64,000 nucleotides of DNA from positions 62,001 to 126,000 of the forward strand of contig WBSG01000004.1 of the NCBI GenBank assembly GCA_008923285.1, written 5' to 3'. The notes under the pieces were generated by a model that did not search any database, had not been told where the DNA came from, and worked only from the letters and a program-made list of their open reading frames with translations. The translations under genes and the position numbers were made by a program. Below, piece after piece: positions 1-64,000 of this stretch; position 1 is the stretch's first letter, and every line of letters starts with the position of its first letter. The stretch is from Betaproteobacteria bacterium SCN2 (GTDB lineage: Bacteria > Pseudomonadota > Gammaproteobacteria > Burkholderiales > Thiobacillaceae).

Positions 1-96
1 CCAGGCCGCCTGAATTTCCCGGCCCCGGCCGCCTCATGGCTTTGTCGATGTCCGCGGCGCAGGCAGAAAAACGGATGCCGGCTGGGCGAAGACCTT

Positions 97-798
97 TCAG
101 CGCACGCTTGAGGCATCCTGGCCGAAAAGCACTTTTTTTGCCTCATCGCCCATCACCGGCTGCGGGTTGATTTCGTCCGCCAGCGCGTAGGCTCGCAAGG
201 TTGCCGGCCTTTGCCGGATGCGCTCGAACCATGCCGCGAGGCGGGGAAATTCTTCCAGTTGCTGGCGCTGTTTCTCATGCGGCACGATCCAGGGGTAGCA
301 GGCCATGTCGGCGATGGAATAATCATGCCCGCAGATGAACTCGCGCCCGTCGCCAAGATGCCTGTTCAAAACCCCGTACAGCCTGGCGGTTTCCTTCACG
401 TAACGCTCGATCGCATAAGGCACCGGCTCCGGCGCGTACTGCACGAAATGATGGTTCTGTCCGGCCATCGGCCCCAGTCCGCCGACCTGCCAGAACAGCC
501 ATTGCAGCGCCTGGTTGCGGCCGCGCAGATCCTGGGGAATGAAACGATGGCTCTTGTCCGCCAGGTACAGCAGGATCGCGCCTGACTCGAAGACCGAAAC
601 AGGCTCGCCGCCGTCTGCCGGCGCATCGTCGACGATGGCCGGGATGCGGTTGTTGGGTGAAATGCGCAGGAACTCCGGCCGGAACTGCTCACCCTTGCCG
701 ATGTTGACCGGCACGACGCGGTATTCCAGGCCGGCCTCTTCCAGAAACATCGTGATCTTGTGGCCGTTGGGTGTGGTCCAGTAATGCAGATGGATCAT
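97..798 (-). CDS. yfcG: Nu-class glutathione S-transferase, YfcG-like disulfide-bond oxidoreductase
   Basis: A 233-residue cytosolic glutathione transferase. The N-terminal thioredoxin-like half carries TPNGHK at residues 9-14; Thr9 and Asn11 are the glutathione-contacting positions of E. coli YfcG, and the Cys of other GST classes is absent. Residues 40-60 (EFLRISPNNRIPAIVD) and 68-74 (VFESGAI) form the glutathione gamma-glutamyl site, followed by the helical domain with WQVGGLGPM near 103-111. Family members reduce disulfides and peroxides using glutathione. The gene sits alone on the minus strand ahead of an unrelated hydrolase. Its C-terminus is about 15 residues longer than I remember for YfcG. 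Family assignment is firm; the physiological substrate is unknown. Confidence 0.93.
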   Translation of the reverse strand: MIHLHYWTTPNGHKITMFLEEAGLEYRVVPVNIGKGEQFRPEFLRISPNNRIPAIVDDAPADGGEPVSVFESGAILLYLADKSHRFIPQDLRGRNQALQWLFWQVGGLGPMAGQNHHFVQYAPEPVPYAIERYVKETARLYGVLNRHLGDGREFICGHDYSIADMACYPWIVPHEKQRQQLEEFPRLAAWFERIRQRPATLRAYALADEINPQPVMGDEAKKVLFGQDASSVR

Positions 799-831
799 GA
801 CGCGTTCTCCTGTCCGTGGGCGTTGCCGGCA

Positions 832-1464
832 TTATGCGCCCTGCTGCCGAAAGCTGCCGGTGCGCAGGTAGTGCAACACCTCGGCATGCACGTCGCGCGC
901 CCACAGCATGCCGAAGTGACTGTGCGGCACGACCACATGCTGCGTCACCTCCGGCGTCCGCGTTTCCCCCACGCTCACCGTGCCATCGTGGGGCCGCGGC
1001 AGCCCGCCGGCCACCAGCGTCCCCAGGCCGATTCCGCGCGCACCGGCAATCAAGGCCAGCGGACGATTTGCCGGCCAGGCCGGCCGCTCGCCCAGCAGGG
1101 CCGCCAGGGTATGCGGGCCCAGCATCCGGCGGCCCAGGCGCCAACAGGCGAAAGCCTGTGCCGCATGGCTGGATGCGAGCGGCGTACCCAGCATCAGCAC
1201 CCGGCCGTTTTGCGGCAGCCCGTCCTGCGCGGCCAGATGGCACAGCAGAATGCCGCCCAGGCTGTGCCCGAGCAGATGCACCGGTCCATGCCCCAGCCCG
1301 CCGAGCAGCACGGCGAGCCTGCCGGCGCTGGGCGCCAGCGGACGCCGGGTGGGATAGCGGAAAAAGCGCACCTCGTAACCGGCACGCTTCAGCGACCGGG
1401 CCAGAGGCAGCAGTTCCAGGCCCTTCATCCACAGGCCGTGCACGAGGACGACGGTTTCCTTCAT
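832..1464 (-). CDS. Small alpha/beta-hydrolase (lipase/esterase-like)
   Basis: A 210-residue alpha/beta-hydrolase. It opens with a beta strand and oxyanion turn (VVLVHG, residues 5-10), has the nucleophile elbow GHSLGG with Ser68, a probable acid at Asp160 (PHDGTVSVGET) and a probable His at 181 or 183 (HSHFGM), so a complete triad is likely. There is no signal peptide. I chose the ATG at 1464 because AGAGA precedes it; an in-frame ATG at 1473 is also possible. The Asp-Gly-Thr-Val context before the last His is typical of PGAP1/lipase-like hydrolases that release acyl esters. The substrate cannot be inferred from the neighbours. Confidence 0.82.
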   Translation of the reverse strand: MKETVVLVHGLWMKGLELLPLARSLKRAGYEVRFFRYPTRRPLAPSAGRLAVLLGGLGHGPVHLLGHSLGGILLCHLAAQDGLPQNGRVLMLGTPLASSHAAQAFACWRLGRRMLGPHTLAALLGERPAWPANRPLALIAGARGIGLGTLVAGGLPRPHDGTVSVGETRTPEVTQHVVVPHSHFGMLWARDVHAEVLHYLRTGSFRQQGA

Positions 1465-1549
1465 TTCTCTCATTCGGTCACGCGGCTTTTTTCGACTAGG
1501 ACAAGCCAGGCGGCAGGCCATTTGTCATCTTCCCCGGCCTGCCCGGATA

Positions 1550-2446
1550 ATGGCCGGCATTGTTGCTGTTCATCGAGTGCATCGGGTGCTGGATATCTAT
1601 GTTTTGGACAAGTCGCGCATGGGGCCGCGCAGCGGCTACAAGCTGCGCCATCTGCTCGACCGCCTGACCCTCAGGGGCCAGCCGTGGACCCTGTGCGATG
1701 CGCGCGACATCGGCAGGCGGCAAGGCGCCAGGGCCTTTCTGCATGTCGACCTGAGCAATGACCCTCCCGAATTCTCGGCACTGACGCAGCATTACGACAG
1801 GGTGATCAACGGGCATGCTTCCAGCATCGACCGCCGGCTATACTCTGCCGCGCGCGTCTTGCAGGGCCAGGCATGTGACGCTCCGGTCATCGTCAAATCG
1901 ATATTCAACCACCGCGGCAGTTCAGAGCTCCGTCATGCCGAAAAGCACGATTTCTATCCCAGGCTGCGCCGCTCGGTGCTGAAAATTGTATATCCCGGGT
2001 ACAGGAAAAAGCTGTGCCCCCCGTACCGGGTTTTCAAGCACATCGACGAGGTGCCGCGTTCGGTCTGGTCGAATCCGGCCCTCATCGTGGAAAAATTCCT
2101 CGCCGACCCTGCCGCACCAAGCATCACCAAATGGCGCTGGGATTTCTGCCTCGACGAGGGCATCACGACCGAGGCGGTTTTCTCCGACCCCCTGTGCCAG
2201 CCCGAAAGCATGCTCTCGGTCGGCACACAGCCTGCCCCGCCTGCCGAGATTGCCGCCCTGCGTTCGAAAATGCGACTCGACTACGGCTCGATCGACTTTT
2301 TCATGACGCCCGCAGGCGCCGTCCCGATCGACGTCAACAAGACGGTCGTGGTCACCCGATCCTGGGTGGATACGCAGGCCTTCCTGCAGGTGCATCTCGA
2401 CCGTTCCGCCGATGTGCTGGCCCGCTTTGCCCGGACTGAGCAATGA
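1550..2446 (+). CDS. ATP-grasp-like protein coupled to the cyclodipeptide-synthase-like gene
   Basis: A 298-residue protein with ATP-grasp hallmarks. There is a central lysine strand (PVIVKS, about residues 112-117) followed by a Gly-Ser turn (HRGSSE), a hinge-like strand (ALIVEKFL), and a C-terminal block MRLDYGSIDFF...PIDVNKT in which Asp and Asp-x-Asn could bind the metals. The N-terminus (LDIYVLDKS) looks like a small Rossmann lobe. ATP-grasp enzymes usually join a carboxylate to an amine or thiol through an acyl phosphate. The stop overlaps the start of the next gene (ATGA), so the two are probably translated together. The start could be the ATG at 1550 or a GTG at 1586; neither has a strong ribosome site. 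Substrate unknown. Confidence 0.72.
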   Translation: MAGIVAVHRVHRVLDIYVLDKSRMGPRSGYKLRHLLDRLTLRGQPWTLCDARDIGRRQGARAFLHVDLSNDPPEFSALTQHYDRVINGHASSIDRRLYSAARVLQGQACDAPVIVKSIFNHRGSSELRHAEKHDFYPRLRRSVLKIVYPGYRKKLCPPYRVFKHIDEVPRSVWSNPALIVEKFLADPAAPSITKWRWDFCLDEGITTEAVFSDPLCQPESMLSVGTQPAPPAEIAALRSKMRLDYGSIDFFMTPAGAVPIDVNKTVVVTRSWVDTQAFLQVHLDRSADVLARFARTEQ

Positions 2447-3195
2447 GCAGACAGCCGCCGCGGACAAGCCTTTTCGACCAGCGCATCGAAACACGAAAGG
2501 GAAACGCCAGCCTGGCCGACATCGCGCAGCGAACCGCCCACCTGATGATCAGCATCAAGAACCGCGCCTTCGATACCGCGCTGATCGATCATTTCTGCCA
2601 TCTCGTCACGCAATACTTTGCCGCGGGGCTGGTCACCATCGTCGACAGTCCCTACATCCACAACATCACCGCGGAAACCTCCGACCCCGCCGAAGTCGCG
2701 CGCCGGACGACGACCCTGGCCATGCTGTCGCAAGAACGCAGCCGGAACGTACAGCGCCGCATTCGGCACAATGGCGCGACCGGGCTGAATTTCCTGCCAT
2801 GGGCCGAGCTTGCCGCCCAGACTCCCGCCTGGATAACAGCCGAGGTGCTGGCCGCCTACAACCGTCGGGGAGCCTTCCATGCCGCGGTGGCCGAACAGAC
2901 CCGCAAAATTCGCGGCGCGCGTGCTTTTGTCATGCAGGAGGAAAGCGATGCGTTCCTGCTGGAAGAGATTCCGCCGCTGATCTGGGCGTATTACGGCCTG
3001 GCCGGCGGAGTGGCCGATTTCTATCCCGGCCCGCAGATGCCGCTGTTCTGGGACATCGATCGCGGCCGCATGGCGGCAGAACTGCCGCGTATCTCCGCCC
3101 TTGCGGCAGGCCATCCCGGCCACGTCTATGTCGAGCTGATACGCCGGACAGCATCAAGCGGCAACGGTGCAGTCGCACGGATCGAAACTCCGTAA
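2443..3195 (+). CDS. Divergent tRNA-dependent cyclodipeptide synthase-like protein
   Basis: A 250-residue protein matching the cyclodipeptide synthase (CDPS) pattern, a class-I aminoacyl-tRNA-synthetase-like fold that makes diketopiperazines from two aminoacyl-tRNAs. LMISIKNRAF at 34-43 puts Ser at 37, Asn at 40 and Phe at 43, the same positions I remember in AlbC (nucleophile Ser37). A second strand IVDSPYIHN (66-74) precedes an Arg-rich helix (QERSRNVQRR, 97-106) suited to tRNA binding. FLLEE (171-175) supplies the glutamate expected at AlbC Glu182, with Phe where Tyr178 lies. FYPGPQ (193-198) resembles the Tyr-Pro pair of the XYP subfamily. Length fits the family. The call rests on remembered motifs, and the altered Tyr178 position means activity is unproven. 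Confidence 0.62.
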   Translation: MSRQPPRTSLFDQRIETRKGNASLADIAQRTAHLMISIKNRAFDTALIDHFCHLVTQYFAAGLVTIVDSPYIHNITAETSDPAEVARRTTTLAMLSQERSRNVQRRIRHNGATGLNFLPWAELAAQTPAWITAEVLAAYNRRGAFHAAVAEQTRKIRGARAFVMQEESDAFLLEEIPPLIWAYYGLAGGVADFYPGPQMPLFWDIDRGRMAAELPRISALAAGHPGHVYVELIRRTASSGNGAVARIETP

Positions 3196-3234
3196 CCACA
3201 ACCGGATCGGGGTCTGAACTGATGAACTGACTGG

Positions 3235-3251
3235 CGGGAGGGGGACTCGAA
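3235..3251. repeat. Partial duplicate of the tRNA-Leu 3' end (candidate att remnant)
   Basis: Exact 17-base copy of positions 5250-5266. It covers part of the acceptor stem and the T stem-loop of tRNA-Leu; similarity stops abruptly on the right (AAAGATTT instead of the continuing T stem), so it is not a second tRNA gene. Confidence 0.75.
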
Positions 3252-3474
3252 AGATTTCCTCCAGGCCTTGCGCCGCAAGGAACCGTAAAATTCTGGCATT
3301 TAAAATTTCCCCACAATTGAGGCATTAGCCTTCAATCGGCAGGGCGATCATTACCATTTAGAAAAAATAATTTTTACAATTAAAAAATTAGACCCAAGTA
3401 TGGAAATCGCCACTAAGACCTTGTGTCAAGTTGGCAGATCAAGTGGCAACTAACTTTCACCCGAGCGTCTTGAC

Positions 3475-4338
3475 ATGGATACACCTAAGACCAGCATCGT
3501 CGCGTATGTACTTGCCATTGACAGCATCGAGGAACGCATGAAAAACGCCAGGGATCTTATGGATTCGCTGGAGTCCCTCGACGTTGTACAGGAGGTTTCC
3601 CTCGCCCCAGCCATCTACTGGAAAGAGCCGCAAAAGATCACGGAATTCCTCACCCGGTTCCCAGAGCATACATTCACGCGGAAATTCCTGCGCAAGTACA
3701 GGATGGGACAAGTGGCCACTGCATTGAGCCATATAAGCATCTGGCACCGCTTGCTCGAGAGCAAACATGATGCTGCAGTGGTTTTCGAAGACGACATCCA
3801 CATCAGTGACGTAATCGGATTCAGGCAGACCATGTTCGAATTACGCGATCGCCAGAATCCTGAATGGCTACGAATCCATCTGCACAAAAGGTTTCGAGAT
3901 CAAGTGCTCAGCACAAGAGCGGGTGGCCTGTTTGCCGACGATCCGATGCCCTGGGGGTTTGCCACCTACTATGTCACCAGGTCTGGCGCCAGAAAGATGC
4001 TGGAGTGCTGTCGGCAAATGGATGGGCCGATCGACTGGCTGCCGCCCCTGTTGAAACAGCGTGGCCTTATGGCTACCAAGACCGTAACGGAGGTTGTAGT
4101 CGAACATCATGACTTTAACGGCGATAAAAGCGAGCTGAGCCAGCGCCACAAGATTGAATCTACTCCCGATACAATACAAAAGTTTTCCAGCACCATTTGG
4201 ACCTCGCCATCCGTGTCCGGGAATATTGAGATGTTCCGTTTTCTATCACGCCTGGCCCGTACCGGCGAATCGCGATCGGGCGACTGGGGCTCTGCCTATA
4301 CACCCAAAATGACGATTTGGCCGTTCAAGCGAAACTAG
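3475..4338 (+). CDS. Family 25 glycosyltransferase (LPS/capsule sugar transferase)
   Basis: A 287-residue glycosyltransferase of the GT25 (LOS/LPS biosynthesis) type. The family core is clear: GQVATALSHISIW at 78-90 followed by the acidic nucleotide-sugar site VVFEDDIHI at 102-110, then PWGFATYYVTRSGA, the usual second block. There is no signal peptide, as expected for a cytoplasmic enzyme acting at the inner membrane on lipid-linked or LPS-core acceptors. It lies inside the AT-richer islet at tRNA-Leu, with the dioxygenase gene seven bases behind it. The two may modify one cell-surface glycan. The sugar and acceptor are not predictable. Confidence 0.82.
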   Translation: MDTPKTSIVAYVLAIDSIEERMKNARDLMDSLESLDVVQEVSLAPAIYWKEPQKITEFLTRFPEHTFTRKFLRKYRMGQVATALSHISIWHRLLESKHDAAVVFEDDIHISDVIGFRQTMFELRDRQNPEWLRIHLHKRFRDQVLSTRAGGLFADDPMPWGFATYYVTRSGARKMLECCRQMDGPIDWLPPLLKQRGLMATKTVTEVVVEHHDFNGDKSELSQRHKIESTPDTIQKFSSTIWTSPSVSGNIEMFRFLSRLARTGESRSGDWGSAYTPKMTIWPFKRN

Positions 4339-4345
4339 AAATATC

Positions 4346-5077
4346 GTGTCCTATTCACGTCTTGCCAATGTCATCGAATTGCGATCGGGCGGCATTACCG
4401 TTCTGCGAGGTATTTTTGACAAGACGAGTGTTCGGCATGCAAGGGCGAAGGTGCTCGACAATAGGTTCCTGTTCAAGAACACCAGACCCACGCCATCCGC
4501 CGGACATCTCGCAGGCTTTCATCGATTTCCCGCGCTCGAACCCTTGCACACCATGCTGTCTTGCAATTCCGCCATCATCGAGTTTCTCGATTTCAGATTG
4601 AATGGAGAGGGGGTCCGCAGCATTGGCCTAAGCGATATCACAATAAATCGCTCACAGGAGTGGCATAACGATTTATTGCGGGGCAAATTCCAGGACTATC
4701 TTGACGACGCACTCAACTGGGATGTCGACGGCGGTGGCGTATATAAAGTGCTTTTCTACCTTCAGGACGGCGCCAGCCTGAAATATATCAAGGGCTCTCA
4801 CACCAAGCCGATTCCCCTGGAGAACGACAGGTACGCCGAGCCAGGCGACGGTACGGAAATCACCTCGGTTTGTGTCAACGCAGGAGATGTTGTCGTCATG
4901 GATATTCGGTGTTCGCACAGAGGCGCGGAGGAGTCTTTTTATGCGAACGGTCAGTTTGATGAAAACCCGCGAATACTGATTTCTACCGTGTTGGGCGGGG
5001 TGAACCACAAGCTGACCAATGCCATGGAAGCCGGCAACTTTCAACGGCTGCAAGACTGGATGCGGCGCCACCCTTGA
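4346..5077 (+). CDS. Phytanoyl-CoA dioxygenase (PhyH)-like Fe(II)/2-oxoglutarate oxygenase
   Basis: A 243-residue protein with a double-stranded beta-helix signature. EWHNDL places the metal ligands at His107 and Asp109. YLQDGASLKYIKGSHTKP (about 138-155) is the typical PhyH strand ending in Gly-Ser-His, and CSHRG gives the distal iron His191 with a nearby Arg for 2-oxoglutarate. Such enzymes hydroxylate lipids, amino acids or natural products. It starts with GTG at 4346, immediately after the glycosyltransferase stop. Co-location suggests tailoring of a surface sugar or lipid, but a role with the upstream CDPS-like pair cannot be excluded. Substrate unknown. Confidence 0.78.
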   Translation: MSYSRLANVIELRSGGITVLRGIFDKTSVRHARAKVLDNRFLFKNTRPTPSAGHLAGFHRFPALEPLHTMLSCNSAIIEFLDFRLNGEGVRSIGLSDITINRSQEWHNDLLRGKFQDYLDDALNWDVDGGGVYKVLFYLQDGASLKYIKGSHTKPIPLENDRYAEPGDGTEITSVCVNAGDVVVMDIRCSHRGAEESFYANGQFDENPRILISTVLGGVNHKLTNAMEAGNFQRLQDWMRRHP

Positions 5078-5243
5078 GCCTTGATAACCGTCTAGGCGCG
5101 TAACGACGCGTCCACCTTCACTGGCCCGGTAATGGCTGCTCTGTGCGTTGCTTTTTCCTCGGCTACTGGCGCATCAATCAGGCCAGTTTGCTTGCCATCG
5201 CTGAGATTTTTGGATTTTTTTCGGACTTGCCTGGAAGTCCTGC

Positions 5244-5330
5244 TGGTGCCGGGAGGGGGACTCGAACCCCCACAGTGTTACCACCGGCGGATTTTGAATC
5301 CGCTGCGTCTACCGATTCCGCCATCCCGGC
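5244..5330 (-). tRNA. leuX: tRNA-Leu (anticodon CAA)
   Basis: The minus strand folds as a class II tRNA. The acceptor stem GCCGGGA pairs with TCCCGGC and the 3' CCA is encoded. The anticodon stem GCGGA/TCCGC encloses the loop TTCAAAA, giving anticodon CAA (TTG codons). There is a long variable arm, and the T arm contains GGTTCGAGTCCC. The 87-nt length including CCA fits tRNA-Leu. Its 3' end abuts the islet. The symbol is used by analogy with the E. coli CAA isoacceptor. Confidence 0.95.
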
Positions 5331-5428
5331 AAGGGGGCATGAAGCCGCGCATTATCGCCCAAGGCTCCGGGCTGGGGCAAGGCGCAGACCTTATAATGCC
5401 GGCTTTCCGACGCACCCAGGCTTGCCCG

Positions 5429-6457
5429 ATGCGGCTTTCCGATTTCGATTACCACCTGCCCGAGGAACTGATCGCGCAGTTTCCGGCCGCCGAGCGCAGC
5501 GCCAGCCGGCTGCTGCATGTCGACGGCGCGGCACTGGCCGACCGCATGTTCGCCGAGCTGCCGGCATTGCTGAAGGCCGGCGACATCCTGGTGTTCAACG
5601 ACACGCGCGTGATCAAGGCGCGGCTCTATGGCCAGAAACCCACGGGCGGCCAGGTCGAGGTGCTGGTCGAGCGGATTCTCAATGACCATGACGCGCTGGC
5701 CTTCGTGCGCGCCAGCAAGACGCCGAAGCCGGGTTCCCGCATCGTCATTGGCGACAGCGTCGAGTTCGAGATGCTGGCGCGCGAGGGCGACCTGTTCCGC
5801 CTGCGCTGCCACGGCGGCGACAGCCTCCTGGAAGTGCTCGACCGCTACGGCAGCCTGCCATTGCCGCCCTACATCACGCATGCGCCGGAAACGCTGGACG
5901 AGACCCGCTACCAGACGGTGTACGCCAGCCAGCCCGGCGCGGTGGCCGCACCCACCGCCGGGCTGCATTTCGACGAAGCCATGCTGGCGCGGCTGGATTC
6001 CATGGGTGTCACGCGCGCCACGGTGACCCTGCATGTGGGCGCCGGCACTTTCCAGCCGGTGCGGGTGGAAAACATCGCCGAACACAGGATGCACAGCGAG
6101 CGCTTTTTCATCCCCGAGGCCACGGTGGCGGCCATCCGCGAAGCGCGCGAAAACGGCGGCCGCATCATGGCGGTGGGCACCACCAGCCTGCGCGCGCTGG
6201 AATCCGCCGCGCGCGACGGCGAACTGCAGCCCGGCGAAGGCGACACCAACCTGTTCATCACCCCCGGCTACCGCTTCAGGGTGGTCGAGCGCCTGCTGAC
6301 CAACTTCCACCTGCCCAAGTCCACCCTGCTGATGCTGGTGTCGGCCTTCGGCGGCTACGCTAATCTGCGCGCGGCCTATGCCCATGCGGTTGGGCAAGGC
6401 TACCGCTTCTTCAGCTATGGCGATGCCATGCTGATCGAACGCGCACCCGGGGCCTAA
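5429..6457 (+). CDS. queA: S-adenosylmethionine:tRNA ribosyltransferase-isomerase
   Basis: QueA transfers and rearranges the ribosyl moiety of SAM onto preQ1 in tRNA, making epoxyqueuosine, the penultimate step of queuosine synthesis. The 342-residue product begins [17 protein letters not shown], the standard QueA N-terminus. It contains [32 protein letters not shown] and the C-terminal [16 protein letters not shown], all strongly conserved. The start at 5429 was chosen by this N-terminus; upstream in-frame codons run into the tRNA. The pathway partner tgt lies just downstream with the convergent dodecin gene between them. Confidence 0.97.
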
Positions 6458-6654
6458 TCGAGCGCGAAGGAAATCTTGGCGTTGACGCGGTAGCTGACGA
6501 TCCTGCCGTCTTCCACCCGGGCCTGGAAATCCTGGATGTAGATCGAACGGATGCCGTGCAGCGACTCGGTCGCCTTCTGCACGGCGAGGTTGGCGGCGTC
6601 TTCCCAGCTTTTGCTCGACTCGGCCAGCACTTCGATGACTTTGATCACGCTCAT
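6454..6654 (-). CDS. Dodecin, flavin-binding small protein
   Basis: A 66-residue dodecin. It has the typical opening [19 protein letters not shown] and the middle strand [29 protein letters not shown]. Dodecins form hollow dodecamers that store or buffer riboflavin/FMN or coenzyme A; the residue stacking on the flavin is usually a Trp, here probably Trp17. It is convergent with queA and the two stop codons overlap by four bases, so no terminator separates them. Purine-rich GGGAGAAC lies just upstream of the ATG as ribosome site. Cytosolic; no operon partner. Confidence 0.93.
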
Positions 6655-6673
6655 GATGTTCTCCCGTCAATGA

Positions 6674-7909
<1,236 letters not shown>

Positions 7910-7950
7910 AATCTACGGGTTTGAAAACCAGAGGACTACAGGAGAACTAC

Positions 7951-8313
7951 ATGATTTCCGCAGGAAAACTGCTGCCGGCCGCCTTCGCCGTCTTCGCATC
8001 CGCCGCCGCCCACGCCCAGGCCGCCCCCCAGCAGCCCGATCCGCTGATGAGCTTCTTGCCGCTCATCGTCATCTTCGTGCTGTTCTACTTCATGCTAATC
8101 CGCCCGCAGATGAAGCGCGCCAAGGAACAGCGCAAGATGCTGGAAACCCTGCAGAAGGGCGACGAAGTCGTGACCAGTTCCGGCCAGGTCGGCAAGGTCA
8201 CCAAGGTCAGCGAGCAGTACGTCTCCCTGGAAATTGCCGACGGCGTCACCACCCACGTGCAGAAGCAGGCCGTGCAGACCCTGCTGCCCAAGGGCACGAT
8301 CAAAGGCATCTAG
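7951..8313 (+). CDS. yajC: Sec translocon accessory subunit YajC
   Basis: A 120-residue YajC, the small membrane partner of SecDF. It has one hydrophobic segment (FLPLIVIFVLFYFML, about residues 34-49) followed by the family signature IRPQMKRAKEQRKML and the cytosolic domain LQKGDEVVTSSGQVGKV. The N-terminus resembles a signal sequence ending in AHA (about residue 22), somewhat longer than in E. coli. The ATG at 7951 is preceded by CAGGAGAACTAC, a good ribosome site. A 100-bp hairpin repeat separates it from secD. Confidence 0.96.
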   Translation: MISAGKLLPAAFAVFASAAAHAQAAPQQPDPLMSFLPLIVIFVLFYFMLIRPQMKRAKEQRKMLETLQKGDEVVTSSGQVGKVTKVSEQYVSLEIADGVTTHVQKQAVQTLLPKGTIKGI

Positions 8314-8320
8314 TGACCCC

Positions 8321-8420
8321 GTGAAGGGGGAAGGGAGCGCGCCTTCAGCGCTAAAGGGAGAAGGGTAAATTCCATCCTCCTGCCTTCCAACCCTTCCCCC
8401 TTCTCCCTTCCCCCTTTACT
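8321..8420. repeat. Purine-armed intercistronic hairpin (type 1, copy A)
   Basis: The left arm starts GTGAAGGGGGAAGGG and resumes at AGGGAGAAGGGT. The right arm ACCCTTCCCCCTTCTCCC ... CCCCTTTAC is its imperfect reverse complement. The same arms with a shared inner GCGCC block recur at 11201-11302 between secF and dedA. It fills the whole yajC-secD gap up to 5 bases before the secD start, where no ribosome site is visible. Confidence 0.75.
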
Positions 8421-8425
8421 TAAAA

Positions 8426-10237
8426 ATGAATCGCTATCCGCTCTGGAAATATCTTCTCATCGGCCTGCTGCTGGTGGTGGCCTTTCTGTACACACTGCCC
8501 AATTTTTACGGCGAAGTGCCCGCAGTGCAGGTCTCGCCGCTGAAAACCACGCAACAGGCTGACGAAGCCCTGCTGAAGCAGGCTGAAGCCGCCGTGCTGG
8601 CGGCGGGAGTCAAATCCGACAGCGCCTTCATCGACGGCAACAGCGTCAAGCTGCGCTTTGCCAGCGCCGACGAGCAGATCAAGGCCAAGGACGCGCTGCA
8701 GGCTGCCCTCGGCGACCGCAACACGGTGGCGCTCAACCTGCTGTCGGCTTCGCCGCAGTGGCTGACTTCCATCCGCGCGCTGCCCATGTACCTGGGCCTC
8801 GACCTTCGCGGCGGCGTCCACTTCCTGCTGCAAGTGGACATGAAGGCTGCGCTGGACAAGGCCGCCATCCGCACCCAGGGCGACATCCGCACCGAACTGC
8901 GCAACGGGAAAATCCGCTACAGCCGCATCGCGCGCGAGGGCAATCAGGTCGAGGTCAAGTTCTCCACCCGCGACCAGCGCGATGCCGCCATCCAGGCCCT
9001 GTCCCGCGCCTACCCCGACCTGAACCTGACCGGCCGCGACGGCGCCGAGGAATTCAGCATCGCCGTGACGCTGAAACCCGAGGCCGAGCGCCGCATCCAG
9101 GAATTCGCCGTCAAGCAGAACATCCAGACCCTGAGAAATCGCGTCAACGAACTGGGCGTGGCCGAGCCGGTGATCCAGCAGCAGGGCGTCGACCGCGTGG
9201 TGGTGCAGCTGCCCGGCGTGCAGGACACCGCCAAGGCCAAGGACATCCTCGGCCGCACCGCGACCCTGGAAATCCGCCTGGTCGACGAGGAAGGCGACGT
9301 CAATGCCGCTGCCGCCGGCCAGATCCCCTTCGGCGACGAGCTCTACCAGAGCCGCGACGGCTATCCCATCCTGGTGAAAAAGGACGTGGTGCTGACCGGC
9401 GACTCCATCACCGACGCCTCGCCCGGCTTCGACAACAACAACCGGCCGGCCGTGCACATCAACCTCGACGGCAAGGGCGCGCGCATCTTCAAGGATGTCA
9501 CGCGCGAGAACGTCGGCCGCCGCATGGCCATTCTGCTGATCGAGCACGGCCAGACCGAGGTCATCACCGCCCCCACCATCCAGGAAGAAATCGGCGGCGG
9601 CCGCGTGCAGATCACCGGCATGGATTCGCCGCAGGAGTCCTCCGACGTCGCCCTGCTGCTGCGCGCCGGCGCGCTCGCCGCGCCGATGACCATCGTCGAG
9701 GAGCGCACCGTCGGCCCCAGCATGGGCAAGGAGAACATCGCCAAGGGCTTCAATTCGAACAAGTGGGGCTTCGTCGCGGTCGTGCTGTTCATGATTTTCT
9801 ATTACCGCGTGTTTGGCGTGTTCTCTTCGCTGGCGCTCGCCGCCAACGGCCTCTTCCTGATCGCGCTGCTGTCCATGCTGCAGGCCACCCTGACCCTGCC
9901 CGGCCTCGCCGGTATCGCGCTCACGCTGGGCATGGCAATCGACGCCAACGTGCTGATCAACGAACGCGTCCGCGAGGAACTGAGGAACGGCGCCAGCCCG
10001 CAGGCCGCGATCCACGCCGGTTATGAGCGCGCCTGGGCCACCATTCTCGACTCCAACCTGACCACGCTGATCGCCGGCATCGCCCTGTTCTGGCTCGGTT
10101 CCGGCCCGGTGCGCGGCTTTGCCGTGGTGCTGTGTCTCGGCATCCTGACCTCCATGTTCAGCGCAGTGACGGTGTCGCGCGCCATGGTCAACCTGACCTA
10201 CGGCCGCAAGCCGCGCCTGTCGAAAGTCTCCATCTGA
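8426..10237 (+). CDS. secD: Protein translocase subunit SecD
   Basis: SecD (603 residues) pairs with SecF in the inner membrane and uses the proton gradient to finish export of preproteins from SecYEG. It has an N-terminal transmembrane helix (LLIGLLLVVAFLYTLPN), the periplasmic P1 ferredoxin-like domain with YLGLDLRGGVHFL, and five C-terminal membrane helices. The RND-type motif GMAIDANVLINERVREE lies in TM4 with the conserved Asp of the proton path. It is followed ten bases later by secF. The start lacks a clear Shine-Dalgarno because a hairpin repeat sits directly upstream. Confidence 0.97.
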   Translation: MNRYPLWKYLLIGLLLVVAFLYTLPNFYGEVPAVQVSPLKTTQQADEALLKQAEAAVLAAGVKSDSAFIDGNSVKLRFASADEQIKAKDALQAALGDRNTVALNLLSASPQWLTSIRALPMYLGLDLRGGVHFLLQVDMKAALDKAAIRTQGDIRTELRNGKIRYSRIAREGNQVEVKFSTRDQRDAAIQALSRAYPDLNLTGRDGAEEFSIAVTLKPEAERRIQEFAVKQNIQTLRNRVNELGVAEPVIQQQGVDRVVVQLPGVQDTAKAKDILGRTATLEIRLVDEEGDVNAAAAGQIPFGDELYQSRDGYPILVKKDVVLTGDSITDASPGFDNNNRPAVHINLDGKGARIFKDVTRENVGRRMAILLIEHGQTEVITAPTIQEEIGGGRVQITGMDSPQESSDVALLLRAGALAAPMTIVEERTVGPSMGKENIAKGFNSNKWGFVAVVLFMIFYYRVFGVFSSLALAANGLFLIALLSMLQATLTLPGLAGIALTLGMAIDANVLINERVREELRNGASPQAAIHAGYERAWATILDSNLTTLIAGIALFWLGSGPVRGFAVVLCLGILTSMFSAVTVSRAMVNLTYGRKPRLSKVSI

Positions 10238-10247
10238 GGACCGCAAG

Positions 10248-11195
10248 ATGATCCGTTTTTTCGATGTCGACCGCGTCATCCCGTTCATGCGCTACGGGAA
10301 GACCACCACGACCATTTCACTGGGCACCTTCATCTTCGCGGTGTGGGCGCTGTGGGCGTATGGCCTCAACCTGGGCGTGGACTTCACCGGCGGTACGGTG
10401 ATGGAAGTCAGCTACAGCCAGCCCGCGCAGCTCGACCAGATCCGCGGCTCGCTGGAGAGTACCGGCTTCAAGGAAGTCTCGGTGCAGAACTTTGGCACCT
10501 CGCGCGACGTGCTGGTTCGCCTGCCGGTCAGCAAATCGGCCAACGCAGCGCAGATCAGCGAACAGGTCATGGCCACGCTCAGGGCCAACAACCCTGATGT
10601 GGTGCTGAAGAAAGTCGATTTCGTCGGCCCCCAGGTCGGCAAGGAACTCTACGACAACGGCGCGCTGGCGCTGTTCGTGGTGGCGGTCGGCATCATGATC
10701 TATCTGGCGATCCGCTTCGAGTGGCGCTTCGCCGTGTCCGGCATGATCGCCAACGCCCACGACGTGGTCATCATCCTCGGCATGTTCGCCTTCTTCCAGT
10801 GGGAGTTCACCCTCACCGTGCTGGCCGGCATCCTCGCCATCCTCGGCTATTCGGTGAACGAATCCGTGGTAGTGTTCGACCGCATCCGCGAGAACATCCG
10901 CAAGATGCGCAAGGCCAGCATCCCCGACATCATCGACGCCTCCATCACCCAGACCTTCAGCCGCACCATCATCACCCACCTCTCCACCCAGATTGTCGTG
11001 CTGGCGATGTTCTTCTTCGGCGGCGAGGCGCTGCACAACTTTGCCCTGGCGCTGACCATCGGCATCATGTTCGGCATCTATTCCTCGGTGCTGGTGGCCT
11101 CGCCCCTGCTGCTGATGCTCGGCGTCAAGCGCGAGCACTTCCTGCGCGAAGACAAGCCCAAGGAAGGCGTGACGGCGGACGGGGCGCAGGTCTGA
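10248..11195 (+). CDS. secF: Protein translocase subunit SecF
   Basis: SecF (315 residues), the second half of the proton-driven SecDF complex. The N-terminus has a first membrane helix, then the family motif GLNLGVDFTGGTVMEV and the small periplasmic domain. The C-terminal membrane domain contains GYSVNESVVVFDRIRENIRK, equivalent to the SecD TM4 motif, and ITHLSTQIVVLAMFFFGG. The ATG is preceded by GAGGACCGCAAG. Together with yajC and secD it forms the standard operon. A hairpin repeat begins six bases after the stop. Confidence 0.97.
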   Translation: MIRFFDVDRVIPFMRYGKTTTTISLGTFIFAVWALWAYGLNLGVDFTGGTVMEVSYSQPAQLDQIRGSLESTGFKEVSVQNFGTSRDVLVRLPVSKSANAAQISEQVMATLRANNPDVVLKKVDFVGPQVGKELYDNGALALFVVAVGIMIYLAIRFEWRFAVSGMIANAHDVVIILGMFAFFQWEFTLTVLAGILAILGYSVNESVVVFDRIRENIRKMRKASIPDIIDASITQTFSRTIITHLSTQIVVLAMFFFGGEALHNFALALTIGIMFGIYSSVLVASPLLLMLGVKREHFLREDKPKEGVTADGAQV

Positions 11196-11200
11196 ACATC

Positions 11201-11302
11201 AGTGAAGGGGGAAGAGACCGCGCCGATGGCACTCAAGGGGGAAGGGTAAAACCTTCCGCCGCGCCGCTTCACACCCTTCCCCCATCTCCCTTCTCCCTTC
11301 AC
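11201..11302. repeat. Purine-armed intercistronic hairpin (type 1, copy B)
   Basis: Second copy of the element at 8321-8420, with the same GTGAAGGGGGAAG start, inner CGCGCC and AAGGGGGAAGGGTAAA. The right half CACCCTTCCCCC...CTCCCTTCACT is reverse-complementary to the start. It occupies the secF-dedA gap and ends six bases before the dedA start codon. Confidence 0.75.
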
Positions 11303-11308
11303 TAGGCC

Positions 11309-11905
11309 ATGCTGCACCAATTCATCGACTGGATTCTCGCCACTGTCCACGACTGGGGCTACCTGGGGATTTTCATCCTCATGGGCCTCGAATCCACCGT
11401 GCTGCCGGTGCCGAGCGAGGCGGTGCTGATCCCCGCCGGCTACCTCGCCCACCAGGGCAAGATGAGCTTCGAACTGATCGTGCTCGCCTCCACCTTCGGC
11501 AGCCTCGCCGGCGCCACGCTCAACTACGTGTTCGCGCTGTGGGTGGGCCGTCCCTTCCTCGAGCGCTGGGGCAGGTACTTCTTCGTGCGCCCCGAACTGC
11601 TGCACAAGACCGACGCCTTCTTCGAGAAACACGGCGCGATTTCAACCTTCACCGGACGCCTGATTCCCGGCATCCGCCACCTGATCTCCCTGCCCGCCGG
11701 CCTCACCCGCATGCACTATGGCAAGTTCGCCTTCTACACCTGCCTGGGCGCGGGCATCTGGTCGATCATCCTCACCGCCATGGGCTGGTACATCGGCGGC
11801 AACGAGGACCTGATCCGGCAGTATCTCAAGCAGATCACCGTCGGACTGATACTGCTCATCGGCGCCGGCATCGCGCTCTACTGGTGGTGGCAAAGGAAAA
11901 GCTGA
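11309..11905 (+). CDS. DedA/SNARE-associated family membrane protein
   Basis: A 198-residue DedA (VTT domain) protein with four to five membrane helices. Family motifs are FILMGLESTVLPVPSEAVLIPAGYLA near the N-terminus, GSLAGATLNYVFALWVGR, and TGRLIPGIRHLISLPAGLTRMHYGKF, where the Arg residues are those needed for DedA function in E. coli. Family members flip or recycle undecaprenyl phosphate or other lipids across the inner membrane and support envelope homeostasis; which lipid this one moves is unknown. The next gene (YchJ family) overlaps its 3' end. Confidence 0.92.
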   Translation: MLHQFIDWILATVHDWGYLGIFILMGLESTVLPVPSEAVLIPAGYLAHQGKMSFELIVLASTFGSLAGATLNYVFALWVGRPFLERWGRYFFVRPELLHKTDAFFEKHGAISTFTGRLIPGIRHLISLPAGLTRMHYGKFAFYTCLGAGIWSIILTAMGWYIGGNEDLIRQYLKQITVGLILLIGAGIALYWWWQRKS

Positions 11906-12291
11906 ACCCCTGTCCCTGCGGCAGCGGCAAATCCCTGTACGACTGCTGCGGGCGCTTTCTCGACGGCGGCGAACGCCCCGCCACGGCCGAGGCGCTGATG
12001 CGCTCCCGCTATACCGCCTTCGCGCTGGGCAATGCCGCTTATCTGCTGGCCAGCTGGCATGCGGCGACGCGGCCCGAGCGGCTCGATTTCGACAGCCAGC
12101 CGGCGCCGAAATGGATCGGGCTGAAAGTGCTGCGCCATGAACAACAGGACGCGACCCACGCCATCGTGGAATTTGCCGCGCGCTACAAGGTCAACGGCCG
12201 CGCCTTCAGGATGCGGGAAACCAGCCGCTTCGTGCAGGAAGACGGACGCTGGTATTACGTGGACGGCGATACGGCGGACGCTTCGTCCTGA
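11887..12291 (+). CDS. ychJ: YchJ family protein with N-terminal SEC-C zinc motif
   Basis: About 134 residues. The N-terminus NPCPCGSGKSLYDCCG is a SEC-C zinc-binding motif; the following AEALMRSRYTAFALGNAAYLLASWH and FAARYKVNGRAFRMRETSRFV are the YchJ/UPF0225 middle domain (NTF2-like). The most likely start is GTG at 11887 (or 11884), inside the end of dedA, so translation is probably coupled. The molecular role of YchJ proteins is not established; SEC-C motifs often mediate protein or ribosome contacts. Confidence 0.88.
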   Translation: MAKEKLNPCPCGSGKSLYDCCGRFLDGGERPATAEALMRSRYTAFALGNAAYLLASWHAATRPERLDFDSQPAPKWIGLKVLRHEQQDATHAIVEFAARYKVNGRAFRMRETSRFVQEDGRWYYVDGDTADASS

Positions 12292-12329
12292 TAGAATTCG
12301 ACCGCTCTAGCTCCCTGACAAACCCCATC

Positions 12330-12860
12330 ATGCAATCCGGACAAACCCGACTGAAACCCATTTCCACCCTGCTTTTCGGCAGCCGCTGGCTGCAACTGCC
12401 GCTATACCTCGGCCTCATCGTCGCGCAGGCCGTCTACGTCTACCTGTTCTGGGTGGAGCTTGGCCATCTGGTCATGGACACCCCGCACCTGACCGAAGAA
12501 AAGGTCATGCTCATGGTGCTGGGCCTGATCGACGTGGTGATGATTTCCAATCTGCTCATCATGGTCATCGTCGGCGGCTACGAGACTTTCGTTTCACGTC
12601 TCGGCCTCTCCGGCCACCCGGATGAGCCCGACTGGCTGTCCCACGTCAACGCCAACGTGCTCAAGGTCAAGCTCGCCACGGCCATCATCGGCATTTCCTC
12701 GATCCATCTGCTGAAGACCTTCATCAACGCCCACAACCTGGACGAGAAGACCATGCTCTGGCAGGTGGTCATCCACATGTCCTTCGTGCTGTCTGCCATC
12801 GGCATCGCCCTGATCGACAAGCTGATGGGCGGGCACGCCATCGTCGACGAAAAGCACTGA
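12330..12860 (+). CDS. yqhA: UPF0114 (YqhA) family membrane protein
   Basis: A 176-residue inner-membrane protein of the UPF0114 family. There are four hydrophobic segments: LYLGLIVAQAVYVYLFW, VMLMVLGLIDVVMISNLLIMVIVGGY, LATAIIGISSIHLLKTF and VVIHMSFVLSAIGIALIDK. The sequence GGYETFVSRL after the second segment is characteristic. No function is known for the family. It stands alone between ychJ and the minus-strand pdxJ block, and a degenerate hairpin repeat follows the stop. Confidence 0.88.
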   Translation: MQSGQTRLKPISTLLFGSRWLQLPLYLGLIVAQAVYVYLFWVELGHLVMDTPHLTEEKVMLMVLGLIDVVMISNLLIMVIVGGYETFVSRLGLSGHPDEPDWLSHVNANVLKVKLATAIIGISSIHLLKTFINAHNLDEKTMLWQVVIHMSFVLSAIGIALIDKLMGGHAIVDEKH

Positions 12861-12863
12861 TCT

Positions 12864-12958
12864 TTAGCCACGGTATTCGCAGAGAGCGCCGGGGAAAGCA
12901 GAGCAAAACTCCACGTCCTCAGCGAACTCTGCGGTCAGGTTTTTCTGGGTTCTGCTGC
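12864..12958. repeat. Degenerate GCAGAG-type intergenic hairpin
   Basis: Left half CACGGTATTCGCAGAGAG and GGAAAGCAGAGC, right half CAGCGAACTCTGCGGTCAGG, form an eroded inverted repeat between the convergent UPF0114 and pdxJ genes. It resembles the better preserved CACAGAG hairpin at 61377-61430. Confidence 0.45.
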
Positions 12959-12983
12959 CGCCTGGGCGTCGACAGCAGAGGTG

Positions 12984-13718
12984 CTAGACCCGGCGCGCCG
13001 CCGCCTCCACCATCAGCCGCTTCATTTCCGCAACTGCCGGCTGCCAGCCGGTGAACAGCGCCTGCGCGACGATGGCATGGCCGATGTTGAGTTCGTGCAC
13101 GCCGGAGATGGCGGCGATCGGCTGCACGTTGTGGTAGGTCAGGCCGTGGCCGGCGTTGACCGTCAGCCCCAGGCCGAGGCCGTAGGCGACCGCCTTGCGG
13201 ATGCGGTCGAGTTCGTGATGCTTGGCGACGGGGTCTTCCAGATCGGCATAGTGGCCGGTGTGGATTTCCACCACCGGCGCCCCGCATTCGCGCGCGGCCT
13301 CCAGTTGCTTCTTGTCGGCATCGATGAACAGCGACACGCGGATGCCGGCTTCCTTCATCTGCGCGCAGGCGTCACGGATTTTCCCGATTTGCGCAGCGAC
13401 GTCGAGCCCGCCCTCGGTGGTCAGTTCCTCGCGCTTTTCCGGCACCAGGCACACGTCCTGCGGCTTCACGCGGGCGGCGATCGCCAGCATCTCCGGCGTC
13501 ACCGCCATTTCCAGGTTCATCTTGGTCTTCAGCACGCGGCGCAGGATGTCGACGTCCTCGTCCTGTATATGGCGGCGATCTTCGCGCAAGTGCAGGGTGA
13601 TGCTGTCCGCGCCCGCGGTTTCCGCCTGCAATGCGGCTTCCACCACGCTGGGGTAGCGGGTCTTGCGCGCCTGGCGCAGGGTGGCGATATGGTCGATATT
13701 GACGCCGAGGTAAATCAT
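12984..13718 (-). CDS. pdxJ: Pyridoxine 5'-phosphate synthase
   Basis: PdxJ condenses 3-amino-2-oxopropyl phosphate with deoxyxylulose 5-phosphate to give pyridoxine phosphate in the DXP-dependent vitamin B6 route. The 244-residue TIM barrel begins [15 protein letters not shown] (phosphate/substrate loop) and continues with [29 protein letters not shown] and the C-terminal [12 protein letters not shown] type block (here [15 protein letters not shown]). It is last in a minus-strand block after recO. In many betaproteobacteria acpS follows pdxJ directly; here there is only a hairpin and the convergent UPF0114 gene. Confidence 0.97.
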
Positions 13719-13763
13719 GCAAGCAACCTGTCAGTTAAAAAAACAAATCAAACGCAATTCACA

Positions 13764-13838
13764 GGAAGGCAAGGGAGGAACGGGAGGAAATCCATAATCA
13801 ATATCTGCTTTACTCCCTCACCTCCCTTACCTCCTTGT
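13764..13838. repeat. Purine-armed intercistronic hairpin (type 2, copy C)
   Basis: Left arm AAGGCAAGGGAGGAACGGGAGG, right arm CTCCCTCACCTCCCTTACCTCCTT, between recO and pdxJ. Read on the minus strand, AGGTGAGGGAGTAAAGCAGA matches copy D at 14644-14712 (AGGTAAGGGAGTAATGCCAGA), so the two are related elements in opposite orientation. Confidence 0.65.
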
Positions 13839-13872
13839 TATAAGGTTTTTTCTCCGCCCGCGTTCGATCTTC

Positions 13873-14595
13873 TTACTTCTCGATCAATTCCTTCAGCATC
13901 TGCCGAGTATAAAGCGGCTTGCCGCCCAGATGGTGGTTGATGAGGGCGCGCATGAGCTGCTTGGCTTCGGCGCGGGTCGATGGCGAATCGAAGCGGTCCT
14001 GGTCCATGTCCAGCAGGGTGCGTCCCGACACCGGGATGCCGATGCCGCCACTCTTGCCCGCGTAGGGCCCGCGCTCGGGCACGAAGTAGTAGGCCTGTTC
14101 TTCCCGTACCGGCTGCGCAGTCTCCGCCTCTTCGTGGAACGTGGCGGCATAGCCGATTTCCGACAGCAGGTGGCGCTCGAAACGACGCAGTATGCGTTCG
14201 AGGCTATTGTCGGCTGGCTGCGACAGCTCACCCAACGTGGCCTGGTAGTAGTCGAACAGGGCTTCGTGCGGATCGTCGCGCGCCAGCAATTTCAGCAGCA
14301 GCTCGTTGAGGTAGAAGCCGCACAACAATGGCATGCCTGAAAGCGGCGCCAGTCCGCCCTGCCACTCGGCACCGTGCAGGGTGCGCACCTCGCCCTTGCC
14401 GAACCAGGACAGCAGGAGCGGCGTGAACGGCTGCACCTGGCCACGCAGCGCGGAACGCGGGCGCCTAGCCCCGCGCGCAACCAGCGCCATGCGCCCGTGT
14501 TGGCGGGTGAACACCTCGACCACCAGCGAAGTCTCGCGGAAGGGATAGCTGTGCAGGACGAAGCCGGGTTCGTTGTCGATGCGGGCCTGGGCCAT
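13873..14595 (-). CDS. recO: DNA repair protein RecO
   Basis: RecO (240 residues) loads RecA onto SSB-coated single-stranded DNA with RecR in the RecFOR pathway. The N-terminal OB-fold is recognisable: GFVLHSYPFRETSLVVEVFTRQHGRMALVARGARR. It is followed by the helical domain GFYLNELLLKLLARDDPHEALFDYY and RILRRFERHLLSEIGY. The zinc cysteines seen in some RecO proteins are absent. It lies between era and pdxJ, the conserved betaproteobacterial order, with hairpin repeats in both flanking gaps. Confidence 0.94.
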   Translation of the reverse strand: MAQARIDNEPGFVLHSYPFRETSLVVEVFTRQHGRMALVARGARRPRSALRGQVQPFTPLLLSWFGKGEVRTLHGAEWQGGLAPLSGMPLLCGFYLNELLLKLLARDDPHEALFDYYQATLGELSQPADNSLERILRRFERHLLSEIGYAATFHEEAETAQPVREEQAYYFVPERGPYAGKSGGIGIPVSGRTLLDMDQDRFDSPSTRAEAKQLMRALINHHLGGKPLYTRQMLKELIEK

Positions 14596-14608
14596 GAATC
14601 AGAATCGA

Positions 14609-14737
14609 ATGCAGTGACGCGGAGGCGAAGAGAGAAATTCGGCAACAGGGAGGTTAAGAGAGGTAAGGGAGTAATGCCAGATTTCCTCTCTTATCCTCCC
14701 ATTCCTCCCTGTAAGCACTTTAAGGTTTTCACTGCAT
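14609..14737. repeat. Nested intercistronic hairpin (type 2, copy D)
   Basis: The inner imperfect hairpin at 14644-14712 has arms ACAGGGAGGTTAAGAGAGG and CCTCTCTTAT...TCCTCCCTGT. An outer perfect 9-bp inverted repeat ATGCAGTGA (14609-14617) / TCACTGCAT (14729-14737) encloses it. It fills the gap between era and recO and shares its core with the copy at 13764-13838. Confidence 0.7.
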
Positions 14738-14762
14738 CGCTGCGTCTCTGTGTTCATCGTCA

Positions 14763-15650
14763 TTACTCGATACCGAGCGACTTCAGCGTCCTCACGTCGT
14801 CCGCCCAGCCGCCCTTGACCTTGACCCAGACCTCCAGATAAACCTTGGCGTCGAAGGCTTTTTCCATGTCCAGGCGCGCCTGGGTGGAAATGGCCTTGAG
14901 CTTCTCGCCGCTCTTGCCGATGACGATGGCCTTCTGGCTGTCGCGGTCGACCAGGATGGTGGCGAAGATGCGGCGCAGATTGCCCTCTTCCTCGAATTTG
15001 TCGATGACCACCGCGGTGGCATAGGGGATTTCGTCGCCGCACAGGCGGAACAGCTTTTCGCGCACGAGTTCCGCCGCCAGCACGCGCTCGCTCTGGTCGG
15101 TGACATCGTTCTCGCCGTAAAGCGCCTCGCCTTCCGGCAGGTGCCCGGCGAGGGTCTTCAGCAGTTGCTCCAGTCCCGTGCCGTGCTTGGCCGAAACCGG
15201 CACGATTTCGGTGAAGGCATGCTCGGCCGCGACTTTCTGCAGGTACTCCAGCATGGCGGCGGGGGCCTTGAGCTCGTCCTGCTTGTTCACCACCAGCAGC
15301 ACCGGGCGGTCATCCGGCAGCAGCTTCATGACCTGGCGGTCGCCCTGGTTGAGGCGGCCGGCTTCCACCAGCATGAGCACGGCATCGACATCGGCCAGGG
15401 TCAGCCTCACGCTGCGATTGAGGGCGGTGTTCAGCTTGCCGCCGTGGCGCGTCTGGAAACCGGGCGTGTCGACGAAGACAAACTGCACCTCCGGGTCGGT
15501 GCGGATGCCGAGCACCCGGTGCCGCGTGGTCTGCGCCTTGCGCGAGGTAATGCTGACCTTCTGCCCGACCAGCTTGTTGAGCAGCGTGGACTTGCCGACG
15601 TTGGGCCGGCCGACGATGGCGATGAAGCCGGCGCGATGCGGGCCGCTCAT
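14763..15650 (-). CDS. era: Ribosome-maturation GTPase Era
   Basis: Era (295 residues) binds the 3' end of 16S rRNA and helps assemble the 30S subunit. The G motifs are complete: G1 [10 protein letters not shown]2 region [10 protein letters not shown]3 DTPG and G4 NKQD. The C-terminal KH domain contains [34 protein letters not shown], which binds the 3' end of 16S rRNA. The start at 15650 overlaps the rnc stop by four bases (ATGA), the classical rnc-era coupling. Confidence 0.97.
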
Positions 15651-16330
15651 TTGATCTCGCCCACCTGCTTGAGCACGGCAAGCGCGGCTTCCTGCTCGGC
15701 CGCGCGGCGGCTCCGGCCCTGGCCCTGGGTGGTGATGCCCAGCGCGGGGATATGGCAGGCGACCACGAAGATCTGGTCGTGCGCCTCGCCGCGGGTGCCG
15801 CTCAACTGGTAGTCGGGCAGCGCATGGCGCTTGCCCTGCAGCCATTCCTGCAGGCGGGTCTTGGCATCCTTGCCGGAAGCGTTGGGGTCGATGCCGGCGA
15901 TGGCCGGTTCAAACTGGCGCAGCACCGCCGCCTGCGCCGCATCGAACCCGGCATCGAGAAAAACCGCGCCGAAAATCGACTCCAGGGTATCCGCCAGGAT
16001 CGAGGGGCGACGGAAACCGCCACTTTTCAGTTCGCCCTCGCCCAGCCGCAGGTATTCGCCGAGCTTCAGGCGCACGGCGATTTCGGCCAGCGTGTCCTGC
16101 TTGACCAGATTGGCACGCATGCGCGACAGCGTGCCTTCGGGCAGATTGGGGAAAGTGTCGTAAAGCGCCTTGGCGATGGTGCAGTTGAGCACCGAGTCGC
16201 CGAGGAATTCCAGGCGCTCGTTGTGCTGCGCGCCGTAGCTTCGGTGCGTGAGAGCCTGCCTGAGCAGGCCTTCCTGGCGGAAGGCATGCCCCAGGGTGGT
16301 ACTCAGGCGGGCAAGCGGATCGTTCGACAA
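15647..16330 (-). CDS. rnc: Ribonuclease III
   Basis: RNase III cleaves double-stranded RNA, including rRNA precursors. The 227-residue protein has the catalytic signature [12 protein letters not shown] with acidic residues, the second acidic cluster [14 protein letters not shown], and a C-terminal dsRNA-binding domain ([20 protein letters not shown] ... [18 protein letters not shown]). The best start is TTG at 16330, two bases after the stop of the upstream DUF4845 gene. This gives the usual family length of about 226; extension further upstream would overlap that gene. Confidence 0.95.
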
Positions 16331-16331
16331 G

Positions 16332-16718
16332 CTATTGCGCAACCTCGGTTTTGCTGCTGCCGGAGACGGCGGAAAAATCCGCCAGCAGGCTGAGATTTCC
16401 GGCCAGTGGCGCCTGGAACGAGTATTCGACGGACACCACCGTCCTGCCGTTTTCACGGCTGATCCTGAGATCGGAAGCACTCACTGCCGAGATGTTGTCG
16501 ATCGTGGCCCTGCGCGTGAAGCGTTCGCGGATTTGCGCGTTGCTCATGCCATTGACGTTCGCTTCATCGCCGAGGTCATTGATGACTTTCTTGAGCGTCA
16601 GGAACTCGGTATAGGCCGGCACCAGCTTCATGGCCACCAGCGCCGCGAACACAATGACGATACCCCACAGCAGGATGCCTATCGTGGTCACCCCGCGCTG
16701 CTGCAAGCGGTCAATCAT
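16332..16718 (-). CDS. DUF4845 single-pass membrane protein
   Basis: A 128-residue protein with one N-terminal membrane helix ([26 protein letters not shown]) and a small extracytoplasmic domain containing [25 protein letters not shown]. This is the DUF4845 protein regularly found between lepB and rnc in betaproteobacteria. Pilin-like N-termini have been noted for similar proteins, but no function is known. It is co-directional with lepB, 9 bases downstream of its stop, and its own stop nearly touches the rnc start. Confidence 0.9.
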
Positions 16719-16727
16719 GCTGCCTCC

Positions 16728-17600
16728 TCATTTTATCGTCGTGCCTATGCGCTTGAAATCGCCAAAGTTCATCCAGATGAAGAAGGCCTTGCCGACGATG
16801 TTCCGGTCCGGCACGAAGCCCCAGTAACGACTGTCGTTGCTGCCGTCGCGGTTGTCGCCCATCATGAAGTAATGCCCTTCCGGCACGCGGCAGGCAAAGC
16901 CGTCTTCATTGTAGGTGCAGTTTTCCTGATATGGGAAGGTCTTGAGCTGATCCTGGAGGAAACCGGGTATGCCCGGGATGGTCATGGCAGTATGCTCGTG
17001 TTCGCCGAGTTTTTCCTGGTAGACGATGCCGGTGACGTAGTTGAGGCCGCCAGTCTCGAAGCTGAAGGTGCCATTCTCGCGATACGCCAGCGGCTGGCCA
17101 TTGATGGACAGGCGCTTGTCGCGGTATTCGACCAGATCGCCGGGCACGCCGACGATACGCTTGATGTAGTCGATGGAGGGATCTTCCGGAAAATGGAACA
17201 CCATCACCTCTCCGCGCTGCGGTTGGTTGACGTCAATGATCTTCCTGTCCGCCACCGGCAGGCGGATGCCGTAGGTGTACTTGTTGACCAGGATGAAGTC
17301 GCCGGCCAGCAGCGTCGGCATCATCGAGCCTGAGGGAATGCGGAAGGGCTCGACCAGGAATGATCGCAGCAGGAACACCAGCAGGATCACGGGGAACAGG
17401 CTGACCGAATACTCGACGCCGGGCGTGCGCGCCTCGTCCTTGCCGCGTTTCTTCGACAGCACGAACCTGTCCCACAGCCAGATGGCGCCGGTAATGACGG
17501 TAGCGAGCAGCAGCAGCAGCGGCAGGCTGACCACGCCGTTGAACACCAGCCCAATGCCCGCAATCAGCAGGGCGAGCAGGAAGATCGAGAGCGCGTCCAT
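16728..17600 (-). CDS. lepB: Signal peptidase I
   Basis: Signal peptidase I (290 residues) cleaves signal peptides of exported proteins at the outer face of the inner membrane. Two membrane helices lie within residues 1-45 and 70-85. Box B FRIPSGSMMPTLLAGD contains the nucleophile Ser92, and YIKRIVGVPGD the general base Lys147. Box E GHYFMMGDNRDGSNDSRYWG is intact. It is directly behind lepA (one base between stop and start), the conserved lepA-lepB arrangement. Confidence 0.97.
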   Translation of the reverse strand: MDALSIFLLALLIAGIGLVFNGVVSLPLLLLLATVITGAIWLWDRFVLSKKRGKDEARTPGVEYSVSLFPVILLVFLLRSFLVEPFRIPSGSMMPTLLAGDFILVNKYTYGIRLPVADRKIIDVNQPQRGEVMVFHFPEDPSIDYIKRIVGVPGDLVEYRDKRLSINGQPLAYRENGTFSFETGGLNYVTGIVYQEKLGEHEHTAMTIPGIPGFLQDQLKTFPYQENCTYNEDGFACRVPEGHYFMMGDNRDGSNDSRYWGFVPDRNIVGKAFFIWMNFGDFKRIGTTIK

Positions 17601-17601
17601 G

Positions 17602-19401
17602 TTACTTTTCCCCGACCTGCAGGATGGCGAGAAAGGCCTCCTGCGGGATTTCCACGTTGCCGACCTGTTTCATGCGCTTCTTGCCTTCCTTCTGTTTTTC
17701 CAGCAGTTTCTTCTTGCGGCTGATGTCGCCGCCGTAGCACTTGGCCAGCACGTTCTTCCTCAGCGCCTTGACGTTTTCGCGCGCGATGATCTGCGCGCCG
17801 ATGGCCGCCTGCACCGCGACATCGAACATCTGGCGCGGGATCAGTTCGCGCATCTTGGCGGCCAGTTCGCGGCCGCGATAGACGGAATTCGAGCGGTGCA
17901 CGATCAGCGACAGCGCATCGACCTTGTCGCCATTGACCAGGATGTCGAGCTTGACCAGGTCAGCCGGGCGAAACTCCTTGAACTCGTAATCCAGCGAGGC
18001 ATAGCCGCGCGAGGTGGACTTGAGCCGGTCGAAGAAATCCATCACCACCTCGTTCATCGGCAGGTCGTATTTCAGCATGACCTGGTGGCCGACGTATTTC
18101 ATGTCCAGTTGCATGCCACGCTTCTGGTTGCATAGCGTCATCACGTTGCCGAGGTAGTCCTCGGGCACGAAAATGGTGGCGGTGATGATGGGCTCGAGGA
18201 TGGTCTCGATCTTGGACAGCTCCGGCAGCTTGGAGGGGTTTTCCACCTCGACCATGCTGCCGTCCTTCATCTGCACCTGGTACACCACGGTCGGCGCGGT
18301 GGTGATGAGGTTCTGGTCGAATTCCCGCTCCAGCCGCTCCTGCACGATGTCCATGTGCAGGAGGCCGAGGAAGCCGCAGCGGAAGCCGAAGCCGAGCGCC
18401 TGCGACACTTCCGGCTCGAACTGCAGGGCGGCGTCGTTCAGTTGCAGCTTTTCCAGCGCATCGCGCAGCGAATCGTAGTCGTGCGACTCCACCGGGTAGA
18501 GTCCGGCGAACACCTGCGACTGGATTTTCTTGAAACCGGGCAAGGCGCTGGCGGCAGGGCGGTCGGCCAGGGTCACGGTGTCGCCCACCTGGGCAGCCTT
18601 CAGTTCCTTGATGCCGGCGATGATGAAACCCACCTGGCCGGCGGAAAGCGCGTCCTTCTGCCGCGACTTGGGCGAGAACACGCCGACCTGCTCGCACAGA
18701 TAGCTCCCGCCGGTGGCCATGAGCCGGATCCTGTCCTTGGGCTTCAGCACGCCGTCGACCACGCGCACCAGCATGACCACGCCGACGTAGTTGTCGAACC
18801 AGGAATCGATGATCAGTGCCTTCAGCGGCGCAGCCTCGTCGCCGCGCGGCGACGGCACCTTGGCCACGACGGCTTCGAGGATGTCGGGAACGCCCATGCC
18901 GGTTTTCGCCGAGCAGCGCACGGCGTCGGTGGCATCGATGCCGACGATGTCCTCGATTTCCTGCGCCGCGCGGTCGGGATCGGCCGAGGGCAGGTCGATC
19001 TTGTTCAGCACCGGCACCACTTCCACGCCGAGATCGATGGCGGTGTAGCAATTGGCGACGGTCTGCGCCTCCACTCCCTGGGAAGCGTCCACTACCAGCA
19101 GGGCGCCCTCGCAGGCCGACAGCGAGCGGGAAACCTCGTAGGAAAAGTCCACGTGCCCCGGGGTGTCGATGAGGTTGAGGAAGTAGGTCTTGCCGTCCTT
19201 CGCCTTGTATTCGAGCGCGGCGGTCTGCGCCTTGATGGTGATGCCGCGTTCTTTTTCCAGGTCCATGGAATCCAGCACCTGGGCCTCCATTTCACGATCG
19301 GACAGGCCGCCGCACAAATGAATGATGCGGTCGGCCAGGGTGGACTTGCCGTGGTCGATGTGGGCGATGATGGAGAAGTTGCGGATCAGATTTTGCGACA
19401 C
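17602..19401 (-). CDS. lepA: Elongation factor 4 (LepA), ribosomal back-translocase
   Basis: LepA (599 residues) is a translational GTPase that back-translocates or assists ribosomes under stress. G1 [10 protein letters not shown]2 [10 protein letters not shown]3 DTPGHVDF and G4 NKIDLP are all present. EF-G-like domains and the unique C-terminal domain ending [15 protein letters not shown] follow. The start is GTG at 19401 with no visible Shine-Dalgarno, and it lies immediately behind a terminator-like hairpin, so a leaderless or read-through mode of expression is possible. Confidence 0.97.
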
Positions 19402-19428
19402 AAAAGAACGGGCACGTTTCCGTGCCCG
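19401..19428 (-). terminator. Intrinsic terminator of the rpoE-mucD-grx operon, abutting lepA
   Basis: On the minus strand CGGGCACG pairs perfectly with CGTGCCCG around a GAAA loop (19409-19428), followed by TTCTTTTG. It lies after the glutaredoxin-like gene and its T-tract runs into the GTG of lepA. Confidence 0.7.
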
Positions 19429-19464
19429 CCTGGGATTAGATAACTGCCCGGATTTTAACGGATT

Positions 19465-19719
19465 TCAGGCCTGTCCGGTAACCCAGTCCTGCAGCGCGGC
19501 AGGATCGAAGAAATGCCGGCAGATCTCGGCCTCGCCCGCCAGCAGCACCGGGATGTCCCAGCCGTAGCGGGCCTCCAGTTCGGGCTTGCCGGCGATGTCG
19601 ACCTCCTCGACGGCAAACTGGAAGCGGTCGGCCCAAGGGCTCAGGGCGGTCCGCATGTCCTCGCACAAGTGGCAGCCGTCCCGCCCCAGCAGGGTCAGCA
19701 CGCGGCGGGGTTCAGTCAT
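19465..19719 (-). CDS. Glutaredoxin family protein
   Basis: An 84-residue thioredoxin-fold protein. LLGRDGCHLCEDM at about 10-22 provides the redox motif CHLC, and the cis-Pro loop is IPVLLAGEAEI. It belongs to the glutaredoxin-like DUF836 group commonly found between mucD and lepA in betaproteobacteria. The probable role is thiol-disulfide exchange in the cytosol; no substrate is known. The ATG lies within the last codons of mucD (8-base overlap), so translation is coupled. Confidence 0.87.
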   Translation of the reverse strand: MTEPRRVLTLLGRDGCHLCEDMRTALSPWADRFQFAVEEVDIAGKPELEARYGWDIPVLLAGEAEICRHFFDPAALQDWVTGQA

Positions 19720-21124
19720 TGCTGCCGGTAATCTTGAGCGGGATGTACAGCGAGGAATCGCCGCGCCGTACCAGGATGGCGGCGCTCTTGCCGACCGCCA
19801 CCGCGCCGATCAGCCTGCGGAACTGCTCGACCGTGCGCACCTCGGTATTGTTCACGGCGAGAATGAGGTCGCCCTCGCGGATGCCGGCACGCAGCGCGTC
19901 GCCGGTGGCCTCCTGCACCAGCAGGCCGCCGCTCAGCCTGAGTTCCTTGCGCTGCTCTGACGTCAGTTCGGACAGCACCAGACCGCCGCGCGAATAGGAT
20001 TTCTGGTCGCCCGGCCCCAAGGCCACCTTGTCCTCGGCCGGCATTTCGCCGATGACGAGGCTCAGATCCTTGAGTCCGCCCTTGCGCCATACCTGCATCA
20101 CGGCCTTGGTGCCCGGCTTGGTATTGCCGACGATGCGCGGCAGGTCGCCCGAGCTTTCGATCGGCTTGCCGTCGAACTTGAGCACCACGTCGGAAACCAT
20201 CAGGCCGCCCTTGGCCGCCGGGCTGCCTTCCTGCACCTCGGCGATCAGCGCCCCGCGCGGCCGGTCGAGACCGAAGGATTCGGCGAGGTCGGAACTCACC
20301 TCCTGGATGACCACGCCCAGCCAGCCGCGCGAAACCTTGCCCGTGCTCTTGATCTGGGTGGCAACCTCCATGGCCAGGTCGATCGGGATGGCGAAGGAAA
20401 GCCCCTGGTAGCCGCCGCTGCGGCTGTAGATCTGCGAATTCACGCCGACCACCTCGCCTTTCAGGTTGAACAGCGGCCCGCCGGAATTGCCCGGATTGAC
20501 GGCAACGTCGGTCTGGATGAAGGGTACGTAGCTCTCGGAGGGCAGTGCGCGGCCCTTGGCGGAAACGATGCCGGAAGTCACGCTGTTCTCGAAGCCGAAG
20601 GGCGAGCCGATCGCCACCACGGCCTCGCCCACGCGCAGCTTGTCGGGATCGCCGATGGTCACGGTGGGCAGCTTGCTGGCATTGATCTTGATCACGGCGA
20701 TGTCGGTGCGCGTGTCGTAGCCAACCACCTTGGCGGTGAACTTGCGCTTGTCGATGAGCTTGACCGTCACTTCGTCGGCGCCCTGCACCACGTGCGCGTT
20801 GGTCATGATGTAGCCGTCGCCGCTGACGATGAAGCCGGATCCGGCGCCGCGCGCCGGGATCTCGCGCATCGGGCCGCCGGGCGGCATCGCGCCGGGCGGG
20901 AAGAAACGACGGAAGAAATCGTAGACATCGTCTTCCGGCAGTGGAAAGGCGCCCGGGGCGCGCTGCTGGACGATTTTCGTGGTGCTGATGTTGACCACCG
21001 CGGGGCCGTTCTTCTCGACCAGGTCGGCCACGTCCACCGCCGCGGCCCGCGCCGGCAATGCGAACAACGAGGCCGCCAACAGAAGAACAGCGCCGAACAG
21101 TCCGTTGGGAATGGATAGCTTCAT
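19712..21124 (-). CDS. mucD: Periplasmic serine protease, DegP/MucD type
   Basis: A 470-residue Do-family protease/chaperone that degrades misfolded envelope proteins. The signal peptide is MKLSIPNG...ALPARA. The trypsin-like domain has MTNAHVV (His), TDIAVIKI (Asp) and NPGNSGGPLFN (Ser); two PDZ domains follow (SRGWLGVVIQEVS and SGGLLVQEATGDALRAGI). The ATG at 21124 is preceded by AGAGGTTGGTC, a better site than the upstream in-frame ATG at 21142. It is fifth in the rpoE operon, consistent with sigma-E control. Confidence 0.95.
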   Translation of the reverse strand: MKLSIPNGLFGAVLLLAASLFALPARAAAVDVADLVEKNGPAVVNISTTKIVQQRAPGAFPLPEDDVYDFFRRFFPPGAMPPGGPMREIPARGAGSGFIVSGDGYIMTNAHVVQGADEVTVKLIDKRKFTAKVVGYDTRTDIAVIKINASKLPTVTIGDPDKLRVGEAVVAIGSPFGFENSVTSGIVSAKGRALPSESYVPFIQTDVAVNPGNSGGPLFNLKGEVVGVNSQIYSRSGGYQGLSFAIPIDLAMEVATQIKSTGKVSRGWLGVVIQEVSSDLAESFGLDRPRGALIAEVQEGSPAAKGGLMVSDVVLKFDGKPIESSGDLPRIVGNTKPGTKAVMQVWRKGGLKDLSLVIGEMPAEDKVALGPGDQKSYSRGGLVLSELTSEQRKELRLSGGLLVQEATGDALRAGIREGDLILAVNNTEVRTVEQFRRLIGAVAVGKSAAILVRRGDSSLYIPLKITGSND

Positions 21125-21135
21125 GACCAACCTCT

Positions 21136-21576
21136 TCAACATGATTTGGCGACTAGGGAAAATTCGTTGTCACGCCGCAGCATGACCGGCCGCCAGCCCC
21201 GCGATCCGGGCCAGGCCTTCTGCGCCAGCGCTGACAGCAGCAGGCCGGCGGCGGCGGCGATGACCGCGCCCGGGTCCGCGTACAGATGCTGGCCCGCCAG
21301 GCCACCCGCGATCAGCAGCAGCAGCGGCAGGCCGTACAGCCTGAACGCGGACTTCCACAACGCGCCGCCCGGTATGCCGATGATCACCCGCTCGCCTTCC
21401 CTGGCCTGCAACAGGTTGTCCACGGGAAAGGCGCGCTCGCGCCGGCCGAACAGGTCGGCGAGTCTGCGGGTCGAACAGCCGCCGCCGCTGCAGCTGCCGC
21501 AGCTGCCGGACTCGCGCGCCTCCACCCAGGCTAGCGCGCCATCGGTTTTCAGGACGATTGCGTGCTGTTCCAGCAT
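21136..21576 (-). CDS. rseC: SoxR-reducing system / sigma-E regulator RseC
   Basis: A 146-residue RseC/MucC homologue. The N-terminal domain has a Cys cluster CGSCSGGGCST (about 26-36) that could bind an iron-sulfur centre. Two membrane helices follow (LYGLPLLLLIAGGLAG and AVIAAAAGLLLSALA). RseC modulates sigma-E activity or SoxR reduction in enterobacteria; its role here is inferred from position between rseB and mucD. Confidence 0.9.
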   Translation of the reverse strand: MLEQHAIVLKTDGALAWVEARESGSCGSCSGGGCSTRRLADLFGRRERAFPVDNLLQAREGERVIIGIPGGALWKSAFRLYGLPLLLLIAGGLAGQHLYADPGAVIAAAAGLLLSALAQKAWPGSRGWRPVMLRRDNEFSLVAKSC

Positions 21577-21586
21577 CCCGGCACCG

Positions 21587-22534
21587 TTACCTTTTCTGCA
21601 CCGAATTCGCCGTTTCCAGCAGGGCGGCCGGAGGCACTTCGCCAATGGCAGTGATCTTGTGCCCTTCCACGCGCCGGCCATAGACGTTCATGGCGCCTTC
21701 GGTGGACAACCCCTCGATGCCGTCATGGCTGTCGAGTATCGGCTCGATGAACACGGACAGATTGCTCATGCCGTCGGAGTAGACGCTGTGCAGCACCGGC
21801 GTCTTGATGCCGGGCAGCGGGCGCATCGATTCGAGGATGCGCTCATAACCCGGCGGCGGGGTCAGCAGCCAGACATCGTCCAGCGCGCCCATGCCCAGAC
21901 CGGCCTCCTGCGTGCGCTTGCCGGCCATTTGCACGTCGAACAGCGCCTTGTCCGGGCGCTTGCCGATATCGACTTCGGAGAAAACGAAGGAGGAAACGCG
22001 CGCGCCGCGATTGTTCACGGTCTGCGACTTCAAGGGCAGCATGGTGGCGCGGTCTATCCAGATCATGTGCGTGTAGCGGTACTGGTCGCGCGGCTCGAGG
22101 ATGACGACCTGGCAATTGCGCCCGGCCACCTTTTCGCTGCCGCCCAGCCTGGGAATGTAGTGTTCGTTCAGCCGCGCCGGATTGTTGGGCACGACCGCCG
22201 GGAAGAAACGCTGCACGGCGCTCTTGTCGACGCGCACCGTCTTGCCGTCCGACAGATGGCAATAGACATCGTCGTTGATGCGGATGAATTCGCGATGCGG
22301 CCCGTCCAGCACCTCGATCTTCTGCGACTCCTTTTTGCCGTCGACACGATGCGATACACGCAGCACTTCGGCATGCTCGCCATGGCGATAAACGTAGGTG
22401 CCGGTGTAATTGAGCTGGTGCGCAGCCTTGTTGGCGCGATTGAGCCATTCGACCGCATCAGCGGCATGCGCAAGCTGGGCGCCCAGCACCAGGACCAGCA
22501 GCAGCGGGGTCAGCAATGCGGCCGGCAAGCTCAT
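21587..22534 (-). CDS. rseB: Sigma-E regulatory protein RseB/MucB
   Basis: RseB (315 residues) is periplasmic, binds RseA and shields it from site-1 proteolysis until mislocalised lipoproteins or LPS are sensed. The signal peptide ends LGAQLAHAA. The N-terminal LolA-like domain includes [19 protein letters not shown] and [17 protein letters not shown], and the smaller C-terminal domain contains [13 protein letters not shown], a MucB signature. The start overlaps rseA by four bases (ATGA). Confidence 0.94.
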
Positions 22535-23037
22535 TGGGCCGGCTCGTCCTGGATCATCACTGCGTGCTGATAAGGCGAAGCCACCGCCATGGGCGAGAAC
22601 TCCTGGTGCGCCACCAGATAGGGCGCCATCTGCGCCTCCATGCTGCGCGGACGCTCGTTTTGCGCCATTTGCTGGGTCCCGGACGGGTTGCCGCCCATGC
22701 CGGGCATCAGGGTCACGACCGAAACCACTGCCAGCGATGCCGCCAGCACCATGGCCGCAGGCGCGGCATAGCGCCGCAGGCGCGGCGCCAGCACCGTGGG
22801 CTCGGCACCGAGGCGCTCGTGGAGGCCACGCGCGAAATCGCCGGAGAGGGCTGGCGTACCGCGCATGGCATCGCCAATGCCGTGATAAAGCGCCCAGCGT
22901 GCCTGGGCGGCCTCGTCCTGGCACAGCCGTCTGATGGCGGCCTCCAGTTCCCGGGTGTCGGTTTCACCGTCCATCAGGCTGGATAGCCAGTCGGTTTGAG
23001 AGTCTTCGGCCAGCGTCTGTTTGTGCAGGATTTGCAT
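22531..23037 (-). CDS. rseA: Anti-sigma-E factor RseA/MucA
   Basis: A 168-residue anti-sigma factor that holds RpoE at the inner membrane. The N-terminal cytoplasmic domain is typical ([20 protein letters not shown] ... [15 protein letters not shown]). One membrane helix ([20 protein letters not shown]) leads to a short periplasmic tail that would be cut by a DegS-type protease. The ATG at 23037 has GAGGTGG in front of it and is preferred over the GTG three codons earlier. It begins just after the rpoE stop. Confidence 0.93.
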
Positions 23038-23039
23038 CT

Positions 23040-23636
23040 TTACCACCTCTTGTCCTTGCTCGTGCCCAGCATGGGGCGAATTTTCTCCGCGATCGCCTCG
23101 CGCGCCCGGAAAATCCGCGAACGCACGGTGCCGATCGGGCAGTCCATCATTTGCGCGATCTCTTCATAGGACAGGCCCTCGATCTCGCGCAGGGTGATGG
23201 CCGTCCGCAATTCTTCCGGCAGCGCCTCGACTGCCTTGTTCACCGCAGCCGCGATCTGCTTGGTCTGCAGTTCGGCGTCCGGCGTGGCGATGTCGCGCAG
23301 CAGTTCGGCATCCTCGAAGCCCTCGGCTTCCTCGTTGCTGAACTCGGTCGTGGTCGGCGCCCGCCGCCCGCGCGCCACCAGATAATTCTTGGCCGTATTC
23401 ACCGCAATGCGATACAGCCAGGTATAGAACGCACTCTCGCCGCGAAATTGGGGCAGCGCGCGATAGGCCTTGATGAAGGACTCCTGCGTGATGTCCTCGA
23501 TCTCGGCCTGGTCGCGCACCATGCGCGACAGCAGGCGAGCGAGCTTGCGCTGGTATTTCATCACCAGCAGTTCAAAAGCCCGCTTGTCGCCTTTTTGCGC
23601 ACGTTCGACCAGTTCCTGGTCAAGCTCGCGATCCAC
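23040..23636 (-). CDS. rpoE: RNA polymerase sigma factor RpoE/AlgU
   Basis: An ECF sigma factor for envelope stress. Region 2 contains [18 protein letters not shown], region 2.4 [21 protein letters not shown], and region 4 [31 protein letters not shown] for the -35 element. I prefer the GTG at 23636 ([13 protein letters not shown]..., matching AlgU length) although GGGAGG is only 3 bases away; a TTG at 23651 is the alternative. A sigma-E-type promoter lies upstream, implying autoregulation. Product about 198 residues. Confidence 0.95.
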
Positions 23637-23695
23637 AATCCTCCCTGACAACGTCCTTGTTTTACTTATGTATTATGCGAGCGTATACCGCCTTT

Positions 23696-23722
23696 TCCGA
23701 CCCCGTCCTGCAAAAAAAGTTC
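23696..23722 (-). promoter_or_regulatory. Sigma-E-type promoter of rpoE
   Basis: On the minus strand: -35 GAACTT (23722-23717), 16-base spacer, -10 TCGGA (23700-23696). This follows the RpoE/AlgU consensus GAACTT-N16/17-TCTGA with one -10 mismatch, and it points into rpoE. Confidence 0.75.
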
Positions 23723-23771
23723 AGTCGGGCGAGGCCTGCGGCCTGTTCGCCTATATGATTAGCCTCCAATC

Positions 23772-25391
23772 ATGCACAACTGCGAAGTCCTCATCATCGG
23801 CAGCGGTCTGGCCGCGCTTACCACCGCGCTTCATCTTGCCGAGCACAAACACGTCACCATTCTGACCAAGCGCGAACTGCTGGACAGCGCCAGCGCCTGG
23901 GCACAGGGCGGCATCGCCGCGGTACTGGACAGTCACGACTCGGTGGAGGCCCACATCCGCGACACCCTGGTCGCCGGCGCCGGCCTGTGCGACGAGCACG
24001 TCACCCGCTTCGTGGTCAGCCAGGGCAAGGAAATGATCGACTGGCTGGCGGCGCAGGGCGTGGTGTTCACCCACGAGCCCAGGTCCGCCAGCTACCACCT
24101 CACGCGCGAAGGCGGCCACAGCGAGCGCCGCGTGGTGCACGCCGCCGACGCCACCGGACGCGTGGTGCAGACTTCGCTCGCCGAACGCATCCGCAGCCAC
24201 CCCAACATCACGCTGCTGGAAAACTACCTCGCCATCGACCTCATCACCGGGCGCCGCACCGGCGACGACGAGCGCCGCGTCTACGGCGTCTATGCGCTGA
24301 ACAATGACACCGGACGGGTGGAAACCTTCGCCGCCGGCTTTGTGGTGCTGGCCAGCGGCGGCGCCGGCAAGGTCTATCTCTACACCACCAACCCCGACAC
24401 CTCGACCGGCGACGGCATCGCCATGGCCTGGCGCGCGGGCTGCCGGGTAGGCAACATGGAATTCATCCAGTTCCATCCGACCTGCCTCTACCACCCGCAG
24501 ACCAAGTCCTTCCTCATCACCGAGGCGGTGCGCGGCGAGGGTGGAGTGCTCAAGCTGCCGGACGGCACGCGCTTCATGCCCGAGCACGACCCGCGCGCCG
24601 AACTGGCGACGCGCGACGTGGTGGCGCGCGCCATCGACTACGAGATGAAAAAGCGCGGCCTCGACTGCGTCTACCTCGATATCTCGCACAAGCCCGCCAA
24701 ATTCATCATCGAGCATTTCCCCAATATCTTCCGCCACCTGTCTGAACTGGGCATCGACATGACCCAGGAGCCGATCCCGGTGGTGCCGGCCGCGCACTTC
24801 AGCTGCGGCGGCGTGGTCACCGACATGTGGGGCTGCACCGACCTGTGCAACCTCTACGCCGTGGGCGAAGTCGCCTTCACCGGCCTGCACGGCGCCAACC
24901 GGCTGGCCTCGAACTCGTTGCTGGAATGCCTGGTGTTCGGCCGCGCCTGCGCGCGCCACATCCTGGAAAACAGCCCTTCGGAGTCCGACACCATCCCGGA
25001 ATGGGACGAGTCGCGCGTCACCGATGCCGACGAGGAAATCGTCATTTCGCACAACTGGGCCGAACTCAGGCGCTTCATGTGGGACTACGTCGGCATCGTC
25101 CGCACCAACAAGCGCCTGGCGCGGGCGGCGCATCGCATCCGCCTGCTGCAGGACGAGATCGACGAGTTCTACCAGAACTTCCGCGTGACCCACGACCTCA
25201 TCGAACTGAGGAACCTGGTGCTGACAGCGGACCTGATCGTGCGCTCGGCCATGCTGCGCCACGAAAGCCGCGGCCTGCACTACAGCCGAGACTATCCGGA
25301 AATGATGCCGGTGGGCGGCAACACCGTCATCAACCCGCGCCCCGGCCTGGTTTGCCCCGGCGTGTGCGAAGTGCTGATGCCTGAGCTGTAG
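23772..25391 (+). CDS. nadB: L-aspartate oxidase
   Basis: NadB (539 residues) oxidises aspartate to iminoaspartate, the first step of de novo NAD synthesis, with fumarate or oxygen as acceptor. The FAD dinucleotide motif [17 protein letters not shown] opens the protein, and [13 protein letters not shown] follows. The capping domain HPTCLYHP and the active-site block [18 protein letters not shown] are intact, as is [19 protein letters not shown]. It is divergent from rpoE across a 135-bp gap. nadA and nadC are not nearby. Confidence 0.97.
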
Positions 25392-25394
25392 GGC

Positions 25395-25805
25395 TCAGCC
25401 CGGCAGCGCAGCCCATCGCAGCCAGACGCGCAGTTTCCTCAGCCCGTCGCTGTCGGCGCTGTCCCGCAGCAGGGCCATCCGGCGCATCCGCCCGTCATCC
25501 AGTTCAAGCCGCAGGCTCACCAGCCACGGCAGCACCACCGGCCGCCCCCTCATCCGCGCAGGCATCCATTCCCGCTCCAGCAGTTCGACCTGGCCGGACT
25601 GGCTCACGCGCAAGCCGCGCGGGGCGCTTGAAATTTCCCGCCACGCCCAGATCAGACTGGATGCCAATGCGAGGCTCAGCGCCGATTGCAGCCAGAGCGG
25701 CAGCACGGCAAGCCAGAGCCCGAGCAGGGCGAAGCCATGCGCGCAGGCCATCGCCGCCATATAAATCCGGGACGGGCGCAGGGTCAGTTCCAGCGGCAGA
25801 AACAT
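25395..25805 (-). CDS. YgfX-like inner membrane protein
   Basis: A 136-residue protein starting MFLPLELTLRPSRIYMAAMACAHGFALLGLW. It has two adjacent membrane helices (about 15-32 and 36-53) and a soluble tail with AWREISSAPRGLRVSQSGQVELL and MRGRPVVLPWLVSLRLE. This layout is that of YgfX/CptA, reported as a toxin-like protein linked to SdhE in enterobacteria. It is divergent from ygfZ with 37 bp between starts. sdhE is not in the window, so the toxin-antitoxin idea is not supported here. Confidence 0.72.
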   Translation of the reverse strand: MFLPLELTLRPSRIYMAAMACAHGFALLGLWLAVLPLWLQSALSLALASSLIWAWREISSAPRGLRVSQSGQVELLEREWMPARMRGRPVVLPWLVSLRLELDDGRMRRMALLRDSADSDGLRKLRVWLRWAALPG

Positions 25806-25842
25806 GTAGAATTTGCTGCATTCATACGAGGATTGCACCACC

Positions 25843-26877
25843 ATGATCTCTACCTGGCAAGACTTCCTGGCCCAGCAAGGCGCACGCATCGCCGAAGGCC
25901 GCGTGCTCGATTTCGGCAATCCGGCCGGGGAACTGGCGGCAGCGCAAACCGGCACGGTCATGGCGGACTTGTCGCAGCTGGGCCTGCTGGCCTTTTCCGG
26001 CGAGGATACCGCCGAGTTCCTGCAAAGCCAGTTCACCAACGACGTGCGCGGTCTGCACGCCGATGCCGCGGCCTGGAACGGCTACTGCTCGGCCAAGGGC
26101 CGCATGCTGGCGAATTTCCTGATGTGGAAGGATGGCGCCGATACCTGCCTGCAGATGTCGGGCGACATCCGCGAGGCGGTGCTGAAGCGGCTGAAAATGT
26201 TCATCCTGCGCGCCAAGGTCGTCGCCCGCGACGCCACCGAAGAGAAGGTGCGCCTGGTGCTGGCCGGCCCGCAGGCCGCAGCTGCGCTGATCGACGCCGG
26301 GTTGGCCGCGCCTGCAGGCGCAATGAAAACAAAATCCAGTGAACAGGGGCTCAGCGTGCGCCTCGGCGCGGACAAGTTCGTGCTCGCGCTCCCCGCCGAC
26401 AAGGCGTCCGCCATCTGGGCGGCGCTGGCGAAGCATGCCACCCCCGTGGGCACCGCGGTGTGGGACTGGCTCAGGCTTTCCAACGGCATCCCCATGATCG
26501 TCGCCAGGACCCAGGAGGAGTTCGTGCCGCAGATGGTGAACTGGGAGGTGCTCGGCGGCGTCAGCTTCCAGAAAGGCTGCTACCCCGGCCAGGAGATCGT
26601 CGCACGCACCCAGTATCTGGGCAAGCTCAAGCGCCGCATGTACCTCGCGCACCTGGACGGCGATGAGGCGCCCGCCGCCGGCGACAGTCTCTATACGCCG
26701 GACATGGACGGCCAGGCCTCGGGCATGGTGGTCAACGCCGCCCCCGCCCCGGGCGGCGGCTTCGACCTCCTGGCGGTGGCGCAGATCGAGTCCCTGGCGG
26801 CCGGCCAGCCCATCCACTGGAAAGCCGCGGACGGCCCGGTGCTCGCGCTCAAGGCCCAGCCCTACGCCCTGCCCTGA
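25843..26877 (+). CDS. ygfZ: Folate-binding Fe-S cluster protein YgfZ
   Basis: A 344-residue homologue of the glycine-cleavage T-protein, used with tetrahydrofolate in iron-sulfur cluster assembly/repair. The signature KGCYPGQEIVARTQYLGKLKRRMYL is near residues 244-268, with the catalytic Cys in KGCYPGQE. N-terminal TGTVMADLSQLGLLAFSGEDTAEFLQSQFTNDV is standard. The ATG at 25843 gives the expected N-terminus. The next small gene starts five bases after its stop. Confidence 0.94.
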   Translation: MISTWQDFLAQQGARIAEGRVLDFGNPAGELAAAQTGTVMADLSQLGLLAFSGEDTAEFLQSQFTNDVRGLHADAAAWNGYCSAKGRMLANFLMWKDGADTCLQMSGDIREAVLKRLKMFILRAKVVARDATEEKVRLVLAGPQAAAALIDAGLAAPAGAMKTKSSEQGLSVRLGADKFVLALPADKASAIWAALAKHATPVGTAVWDWLRLSNGIPMIVARTQEEFVPQMVNWEVLGGVSFQKGCYPGQEIVARTQYLGKLKRRMYLAHLDGDEAPAAGDSLYTPDMDGQASGMVVNAAPAPGGGFDLLAVAQIESLAAGQPIHWKAADGPVLALKAQPYALP

Positions 26878-26881
26878 TCCA

Positions 26882-27202
26882 TTGCATCACTATTACATCT
26901 ACTACCGCGTCAGCGCACGCAATGCGGACGAAGCGGAAACGCTCGTGCGCAGCATGCAGTCGCGCCTCGCCTGCCGCAGCGGCATCGCCGGCCGCCTGCT
27001 GAAAAAGCGCGACGAGCCGCTGCTGTGGATGGAGATATACGAACGCGTGGCCGATGCCGGGCGCTTCGAGCGCCTGCTCGATCAAGCGGTCGATGAGTTC
27101 GATCTTGCCATGTTCCTCGACGGCCCGCGCCTTGCCGAGTGTTTCCTCGGCGACAGCGTCCCGACGGCGGCTTGCGGCCGGGATTCCTCCCTGTCGCCTT
27201 AA
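26882..27202 (+). CDS. DUF4936 family protein
   Basis: About 106 residues. YYIYYRVSARNADEAETLVRSMQSRLACRSGIAGRLLKKR and TWMEIYE-like DEPLLWMEIYERV are features of the DUF4936 proteins found after ygfZ in betaproteobacteria. The fold is probably a ferredoxin-like alpha/beta dimer. The most likely start is TTG at 26882, five bases after the ygfZ stop. No function is known. Confidence 0.78.
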   Translation: MHHYYIYYRVSARNADEAETLVRSMQSRLACRSGIAGRLLKKRDEPLLWMEIYERVADAGRFERLLDQAVDEFDLAMFLDGPRLAECFLGDSVPTAACGRDSSLSP

Positions 27203-27259
27203 TGGTTTACACTTCCGGCGACTTTACCTACTGTCCCTTACCACGCGGAGGAAACAACA

Positions 27260-28291
27260 ATGCATAAGAAGTTCGCCGCTGCGCTCGTCGCCAGCCTGTT
27301 CATGAGCCCGGCCCTGATCACCCCGGCGCACGCCCTGTTCGATTTCAAGCTGGGCGGCGGCCAGGAAGCCGGCCAGCCTTCCGGCTCCGCCGGCCCCGAC
27401 GGCGCCCAAGGCGAAGCCAAGGAACTGGAGAAATGCGACAAGCCCTACGGCACGCTGGCCGTCGCCGAAGCGCAGGACGCCGTGATTTCACACCTGCTGC
27501 AGTATGGCCTGCCTTCTCCCACCGGCGTTATCCGCATGATGGTGCAGCAGTCCAACTGCTTCGTGCTGGTCGAGCGCGGCCGCGCCATGAACAACATCCT
27601 GCAGGAGCGCCAGCTCGCCGAATCCGGCCAGCTGCGCGCAGGCTCCAACATGGGCAAGGGCCAGATGGTCACCGCCGACTACGTGCTCACCCCTGACGCG
27701 GTATTCTCCAGCAAGGACTCTGGCGGCGTCGGCGCCGCGCTGGGCGGCTTCGGCGTGTTCGGCGCGGTCGCGGGCGTGGTCGCCGGCGGCCTCAAGTTCA
27801 AGTCCGCGCAAACCAGCATGATCCTCGCCGATGCGCGTTCCTCGCTGCAGATCGCCGCCGCGCAAGGCAATGCCGAGAAGACCGACTGGGGCATCGGCGG
27901 CCTCGCCGTGGGCGCCGGCGGAGCAGGCGCGGTCGGCGCCTACACCAACACCCCGGAAGGCAAGATGATCGCCGCCAGCTATCTCGACAACTGGAACAAC
28001 ATCGTGCGCTCCATCCGCAACAACCCGCAGCTCGCGCGCCAGGACATCAACCTCAAGCAGGAATCCGGCAAGGTGGTGAAGGCGGGGGCCGCGTTCGAGG
28101 CGGGCGACGTCGTCAGCGGCAAGATCGGCGGCCTCAAGATGTACAGCCAGCCCAGCAAGACCGCCAAGGTCGTGGCCAGCCTGGCCAGGGACGAGGAAGT
28201 CATCTTCACCGGCGAGGAGAAAAACGGCTTCATGGCAGTGCAGGGCAACGGCGGCGAAGGCTGGGTGGAGAAGATCCTGATCAGGAAATAA
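27260..28291 (+). CDS. CsgG-like exported protein with C-terminal SH3-type domain
   Basis: A 343-residue exported protein. A signal peptide (residues 1-27, ending PAHA) leads to a Gly-rich linker, then a CsgG/LpoB-type domain with VIRMMVQQSNCFVLVERGRAMNNILQERQL. A Gly/Ala-rich membrane-active-looking segment (GGVGAALGGFGVFGAVAGVVAGGLKF, roughly 155-180) follows, and the C-terminus (GGLKMYSQPSKTAKVVASLARDEEVIFTGEEKNGFMAVQG) is an SH3b cell-wall-binding repeat. There is no lipobox Cys, unlike CsgG. A good ribosome site (GCGGAGGAAACAAC) precedes the ATG and a strong terminator follows. The probable role is envelope assembly; this is inference. Confidence 0.75.
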   Translation: MHKKFAAALVASLFMSPALITPAHALFDFKLGGGQEAGQPSGSAGPDGAQGEAKELEKCDKPYGTLAVAEAQDAVISHLLQYGLPSPTGVIRMMVQQSNCFVLVERGRAMNNILQERQLAESGQLRAGSNMGKGQMVTADYVLTPDAVFSSKDSGGVGAALGGFGVFGAVAGVVAGGLKFKSAQTSMILADARSSLQIAAAQGNAEKTDWGIGGLAVGAGGAGAVGAYTNTPEGKMIAASYLDNWNNIVRSIRNNPQLARQDINLKQESGKVVKAGAAFEAGDVVSGKIGGLKMYSQPSKTAKVVASLARDEEVIFTGEEKNGFMAVQGNGGEGWVEKILIRK

Positions 28292-28308
28292 GCCGGCGTC
28301 CCGCACGG

Positions 28309-28339
28309 AAATGCCCCTGGAGCGCTCCGGGGGCATTTT
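28309..28339 (+). terminator. Intrinsic terminator after the CsgG-like gene
   Basis: AAATGCCCC pairs with GGGGGCATTTT around an inner GGAGCGCTCC palindrome, with a T-tract on the plus strand (and A-tract on the left, so it may work both ways). Confidence 0.85.
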
Positions 28340-28462
28340 CATTTGTGCATGGCCGAACTTGCCGATCAGGCACTATGGTCAGGATATGGCCGTCTTTCTC
28401 GATGCTAGGGGAACCGAGTGGAACATGCCGTCTCTCACTGAAAAGCTTTCCGCCTTCACAAC

Positions 28463-29932
28463 ATGAAAACCAAACTGGCCTGTTTCCTCCTTTCGCTCGG
28501 CCTGCTGGGCGGATGTGCCATGGTCGGGCCGGATTACCGGGCGCCTGTCGCAAATTCACCCGCTGACTGGTTCCAGCTCGGTGCGGCCGCGGAGGTGGTC
28601 CGCGCCGATCCTGCCGGCGACCTGGGCCGATGGTGGCAGACCCTCAACGACCCCCTGCTGTCGGCGCTGGTGGAGCAGGCCCTGCGCTCCAGCCCCGACA
28701 TGCGCAGCGCGCAGGCCCGCCTGCGCGAATCGCGCGCGCGCCGAACCATTGCGGCTGCCGGCCTGTATCCAGAACTGAATGCATCCGCCGATGCACGCCG
28801 CAGCAAATCCAGCGAGGAGACCGGCGGCGGCACGGCGCGCAACAGCTTCAGTGCCGGCTTCGATGCCAGCTGGGAGGCCGACATGTTCGGCGGTACGCGG
28901 CGCGGCATCGAGGCAGCGGATGCCGATCTGCAGGCGAGCGAAGCCGGCCTGCACGGCACCGCAGTGACGCTTGCCGCCGAGGTCGCCCTCAACTACATCG
29001 AACTGCGTGCCTATCAGGCGCGGCTCGGCATCGCGCGCGCCAACCTCGCCAGCCAGGCGGAGACGCTGCAGCTCACCAGCTGGCGTGCACAGGCCGGACT
29101 GGTCGGCAGCCAGGACGTGGAACAGGCGCGCGCCAACTACGAGCAGACGCGTGCACAACTCCCCAGCCTGCAGAGAAGCTACGCCGAGGCTGCGCATCGC
29201 CTCGCCATCCTGCTGGGCGAAGCCCCCGGCAGCCTGCATGCGCGCATGGCCGCGGAGGCCGATTTGCCCGGGATGCCGGCCAGTGTCGCCATCGGCATTC
29301 CTGCCGACACGCTTCGCCAGCGCCCCGACGTGCGCGCCGCCGAACGCAGGCTGGCGGCGGAAACGGCACGCGTGGGCGCAGCCGAAGCGGCGCGCTATCC
29401 CGGCTTCAGGCTTTCCGGCAGCATCGGCCTGGAAGCCCTCACCTTCGGCGCACTGGGCAGCGGCGGCGCGGGCGCCTATTCCCTGCTCGCCGGCATCAGC
29501 GGGCCGCTCTTCAATGCCGGGCGCCTGCGCGCCCAGGCCGAGATCCAGGATGCCGTGCGCGAGCAGGCGCTGATCAGCTACGAGCAGGCCGTGCTCGCTG
29601 CACTGGGCGATGTGGAAAATGCCCTGGTCGCGCTGGCGCGCAGCCGCGAGCGCGAACAGGCTCTGGCCATCGCCGCCGAATCCGCGCGCAGCGCAGCGCT
29701 GCTGGCGCGCAACCAATACAGCGCCGGTCTCATCGACTTCCAGTCGGTGCTGGATACCGAACGCAGCGTGTTGTCCATCGAGGACAGCCTCGCCAGCACC
29801 CGAGCCGACGGCATTTCGGCGCTGATCCGCCTGTACAAGGCCCTGGGCGGCGGCTGGTCGCCATCCGAAAATGAAACACAGCGCACGGGCGGATCGCCCA
29901 TGCCGCCCAGCACCAGCAAGGACGCCACATGA
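28463..29932 (+). CDS. NodT-type outer membrane efflux lipoprotein
   Basis: A 489-residue outer-membrane factor. The lipobox LLGGC puts the lipidated Cys at 18, followed by MVGPDYRAPV as in OprM/NodT. Two homologous OEP repeats carry the long coiled coils (DVEQARANYEQTRAQLPSLQR and SYEQAVLAALGDVENALVAL). It provides the outer-membrane exit duct for the MacA/MacB-like genes behind it; the stop overlaps the start of macA (ATGA). Confidence 0.93.
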   Translation: MKTKLACFLLSLGLLGGCAMVGPDYRAPVANSPADWFQLGAAAEVVRADPAGDLGRWWQTLNDPLLSALVEQALRSSPDMRSAQARLRESRARRTIAAAGLYPELNASADARRSKSSEETGGGTARNSFSAGFDASWEADMFGGTRRGIEAADADLQASEAGLHGTAVTLAAEVALNYIELRAYQARLGIARANLASQAETLQLTSWRAQAGLVGSQDVEQARANYEQTRAQLPSLQRSYAEAAHRLAILLGEAPGSLHARMAAEADLPGMPASVAIGIPADTLRQRPDVRAAERRLAAETARVGAAEAARYPGFRLSGSIGLEALTFGALGSGGAGAYSLLAGISGPLFNAGRLRAQAEIQDAVREQALISYEQAVLAALGDVENALVALARSREREQALAIAAESARSAALLARNQYSAGLIDFQSVLDTERSVLSIEDSLASTRADGISALIRLYKALGGGWSPSENETQRTGGSPMPPSTSKDAT

Positions 29933-31229
29933 CGACATCTAGCACTCCACCCGCCCGCCCGAAAGAATCCCTGAAAGGCCTGCTGCAGAAGGATTCCGGC
30001 ATGTTTTCACGCCGCGGACTCTGGCTCGGCGCCGGCGCGCTGGCGGTCGCCGCGGCAATCGGCTTTTTCTTCGCGGGATCGGGTGACGAGACCGGGGCGC
30101 CGCGCTACGAAACGGCCACGGTCGAGCGGGGCCTGCTCGAAGTGAGCGTTTCCGCCACCGGCAACCTGCAGCCCACCAACCAGGTTGACGTGGGCAGCGA
30201 ACTTTCGGGCATCATCGACACCGTTCTGGTCGACATCAATGACCAGGTGAAGAAAGGCCAGGTGCTCGCGCGTCTCGACGTCTCCAAGCTCGACGACCAG
30301 ATCGCCCGATCGCGCGCGGCGCTCGTCGCGGCGGAGGCTGGCGTGCGCCAGGCCGAGGCTACCGTCATCGAAGCGCGCGCCAGCCTGCAGCGCCTGCAGG
30401 AAGTGTTCCGGCTCTCCGGCGGCAAAGTCCCCTCCCGGTCCGAGATGGAGAATGCCGAGGCTGCCATGGCTCGCGCCGAGGCCAATCTCGCCGCCGCCGC
30501 CGCCAGCGTCAGCCAGGCGCGCGCCACCCTGAGTTCCGACGAGACCAACCTGGCCAAGGCGAGCATCCGCTCGCCCATCAACGGCGTGGTGCTCGCGAGG
30601 AAAGTCGAGCCCGGCCAGACCGTGGCGGCCTCGCTGCAGGCGCCGGTGCTATTCACCCTGGCCGAGGACCTTTCGCAGATGGAACTGCAGGTCAATGTCG
30701 ACGAGGCCGATGTCGGCCAGGTCAAGGCCGGGCAGCAGGCGAGCTTCAGCGTCGACGCCTATCCCGGCCGCAAGTACCCCGCCTCCATCAGCCGCGTGAG
30801 CTACGGCTCGCAGGTGAACGAAGGCGTGGTGTCCTACCCCACCGTGCTCAAGGTCAGCAACGACGACCTCAGCCTGCGCCCGGGCATGACTGCCACCGCG
30901 CAAATCCGCACCGCGTCGCGCGAAAACGCCCTGCTCGTGCCCAATGCGGCGCTGCGCTTCACGCCTGCCGCGGGCGGGGCGCGGAAAGCCGACTCGGGCG
31001 GCATCCTCGGCTCGCTGCTGCCGCGCATGCCGCGCACGGCCAGTTCACGCGCCCCTCGCGGCGATGACGAGAAGGGCGGCGGCAGGCGGATATGGGTGCT
31101 TCAGGATGGCCAGCCCGTGCCGCTGCCGATCAAGACCGGACTCAGCAACGGCCGCATGACCGAAGTGCTGGAAGGCGAACTCAGGCCCGGCATGCAGGTG
31201 ATCACCGACACGGCCGCCCAGGCAGCGAA

Positions 31230-31233
<4 letters not shown>
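29929..31233 (+). CDS. macA: MacA-type periplasmic adaptor
   Basis: A 434-residue membrane-fusion protein. A single N-terminal membrane helix (about 33-50) is followed by half-motifs of the lipoyl domain ([23 protein letters not shown] and [20 protein letters not shown]), an alpha-helical hairpin ([22 protein letters not shown]...) and the beta-barrel domain. A low-complexity insertion with Arg/Ser (about 345-380) is unusual. It links the inner-membrane ABC components to the NodT channel. It overlaps both neighbours by four bases. Confidence 0.93.
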
Positions 31234-31945
<712 letters not shown>

Positions 31946-31949
<4 letters not shown>

Positions 31950-33151
31950 TCTGGAGCACTTTTCTGCTGGCGCTGCGCGCCATCCGCCGCAACCTGCTGC
32001 GCTCCTTTCTCACCATTCTCGGCATCGTCATCGGCGTGTCGGCGGTGATCACCATGGTCACGCTGGGCGATGGCGCCACCAAGGCGGTATCCGACCAGAT
32101 TTCCAGCCTCGGCACCAACCTGCTGACGGTGCGCCCGGGCCAGCGGCTGGCCGGCTTCGGCTTCCTCGGCGCGCCGCCTTTCAAGCTGGGCGACGCCGAG
32201 GCGCTGAAGAACCAGATCAGCGGCATCCGCGTGGTGGCGCCGACCGTGAACCGTTCCGTCACCGTGGTCAATGGCGCCAACAACTGGGCGACCAGCATTA
32301 CCGGCTCGACTTCCGACTACTTCATCGCCGGCAACTGGAAGCTGGCGGAGGGTCGTTATTTCAACGAAAGCGAAGAGCATGCCGGCACCGCGGTCTGCGT
32401 CATCGGCGAAACCATCCGCCGCGAACTATTCGGCAACCAGAATCCCGTCGGCGGCGAAATCCGCGTGCGGCAGTTCTCCTGTGAAGTCATCGGACTTCTG
32501 GCCAGCAAGGGGCAGTCGGCCATGGGCACCGACCAGGACGACACCATCGTCATGCCGCTGCGCACGGTGCAGCGCCGGCTCACCGGCAACCCCGACGTGC
32601 GCACGCTGATGGTGTCGGTGCGCGACGAGGCTTCCACCGACAAGGTCAAGAAGCAGGTCGAGCAGCTCATGCGCGAGCGGCGCAGGCTGGCGGACAGCGA
32701 GGACGACAACTTCACCGTGTTCGATACCCGCCAGATCGCGGAGACCCTGACCGGCACCATCAAGGTTATGACCATGCTGCTCGGCGCGGTGGCAGCGGTA
32801 AGCCTGCTGGTCGGCGGCATCGGCATCATGAACATCATGCTGGTATCGGTCACCGAGCGCACCCGGGAAATCGGCATCCGCCTCGCCATCGGCGCACTGG
32901 AACGGGAGGTCTTGCTGCAATTCCTGATCGAGGCCGTGGTGCTGTCGGCCTTCGGCGGCCTGATCGGCATCGCCGTCGCCATCGCGGCTTCGATGGGGCT
33001 CGCCTACCTCATGCAGGTGCCCTTCCTGTTCAATCCCGGCATCAACCTGCTCGCCTTCGTCTTCGCCGCCGCCATCGGCGTCATTTTCGGCTTTTTCCCG
33101 GCACGGCGCGCCGCGCGCCTCAATCCGATCGATGCGCTGCGCCACGAATGA
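31946..33151 (+). CDS. MacB-type ABC transporter permease (FtsX family)
   Basis: A 401-residue permease with the MacB layout: membrane helix 1 (SFLTILGIVIGVSAVITMVTLG), a large periplasmic domain (about 55-270), then three C-terminal helices, including VSLLVGGIGIMNIMLVSVTERTREIGIRLAIGA, the highly conserved FtsX/MacB block. It is the transmembrane partner of the preceding ATPase, and the stop abuts the convergent MFS gene. The substrate is not predictable. Confidence 0.94.
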
Positions 33152-34345
33152 TCAGTCGGCATGCCTCAGCGGAGCCACCACCCAGCGGTGGGCGAGCCAG
33201 GCGCCGGCGCCGCAGACGCCCATCACCAGCATGAGCGGGCGCGCCGTGCCGTCGTGCCAGAACCCGACCATCGCACCCGTCACCGTGGCAATGCCGAACT
33301 GCAGGGCGCCCATCAATGCCGACGCGGTACCGGCCTGCTGGCCGTGGGTGGCAAGCGCCGCCGCCGTGGCATTAGGGCCAATGAAGCCGAGACTGGCCAC
33401 GTAGGCGAAGAATCCCGTCAGAATCAGCGCCGACGACAGCCCGCCAGCGAGGCTTGCCAGGGCCAGCGCCAGTCCGGCCAGCGCCGGCAGCCAGATGGCA
33501 TGATGCAGCAGCCAGGTGATGCTGCGGTTCGCCAGCAGCCGCGCATTGACCTGGCTGGCGGCGACAAAGCCCAGGGCATTGGCGCCGAACACCCAGCCGA
33601 AATGCTCGGCGGGGATGCCCTGCAACCGGATCAGCACGAAGGGCGAGCCGGCGATATAGGCGAACATGCCGGCGAAGGCCAGCCCGCCGACCAGGGTGTA
33701 GCCGAGGAAGCTGCGCGAACGCAGCAACCGCCCATAATCGCCGGCCACACGGGAAAGGCTGAGCGGCGGCTCATGACGGGTGTCATGCGTTTCCGGCAGA
33801 CCGTAGTACACCGCCGCCAGGCCGATGGCGCCATACAGCGCCAGCAGCAGGAAAATCTCGCGCCAGCCCAGCCATGCCGCCACCACGCCGCCGATCAGCG
33901 GGGCGAGTATCGGCGCCAGACCCATGACCAGGATGAGCAGGGAGAAGGCACGCGCCGAATCACGCGCACCGCAGCGGTCGCGCACCACCGCGCGGGTGAT
34001 GACCAGGCTGGCGCAGCCGCCCAGGGCCTCGAGGAAGCGCACCCCGGCCAGCAGATGCACATCGGGCGCATAGGCGCAGCCGAGGGAAGCCAGGGTGTAG
34101 AGGGCGAGGCCGGCGAGCAGGGGCGGACGCCGGCCGAAGCGGTCGCTGAGGGGGCCGTAGATCAGCTGTCCCAGCGCCATGCCGATGAAAAAGCTCGACA
34201 GCGTGTATTCCACCGAGCCCGGTGCCGCCTGCAGATCGCCCTCCATTGCCGGAAATGCGGGCAAATACATGTCGATGGACAAGGGCCCGATGGCGGTCAG
34301 CGCGCCGAGCAGGATCAGCCAGGATGGGGAAAGCTTGTTTTTCAC
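33152..34345 (-). CDS. Bcr/CflA-type MFS drug efflux transporter
   Basis: About 397 residues with 12 predicted membrane helices. LTAIGPLSIDMYLPAFPAMEGDL at the N-terminus and GQLIYGPLSDRFGRRPPLL in loop 2-3 are typical of the Bcr/CflA subfamily of DHA1 proton antiporters; SLVITRAVVRDRCG is the motif C region. I chose the GTG at 34345 because it gives the family N-terminus (KNKLSPSW...) and length; longer in-frame starts exist at 34408 and 34477. Confidence 0.9.
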   Translation of the reverse strand: MKNKLSPSWLILLGALTAIGPLSIDMYLPAFPAMEGDLQAAPGSVEYTLSSFFIGMALGQLIYGPLSDRFGRRPPLLAGLALYTLASLGCAYAPDVHLLAGVRFLEALGGCASLVITRAVVRDRCGARDSARAFSLLILVMGLAPILAPLIGGVVAAWLGWREIFLLLALYGAIGLAAVYYGLPETHDTRHEPPLSLSRVAGDYGRLLRSRSFLGYTLVGGLAFAGMFAYIAGSPFVLIRLQGIPAEHFGWVFGANALGFVAASQVNARLLANRSITWLLHHAIWLPALAGLALALASLAGGLSSALILTGFFAYVASLGFIGPNATAAALATHGQQAGTASALMGALQFGIATVTGAMVGFWHDGTARPLMLVMGVCGAGAWLAHRWVVAPLRHAD

Positions 34346-34543
34346 AGTCAGGCGGCGCCGAAGTCGCCCGCCGGCGAAAAAAGCGCCGGGATACGACCTC
34401 TGCATCATACCCGAGCGCAACGATGCATGTGCCTGCGACCGGGGCCCGCTTGTGCAAACGACTGCAGCGCTGAACACGGTCCGTCCGAAAATGCGCGATA
34501 ATCGCCGGACCGGGCCCGACCTGCCCAGGCAACAGCGACTCCC

Positions 34544-35884
34544 ATGGAATTAAGCGGCAACATCCCCTTCAGCAGCGTGATGGATCTTCTGCTTGATGCA
34601 ATCTGCATCGTCGACGCGGATGGGCGCTTTGTCTTTGTCAGCGCCGCCGCCGAACGGATATTCGGCTACCCGCCCGAAGAAATGGTGGGGCAGCCGATGA
34701 TCGACTTCGTGTTCGCGGAGGACAGGGAAAGCACGCTGCAGGCCGCCGATCGGGTTTCGGCCGGCAACCCCCTGCCCTATTTCGAGAACCGCTACGTGCG
34801 CAAGGACGGCAGCATCGTCCACATCATGTGGTCCGCCCGCTGGTCGAACACCCACCAGATGCGGGTCGGCGTGGCGCGCGACATCACCGAGCGCAAGCGC
34901 GCCGAATCGCTGCAGGCGGCGGTTTATGCCATATCGGAAGCAGCCCACGCCGCCGAGGACCTGCACGCCCTGTTCCGCCAGATTCACAGCATCATCGGCA
35001 AGCTGCTGTCCGCCGGAAACTTCTCGGTCGCGCTGTATGATCGCGGCAAGGACAGGCTGAAATTCGCCTACCACGCGGCCGAGCACGATCCGGCAGCGGA
35101 GGCGCACAAAACCGAGGCCGGGGCCTTGTGCGCCAGGCTCGTCCGCGGCGATCCGGGCACGGCGCCCGGCGAGAGCGGCAGGGAGAACACGGCAAACTGC
35201 ATAGGCGTTCCGCTGAGAACCAAGCAGGGCATCATCGGCGCACTCGCGGTAAGAGGCTCGCCGTCAGATCCTCGCTACGGAGAGGGGGACGTGGAGCTGC
35301 TGCAGTTCGTCTCCACGCAAATCGCCGCCGCAATCGAGCGCAAGCAGGCGGAAATCTCCCTGCAGCACAGCGTCAACCACGATCCCCTGACCGGCCTGCC
35401 CAATCGCGAGTTGTTCAACGACCGCCTGCAGTCAGCGTTGCGCCTTGCCATGCGCAACCGCATGCCGCTGTCGCTGCTCTATCTCGACCTCGACCATTTC
35501 AAGACAATCAACGACACGCTCGGCCATCACGTCGGCGACCGGCTGCTGCAGGAAGTCGCGCAGCGCCTGACGAAATGCGTGCGCAAGTCCGACACCGTGG
35601 CCCGCATCGGCGGGGACGAGTTCCTGGTGCTGCTGAACAACGCCATCCTGCCGGAACACACCTTGCTGATTGCGGAAAAAATCCGCACTGCCCTCGGCCA
35701 GCCCTTCGATCTCGCCGGCAGCCAGTTGCAGGTGACTCCCAGCATCGGCGTCGCGCGCTACCCGGAACACGGCTCCGACTACAAATACCTGATCCTGCAC
35801 GCCGACGAGGCCATGTATGCCGCCAAAAGAAGTGGCGGCGACCGGGTCAGGATGGCCGGCCGGGAAGCGCCGCCGAACGCATGA
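34544..35884 (+). CDS. PAS-GAF-GGDEF diguanylate cyclase
   Basis: A 446-residue cytosolic signalling protein. A PAS domain lies at about 12-115 (AICIVDADGRFVFVSAAAERIFGY, ending DITERKRAE), a GAF-like domain at about 125-270, and a GGDEF domain to the C-terminus with DPLTGLPNRELF and the active-site RIGGDEFLVLL. An intact GGDEF half-site suggests cyclic-di-GMP synthesis. No RxxD inhibitory site is evident immediately before it. No membrane helix, so input is cytoplasmic. A bidirectional terminator follows. A PilZ-like protein is encoded at 56.3 kb. Confidence 0.93.
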   Translation: MELSGNIPFSSVMDLLLDAICIVDADGRFVFVSAAAERIFGYPPEEMVGQPMIDFVFAEDRESTLQAADRVSAGNPLPYFENRYVRKDGSIVHIMWSARWSNTHQMRVGVARDITERKRAESLQAAVYAISEAAHAAEDLHALFRQIHSIIGKLLSAGNFSVALYDRGKDRLKFAYHAAEHDPAAEAHKTEAGALCARLVRGDPGTAPGESGRENTANCIGVPLRTKQGIIGALAVRGSPSDPRYGEGDVELLQFVSTQIAAAIERKQAEISLQHSVNHDPLTGLPNRELFNDRLQSALRLAMRNRMPLSLLYLDLDHFKTINDTLGHHVGDRLLQEVAQRLTKCVRKSDTVARIGGDEFLVLLNNAILPEHTLLIAEKIRTALGQPFDLAGSQLQVTPSIGVARYPEHGSDYKYLILHADEAMYAAKRSGGDRVRMAGREAPPNA

Positions 35885-35915
35885 CACATCACCCGCCGGC
35901 CGTTCGCACGAACGA

Positions 35916-35940
35916 AAAAGGCGGGGCAAGCCCCGCCTTC
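35916..35940. terminator. Bidirectional terminator between the GGDEF gene and the cytochrome gene
   Basis: AAGGCGGGG pairs perfectly with CCCCGCCTT around a CAAG loop, with an A-run on the left and T-containing sequence on the right, between convergent genes. Confidence 0.85.
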
Positions 35941-35959
35941 ATTTCTCCGGACGGAACCG

Positions 35960-36262
35960 TTACAGGGTCAGGATCCACTTGGCCAGCGCCGAAGCATCGG
36001 CTGTCGCATTGGGCTGGGCGGGCATGGGCACTGCACCGTACACGCCCTTGCTGCCATTCTTGATGGCGTTGACCAGCTTGGCTTCGGCAGCCTGGTCGCC
36101 CTTGTGTTTGGCGGCGATCTCATTGAAAGACGGCCCCATCATCTTCTTGTCGACCGAATGACACACCATGCAATTGTTCTTCTTGGCCAGCGCCGCATCG
36201 GCCATTGCTGGGCCAGCGCACAGGAGGGCAACGGTCGTCAGGGCTGCAGTCAGGGCTTTCAT
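35960..36262 (-). CDS. Small periplasmic cytochrome c (c551/c552 class I)
   Basis: A 100-residue c-type cytochrome with a signal peptide (1-22, ending AMADA). A single haem site, CMVCH, follows at about 31-35 and the distal ligand is probably Met in VPMPAQPN. It resembles cytochrome c551/c552 electron donors to nitrite reductase or oxidases. A perfect FNR/Anr box 85 bp upstream suggests induction under low oxygen. The start at 36262 gives the signal peptide; an upstream in-frame ATG would add an unlikely 20 residues. Confidence 0.92.
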   Translation of the reverse strand: MKALTAALTTVALLCAGPAMADAALAKKNNCMVCHSVDKKMMGPSFNEIAAKHKGDQAAEAKLVNAIKNGSKGVYGAVPMPAQPNATADASALAKWILTL

Positions 36263-36346
36263 GGTATGTACCTTTCCTAAGTCTGTCGGGACGCAATGGA
36301 ACCACGTTTCAATTAATACCATACAACAAACGAAAATTCGTTGTCC

Positions 36347-36360
36347 TTGATCTGGATCAA
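36347..36360 (-). promoter_or_regulatory. FNR/Anr binding site upstream of the cytochrome c gene
   Basis: TTGATCTGGATCAA is a perfect TTGAT-N4-ATCAA palindrome. A TATTAAT-like -10 lies at about 36313-36319 on the minus strand, placing the box near -41.5, the class II activator position. Confidence 0.75.
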
Positions 36361-36398
36361 CCCGTCCGAAAGGATGCGAAATACCGCCAGCGCTTTTT

Positions 36399-37235
36399 TC
36401 AGTCGCTGCGCATGCAAACAGGTACCCGCTCGCGCAGGCCCGACAGGTATCGCAAAATCCCTACCGTGCGGCGGACCTGCATCCTGATGCGTTTTTTTAC
36501 GCTCAGTTTTTCCTGCAGATGGCTGAGCTGGTTGTCCGGGCGAATACCCTTCAGTTCGGAGAGCCAACCATCATCCTGCTCATAGCCCAGCGCGATGAGC
36601 TCGGCCGAAATGTCTCCATGCATGGCGAGTTGCGCAGCCAGGCGCGGCTTGTGCCTGCGCCAGGCACCGATGTTGCCTGCGCTTACCGGGCGCACGCCGC
36701 GCATCGCCTTGAGCGAGCCTGCGGAAGGGTTGGCAATCCTGTGGTACTCGCTGAAAGCGCACTGGCGGTCGAGGAAAGGCATTCTTCTCATCAATTCGGC
36801 CTGCACTGCATCCGGCTCGCGCACGAGATCCTCGTAACGAACGAGGATGCAGCGCGGATGCTGCAATATCCTGCCCGCCGCATGGTGGTACCACCTCCAG
36901 ACGAACAGGTTCGACCAGTACTTGTCGGGGGCCTTCCCGTGCCTGCTCACGATCACGTCACGCGGGTCCCTCAGCACGTATATGACCCAGAGATTGCCAT
37001 CGATGGCCAGCAGGGGCCTGACATGCAGGACATCCTGGGGATTTTTCGAGCAGAACAAGCCGACTGGCCGATCCGGTCGCATGAAGATGCTCATTTCGTG
37101 CGACGCATGACCATCGAACCTGAAACCGGCAATCATCAGTTCCGCCATCAGGGTTGTGCCGGAGCGCGGGGCGCCGACTATGTGAACGCGTCTTTTCATG
37201 ACTGTCTTGGCTGCGCCAGGCGAAGATGACTTCAC
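36399..37235 (-). CDS. Sulfotransferase family protein
   Basis: A 278-residue PAPS-dependent sulfotransferase-like protein. HIVGAPRSGTTLMAELM (about 18-34) is the 5'-phosphosulfate P-loop, and VIYVLRDPRDVIVSRHG carries the 3'-phosphate Arg/Ser site. ILVRYEDLVREPDAV is the following conserved block. Bacterial members sulfate lipids, glycans or natural products. The start may be the GTG at 37235, which overlaps the stop of a preceding short ORF (GTGA), or the ATG at 37199. It has a more AT-rich codon use than neighbours and may be acquired. Confidence 0.82.
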   Translation of the reverse strand: MKSSSPGAAKTVMKRRVHIVGAPRSGTTLMAELMIAGFRFDGHASHEMSIFMRPDRPVGLFCSKNPQDVLHVRPLLAIDGNLWVIYVLRDPRDVIVSRHGKAPDKYWSNLFVWRWYHHAAGRILQHPRCILVRYEDLVREPDAVQAELMRRMPFLDRQCAFSEYHRIANPSAGSLKAMRGVRPVSAGNIGAWRRHKPRLAAQLAMHGDISAELIALGYEQDDGWLSELKGIRPDNQLSHLQEKLSVKKRIRMQVRRTVGILRYLSGLRERVPVCMRSD

Positions 37236-37456
37236 GGATCAAGCCTGATCGGCTGTTTCAGCAACAGCCTGCTCACCACTGTTTCGGTCCTGTCTGCTGC
37301 GATCACGCGCAGCAATTGACGTCCGCTGGTTTTGAAAAGCTCGCGTTTGCCTTCCAGGTTTGTCGAAACCGGTTTTTCGAGCATTGATGCAACAGGTAGT
37401 CCAGCAGCCGTTTCGGTAGTGTGTGCGGCAAGCCGGAAGCACCTTAACGCCCCCAT
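37232..37456 (-). CDS. Short hypothetical ORF ahead of the sulfotransferase
   Basis: A possible 74-residue protein (or 50 residues from the ATG at 37384: MLEKPVSTNLEGKRELF...). I recognise no family. Its only support is the GTGA overlap of its stop with the GTG of the sulfotransferase gene, a coupling seen for real operons. The surrounding stretch 37236-37565 (330 bp) otherwise holds no gene I can support. It could equally be a decayed remnant. Confidence 0.3.
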   Translation of the reverse strand: MGALRCFRLAAHTTETAAGLPVASMLEKPVSTNLEGKRELFKTSGRQLLRVIAADRTETVVSRLLLKQPIRLDP

Positions 37457-37565
37457 GTTCTCGTGCCCCGGGCTTCACTGAAAATTTCCTCAACAGCCGC
37501 TTCATCGATAGCGTATGTGTGGCAGCACTGCGGTGGTGCCCGCCCAAAGCGGCACCCTCGGCTGT

Positions 37566-38624
37566 TCATTCCTCATGGAGCGCCACCCTGGGCGCCAGCG
37601 CGCACAGCAATTCATAGCTGATGGTTCCCGCGGCGCGGGCAACGTCTTCCACCGGCATGCCTTCGCCCCACAGCACCACCGGGCTGCCGATGCCGGCATC
37701 GGGAAGTCTGGTCAAATCCACCGCCAGCATGTCCATGGACACGCGGCCGAGGGTGCGGGTGCGCCTGCCGTTGACTAGAACGGGCGTGCCGGTGGGCGCG
37801 TGGCGCGGGTAGCCGTCGGCATAGCCGCAGGCGACGATGCCGACGCGCACGGCTTCGTCCGCCATGTAGGTGAGGCCGTAGCCGACCGCCTCGCCGGGCT
37901 TGAGGCTCTGCAGCGCGATGATCCGCGACTGCAGGGTCATGGCGGGCCTGAGTCCGACCTCCGCCGCGCTGACATCGGTGAAGGGCGAGGCGCCGTAAAG
38001 CATGATGCCGGCCCTCACCCAGTCGCGATGGGTTTCCGGGTAGCGCAGAATGGCGGCGGAGTTGGCCGCACTGATGGGCAGACCGGTGGGCAAGGCCTTT
38101 TCCAGGAAGCGCTGCCATTGCCAGTCGATGCCGAAATCCTCGTCGGCAGTGGCGAAATGGGTCATCAGCGCGACCTCAGCGACCTGAGGATGCGCGTTGA
38201 CGCGCTCGACCACAGTCTCGAAATCCGCCAGCGCAAAACCCAGGCGATTCATGCCGCTGTTGATCTTGACGAAGACCTGCAGCGGTTTGCCGGCCTGCCC
38301 AAGCCATTCCAGCTGGTGCGGCGAATGCAGCACCGGCATCAGGTTGAATTCGGCACAGGCCGCCATCTCCTCGGCATCGAACGGCCCTTCGAGCATGAGG
38401 ATGGGCTGCTCGATGCCCATCTGGCGCAGTTGCACCGCCTCATCGATGTTGAGCACGGCGAAACCGTCGCTGGCTACAAGCGCGCGCGCCGCGCGGGCGA
38501 GGCCATGGCCGTAGGCACTAGCCTTGACGACGGAGAGTATCCTGGCACTGCCGGCATGGCGGCGCGCGATTTCGAGATTGTGCGTCAGCGCATCCAGCGA
38601 GATGCGGGCCAGCAACGGACGCAT
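37566..38624 (-). CDS. alr: Alanine racemase
   Basis: Alr (352 residues) interconverts L- and D-alanine for peptidoglycan, using PLP. The PLP lysine is Lys34 in SVVKASAYGHG. VFVKINSGMNRLGF, MTHFATADE and the catalytic tyrosine loop GIVACGYADGYPRHAPTG are all present, and GRVSMDMLAVDL is typical. The ATG at 38624 shares one base with the dnaB stop (TAATG), the conserved dnaB-alr pairing. Confidence 0.97.
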   Translation of the reverse strand: MRPLLARISLDALTHNLEIARRHAGSARILSVVKASAYGHGLARAARALVASDGFAVLNIDEAVQLRQMGIEQPILMLEGPFDAEEMAACAEFNLMPVLHSPHQLEWLGQAGKPLQVFVKINSGMNRLGFALADFETVVERVNAHPQVAEVALMTHFATADEDFGIDWQWQRFLEKALPTGLPISAANSAAILRYPETHRDWVRAGIMLYGASPFTDVSAAEVGLRPAMTLQSRIIALQSLKPGEAVGYGLTYMADEAVRVGIVACGYADGYPRHAPTGTPVLVNGRRTRTLGRVSMDMLAVDLTRLPDAGIGSPVVLWGEGMPVEDVARAAGTISYELLCALAPRVALHEE

Positions 38625-40024
38625 TAGAAACTGCCCGCGAAGGCGAGGTTCTCGAAACGCGTGTGCTCGCCGAGGAAAGCCAGCGGCACCATGCCGATGG
38701 GGCCGTTGCGCTGCTTGCCGATGATGATTTCGGCGCGTCCCTTGTCCTGGCTTTCCGGGTTGTAGACCTCGTCGCGGTAGATGAACATGATGACGTCGGC
38801 ATCCTGCTCGATGGCGCCGGATTCGCGCAGGTCGGACATGACCGGGCGCTTGTTGGGGCGCTGTTCCAGCGAGCGGTTCAGCTGCGACAGCGCGATCACC
38901 GGGCAGTTGAGTTCCTTGGCCAGCGCCTTCAGGGAACGGGAAATTTCCGAAATCTCGGTGGCGCGGTTTTCGCCCGAACTGGCGGACGACATCAGCTGCA
39001 GGTAGTCGACCACCACCAGGCCAAGCTTGCCGCCGCACTGGCGCATGAGCCTTCTTGCCCGCGCGCGCAGTTCCAGCGCGTTGAGCGCCGGGGTCTCGTC
39101 GATATAGAACGGCGCCTCGTTGAGCTTGCCGAGGGCATAGGTCAGGCGCTGCCAGTCGTCGTCCTTGAGCTGGCCGGTTCTGAGCTTGTGCTGGTCGAGC
39201 CGGCCGACCGAACCGATCATCCGCATCACCAGCTGCTGTGCGCCCATTTCCATGGAGAACACCGCCACCGGCAGGCCCGCGTCGAGCGCCACATGCTCGG
39301 CGATGTTCAAGGAGAACGCGGTCTTGCCCATGGACGGGCGCCCCGCCACGATGATGAGGTCGCCCGGCTGCAGGCCGGAAGTCATGCGGTCGATGTCGGT
39401 GTAGCCGGTCGGGATGCCAGTGACTTCGCTGGGATTGTCGCGGTGGTAAAGCTCGTCGATGCGCTCGACCGCGGCACGCAAAAGCGGCTGGATTTCCTGG
39501 AAACCCTGGTTGTTGCGCGCGCCGGATTCGGCGATTTCGAAAATCTTCGCTTCGGCCTCGTCGAGCAACTGGTCGGCGCTCTTGCCGGCGGGCGCATAGG
39601 CGGAGTCGGCAATGCTGGTTGCGGTTTCCACCAGCTTGCGCAGCACCGCGCGCTCGCGCACGATCTCGGCATAGCGGCGGATGTTGGCGGCGGACGGCGT
39701 GTTGCTGGTGAGCGAAACCAGATACGGCAATCCGCCCACATTGTCCAGCTCGCCCAGCGACTGCAGCAGTTCCGCCACCGTCACCACGTCGGCCGGCTTG
39801 TTCTCGGCGATGAGCCGGGTAATGGCGCGCAACAGCTGGCGATGATCCTGGCGGTAGAAATCGGACTCGCCGACCTGGTCGGCGATGCGGTCCCAGGCGC
39901 CGTTTTCCAGCAGCAAGCCGCCCAGCACGGCCTGCTCGGCCTCGGCCGAATGCGGCGGCAGCTTCATCGCCGCCAGCGCGTTGTCGGAGGAACTGTTCTG
40001 GTTCAGGGAATACACGGATGCCAT
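38624..40024 (-). CDS. dnaB: Replicative DNA helicase
   Basis: DnaB (466 residues) is the hexameric helicase unwinding the replication fork. The N-terminal DnaG-interacting domain (PPHSAEAEQAVLGGLLLENGAWDRI) is followed by the RecA-like domain with Walker A AGRPSMGKTAFSLNIAEH, VVVDYLQLM, and the C-terminal GSIEQDADVIMFI-type motif (here SGAIEQDADVIMFIYRDE). No intein is present. The normal neighbour rplI is displaced by about 1.45 kb of inserted DNA. Confidence 0.97.
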   Translation of the reverse strand: MASVYSLNQNSSSDNALAAMKLPPHSAEAEQAVLGGLLLENGAWDRIADQVGESDFYRQDHRQLLRAITRLIAENKPADVVTVAELLQSLGELDNVGGLPYLVSLTSNTPSAANIRRYAEIVRERAVLRKLVETATSIADSAYAPAGKSADQLLDEAEAKIFEIAESGARNNQGFQEIQPLLRAAVERIDELYHRDNPSEVTGIPTGYTDIDRMTSGLQPGDLIIVAGRPSMGKTAFSLNIAEHVALDAGLPVAVFSMEMGAQQLVMRMIGSVGRLDQHKLRTGQLKDDDWQRLTYALGKLNEAPFYIDETPALNALELRARARRLMRQCGGKLGLVVVDYLQLMSSASSGENRATEISEISRSLKALAKELNCPVIALSQLNRSLEQRPNKRPVMSDLRESGAIEQDADVIMFIYRDEVYNPESQDKGRAEIIIGKQRNGPIGMVPLAFLGEHTRFENLAFAGSF

Positions 40025-40139
40025 GGATGCATTCTACCCCTGCGAGGCGTCGGGTCTAGGGGTAAGGCTGTGGAAAAGTAATGTATAGGTAGTGTAAATC
40101 GAAGGGGTTCTGAAACATTCAGGCAGGCCGACGAAAACC

Positions 40140-40717
40140 GTCGGGGGTTGCCCGACAGCAAGTTACTTTCTTTGCTTCGTCAAAGAAAGTAACCAAAGAA
40201 AGACGACCCGACTATGCCGGCCTTCGGCTTCCCTTAGCCTGGAGCTTGCGGGCGGGCGGCGCAGAACTCGCCCCGCTTTTGTTTGATTTCAGAAGTGAGC
40301 GGGGCTCAGACAGGCTGCGCCGCGTTGTTCCGCCCGCAAGCTCCAGGCTGCGGCGGCAAAGACGGGAAGAAACCCCAAAATCTTTCACCCTCCCCCTAGC
40401 CCCCTCCCGTCAAGGGAGGGGGTGGGTTTATTCCCTCTCCCCCTGCGGGAGAGGGCTAGGGTGAGGGGGACTTTGCTTTTGTCCCCCTCTGGGCTGCCTC
40501 GGACGGGGGCTTGAATTGGGGGAAGTTGAGGCGAGCATGCCTGAGCACGTGGACGCCCGGGTGATTTTTCCGGGCGGATCGTGCGAGTTTGCGAGCCGCC
40601 CAATTCAAGACACCGACCGAGGTTTACCCCGAAGGGGCAGCACAGCGGGGTGCCCTTTCTTTGGTTACTTTCTTTGGGCAAACAAAGAAAGTAACTAGCT
40701 GCCGGGCTACCCCCGGC
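40140..40717. mobile_element. MITE-like element with 63-bp terminal inverted repeats
   Basis: The left end 40140-40202 and right end 40655-40717 are inverted repeats matching at about 55 of 63 positions. Each contains its own palindrome built on GTTACTTTCTTTG/CAAAGAAAGTAAC. The roughly 578-bp element has no transposase ORF. It carries further internal hairpins (40236-40349, and a CCCTCTCC/GGAGAGGG cluster at 40391-40470). It lies in the dnaB-rplI junction, which is closed in related genomes. It also accounts for most of the 725-bp gap 40025-40749; 40025-40139 should hold the dnaB promoter, but I cannot define its boxes. Confidence 0.7.
40236..40349. repeat. Perfect 20-bp inverted repeat inside the MITE-like element
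   Basis: Positions 40236-40255 and 40330-40349 are exact reverse complements. The pairing continues inward with GCGGCGCAG/CTGCGCCGC and GCCCCGC/GCGGGGC, making a long cruciform-capable or structured-RNA segment. Confidence 0.8.
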
Positions 40718-40749
40718 CACCAACCTGTTAGCCATGTCCTCTGGCTAAA

Positions 40750-41280
40750 TTAGCGAGTGCGACGCTCTTTGCCTGGCCCTATGGCTTCGCGCAGCAATGG
40801 AAACACAAAAATTCTCAGCACAAACAAGATGCCCGCCGCCAAAAGTCCAATTTCAAACCAGTGTTTCAAAAGCACTGTGAATGGTTGAGACAACAGAACC
40901 CCAATCAAGATAGCAATCATTGCCGCGGCAACTATGGCGCTTCCTATAAAATCAGGTGCAAGCAAGGCTTTAAGATTACGATGTGCCGTGATAGGAGTAT
41001 CGCCCTGATTGCTCAGTACAGGGATTGTCGGCCCATCAGTACCGCATGCCGGGCAGAATAGATGATCTTCAATTTTGTGCTTATTAGGCGCGTACAGGAA
41101 GGCAATCAGCCCGGCCACGGGCCATAACCACCAATTACCCGCCAGATGATCCAGCGAGAATTTCTCCAATGGCGCAAGTTGCCTTGTGGTCGCTCGAATC
41201 ACCATTCCAGTGCCACACTTTGGGCAAAGATGGGCAACATCAGGCTTGTGAGCTTCTTGCGTATTCAAACTTATTTTCAT
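40750..41280 (-). CDS. Zinc-ribbon membrane protein of unknown function
   Basis: About 176 residues starting MKISLNTQEAHKPDVAHLCPKCGTGM. Two CxxC pairs (CPKC near 19-22 and CPAC near 77-80) suggest a zinc ribbon. At least three hydrophobic stretches follow: WLWPVAGLIAFLYA, SAIVAAAMIAILIGVLL and FEIGLLAAGILFVLRIFVF. Its coding sequence is clearly more AT-rich than dnaB or rplI. It lies between the MITE-like element and the rplI terminator, so it looks like inserted cargo. I do not recognise the family. Confidence 0.6.
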   Translation of the reverse strand: MKISLNTQEAHKPDVAHLCPKCGTGMVIRATTRQLAPLEKFSLDHLAGNWWLWPVAGLIAFLYAPNKHKIEDHLFCPACGTDGPTIPVLSNQGDTPITAHRNLKALLAPDFIGSAIVAAAMIAILIGVLLSQPFTVLLKHWFEIGLLAAGILFVLRIFVFPLLREAIGPGKERRTR

Positions 41281-41430
41281 TGGCGCATGAACGGTCCACA
41301 GCAATGCTGAAGAAATTACCAGTTGAACATCTGCCTGTCGAGGCCAGTCAGCTGGCCTTTCAAGGCTCAATTTAACCAACATTCAACGCTTCGGATTATC
41401 TCTTTTCCAGCAACACGGGACATCAACAAT

Positions 41431-41458
41431 AAAAAAGGCCGCTTGCGCGGCCTTTTTT
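41431..41458. terminator. Strong bidirectional terminator after rplI
   Basis: AAAAAAGGCCGC and GCGGCCTTTTTT pair perfectly around TTGC. It ends the rpsF-rplI operon (minus strand), cutting off the genes that normally follow. Confidence 0.92.
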
Positions 41459-41482
41459 ACCATCAGGATATCCAGGGAGGAA

Positions 41483-41932
41483 TCAATGCTCGCCCAGCAC
41501 CGACACGGTGATGTTCGCCGTGACGTCGGTGTGCAGCGACAGCACCACCGGGTAGTCGCCGATGGTCTTGAACGGACCTTCGGGCAGGCGCACTTCGCTC
41601 TTGGCAACGTCGTGGCCCTGAGCCTTCAGCGCATCAGCGATGTCAGCGTTGCCGACGGAGCCGAACAGACGGCCGTCGACACCTGCCTTCTGGGTGATCT
41701 GCACCATCAAGCCTTCCAGCTTCTCGGCACGGGCCTGGGCGGCGGCGAATTTCTCGGCCTGCTCCTTTTCCAGTTCGGCGCGACGGGCTTCGAATTCAGC
41801 CACGTTCGCGGGGGTGGCGCGCTTGGCATGGCCGCCGGGAATCAGGTAGTTGCGGGCGTAGCCGTCCTTGACCTTGACCACGTCGCCGAGGTTGCCGAGG
41901 TTGACCACTTTTTCCATCAGAATGATTTGCAT
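41483..41932 (-). CDS. rplI: 50S ribosomal protein L9
   Basis: L9 (149 residues). The N-terminal domain [36 protein letters not shown] is diagnostic; a long connecting helix ([22 protein letters not shown]) joins it to the C-terminal domain. It binds 23S rRNA domain V near L1. CTAAGGAGACCGCG precedes the ATG. Last gene of rpsF-priB-rpsR-rplI. Confidence 0.98.
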
Positions 41933-41942
41933 CGCGGTCTCC

Positions 41943-42230
41943 TTAGTGCAGGTCGGTATAGGGCAACAGCGCCAGGAAGCGCGCGCGCTTGATGGCGGCG
42001 GACAGCTGGCGCTGGAAATGGGTCTTGGTGCCGGTGATGCGGGCAGGAATGATCTTGCCGTTTTCGGTGATGAATTCCTTCAGCACTTCGACATCCTTGT
42101 AATCGACTTCCTTCACGCCGTCGGCGGTGAAGCGGCAGAACTTGCGGCGCTTGAAAAGACCACGGTTGCCGCTGTCGCGACGGGGCTTACCATCTTTTCC
42201 AACACCTTTTTTACCAGTAGGACGAGCCAT
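41943..42230 (-). CDS. rpsR: 30S ribosomal protein S18
   Basis: S18 (95 residues), which binds the central domain of 16S rRNA with S6. [25 protein letters not shown] and [31 protein letters not shown] match the family end to end. The basic N-terminal extension ([18 protein letters not shown]) is longer than in E. coli. It sits between priB and rplI in the conserved order. Confidence 0.98.
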
Positions 42231-42235
42231 TTTGC

Positions 42236-42517
42236 TTATTCCTCAATCAATTGTTCAATCCACATCAACAGGGTTCGGCTGTTTGCACCTGCGCGGGTAA
42301 TCGAACCTGTCGCTTTCACCTGGCTGCCGGGTTTCAGGCCGGCGAGCCTGTTTGCGATATCCCCCTGGGCCGCTACGGACAGTTCGCACTGCATCAACTG
42401 TCCCGACTGTTTCGACTGATGCTTCAGCGTGGCGCGGGCGATGGGGACGCCAGCCGGGCTGTAGCGCAGGGGTTCCAGGTTTGCGATTTCTCCGCCAAGA
42501 ACGAGCCGGTTATCCAA
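42236..42517 (-). CDS. priB: Primosomal replication protein N (PriB)
   Basis: PriB (93 residues) is an OB-fold protein that helps reload DnaB at stalled forks. [33 protein letters not shown] and [17 protein letters not shown]-like [25 protein letters not shown] are typical. It lies one base from the rpsF stop, in the ribosomal operon as usual for beta- and gammaproteobacteria. Confidence 0.95.
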
Positions 42518-42518
42518 C

Positions 42519-42914
42519 TCAGGCAGCGGCAGCGCCTTCGGCTTCAGGTTTGGCTTCGGCCTTGGCTTCGCCGCCTTCCAGCACGGAGCGCGCTTTTTCT
42601 TCCTTCATCATCGGCGAAGGCGTGGTCACGGCTTCGTCCTTGCTGATGATGAGGTGGCGCAGCACGGCGTCGTTGAACTTGAAGCCGTGCTCGAGCTCGG
42701 CCAGGGTTTCCTGGTCGCATTCGATGTTCATCAGCACGTAGTGGGCCTTGTGCATCTTGGCTATGGGGTAGGCCAGCTGGCGGCGACCCCAGTCTTCCAG
42801 GCGATGGATCTGCCCGTTGCGGCTGGTGATGTTGGAACGGTAGCGTTCGATCATGGCGGGCACCTGCTCGCTCTGATCGGGATGCACGATGAATACGATT
42901 TCGTAGTGGCGCAT
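42519..42914 (-). CDS. rpsF: 30S ribosomal protein S6
   Basis: S6 (131 residues). [25 protein letters not shown] and [29 protein letters not shown] identify it. The C-terminus has an acidic, Ala-rich extension ([19 protein letters not shown]), as is common. The start at 42914 has AGGAGAACC ahead of it. First gene of the four-gene operon. Confidence 0.98.
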
Positions 42915-43004
42915 GGTTCTCCTTCCGGTTGATTGAGCCCCCCGTTGCGCGACGGTGGAGCAAGGAAAACGCGGGATTGTACGCGCGAAGCCTATAAAAA
43001 TCAA

Positions 43005-43106
43005 GGGGCTAGGGACCTGGATTTAGGGGCCAGGGTGCGTGCTCCGCACCTTTGCAAAATCAAAGCGCGGCCCTCGGCCGTCCCCTGAATTCCGGATCCT
43101 AGCCCC
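43005..43106. repeat. Purine-armed intergenic hairpin (type 3)
   Basis: The arms 43005-43029 (GGGGCTAGG...TAGGGG) and 43082-43106 (CCCCTGAATT...TAGCCCC) are reverse-complementary at 20 of 25 positions. The element fills most of the gap between rpsF and the decarboxylase gene. Confidence 0.7.
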
Positions 43107-43117
43107 TGATTCCCAAC

Positions 43118-45361
43118 CTACGCCCTCACACAATCCACGTGGTACTTCACCCCGGTCGGCGTCTGCTCCTTGACCAGACCGTGGATATCGGTCTCGAAAC
43201 CGGGAAACTTCTCGTTGAATTCGCGTGCGAACTGCAGGTAACGCACGATGGTCTTGTTGAAACGCTCACCCGGGATCAATAGCGGGATGCCGGGCGGATA
43301 GGGCGTCAGCAGCACGCTGGTCACGCGTCCTTCGAGCTGATCGACCTCGACGCGATCGATCTCGCGGTGCGCCATTTTCGCGAACGCATCCGAAGGCTTC
43401 ATCGCCGGCTGCATTTCCGACAGATACATTTCCGTGGTCAGGTGGGCGATGTCGTGCGCCTTGTAGATGCCGTGGATCTGGTCGCACAGATCCTTCAAAC
43501 CGATGCGCTCATAGCGCGGGAACTTGGCAACGAACTCCGGCAGTACGCGCCACAGCGGCTGGTTGTTGTCGTAGTCGTCCTTGAACTGCTGCAGTTCGGT
43601 GACCATGGTGTTCCAGCGGCCCTTGGTGATGCCGATGGTGAACATGATGAAGAACGAGTACAAGCCGGTCTTCTCGACGATGATGCCGTGCTCGGCCAGA
43701 TACTTGGTGACGATGGATGCCGGCATGCCCCAGTCGGCAAAGTCGCCATCCACGTCCAGCCCGGGGGTGATCACCGTGGCCTTGATGGGATCAAGCATGT
43801 TGAAGCCTTCGGCGATATTGCCGAAGCCGTGCCAGCGCTCGCTGTCGCGGATCACCCAGTCTTGTGGCTCACCGATGCCCTCTTCCGCGAGCTTCTCCGG
43901 CCCCCACACCTTGAACCACCAGGATTCGCCCAGTTCCTCGTCGACCTTGCGCATGGCGCGGCGGAAATCGAGCGCCTCGGCGATGGACTCTTCCACCAGC
44001 GCCGTGCCGCCAGGCGGCTCCATCATCGCGACGGCCACGTCGCAGGAAGCGATGATGGCGTACTGCGGGCTGGTCGAGGTGTGCATGAGATACGCCTCGT
44101 TGAACACGTCGCGGTCGAGCTTGCGGGTCTGCGAGTCCTGGATCAGTATCTGCGAAGCCTGGCTCAGGCCCGCCAGCAGCTTGTGCGTGGACTGCGTGGA
44201 GAACACCATGGACTCCTGGCAGCGCGGGCGGTCGCGGCCGATGGCGTGCATGCCGCGATAGTAGTCATGGAAGGTGGCGTGCGGCAGCCAGGCTTCGTCG
44301 AAATGCAGGGTATCGATCCTGCCGTCGAGCATCTCCTTGATGGCGTCGACGTTGTAGAGGATGCCGTCGTAGGTGCTCTGGGTGATGGTGAGGATGCGCG
44401 GCTTGCCTTTGCTCTTGCTGGCGAAGGGATGGGCGGCGATCTTTTTCTCGATGTTTTCCCAGCGGAATTCTTCTTTCGGGATCGGACCGATGATGCCGTA
44501 GTGGTTGCGTGTCGGCGTCAGGAACACCGGAATCGCGCCGGTCATGGTGATGGCATGCAGGATGGACTTGTGGCAGTTGCGGTCCACCACCACCACGTCG
44601 CCGGGCGCCACTGCGGAATGCCACACCATCTTGTTCGAGGTGGAGGTGCCGTTGGTGACGAAGAACAGGTGATCGCAGTTGAAGATGCGCGCGGCGTTGA
44701 GTTCGGATGCCGCTACCGGCCCGGTGTGGTCGAGCAATTGGCCGAGCTCCTCGACCGCGTTGCAGACATCGGCGCGCAGCAGGTTTTCGCCGAAGAACTG
44801 GTGGAACATCTGCCCCACCGGGCTCTTCAGGAAGGCTACCCCGCCGGAGTGGCCGGGGCAATGCCAGGAATAGGAGCCATCGGCGGCGTAGTGCGTCAGC
44901 GCCCTGAAAAACGGCGGCGGCAGCGAATCGAGATAGGCGCGCGCCTCACGCACCACGTAGCGCGCGATGAATTCGGGCGTATCCTCGTACATGTGAATGA
45001 AGCCATGCAGTTCGCGCAGCACGTCATTGGGGATGTGACGCGAGGTGCGAGTTTCGCCGTAGAGGAAAATCGGAATGGCGGCGTTGCGAAAACGGATTTC
45101 CTCGACGAAGGTGCGCAGGGTCGCGACGGCTTCGTTGGCCAGGTCCGGGCTGGAGAACTGCTCGTCGTCGATCGACAGGATGAAGGTCGAGGCGCGGCTT
45201 TGCTGCTGCGCGAAAGAAGCCACGTCGCCGAAGCTGGTGACGCCCAGAACCTCGAGCCCCTCGCCCTCGATGGCGGTAGCCAGGGCGCGGATGCCGAGAC
45301 CGCTGGCATTCTCGGAACGGAAGTCTTCGTCGATGACGACGACGGGAAAACGGAATCTCAT
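43118..45361 (-). CDS. Lysine/arginine/ornithine decarboxylase (PLP, fold type I)
   Basis: A 747-residue basic amino acid decarboxylase of the inducible LdcI/AdiA class. An N-terminal wing/flavodoxin-like domain (RFPVVVIDEDFRSENASG...) is followed by the PLP domain. HCPGHSGGVAFLKSPVG, FFVTNGTSTSNKMVWH, HFDEAWLPHATFHDYYRGMHA and the Schiff-base lysine in STQSTHKLLAGLSQ are present. It forms polyamines or cadaverine and may relieve acid stress. The exact substrate cannot be told from motifs. The start at 45361 has GGAG seven bases away. Confidence 0.93.
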   Translation of the reverse strand: MRFRFPVVVIDEDFRSENASGLGIRALATAIEGEGLEVLGVTSFGDVASFAQQQSRASTFILSIDDEQFSSPDLANEAVATLRTFVEEIRFRNAAIPIFLYGETRTSRHIPNDVLRELHGFIHMYEDTPEFIARYVVREARAYLDSLPPPFFRALTHYAADGSYSWHCPGHSGGVAFLKSPVGQMFHQFFGENLLRADVCNAVEELGQLLDHTGPVAASELNAARIFNCDHLFFVTNGTSTSNKMVWHSAVAPGDVVVVDRNCHKSILHAITMTGAIPVFLTPTRNHYGIIGPIPKEEFRWENIEKKIAAHPFASKSKGKPRILTITQSTYDGILYNVDAIKEMLDGRIDTLHFDEAWLPHATFHDYYRGMHAIGRDRPRCQESMVFSTQSTHKLLAGLSQASQILIQDSQTRKLDRDVFNEAYLMHTSTSPQYAIIASCDVAVAMMEPPGGTALVEESIAEALDFRRAMRKVDEELGESWWFKVWGPEKLAEEGIGEPQDWVIRDSERWHGFGNIAEGFNMLDPIKATVITPGLDVDGDFADWGMPASIVTKYLAEHGIIVEKTGLYSFFIMFTIGITKGRWNTMVTELQQFKDDYDNNQPLWRVLPEFVAKFPRYERIGLKDLCDQIHGIYKAHDIAHLTTEMYLSEMQPAMKPSDAFAKMAHREIDRVEVDQLEGRVTSVLLTPYPPGIPLLIPGERFNKTIVRYLQFAREFNEKFPGFETDIHGLVKEQTPTGVKYHVDCVRA

Positions 45362-45388
45362 ATAGTGCTCCAGTGCTGAGGCAAAAGA

Positions 45389-45428
45389 GCCGGGGGCCGG
45401 GCGCCTGCTTCGGCGCCCGGCCCCCGGC
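45389..45428 (-). terminator. Very strong GC-rich terminator between dcd and the decarboxylase gene
   Basis: A perfect 17-bp stem (45389-45405 with 45412-45428) and a 6-base loop, followed on the minus strand by CTCTTTTGCC. It should stop dcd transcripts 28 bp before the next start codon. Confidence 0.85.
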
Positions 45429-45439
45429 ACTTAGTTCTT

Positions 45440-46006
45440 TTATATCTTAGGCAAAGTCACGCCGGTCTGGCCCTGGTACTTGCCGCCGCGATCCTTGTAT
45501 GAGGTCTCGCAGACTTCGTCGGACTCCAGGAACAGCATCTGCGCCACGCCTTCGTTGGCATAGATGCGCGCGGGCAGCGGCGTGGTGTTGGAGAATTCCA
45601 GGGTCACGTGGCCTTCCCACTCCGGTTCCAGGGGGGTGACATTGACGATGATGCCGCAGCGCGCGTAGGTGGACTTGCCCAGGCAAATGGTCAGGACATT
45701 CCTGGGAATGCGGAAATACTCGACGGTGCGCGCCAGCGCGAAGGAATTGGGCGGGATGATGCAGGACTCGCCGCTGATCTCGACGAAGGAATCCGGATCG
45801 AAGGCCTTGGGGTCGACCAGGGTATGGTTGAGGTTGGTGAAGACCTTGAATTCGTTCGAGCAGCGCACGTCGTAGCCGTAGGACGAGGTGCCGTAGGACA
45901 CGATGCGGCGGCCGGCGACCTCCTTGACCTGGCCTGGCTCGAAAGGCTCGATCATGCCGTGGCTTTCTGCCATGCGGCGGATCCACTTGTCGGACTTTAT
46001 GCTCAT
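45440..46006 (-). CDS. dcd: dCTP deaminase
   Basis: Dcd (188 residues) deaminates dCTP to dUTP, the main dTMP precursor route in proteobacteria. [22 protein letters not shown] is the standard N-terminus. [44 protein letters not shown] (with the catalytic Glu) and [11 protein letters not shown] follow. The start at 46006 is fixed by this N-terminus. Downstream of mrp, as in many betaproteobacteria. Confidence 0.97.
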
Positions 46007-46071
46007 CCTGCTCTCTGGTTGGCGTGAAAAAAGGCAATTATCCACGAAGAAGGCGAGGAGTTTGCAAAAAA

Positions 46072-46100
46072 ACAAAGGGGGCCACATGGCCCCCCTTTGT
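46072..46100 (-). terminator. Intrinsic terminator of mrp
   Basis: ACAAAGGGGG(GCC) and its complement flank CATG; on the minus strand the stem is followed by TTTTTTTGC. It lies between the mrp stop and the dcd start. Confidence 0.85.
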
Positions 46101-46118
46101 TGCCCGCATCGCGGGATA

Positions 46119-47204
46119 TCAGGTGTTCTGGATCACGATATTGGGGAACTTGCTGGTGTGGTCCACCGCCGACTCGCCGATCTTCACCGCCACGCGGCGG
46201 GCGATCTGGCGGTAGATGTCGGCAATGCGCGACTCGGGCGCCGCCACCACGGTGGGCTTGCCTGCATCGGTTTCCTCGCGGATCTGGATGTCCAGCGGCA
46301 GCGCGCCGAGGAATTCGACGTTGTAATCCTTGCACATCCGCTCGCCGCCGCCCTCGCCGAAGATGCGCTCTTCGTGGCCGCACTTGGAGCAGATGTGCAG
46401 CGACATGTTCTCGACCACGCCCATGATCGGAATGCCGACCTTTTCGAACATTTTCAGGCCCTTGCGCGCGTCGATCAGCGCGATGTCCTGCGGGGTGGTG
46501 ACGATTACGGCGCCGGTCACCGGCACGCGCTGGGCCAGGGTCAGCTGCACGTCGCCGGTGCCGGGGGGCATGTCGACCACCAGGTAGTCGACGTCCTTCC
46601 AGTTGGTGTCGTTCAGCAGCTGTTCCAGCGCCTGGGTCACCATGGGGCCGCGCCAGACCATGGGGGTGTCGGGGTCGATCATGAAACCGATGGACATGGC
46701 CTGGATGCCGTGGCCCATCATGGGCTCCAGGGTCTTGCCGTCGGCGGATTCGGGGCGGCCGCCGATGCCCAGCATCGTGGGCTGCGAAGGACCGTAGATG
46801 TCGGCGTCGAGCATGGCCACGCTAGCGCCCTCGGCCGCCAGAGCCAGCGCCAGGTTGACGGCGGTGGTGGACTTGCCCACGCCGCCCTTGCCGGAAGCGA
46901 CGGCGATGATGTTCTTGATGCCGGGCACCAGCTTGACGCCCTTCTGCACGCTGTGGGAGACGATCTTGAAGCTCACGTTGGCAGCGGCGCTGGCGGCGCC
47001 GGCTGCCTTGAGCTTGTCCTCGACCATGGCCTTGATGCCGGCGAGCTGGCTCTTGGCCGGATAGCCCAGCACGATGTCCACAGAGACAGTGTCGCCGTCC
47101 ACCTTGATGCCCTTAACGGACTTGGTGGAGACAAAATCCTTTTTGGTGTTGGGGTCAATCAGTTCCTTGAGGGCGGATTGAACCTGCTGTTCGGTCATTG
47201 CCAT
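46119..47204 (-). CDS. apbC: Mrp/ApbC iron-sulfur cluster carrier ATPase
   Basis: A 361-residue P-loop protein that carries [4Fe-4S] clusters to target proteins. The N-terminal DUF59/MIP18 domain spans about 5-85. The deviant Walker [26 protein letters not shown] and [16 protein letters not shown] follow, and the cluster-binding CSKCGHE is near 280. In many betaproteobacteria it lies beside metG and dcd; metG is not present here. A -35/-10 pair and a palindrome lie upstream. Confidence 0.96.
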
Positions 47205-47247
47205 TTTAGCGTTTGCTCCAGAGAAAAATACCCGATTAATTTGCTCA

Positions 47248-47278
47248 AGTATATAGGCTTCGTATTGCCTAGGCAATA
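47248..47278 (-). promoter_or_regulatory. Candidate apbC promoter with overlapping operator palindrome
   Basis: On the minus strand TTGCCT (47276-47271), 17-base spacer, TATACT (47253-47248). The perfect 16-bp palindrome TATTGCCTAGGCAATA (47263-47278) covers the -35 element, so a repressor bound there would block initiation. The regulator is unknown. Confidence 0.55.
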
Positions 47279-47376
47279 TCAGGAAATATTCACGCGTTTC
47301 AAGGGGGTGCCAAAAGGGGAAAACGGCCTTGCGGGACAAGCTTGGGCCGCAAGGGGTTCAAGACGGGCCAGAGAAT

Positions 47377-47745
47377 TCAGCGCGTGTTGTGCGCCACCAG
47401 TACCGCTTCGGGCAGTTGCGTCCGAATGGCGCTGATGATTTCCAGCATGAGGCCGGCGCGATAGCGGTGCGACACCCAAAGCAGGTTGAGCTTCAGGTCC
47501 ATGTTGGCGAACACGACTTCCTGATGCCGATTGAGCACGCCGGCGATCCAGTTCTGGGCATCGCCGATATAGCCAGGCTGCTGTGTTTTCAGGCGCGGGA
47601 TCAGCACCATGAAATCGCACAGCGGTTTTCCGGTTTCATCACGCGTCGGTGCAAGTTTCCACAAGGGCACACCGGGCTGCATGTACAGCCCGTTGCGGGG
47701 CAAGCCCTCAGACTGCGGGCTCCTTGGCAACCGGCGCCAGCCCAT
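47377..47745 (-). CDS. Conserved hypothetical protein downstream of rppH
   Basis: Up to 122 residues. The well-formed part begins [36 protein letters not shown] and continues [57 protein letters not shown], an alpha/beta pattern with no signal peptide. I remember similar short proteins near rppH in betaproteobacteria but no function. The start is uncertain: the ATG at 47745 lies inside rppH, and 47682 is the shorter alternative. Confidence 0.6.
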
Positions 47746-48271
47746 GCCCGGCAAGCTGCTGTTCGTTGCGCTCGGGGCGGCGGCGCAGGAAGCGCACGTC
47801 CCGATGCAGGAAATGCTCGAGTTCTTCAAGCGCCAGACGGTAGACGTCGCGCTTGAATTCGACCACCGATTCGAGTTCGATCCAGTATTCGCACCAGCGC
47901 CAGGCGTCGAACTCGGGGTGGCCGCTCGCGCGCAAGCTCACATCGCAGTCGCGCCCGGTCAGCCGCAACAGGAACCAGATCTGTTTCTGGCCGCGGTAGA
48001 TGCCCCGGTTGTCGCGGCGCGTCCATTGGCTGGGCACATCGTAGCGCAGCCAGTTGCGCGTGCGCCCCAGGATGCGCACATGTTCGGGCAGCAGGCCGAC
48101 TTCCTCGTTCAACTCGCGATACATGGCCTGCTCGGGCGATTCCCCGGGCTGAATGCCGCCCTGCGGGAACTGCCAGGCATGCTGGTTGATGCGCTTGGCC
48201 CAGAACACCTGGTTTCTGGCGTTGCACAAGATAATGCCGACGTTGGGGCGGTAGCCGTCGCGGTCGATCAT
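47708..48271 (-). CDS. rppH: RNA 5'-pyrophosphohydrolase
   Basis: RppH (187 residues) removes pyrophosphate from mRNA 5' ends and so triggers RNase E decay. [28 protein letters not shown] is the usual opening. The Nudix box [23 protein letters not shown] is complete. The C-terminus [17 protein letters not shown] extends beyond E. coli RppH. The ATG at 48271 has AAAGGTGG as ribosome site. proS is divergent beyond the next gene, the common rppH-proS neighbourhood. Confidence 0.94.
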
Positions 48272-48394
48272 CGCCGCCACCTTTCCATCAATTAGTCTCT
48301 ACTCGCATTGTCCACACACGGGGACGAAAATGCAACCTTGCCAACCGCGCCGCCCGGCCGCCGGGCCTTGATTCTCAAGGTTTTTATTCGGCAT

Positions 48395-49177
48395 TCAGCG
48401 ATTTTTGTCGAGCAGCGGCGCCACTTCGCCAGCCCAGCGCAGTTCACGCCGGAACATGGCGAAATCAAGCCCCCACTTCTTCGCCAACTTGTCGATTTCT
48501 GCCCGCGCAAGTCTTTCCGGGCCGTCCTCGTCAACCAGGGCAAAGGCTATGACATTGCTCTTGCCCATTATCGGCAGCCAGGCGACCTGGCCATCGAAAG
48601 CAGCGACCAGGTGGGAAAACCAGGTGACAAACTCGGGATCGCGCCCCCACAGGTTGACCACCAGCACGCCGCCCGGCTTCAGCGCGCGGCGGCAAGCCTG
48701 GTAGAACCCGAGCGAAGCCAGCGCTTCCACCTGATTGCCGGCATCGAAGCCGTCCAGCAGGATGACGTCGGCGCTGGCCGGATGCGCCGGCACGTAGACG
48801 GCGCCGTCCTCGACGAGCACCTGCAGATGCTCGTCGTCCTCGGGCAGGAAGAAATGGCTGCGCGCGGCTGACACCACCTGGGGCGAAATCTCCACTGCCG
48901 TGATGCGCGTCTGCGGCCGATGTTTGCGCATGAACTTGGCCAGCGAGCCGCCGCCCAGGCCGATCATCAGCACCTCGTCAGGTCCGGCGCGAAACAGCAG
49001 GAAAGCCATCATCGCCCGGGTATAGGCGAGTTCCAGGTCCCATGGGCGGGAAATGCGCATGGCGCTCTGGATCGCCTGGGTACCCAGTTGCAACTGCCGG
49101 ATACCGCGGGACTCGGTGACTTCGACGGTCTGTTCCGGGCTGACGGATTTGGCGAGACGTTTGGAGAACAGGCGCAT
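48395..49177 (-). CDS. Spermidine synthase-like (polyamine aminopropyltransferase family) protein
   Basis: A 260-residue class I methyltransferase-fold protein. VLMIGLGGGSLAKFMRKHRPQTRITAVEISPQVV is the nucleotide-binding motif I with its acidic strand-2 residue. VEDGAVYV and ADVILLDGFD follow the spermidine synthase layout. It lacks the N-terminal beta-hairpin domain of true SpeE, so it may be a distant relative with another acceptor. It is divergent from proS with a 69-bp gap that includes an imperfect hairpin. Confidence 0.75.
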   Translation of the reverse strand: MRLFSKRLAKSVSPEQTVEVTESRGIRQLQLGTQAIQSAMRISRPWDLELAYTRAMMAFLLFRAGPDEVLMIGLGGGSLAKFMRKHRPQTRITAVEISPQVVSAARSHFFLPEDDEHLQVLVEDGAVYVPAHPASADVILLDGFDAGNQVEALASLGFYQACRRALKPGGVLVVNLWGRDPEFVTWFSHLVAAFDGQVAWLPIMGKSNVIAFALVDEDGPERLARAEIDKLAKKWGLDFAMFRRELRWAGEVAPLLDKNR

Positions 49178-49246
49178 ATCGGGTGAGGCGTGAGTGGTGG
49201 GGCGTGGAGTAAAATCGCGGTTTTACGAATTTTACCCGACCCCACC

Positions 49247-50956
49247 ATGCGCCTTTCGCAGTTTTTCCTCTCCACCAGCAAGGAAGCGCCCGCCGAGGCC
49301 GAACTGGTTTCCCACAAGCTGATGCTGCGCGCCGGCATGATCCGCCGCCTCGGCTCCGGGCTTTATTCCTGGATGCCGCTAGGCCTGCGCGTGCTGAGAA
49401 AAGTCGAAACCATCGTGCGCGAGGAAATGAATAAATCTGGCGCAGTGGAGCTCTTCATGCCCGCCGTGCAGCCAGCCGAACTGTGGCAGGAATCCGGGCG
49501 CTGGGCGGTATTCGGCCCGCAGATGCTGAAGATCAAGGACCGCCATGAGCGTGACTTCTGCTTCGGCCCCACCCACGAGGAAGTCATAACCGACATTGCG
49601 CGCAAGGAAATCCGCAGCTACCGCCAGTTGCCGGTTAACTTTTACCAGATCCAGACCAAGTTCCGCGACGAAATCCGCCCGCGCTTCGGCGTCATGCGCG
49701 CGCGCGAGTTCCTGATGAAGGATGCCTATTCCTTCCACAGCAGCTTTGAAGACCTGCAGCGCGAATACCGCGAGATGTACGACACCTACACGCGCATCTT
49801 CACCCGCCTGGGGCTGAAGTTCCGCGCCGTCGCCGCCGACACCGGCGCCATCGGCGGTTCGGGCTCGCACGAATTCCACGTGCTGGCCGATTCCGGCGAG
49901 GACGCACTCGCTTACTGTCCGGATTCCGACTACGCTGCCAACGTCGAATTGGCCGAGGCGCTGCCGCCGACCGCATCCCGCCCCGCACCCGGCGCCACGC
50001 TGGAAAAGGTCTACACCCCCGGCCAGCACAGCATCGAGGAAGTCTCCGTCTTCCTGAAAATCGAGCCCAGCCGCATGGTCAAGACCCTCATCGTCGAAGG
50101 CAACGACGGCCCCGTCGCCCTGCTCCTGCGCGGCGACCACCAACTGAACGAAATCAAGGCCGCCAAGCTCGAACAGTTGCCGGACGAAGTGCGCTTCGCC
50201 GCCGACACCGTGGTGCGCGACATCAGCGGGGCCGCCCCCGGCTCGGTCGGCCCGGTAGGTCTCAACATCCCGGTGCTGGCCGACCGCGCGCTGATGAACC
50301 TCGCCGACTTCGTTTGCGGCGCCAACGACACCGGCCATCACTACACCGGCGTCAATTTCGGCCGCGACCTGCCCGAGCCCGTGTTCGTCGACATCCGCAA
50401 CGTGGTGGCGGGCGATCCCAGCCCCGACGGCAAGGGCAGCCTGGAACTGTGCCGCGGCATCGAGGTCGGCCACGTGTTCCAGCTGCGCACCAAGTATTCC
50501 GAAGCCCTGTCGGCGACCTTCCTCGACGAGAACGGCAAGAGCCAGGTCATGGAAATGGGCTGCTACGGCATCGGCGTTTCGCGCGTGGTGGCGGCCGCCA
50601 TCGAGCAGAACCATGACGACCGCGGCATCATCTGGCCCGAATCCATGGCGCCCTTCGCCGTGGTCATCACCCCCATCGGCTACCACAAGAGCGAAGCCGC
50701 CAGACAGGCGGCGGACAAGCTATACCAAGAACTGGGCGCAGCCGGCGTGGAGGTGCTGCTGGATGATCGTGACGAAAGGCCGGGCGTGATGTTCGCCGAC
50801 GCCGAACTGATCGGCATCCCCCACCGCGTCACCATCGGCGAACGCGGCCTCAAGGAAGGCATGGTGGAATATCTGCCGCGTCACGAAAGTTCGGCCCGGA
50901 ATGTGCCGTTAAGCGAGATATCGAAACTTTTGCTGGATATACTGAAGGCTGCATGA
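49247..50956 (+). CDS. proS: Prolyl-tRNA synthetase (bacterial type, with editing domain)
   Basis: ProRS (569 residues) of the bacterial type. The class II motif 1 region is [22 protein letters not shown], motif 2 is [25 protein letters not shown], and motif 3 is [18 protein letters not shown]. The inserted YbaK-like editing domain (about 230-380, with [18 protein letters not shown]) is present. Start 49247 matches the family N-terminus [19 protein letters not shown]. Confidence 0.98.
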
Positions 50957-51576
50957 AACGACTGACGACCGCCAGACTCACGCTCGCCGCCCTGTTGCTG
51001 GGTGCGGCAGGGACGGTTTTTGCCGGCGCGCAGATGTACGAGCCGATGTCGGCCTCGGCCCGTGCCTACCTGTCGAAATCCCTGGCCGACGTAGCCGTGA
51101 CCCAGGTTTCGGTGCTGAAGGCAGCCGAAGCCCAGGCCTGGCTCGGCGAGATGTCGAAACGCCTGACGAGGCGTATCCCGGACGAGGCCGAGCGCCTCGA
51201 ATTCCTGCAAACCCTGTATTACGAGGCCACCCGCGCCGGGCTGGACCCGGAACTCATGCTGGGGCTGATCCAGGTCGAAAGCGGCTTCAAGAAGTACGCC
51301 GTATCGCCGGTCGGTGCGCGCGGCTACACCCAGGTCATGCCGTTCTGGCTCAAGGTGATCGGCACGCCGGAGCACAACCTGTTCCACCTGCGCACCAACC
51401 TCAGATATGGCGCGCTCATCTTGCGCCACTACATCGACATCGAGAAGGGCGACCTCTTCCGCGCCCTGGGTCGCTACAACGGCAGCCTGGGCCGGGCGGA
51501 ATACCCGACCCTGGTGGTCAACGCCTGGCAGAAGAACTGGCGCTACACCGCCCCCACCAAGACCGCCGGCCTGTAA
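50953..51576 (+). CDS. Periplasmic lytic transglycosylase (SLT domain)
   Basis: A 207-residue exported enzyme that cleaves peptidoglycan to 1,6-anhydro-muropeptides. The signal peptide (1-24, ending VFAGA) is followed by an SLT domain with [28 protein letters not shown], where the Glu of QVES is catalytic. Then come [19 protein letters not shown] and GRYNGS. No lipobox. It overlaps the proS stop by four bases. Confidence 0.93.
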
Positions 51577-51623
51577 TCGCCTTGCAGGCCTTGCGCCTGC
51601 GCAAATCCTGATGAATCTTGCCC

Positions 51624-52148
51624 TTAGCGGATCTTGCCGAGAATGATAAGCGTCGGCGGATCGAGCTGTGCCGGCACGTACATGCCGGGTTCGGCTTCAC
51701 GCACCCGCACGACGCCGTCGAACGGCGCCTTGAGCACGCTGTCATCGAGATTCTTCTGCGCGATGATGCGGCGCGCCTCGGCTTCCTGCGCATTGGCGAC
51801 GGCACGCGCATGCCTGAGCTTCGCCGCGTCGAACTCGGTGGTGGAACTGACACCGCGGTCGTAGAGCTCCTGTGCACGCTTGAGCTCGCGCCCGGCTTCC
51901 TCGGCTTCCTGCCTGAAGCGCATCAGGCCCGCTTCAGCTTCCATGACGCGCGCCCTGAGACGGGTATCGTCGAGCGCCAGCAGCCTGTCGCCCTTCTTCA
52001 CCTTTTGTCCGACCTGCACGTAGACTTCCTTCACCACGCCGGAGACCGGCGTGGTCAGCGGCACCCGGTCCGCAGCCCAGACCGCGGCAGCCAGCATCAT
52101 GGCTGCCAGGAATGCCGAACCCCTGATCACGTTGTTGGCCTGGTTCAT
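51624..52148 (-). CDS. Short HlyD-type periplasmic adaptor lacking the barrel domain
   Basis: A 174-residue membrane-fusion-type protein. After a signal-like N-terminus (FLAAMMLAAAVWAA) come one lipoyl half-motif (VSGVVKEVYVQVGQKVKKGDRLLALDD), a coiled-coil hairpin (RARVMEAEAGLMRFRQEAEE ... EAEARRIIAQKNLDDS) and the second lipoyl half (APFDGVVRVREAEPGMYV). It stops there, so the beta-barrel and membrane-proximal domains of normal adaptors are missing. It is last in the operon with TolC-like and thioredoxin-like genes. Confidence 0.85.
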   Translation of the reverse strand: MNQANNVIRGSAFLAAMMLAAAVWAADRVPLTTPVSGVVKEVYVQVGQKVKKGDRLLALDDTRLRARVMEAEAGLMRFRQEAEEAGRELKRAQELYDRGVSSTTEFDAAKLRHARAVANAQEAEARRIIAQKNLDDSVLKAPFDGVVRVREAEPGMYVPAQLDPPTLIILGKIR

Positions 52149-53434
52149 CAGTTCTCCGTAAGTTTGGTTTGGGTTGCAAACGCAGTCAGCGCTTGGCCGA
52201 CCAAGGCCTCCAGCCTTGCCAAGGCGAGGGCCAGCCGATACTCGGCCTCACTAGCGCGAATCGCCGCCTGCTGCGTTTCTGCCATGGTCTCGCCAAGATT
52301 GGTGCGCATCTCCAGTTCGTACTCGGCGCGCGCCCGATCGAGCGCCTTGTCGCGATAGTCAATCTGGGCGCGCGCGGCGGGACGCGCGGAACTGCGCAGC
52401 CATTCAATCTCCTGCAGGGTTTCCAGCAGGCCTTCGGACAGTTCGCGGCGGGCCTGCTCGACCTGGGCCTCCAGGCGTGTACGCTCGGCCACCTGCCTGG
52501 CCAGCCGACTGTCGACGCGCTCACCCTGGTAAAGCGGCCAGTTGAGGACAAGGCCGCCGCTCAGGCGGTCGCGCGTGCTGGTGTCGCGGCTGTAATCGCC
52601 GGCGATCACTTCCACGTCGAGGGTCGGCGCGCGGCTGGCGCGGATCGCGTCACTGCGAGAAGCCACCGCGTTCAATTGCGCCTGCAGGGCTAGCAGCTTG
52701 CGGTTGGATTCGAGCGCCAGCGGCAGCAAATCCTCGTAAGTCGGCAACGACAAATCGTTGTGCCCGAGCTGCGGCAGGGCCAGCACACTCGGCAGCCTGC
52801 CCGGCTGGTTGAGCGCGTTGGCCAGTCTCTGGCGAGTCGCGCGCTGCGCCATCAAGCTGCGGTTGCGCCGCTCGCGCGCGTCCTGGAAACGCACCTCGAG
52901 CTCGGCCAGCTGGCTGTCGCTCATCTCGCCGAGTTCATGGCGCTTTTTCGAATCGTCCCACCTGACGTAATGCACCGCCATGAATTCGTTTTCCGCGCCA
53001 TAGCGAGCATCCGCCAGCAGCACGTCGAAGAAGCGCGCCATGATGTCGATGCGCCGCGCATCGCGCGTATCCATCAGGGCGAGCTGGCGCGCATTCACTT
53101 CCTGGCGAGCCGCGGCCACCTGCCCGCTCTCGCGGCCAAAATCGAGCAGTGTCTTGCGCAACACCAGACGGCCAACGTTGTCATCCAGCCAGTCGTCATC
53201 GCCGACTGTCGGCCTGCCCCGGCGCAGGATGGCTTCTGCAGCCAAGGTCGCGTCGTTGACGCTGCCGGCGACTTTCTCGTCGGCCAGCGCCAGGTCAAGG
53301 TCTGCGCGCGCAGCTTGCATGACCGGGTGCGCGGCATCCGCGGTGGATAGCGCTGCTTCCAGGGTCAAAGGTGTTTCCGCCGCGAGCGCGGACACCGCTG
53401 CCAGCAGCAGGCTGGCCGATAGCACTCGCTTCAT
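52148..53434 (-). CDS. TolC-family outer membrane channel protein
   Basis: A 428-residue TolC/OEP-family protein. The signal peptide ends VSALAAETPLTLEAALSTADAAHP, the usual OEP opening, and two repeats of long amphipathic helices follow. The second-repeat motif RDKALDRARAEYELEMRTNLGE is characteristic. No lipobox. It overlaps the upstream thioredoxin-like gene by four bases and the adaptor start by one. No inner-membrane pump gene is in the operon. Confidence 0.87.
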   Translation of the reverse strand: MKRVLSASLLLAAVSALAAETPLTLEAALSTADAAHPVMQAARADLDLALADEKVAGSVNDATLAAEAILRRGRPTVGDDDWLDDNVGRLVLRKTLLDFGRESGQVAAARQEVNARQLALMDTRDARRIDIMARFFDVLLADARYGAENEFMAVHYVRWDDSKKRHELGEMSDSQLAELEVRFQDARERRNRSLMAQRATRQRLANALNQPGRLPSVLALPQLGHNDLSLPTYEDLLPLALESNRKLLALQAQLNAVASRSDAIRASRAPTLDVEVIAGDYSRDTSTRDRLSGGLVLNWPLYQGERVDSRLARQVAERTRLEAQVEQARRELSEGLLETLQEIEWLRSSARPAARAQIDYRDKALDRARAEYELEMRTNLGETMAETQQAAIRASEAEYRLALALARLEALVGQALTAFATQTKLTEN

Positions 53435-53946
53435 TTGCCGGCTTGGGTTTTCTTGTAGCGTTCGAAGGGCATCTGCCTGTACGCGCCTTCCACCACATAG
53501 CGACCCAGCATCAGGAAATCGTCCTTGTCCTTGCTCGGGCCGGTGTGGCGTGCGACAGGGCTGCCTTCGAGGTCGAAGAACATGATGACCGGGGTGGCGC
53601 GCACGCGCTGCTGCAAGGCAAAGGCTTTTTCCACGGTTTCATTGCCCTTGAAGTCGGTCATCGGCACATCTCCCTGGGTATCGATCGGGAAAACCAGAAA
53701 GTGCTTGCGATAGTAATCCTGTACCTCGGACTGGTTGAGGATGGTGACTTTCATACGCTCACAGAACGGGCAGTCGTCCATCTCGAAAAACAGCATGACG
53801 CCCTGCTTGCCCTGCTGCTTGGCGGCCGCCAGTTCTTCCTGAAAATCGCCGAGCTTGGGATCGAAGAAATGCTTGCCTGCATCGCGCACTTCGGCGACCG
53901 CGATGAGCGGAAGGCACAGCAACAAACTTACCAACCAACGTTTCAT
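53431..53946 (-). CDS. Exported thioredoxin-fold protein (SoxW-like)
   Basis: A 171-residue protein with signal peptide (1-18, ending AVAE). A thioredoxin fold follows in which MLFFEMDDCPFCERMK holds the redox pair CPFC and RVRATPVIMFFD the cis-proline loop. Such SoxW/DsbE-like proteins reduce disulfides or haem-protein thiols in the periplasm. It is second in the four-gene operon, overlapping the TolC-like gene (ATGA). Confidence 0.87.
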   Translation of the reverse strand: MKRWLVSLLLCLPLIAVAEVRDAGKHFFDPKLGDFQEELAAAKQQGKQGVMLFFEMDDCPFCERMKVTILNQSEVQDYYRKHFLVFPIDTQGDVPMTDFKGNETVEKAFALQQRVRATPVIMFFDLEGSPVARHTGPSKDKDDFLMLGRYVVEGAYRQMPFERYKKTQAGK

Positions 53947-53955
53947 GTCGAATCC

Positions 53956-54441
53956 TTACTGTTTACGCGTCGTTTTCTCCGTGCCGCGGATGAAGCTCTC
54001 GATCTCCGCGCGCGTGATGGCGCCCACTTGGCGTGCCACCAGCCTGCCCTGTGGATTATAAAGGTAAGTCGTGGGCAATCCCTGCACCGGGCCGACCTGC
54101 GCCGCCAGCCTGCGGTCCCCGAGAATAACGGGATAGTTCACCAGCATACTGTCGGCAAAACGCTTCACATCCTCGCCATCGCGATAATCCATGGCCACGC
54201 CCAGCACCACGACATTGCCGCTCTCGTTTCCGTGCAGATCCACGAGCTCGGGAATTTCCTCAAGACAGGGAGGACACCAGGTCGCCCAGAAATTGATCAG
54301 CACCCACTTGCCCTGGTAGTGCGAGAGCGTGTGCGCCTTGCCGGCGGTATCGGTCATGCTGAATTCCGCGGCACGCAGGGGGGTGCCGGCAAACAGCAGC
54401 AAGCCGAGCGCGAGCAGGTAAAATGGACGTTTATTGAGCAT
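53956..54441 (-). CDS. TlpA/ResA-like periplasmic thioredoxin
   Basis: A 161-residue TlpA-family protein. A signal/anchor helix (FYLLALGLLLFAGTPLRA) leads to a thioredoxin domain with WVLINFWATWCPPCLEEIP (motif CPPC), the family insert with GNESGNVVVLGVAMDYRDGEDVKRF and the cis-Pro loop GLPTTYLY. It would supply reducing power in the periplasm, commonly for cytochrome c maturation or copper centres. First gene of the operon; 12 bases separate its start from the divergent lyase gene. Confidence 0.9.
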   Translation of the reverse strand: MLNKRPFYLLALGLLLFAGTPLRAAEFSMTDTAGKAHTLSHYQGKWVLINFWATWCPPCLEEIPELVDLHGNESGNVVVLGVAMDYRDGEDVKRFADSMLVNYPVILGDRRLAAQVGPVQGLPTTYLYNPQGRLVARQVGAITRAEIESFIRGTEKTTRKQ

Positions 54442-54453
54442 GGTAAAAGCGTT

Positions 54454-55854
54454 ATGGCCAATTTTCGTACCGAGAAAGACTCGCTGGGCGAGTACCAAGT
54501 TCCGCAGGATGCCTGGTATGGCATCCAGACCGCCCGTGCAATCGACAATTTCCCCATTTCCGGGCGTCGTCCCGATGCGGATTTCATCCGCGCCCACGTA
54601 CTGATCAAGCTGGCGGCGGCGCGCGCCAACTGCCAGCCCGGCTGGTTGCCCGCGGAAAAGCGCGATGCCATCGTCGCTGCCTGCGAGCGCATCCTGCAGG
54701 GAGAATACCTGGATCAATTCGTGGTAGACCGCTTCCAGGCCGGCGCCGGCACCAGTCACAACATGAACACCAACGAGGTGGTGGCCAACCTGGCCAACGT
54801 TGCGCTGGGCAGTGAAAAGGGCGCCTACAGGCCGGTCAACCCCAATGACGACGTCAACATGGGGCAGTCGACCAACGACACCATCCCCACCGCCATCCGC
54901 CTCGCCTGCCTCGCCAAGCTGCCGCGCCTGGTCGATGCGGCAGAGAACATGGCCATTGAATTCGAGCGCCTGGCGGAGCGCGAGAAGGACACGGTGAAAT
55001 CCGGGCGCACACATCTGCAGGACGCCGTGCCCACCACCCTCGGCATCGAATTCGCCGCCTATGCCTGGACGCTCAGGCGCGCCGCCGCCAACCTCGCCTC
55101 CTGTCGCGAGAAGCTGGGGGAAATCGGCCTCGGCGGCTCGGCCGCCGGCACCGCGCTCAACACCTCACCGGGGTATCCGGAAAAAGTCGCCGCCGAACTG
55201 GCCAAACTGACTGGCGAACCCATCAAGTCCAGCCAGTTGGCGGCACAGATGCAGTCCATGCTCGACCTGCAGGACCTGTCCGCGCGCATCCGCGGCCTCG
55301 CGCTGGAGCTCACGCGCATTGCCAACGACCTGCGCCTGCTCGCCTCCGGTCCGCGCACGGGCCTCGGCGAGATCACCCTGCCGGCAGTGCAGCCGGGGTC
55401 CAGCATCATGCCCGGCAAGGTCAATCCGGTGATGTTCGAAATGCTGAACCAGGTCTGCTTCCAGGTGCTGGGCCAGGATCACGCCGTGGCGCTGATGACC
55501 CAAGCCGGGCAGTTGGAGCTCAACGTGATGATGCCGGCCATGGGCTCGGCCCTGTTCGACGCCATGGACTGGCTCACCAACGCCATGAACGCGGCGACGG
55601 AGAAGAACCTCAAGGGCATCGTCGTCAACCGCGAGCGTTGCGCCTTCTTCATCCACCAGAGCGTCGGGCTCGCCACCCTGCTCAACACGCAGATCGGCTA
55701 CATGCAGGCAGCCGAGATCGCCAAGGAATCGGAAAAGTCCGGGCGCCCGGTAAAGGACATCGTGGTGGAAAAGGGCCTGATGCAGGCCGACAGCTTCGAC
55801 GCCCTCGTGCTCGCCGCCGCGCACGGCATCGGTTCGGGCGGTGGAGGCGGCTAG
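54454..55854 (+). CDS. Aspartase/fumarase-superfamily lyase, probably aspartate ammonia-lyase
   Basis: A 466-residue class II fumarase/aspartase. AGAGTSHNMNTNEVVAN, NPNDDVNMGQSTNDTIPT and the mobile loop GSSIMPGKVNPV with the catalytic Ser are intact. RTHLQDAVPTTLGIEFAAY and MLNQVCFQVLGQD favour aspartase over FumC, since the latter has other residues there. Aspartase converts aspartate to fumarate and ammonia. The C-terminus ends in a Gly run (GSGGGGG). The substrate assignment is probable but not certain. Confidence 0.85.
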   Translation: MANFRTEKDSLGEYQVPQDAWYGIQTARAIDNFPISGRRPDADFIRAHVLIKLAAARANCQPGWLPAEKRDAIVAACERILQGEYLDQFVVDRFQAGAGTSHNMNTNEVVANLANVALGSEKGAYRPVNPNDDVNMGQSTNDTIPTAIRLACLAKLPRLVDAAENMAIEFERLAEREKDTVKSGRTHLQDAVPTTLGIEFAAYAWTLRRAAANLASCREKLGEIGLGGSAAGTALNTSPGYPEKVAAELAKLTGEPIKSSQLAAQMQSMLDLQDLSARIRGLALELTRIANDLRLLASGPRTGLGEITLPAVQPGSSIMPGKVNPVMFEMLNQVCFQVLGQDHAVALMTQAGQLELNVMMPAMGSALFDAMDWLTNAMNAATEKNLKGIVVNRERCAFFIHQSVGLATLLNTQIGYMQAAEIAKESEKSGRPVKDIVVEKGLMQADSFDALVLAAAHGIGSGGGGG

Positions 55855-56219
55855 GCGTTCTCGCTACCCAGCCAGCGCCTGCGCAGTCGTGCGGACGCGT
55901 GGCGTGCGACGAGCACCGCCAGAGCGATGCCCAGCAGTGCGGCGAAAAAGCCTTTTTGCGCGTCTTCGCCCTGCAGGCCGGTGATGCCGACATCGATGCC
56001 GGCAAGCACTGCGCCGACGATCAGCACGGATACGCGCCTGAGGGCGGGATGCCATGCCGGCATGCAGCGTCCGGCCAACGCCAGCGCATATGCCGCAAGC
56101 ATGGCATAGGCCAACACGTTCGCCGGCAGTGCAAAGTGGCCTCCTGCCTGCACATGCCAGACTAGAACCAGCGCCCAGGCGCCCAGGAAGCCCGCTGCCG
56201 CGGCCATACAGGAATACAT
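55851..56219 (-). CDS. Small inner membrane protein of unknown function
   Basis: 122 residues with four hydrophobic segments: FLGAWALVLVWHV, VLAYAMLAAYALALAG, VSVLIVGAVLAGIDVGI and FFAALLGIALAVLVARHAS. It ends in a basic tail (RLRRRWLGSENA). CGGAG at 8 bases supports the ATG at 56219. Its stop overlaps the stop of the convergent lyase gene. Family not recognised. Confidence 0.7.
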   Translation of the reverse strand: MYSCMAAAAGFLGAWALVLVWHVQAGGHFALPANVLAYAMLAAYALALAGRCMPAWHPALRRVSVLIVGAVLAGIDVGITGLQGEDAQKGFFAALLGIALAVLVARHASARLRRRWLGSENA

Positions 56220-56288
56220 GTTTTTGCTCCGCTACCCAGTAGAATTGGGGCCATTTTAATTCAACCCCGGAGCTGCGAGCCCCAGCCC

Positions 56289-58782
<2,494 letters not shown>

Positions 58783-58806
58783 CCGGACCAGCGAAGCGAA
58801 GGCTTA

Positions 58807-60342
58807 CTAAACCTGCGGGTGCGCCCGCTCCAGCTTGGAATGCAGTTTGTTCAGCGCGTGCAGGTAGGCCTTGGCCGAAGCCACCACGATGTCGGTGTCG
58901 GCGCCCTGGCCGTTGACGATACGCCCGCCCTTGGCGAGACGCACGGTCACCTCGCCCTGTGCATCGGTACCGCTGGTAATGTTGTTGACCGAGTACAGCA
59001 GCAGGTTGGCGCCGCTGTTGACCACCGACTCCAGCGCGCGGAAAGTGGCGTCGACCGGACCGGAACCATCGCCCTCGGCATTCCGCTCTACCCCCTCATC
59101 GGCGATGACCAGCCTGGCATGCGGCACTTCGCCGGTTTCGGAGCAGACTTTCAGCGCCACCAGCTTGAAACGTTCGTGTTCGGCGATATAGCCTTCATCG
59201 CTTACCAGCGCCTGCAGATCTTCGTCGAATATCTCGCGCTTCTTGTCGGCGAGATCCTTGAAGCGCTTGAATGCCGCGTTCAACGCTTCCTCGGAATCGA
59301 GCACGATGCCCAGATCGGCGAGCTTGGTCTTGAAGGCGTTGCGGCCGGAAAGCTTGCCCAGGGTCAGGCGGTTGGCGGTCCAGCCCACGTCCTCGGCGCG
59401 CATGATTTCGTAGGTCTCGCGGTGCTTGAGGACGCCGTCCTGGTGGATGCCAGACTCGTGCGCGAAGGCGTTGGCGCCGACGATCGCCTTGTTCGGCTGC
59501 ACCGGATAGCCGGTAATGGTCGACACCAGCTTGGAGGCCGGCACGATCTGGGTAGCGTCGATGCGCGTGTCGCACTGGAACACGTCGCGGCGCGTGCGCA
59601 CCGCCATGACGATCTCTTCCAGCGAGGCGTTGCCGGCGCGTTCGCCCAGCCCATTGATGGTGCACTCGACCTGGCGCGCGCCGTTCATCACTGCGGCGAG
59701 CGAGTTGGCCACGGCCATGCCGAGGTCATTGTGGCAGTGCGTGGACCAGATCACCTTGTCGGAGTTCGGTACGCGCTCGATCAACTGTTTCATGCGCTCG
59801 CCCCACAGGGCGGGAATGGAATAGCCCACGGTGTCGGGCACGTTGATGGTCCTGGCGCCGGCCTTGATGACTTCCTCGAAGATGCGGCAGAGGAAATCCA
59901 TCTCCGAACGCACCGCATCCTCGGCCGAGAACTCCACATTGTCGGTATATTCAAGCGCGAGCCTGACGGCCTTGACCGCGGCTTCCACCACTTGGTCGGG
60001 CTGCATGCGCAGCTTTTTCTCCATGTGGATGGGGCTGGTGGCGATGAAGGTATGGATGCGCCCGGACTTCGCCGGCTTGATGGCCTCGCCGGCGGCGCGG
60101 ATGTCGCGCTCGTTGGCACGCGCGAGCGAGCACACGGTGGAGTCCTGGATGGCCTCGGCGATGGCGTGGATGGCGTCGGCATCGCCCGGGCTCGCGGCGG
60201 CAAAGCCGGCCTCGATCACGTCCACGCCCAACTTCTCCAACTGGCGCGCGATGCGCAGCTTCTCGTCCTTGGTCATGGAGGCGCCGGGACTTTGCTCGCC
60301 GTCGCGCAAGGTGGTATCGAAAATGTACAAACGGTCAGTCAT
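58807..60342 (-). CDS. leuA: 2-isopropylmalate synthase
   Basis: LeuA (511 residues) condenses acetyl-CoA with 2-oxoisovalerate, committing carbon to leucine. The TIM-barrel opens with [19 protein letters not shown] (metal Asp). [39 protein letters not shown] is the conserved centre, and the C-terminal LeuA regulatory domain ([16 protein letters not shown]-like) allows leucine inhibition. The neighbours pssA, ilvC, ilvH and ilvB are the standard betaproteobacterial cluster. A leader ORF lies upstream. Confidence 0.97.
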
Positions 60343-60427
60343 GCTGTTCTCCTGGCATACGCCGGGTTGACGAATTCAATCCCGCTCAAGCGGGGCTGGG
60401 ATACGAATGGGGAGTAAAAAGCGGCGT

Positions 60428-60508
60428 CTACTGCTTGCGCAGCAGCAGGGTGCCGAACAGCATGTTCGACAGGCAGATGGCGTAAGAGGGGGAGGCCACA
60501 TTAGACAT
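60428..60508 (-). CDS. Candidate leuA leader peptide
   Basis: A 26-codon ORF reading MSNVASPSYAICLSNMLFGT followed by LLLRKQ. Three consecutive Leu (CTG) codons lie near the end, with two more earlier. It ends 86 bp before leuA. A short hairpin (CCCGCT/AGCGGG) lies between. This would suit ribosome-mediated leucine attenuation, but I see no convincing terminator with a T-tract, so the mode of control is uncertain. Confidence 0.45.
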   Translation of the reverse strand: MSNVASPSYAICLSNMLFGTLLLRKQ

Positions 60509-60522
60509 GGTCTAAATTGTAT

Positions 60523-61278
60523 TTATTTTTTCTCTTCTGGCAAGTGGGCAGCCGCTTTTTCCTTGCGATGCAGCCATCGCCATGTCGCATGAACGTAACC
60601 TGATAGCGCATACAGCGTGAACATGATCAGCAGCACTTCCGGCGGGCTGGTGGACACCAGGATGAAGAACAGCACGATCAACAGTACCACGAAAAACGGC
60701 ACGCTCTTCCTGAGGTTGATTTCCTTGCCGCTGTAGAACTTGAGGTTGGTCACCATGCTGATGCCGGCAAAAAGGATGACTGCCGAAGCAAGCCAGGCCA
60801 CCTCGGGGCCGGATATGCCATACTCGACCATGACCCAGACGAAACCGGCCACCAGCGCTGCTGCAGCCGGCGAGGGCAGGCCCTGGAAAAAGCGCTTGTC
60901 GGCGACCTCCAGTTGGGTATTGAAGCGGGCCAGGCGCAGGGCCGCGCCGGCACAGAAGACGAACGCCGCAATCCAGCCGAACTTGCCCAGCCCTTTGAGC
61001 GCAAAGACGTACATGACGAGCGCCGGCGCCACGCCAAAGGACACCATGTCGGACAGCGAGTCGAGCTCCGCGCCGAAGACGCTCTGCGTGCCGGTCATGC
61101 GCGCCACGCGTCCGTCGAGGCCGTCCAGCACCATGGCAATGAAGATTGCCACGGCCGCGTGCTCCCAACTGCTGTTCATGGCTTGCACGATGGAATAGAA
61201 ACCCGCGAACAGCGCGCCGATGGTAAAAAGATTGGGCAGCACGTAAATACCGCGGTCACGCATCCGCGGCCTGGTCAT
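60523..61278 (-). CDS. pssA: CDP-diacylglycerol-serine O-phosphatidyltransferase
   Basis: PssA (about 251 residues) makes phosphatidylserine, the precursor of phosphatidylethanolamine. The CDP-alcohol phosphotransferase motif DGLDGRVARMTGTQSVFGAELDSLSDMVSFG is intact (DG..AR...G...D...D). It has about eight membrane helices and begins RDRGIYVLPNLFTIGALFAGFYSIV, typical of the Bacillus-like subclass II. The ATG at 61278 has AAGGG in front and is preferred over 61308. The psd gene, usually adjacent, is absent. Confidence 0.94.
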   Translation of the reverse strand: MTRPRMRDRGIYVLPNLFTIGALFAGFYSIVQAMNSSWEHAAVAIFIAMVLDGLDGRVARMTGTQSVFGAELDSLSDMVSFGVAPALVMYVFALKGLGKFGWIAAFVFCAGAALRLARFNTQLEVADKRFFQGLPSPAAAALVAGFVWVMVEYGISGPEVAWLASAVILFAGISMVTNLKFYSGKEINLRKSVPFFVVLLIVLFFILVSTSPPEVLLIMFTLYALSGYVHATWRWLHRKEKAAAHLPEEKK

Positions 61279-61376
61279 TTCGCCCTTGCTGTGTTTGAAG
61301 TCAAGCATGTGCCGGTTCAGGCAGAGCCAGGAAAGATGCAGAAGGCATAGTTTCTCAAATTCTTGCCCCTGAAAAC

Positions 61377-61430
61377 AATGAGGCACAGAGTTTCACAGAA
61401 AATTCTTTCTCTGTGTCTCTGTGCCTCATT
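61377..61430. repeat. CACAGAG-type intergenic hairpin
   Basis: AATGAGGCACAGAG (61377-61390) and CTCTGTGCCTCATT (61417-61430) are perfect 14-bp inverted repeats with a further CAGAGAA/TTTCTCTG pairing in between. It sits between ilvC and pssA where psd is usually found. Confidence 0.75.
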
Positions 61431-61451
61431 CGGAAGCCGGAAGGCTTCGGA

Positions 61452-63034
<1,583 letters not shown>

Positions 63035-63035
63035 G

Positions 63036-64000
63036 TCAGAGTTCCTCGGCCAGGATCATTTCCGACAGGCCCTTGCCGCCTTCGACCATGGGGAACACGT
63101 TCTCGGTCTGATCGGTGATGAAGTCCATGAACACCAGGCGTTCCTTCATGGCCGGGGAAAATGCTTCTTTCAACGCGGCTTCGACATCGGCGGTCTTTTC
63201 GATGCGCATGCCGACGTGGCCATAGGCTTCAGCAAGCTTCACGAAGTCCGGCAGCGAATCCATGTAGGACTCGGCATAGCGGCTGCCGTAGAAAAATTCC
63301 TGCCACTGGCGCACCATGCCCATGTAGCGGTTGTTCAGGTTGACGATTTTCACCGGCATGCGGTACTGCTTGCAGGTGGAAAGCTCCTGGATGCACATCT
63401 GGATGCTGGACTCGCCGGTGATGCAGGCAACCGTCGACTCCGGATGCGCGAGCTGCGCGCCCATGGCATAGGGCAGGCCCACGCCCATGGTGCCGAGACC
63501 GCCGGAGTTGAGCCAGCGGCGCGGCTTGTCGAACTTGTAGAACTGCGCCGCCCACATCTGGTGCTGGCCGACGTCGGACGTCACGAAGGCGTCGCCCCTG
63601 GTCACTTCCCAGAGCTTTTCCACCACGTACTGCGGCTTGATGATCTCGGACTCGCGGTTGTACTTCAGGCAGTTGCGCGAGCGCCACAGCTCGATCTGGG
63701 TCCACCAGGTGTTGAGTGCGGCTTCGTCAGGCTTTTCCTTGCTGGCCTTGAGCAGCTTGAGCAATTCGTCCAGCACCTGCTGCACGTCGCCGACGATAGG
63801 CACATCGACCTTGACGCGCTTGGAAATGGAGGACGGATCCACGTCGACGTGGATGATGCGGCGCTGCTCGCGCGCGAAGTGAGCGGGGTTGCCGATCACG
63901 CGATCGTCGAAGCGCGCGCCCACCGCCAGCAGCACGTCGCAGTGCTGCATGGCCATGTTGGCTTCATAGGTGCCGTGCATGCCGAGCATGCCAAGGAACT
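63036..64000 (-). CDS. ilvB: Acetolactate synthase large subunit (5' end outside window)
   Basis: The C-terminal ~321 residues of the ThDP-dependent large subunit; the gene continues past the right edge. The central domain (HVDVDPSSISKRVKVDVPIVGDV) and the ThDP domain (VTSDVGQHQMWAAQFY, LNSGGLGTMGVGLPYAMGAQLAHP) are clear. The magnesium/ThDP motif reads GESSIQM...LNNRYMGMVRQWQ, where most family members have G-D/E-G at the first three positions. It initiates the ilvB-ilvH-ilvC-pssA-leuA order. Confidence 0.96.
   Translation of the reverse strand, partial: FLGMLGMHGTYEANMAMQHCDVLLAVGARFDDRVIGNPAHFAREQRRIIHVDVDPSSISKRVKVDVPIVGDVQQVLDELLKLLKASKEKPDEAALNTWWTQIELWRSRNCLKYNRESEIIKPQYVVEKLWEVTRGDAFVTSDVGQHQMWAAQFYKFDKPRRWLNSGGLGTMGVGLPYAMGAQLAHPESTVACITGESSIQMCIQELSTCKQYRMPVKIVNLNNRYMGMVRQWQEFFYGSRYAESYMDSLPDFVKLAEAYGHVGMRIEKTADVEAALKEAFSPAMKERLVFMDFITDQTENVFPMVEGGKGLSEMILAEEL

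Follow-up and report, generated by a model that had tools for sequence, protein, structure and literature searches.

The closest described relatives of the protein reported here are the cyclodipeptide synthases (CDPSs) of the XYP subfamily, defined by any residue at position 40 and a proline at position 203 (PMC13062777, in which RCDPS is the third CDPS subfamily). According to PMC5816076, most XYP enzymes are proteobacterial, and their product groups include cAE, cLE and cGE. The solved XYP enzymes compared here are those of Fluoribacter dumoffii (5ocd), Nocardia brasiliensis (5mlq) and Rickettsiella grylli (5mlp). The catalytic residues of CDPSs are given in PMC7566563 as S37, Y178, E182 and Y202, almost strictly conserved in active CDPSs; the same source places the tRNA contacts of XYP enzymes on strands beta2 and beta7, with the basic motifs K-hydrophobic-X-F in beta2 and L(R/K)FKK in beta7. 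Replacing Tyr178 by Phe in AlbC is reported to impair acyl-enzyme formation (PMC5935735), and XYP CDPSs in which Phe was put for this Tyr are reported still to make product, at lower yield (PMC7613923). PMC7613923 also describes a Ser/Asp interaction involving D58 of ParcuCDPS, an Asp near the nucleophile being essential in one XYP enzyme. As for genomic contexts, PMC2922099 (Aravind, de Souza and Iyer 2010) reports CDPS genes that neighbour a second peptide ligase, belonging either to the Mur or to the GNAT type, and, in one Burkholderia and one Pseudomonas, CDPS genes next to those of 2-oxoglutarate-dependent dioxygenases; in its section on these operons the ligases are not of the ATP-grasp kind.

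Here we compare with these systems a pair of overlapping genes in the window (the whole stretch of DNA analysed, 64,000 nucleotides; Table 1). The second gene encodes a protein, P0001, that resembles the three solved XYP enzymes in its model fold and at the places of Ser37, Asp68, Glu175 and Tyr194-Pro195. It differs from them in having Phe at the place of Tyr178, in sharing only 13–14% identity with 5ocd, 5mlq and 5mlp (structure alignment), in basic strands that match partly, in scores that lie under the profile cut-offs and in having a putative ATP-grasp partner. As in the cases of PMC2922099, a further peptide ligase appears to stand beside the CDPS gene, here of putative ATP-grasp type instead of Mur or GNAT type. 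It is nearly certain that P0001 is a remote CDPS homologue, and to judge from its sequence we consider it probable (roughly 0.6) that it is an active, highly divergent CDPS of the XYP type.

Table 1. Features of the CDPS-like locus and its surroundings (positions in the window)
Feature	Position	Strand	Basis
Variable segment between conserved flanks	1465..5243	.	homology to congener locus L112 stops at 1464 and restarts at 5244
Partner gene, 298 aa, putative ATP-grasp ligase	1550..2446	+	family comparison; no Pfam model
ATGA overlap of partner stop and CDPS start codon	2443..2446	+	sequence
CDPS-like protein P0001, 250 aa	2443..3195	+	TIGR04539, A1 alignment, AlphaFold model and structural matches, coding frame
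Ser37 codon, aligned with the CDPS nucleophile	2551..2553	+	Ser in 22/22 CDPS-like loci
Asp68 codon, aligned with the conserved Asp after strand 3	2644..2646	+	Asp in 19/22
Phe171 codon, place of AlbC Tyr178	2953..2955	+	Tyr in 19/22, Phe in 3/22
Glu174-Glu175 codons; Glu175 at the place of AlbC Glu182	2962..2967	+	Glu174 in 21/22, Glu175 in 22/22
Tyr194-Pro195-Gly196 codons; places of AlbC Tyr202 and XYP Pro203	3022..3030	+	Tyr in 20/22, Pro in 17/22
att-like scar directly downstream of the CDPS gene: 20-bp copy (19/20) of the 3' end of tRNA-Leu	3232..3251	+	suggestive only
tRNA-Leu (CAA), edge of the variable segment	5244..5330	-	ARAGORN

The frame of P0001 (ATG start) is intact over 250 codons, in agreement with the preliminary description of this DNA. 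Its codon score of 0.232 is the best in its stretch (-0.106 for the antisense ORF 2281–3123 and -0.983 for the plus-strand ORF 2412–3230, both of which overlap the gene), and 2443–3195 on the plus strand is the likeliest coding frame there. Two genes for comparison are yajC, at 0.455, and that of the neighbouring hydrolase, at 0.211; the scores of queA and tgt of the window are no fair yardstick, since the codon score was trained on both.

The preliminary description had called the gene divergent and CDPS-like, and had proposed an HMM search with PF16715 as a check. That search came back empty (no Pfam family, PF16715 included, at E ≤ 10), and a search of PDB sequences with the single P0001 sequence found no CDPS, its only two rows (E = 0.93 and 1.6) being other proteins. 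The NCBIfam model of tRNA-dependent cyclodipeptide synthases (TIGR04539) matches residues 26–162 with E = 1.8e-5, at 24.4 bits, which does not reach its curated cut-off of 45. A CDPS profile built without P0001, from 21 of the 22 CDPS-like loci (L028 left out), gives P0001 16.2 bits over residues 25–153; with the same profile the best of 2,000 shuffles reaches 3.8 bits and the reversed sequence 1.0. The 22 CDPS-like proteins were taken from the places found by TIGR04539 across the class, plus one PF16715 find. By these comparisons the sequence homology to the CDPS family is significant, for the matched stretch of residues 25–162 only. The proposal of a divergent CDPS-like gene is thus upheld by the TIGR04539 match, the profile score against shuffles, the alignment of the catalytic residues and the predicted fold.

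Across the class, TIGR04539 matched in 18 of 369 genomes (the one with P0001 included): five over the cut-off, and 13 further genomes, among them P0001's own, under it. PF16715 gave a single match over 300 genomes of the order (in G112; E = 6e-4, under the cut-off), and the protein clusters in the tree with the Legionella-type set. We also aligned P0001 with 24 of 32 Legionella-type loci (alignment A4). At E ≤ 1, TIGR04539 matches all 25 members and PF16715 only nine, therefore the Pfam model misses many relatives besides P0001. The profile of A4 retrieves the solved Fluoribacter CDPS with E = 1e-107, so the relatives used belong to the CDPS family. Such proteins are overlooked or scored too low by public profiles, so that the makers of diketopiperazines are perhaps under-counted. 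In some genomes of Legionella and its relatives, two or three distinct CDPS-like genes occur together (L045/L073; L044/L068/L071; L046/L067; L043/L047; L059/L072).

P0001 is 13–19% identical to the 14 CDPS-like relatives (out of 22) with which it was aligned in A1. When it was compared pairwise with 46 relatives, residues 131–207 (with Phe171, Glu175 and Tyr194-Pro-Gly) matched L026 best (Z 5.9) and residues 26–84 (with Ser37 and Asp68) matched L036/L049 best (one protein entered twice; Z 5.6), while 26 of the 46 relatives stayed below Z 1. L026 (genome G603) and L027 (G698) share with P0001 the residues Asn40 and Phe178 (AlbC numbering), the Tyr-Pro-Gly and an AYxxxGxF stretch; overall they are only 14–15% identical to it, and the pairwise Z of L027 is only 2.8. 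By eye, no ATP-grasp-like neighbour was noticed in 16 kb around each of the two genes. Both genomes are small (about 1.0 and 1.1 Mb) and of the gammaproteobacterial class. In the tree (rows L021, L028, L035 and L037 trimmed beforehand), the terminal branch of P0001 is 10 changes per column long and its composition is unlike the rest, so we draw no placement for it.

The preliminary description had also proposed to superpose a structure prediction on AlbC. The AlphaFold2 model of P0001, made from its alignment with 24 CDPS loci, has a mean pLDDT of 64.5: block means are 64–89 over residues 21–190, and values lie below 50 for residues 1–15 and 193–250, the latter including Tyr194. In Foldseek the first 40 rows, and 46 of the best 50 listed, are CDPSs (best E 2.2e-5; AlbC 1e-4), with TM-scores by model length of 0.40–0.52 in the first 40 rows. 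VIA-align likewise ranks solved CDPSs highest: the Fluoribacter enzyme (5ocd; Z 14.2, rmsd 3.9, 188 residues aligned), the Nocardia enzyme (Z 13.5) and AlbC (Z 13.0, rmsd 3.3, 181 aligned, 16% identity) are among the first 23 rows, all of them CDPSs with Z of 9.7 or more; the first tyrosyl-tRNA synthetase follows at 9.3. These structural matches agree with the earlier proposal of a CDPS-like protein, and P0001 is predicted to have a Rossmann fold like that of solved CDPSs, in a model that is poor at the C-terminus and guided by the alignment. This match is supportive, but it is not independent, because the alignment given to the predictor was itself made of CDPSs.

Ser37, Asn40, Phe43, Phe171, Glu175 and Tyr194-Pro195-Gly196 all stand at the positions that the preliminary description gave for them. 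In A1 the columns of Ser37, Glu174, Glu175 and Tyr194 are invariant and those of Trp120 (kept in 20 of the 22 CDPS-like loci) and Pro195 nearly so; in a leave-one-out comparison P0001 alters none of the four columns that are invariant in the 14 others. Of the four catalytic residues usual in CDPSs, P0001 as aligned has three (Ser37, Glu175 and Tyr194); at the place of the fourth, Tyr178, it has Phe171. The placing of Glu175 and Tyr194 rests on the alignment and on the comparison with L026, because the profiles match only residues 26–162 and 25–153. The earlier assignments of Glu175 to the place of AlbC Glu182 and of Tyr-Pro-Gly to an XYP-like motif both hold when the 22 CDPS-like loci are counted (Table 1). 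Asn40 and Pro195 give P0001 the XYP signature; the NYH subfamily (Asn40 and His203) does not fit, as P0001 has Asn40 but Pro195. Asp68 is presumably the equivalent of D58 in ParcuCDPS. Phe171 had been pointed out as a departure from AlbC. The residue is there, but it is not unique, since three of the 22 relatives also have Phe at this place (L026, L027 and L035) and Phe is tolerated in XYP enzymes (PMC7613923). An enzyme with a natural Phe for Tyr178 would be a test of the role of that residue. The arginine-rich helix, earlier likened to a tRNA-binding one, has its arginines (five in residues 97–108), but these say little about tRNA, the contacts of XYP enzymes being on beta2 and beta7 (PMC7566563). 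RTSLF (residues 7–11) and LIRR (232–235) show partial likeness to the basic XYP strands, which the model does not resolve. Taken from the sequence, activity of P0001 is plausible, not assured.

The stop codon of the partner gene and the start codon of P0001 overlap by 4 bp, and because of this ATGA overlap the two genes are probably translated together. The partner protein itself has no Pfam and no NCBIfam match. Its family has 16 further places and a match in seven of 120 genomes (its own counted), with three copies in its own genome (two beyond 1550–2446), five in G027 and four in G069, in varied gene contexts. The window partner was aligned with 12 of the 16 other matches (alignment A5; L008, L012, L016 and L018 left out). 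These 13 members have no significant Pfam or NCBIfam match; there are four weak NCBIfam rows, of one member each, three of them to ATP-grasp or D-Ala-D-Ala ligase models (E 0.11–0.23) and one to trehalose-phosphatase (E 0.1). K116, D249, D261 and N263 are invariant in the family, and we take the kept Lys and the Asp/Asn near the C-terminus to be as in ATP-grasp enzymes.

Comparison of the partner family with two RimK-family proteins by hhalign gave E = 5e-4 over 105 columns. Against 16 ATP-grasp proteins E was 0.011, over only 38 other, N-terminal columns, and against 11 of those proteins, without the RimK pair, it was 0.071. When proteins were scored one by one with the family profile, one RimK-family protein came first (33.7) and the other reached 25.0, whereas the highest score among 46 other ORFs of the window was 23.2, a value that none of the remaining ATP-grasp proteins exceeded. 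The partner is thus like RimK-type ligases in its C-terminal 105 columns and a D-x-N type motif, and unlike them in having no significant Pfam or NCBIfam match and in the few N-terminal columns aligned with the set of 16. The window copy is altered at nine of the 33 positions that are invariant among 12 family members. Its single-sequence structure model has a pLDDT of 32.5, so that the fold is not confirmed by it. The only PDB row for the family profile, at E = 0.9, was a subunit of a viral polymerase and no relative, and none was found for the partner in viral and plasmid collections. We regard the partner as a putative ATP-grasp ligase of a family without a Pfam model.

Ten ORFs near nine other copies of the partner were examined with Pfam: two are parts of recJ, two encode methyltransferases, three are unnamed by Pfam, and an ABC transporter, an HI0933-like protein and a carrier protein account for one each. 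Nothing ties the partner family to CDPSs, since the neighbours of the other copies are varied and the family-wide search gave no second CDPS; a working partnership of P0001 with its neighbour is possible, and we put it forward tentatively. In the same genome, a carrier-protein-like gene (PF00550; about 11612–11941) is found some 1 kb away from one paralogue of the partner (L082, about 9833–10672).

Catalytic activity, the product, and the ATP-grasp assignment and chemistry of the partner are what we infer from these comparisons: a cyclodipeptide is most likely made by P0001, and the partner may modify it. The aminoacyl group of a first charged tRNA would be transferred to Ser37, and that of a second charged tRNA would be joined to the Ser37-bound one with Glu175 as the base; Tyr194 would aid the release of the cyclic dipeptide, and Phe171 would cover the packing part of the usual role of Tyr178. 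The ATP-grasp partner, probably made from the same message, would then activate a carboxylate on the product and join it to an amine. The candidate carboxylate is a Glu side chain, since several XYP product groups incorporate Glu, and a ring containing Glu would therefore offer the partner a carboxylate to activate. If true, the coupling of a CDPS with an ATP-grasp ligase would add to the tailoring chemistry of cyclodipeptides. A further step, speculative and somewhat unlikely, would be to see in the pair a two-enzyme pathway of which the papers cited here give no account: the CDPS would form an acid-bearing ring, and an ATP-grasp ligase from a family not yet described, translated together with it, would conjugate that ring into ligated diketopiperazines of a new class. 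The CDPS would then represent a lineage with Asn40, Phe178 and Pro203 that perhaps includes L026 and L027.

No orthologue of P0001 was found in the samples from its family, order and phylum or in the plasmid, phage and viral samples; these searches covered genome samples and pattern scans, and absence holds only within them. Specifically, a pattern scan of a collection of genome contigs matched 87 stretches, with no relative of P0001 among them; 61 related genomes (its own included) held no closer relative; and the plasmid collection and the viral contigs gave no relative at the sensitivity used. The A1 profile found no close homologue and no second CDPS over 117 genomes of the family, and only P0001's own genome over 398 of the phylum, and the protein itself found no close homologue over 399 genomes of the order. 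Two sets of rows from these searches were taken as chance: a phage row (E = 0.8, 28.9% identity, residues 53–123) among nicotinamide transport/adenylyltransferase genes, and three rows from the order (E 0.003–0.009, 57–92 residues) in frames of 384–1,328 residues, one with a stop.

In L112 and L113, the two congener loci in which both flanks recur, other DNA takes the place of the segment that holds the two genes: a P-type ATPase gene is found at this site in L112, and other genes, including a nuclease gene, in L113. In L114 and L115, likewise congener loci, only the queA side is shared. A tRNA-Leu (CAA) is present in three of the four loci (L112, L114 and L115) and not in L113. Because the segment is replaced in congeners, and because of the copy of the tRNA end, the CDPS gene and its partner were probably acquired as a two-gene unit. 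As to how telling the copy is, its 16-base repeat core gave two or more matches (up to three mismatches) in 21 of 100 shuffles, the two copies in the window being exact; for a 24-base tRNA pattern, again with up to three mismatches, the tRNA itself was the only match.

How P0001 should be read depends on how much weight is given to its divergence. The missing Pfam match, the single-sequence PDB search that gave no CDPS, and the tyrosyl-tRNA synthetases that also match the model (Z about 9) could mean that its CDPS likeness is due to chance or to the general Rossmann fold, as in a tyrosyl-tRNA synthetase; since TIGR04539, the 21-locus profile, A1, Foldseek, VIA-align and the pairwise Z values all favour CDPSs, this is hardly credible. 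Its presence in one genome only, at a variable locus beside a tRNA, its long branch and a codon score lower than that of yajC would also fit a gene that was captured and is now in decay or no longer active. We think this quite improbable, for the frame is intact and overlaps the partner, the codon score is about that of the neighbouring hydrolase gene, and all four invariant columns are kept amid a rest that has mostly changed, which decay would not spare.

A different chemistry would have P0001, with its CDPS fold, move an aminoacyl group from tRNA onto Ser37 and then to some other acceptor, perhaps made or used by the partner, so that no free cyclodipeptide is formed. The low identity outside the active site (13–19%), the branch length of 10, the change at the place of Tyr178 and the overlapping putative ligase gene are all in keeping with such a role. 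But P0001 retains Pro195 as well as Tyr194, which aligns with the tyrosine that assists ring closure; this points to a continued need for cyclisation, and we hold this alternative to be unlikely. An active CDPS of the XYP type that makes a cyclodipeptide is the reading we prefer.

Between the copy of the tRNA-Leu end and the tRNA-Leu itself lie a glycosyltransferase family 25 gene and a PhyH-like gene (3475–5077; G+C about 52%). We weighed a functional link between these genes and the CDPS but did not adopt it, given their G+C (about 52% versus 62%), the gap of 279 bases and the tRNA-Leu copy in between; the copy suggests, without being proof, that the two genes arrived separately. PhyH-like proteins belong to the class of 2-oxoglutarate-dependent dioxygenases. 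The PhyH-like gene may nonetheless be linked to the CDPS, because genes of that class are among the CDPS neighbours described in PMC2922099. At the same variable site in congener G005 (L113, 2228–3394), a 388-residue ORF with no Pfam match looks ATP-grasp-like by eye.
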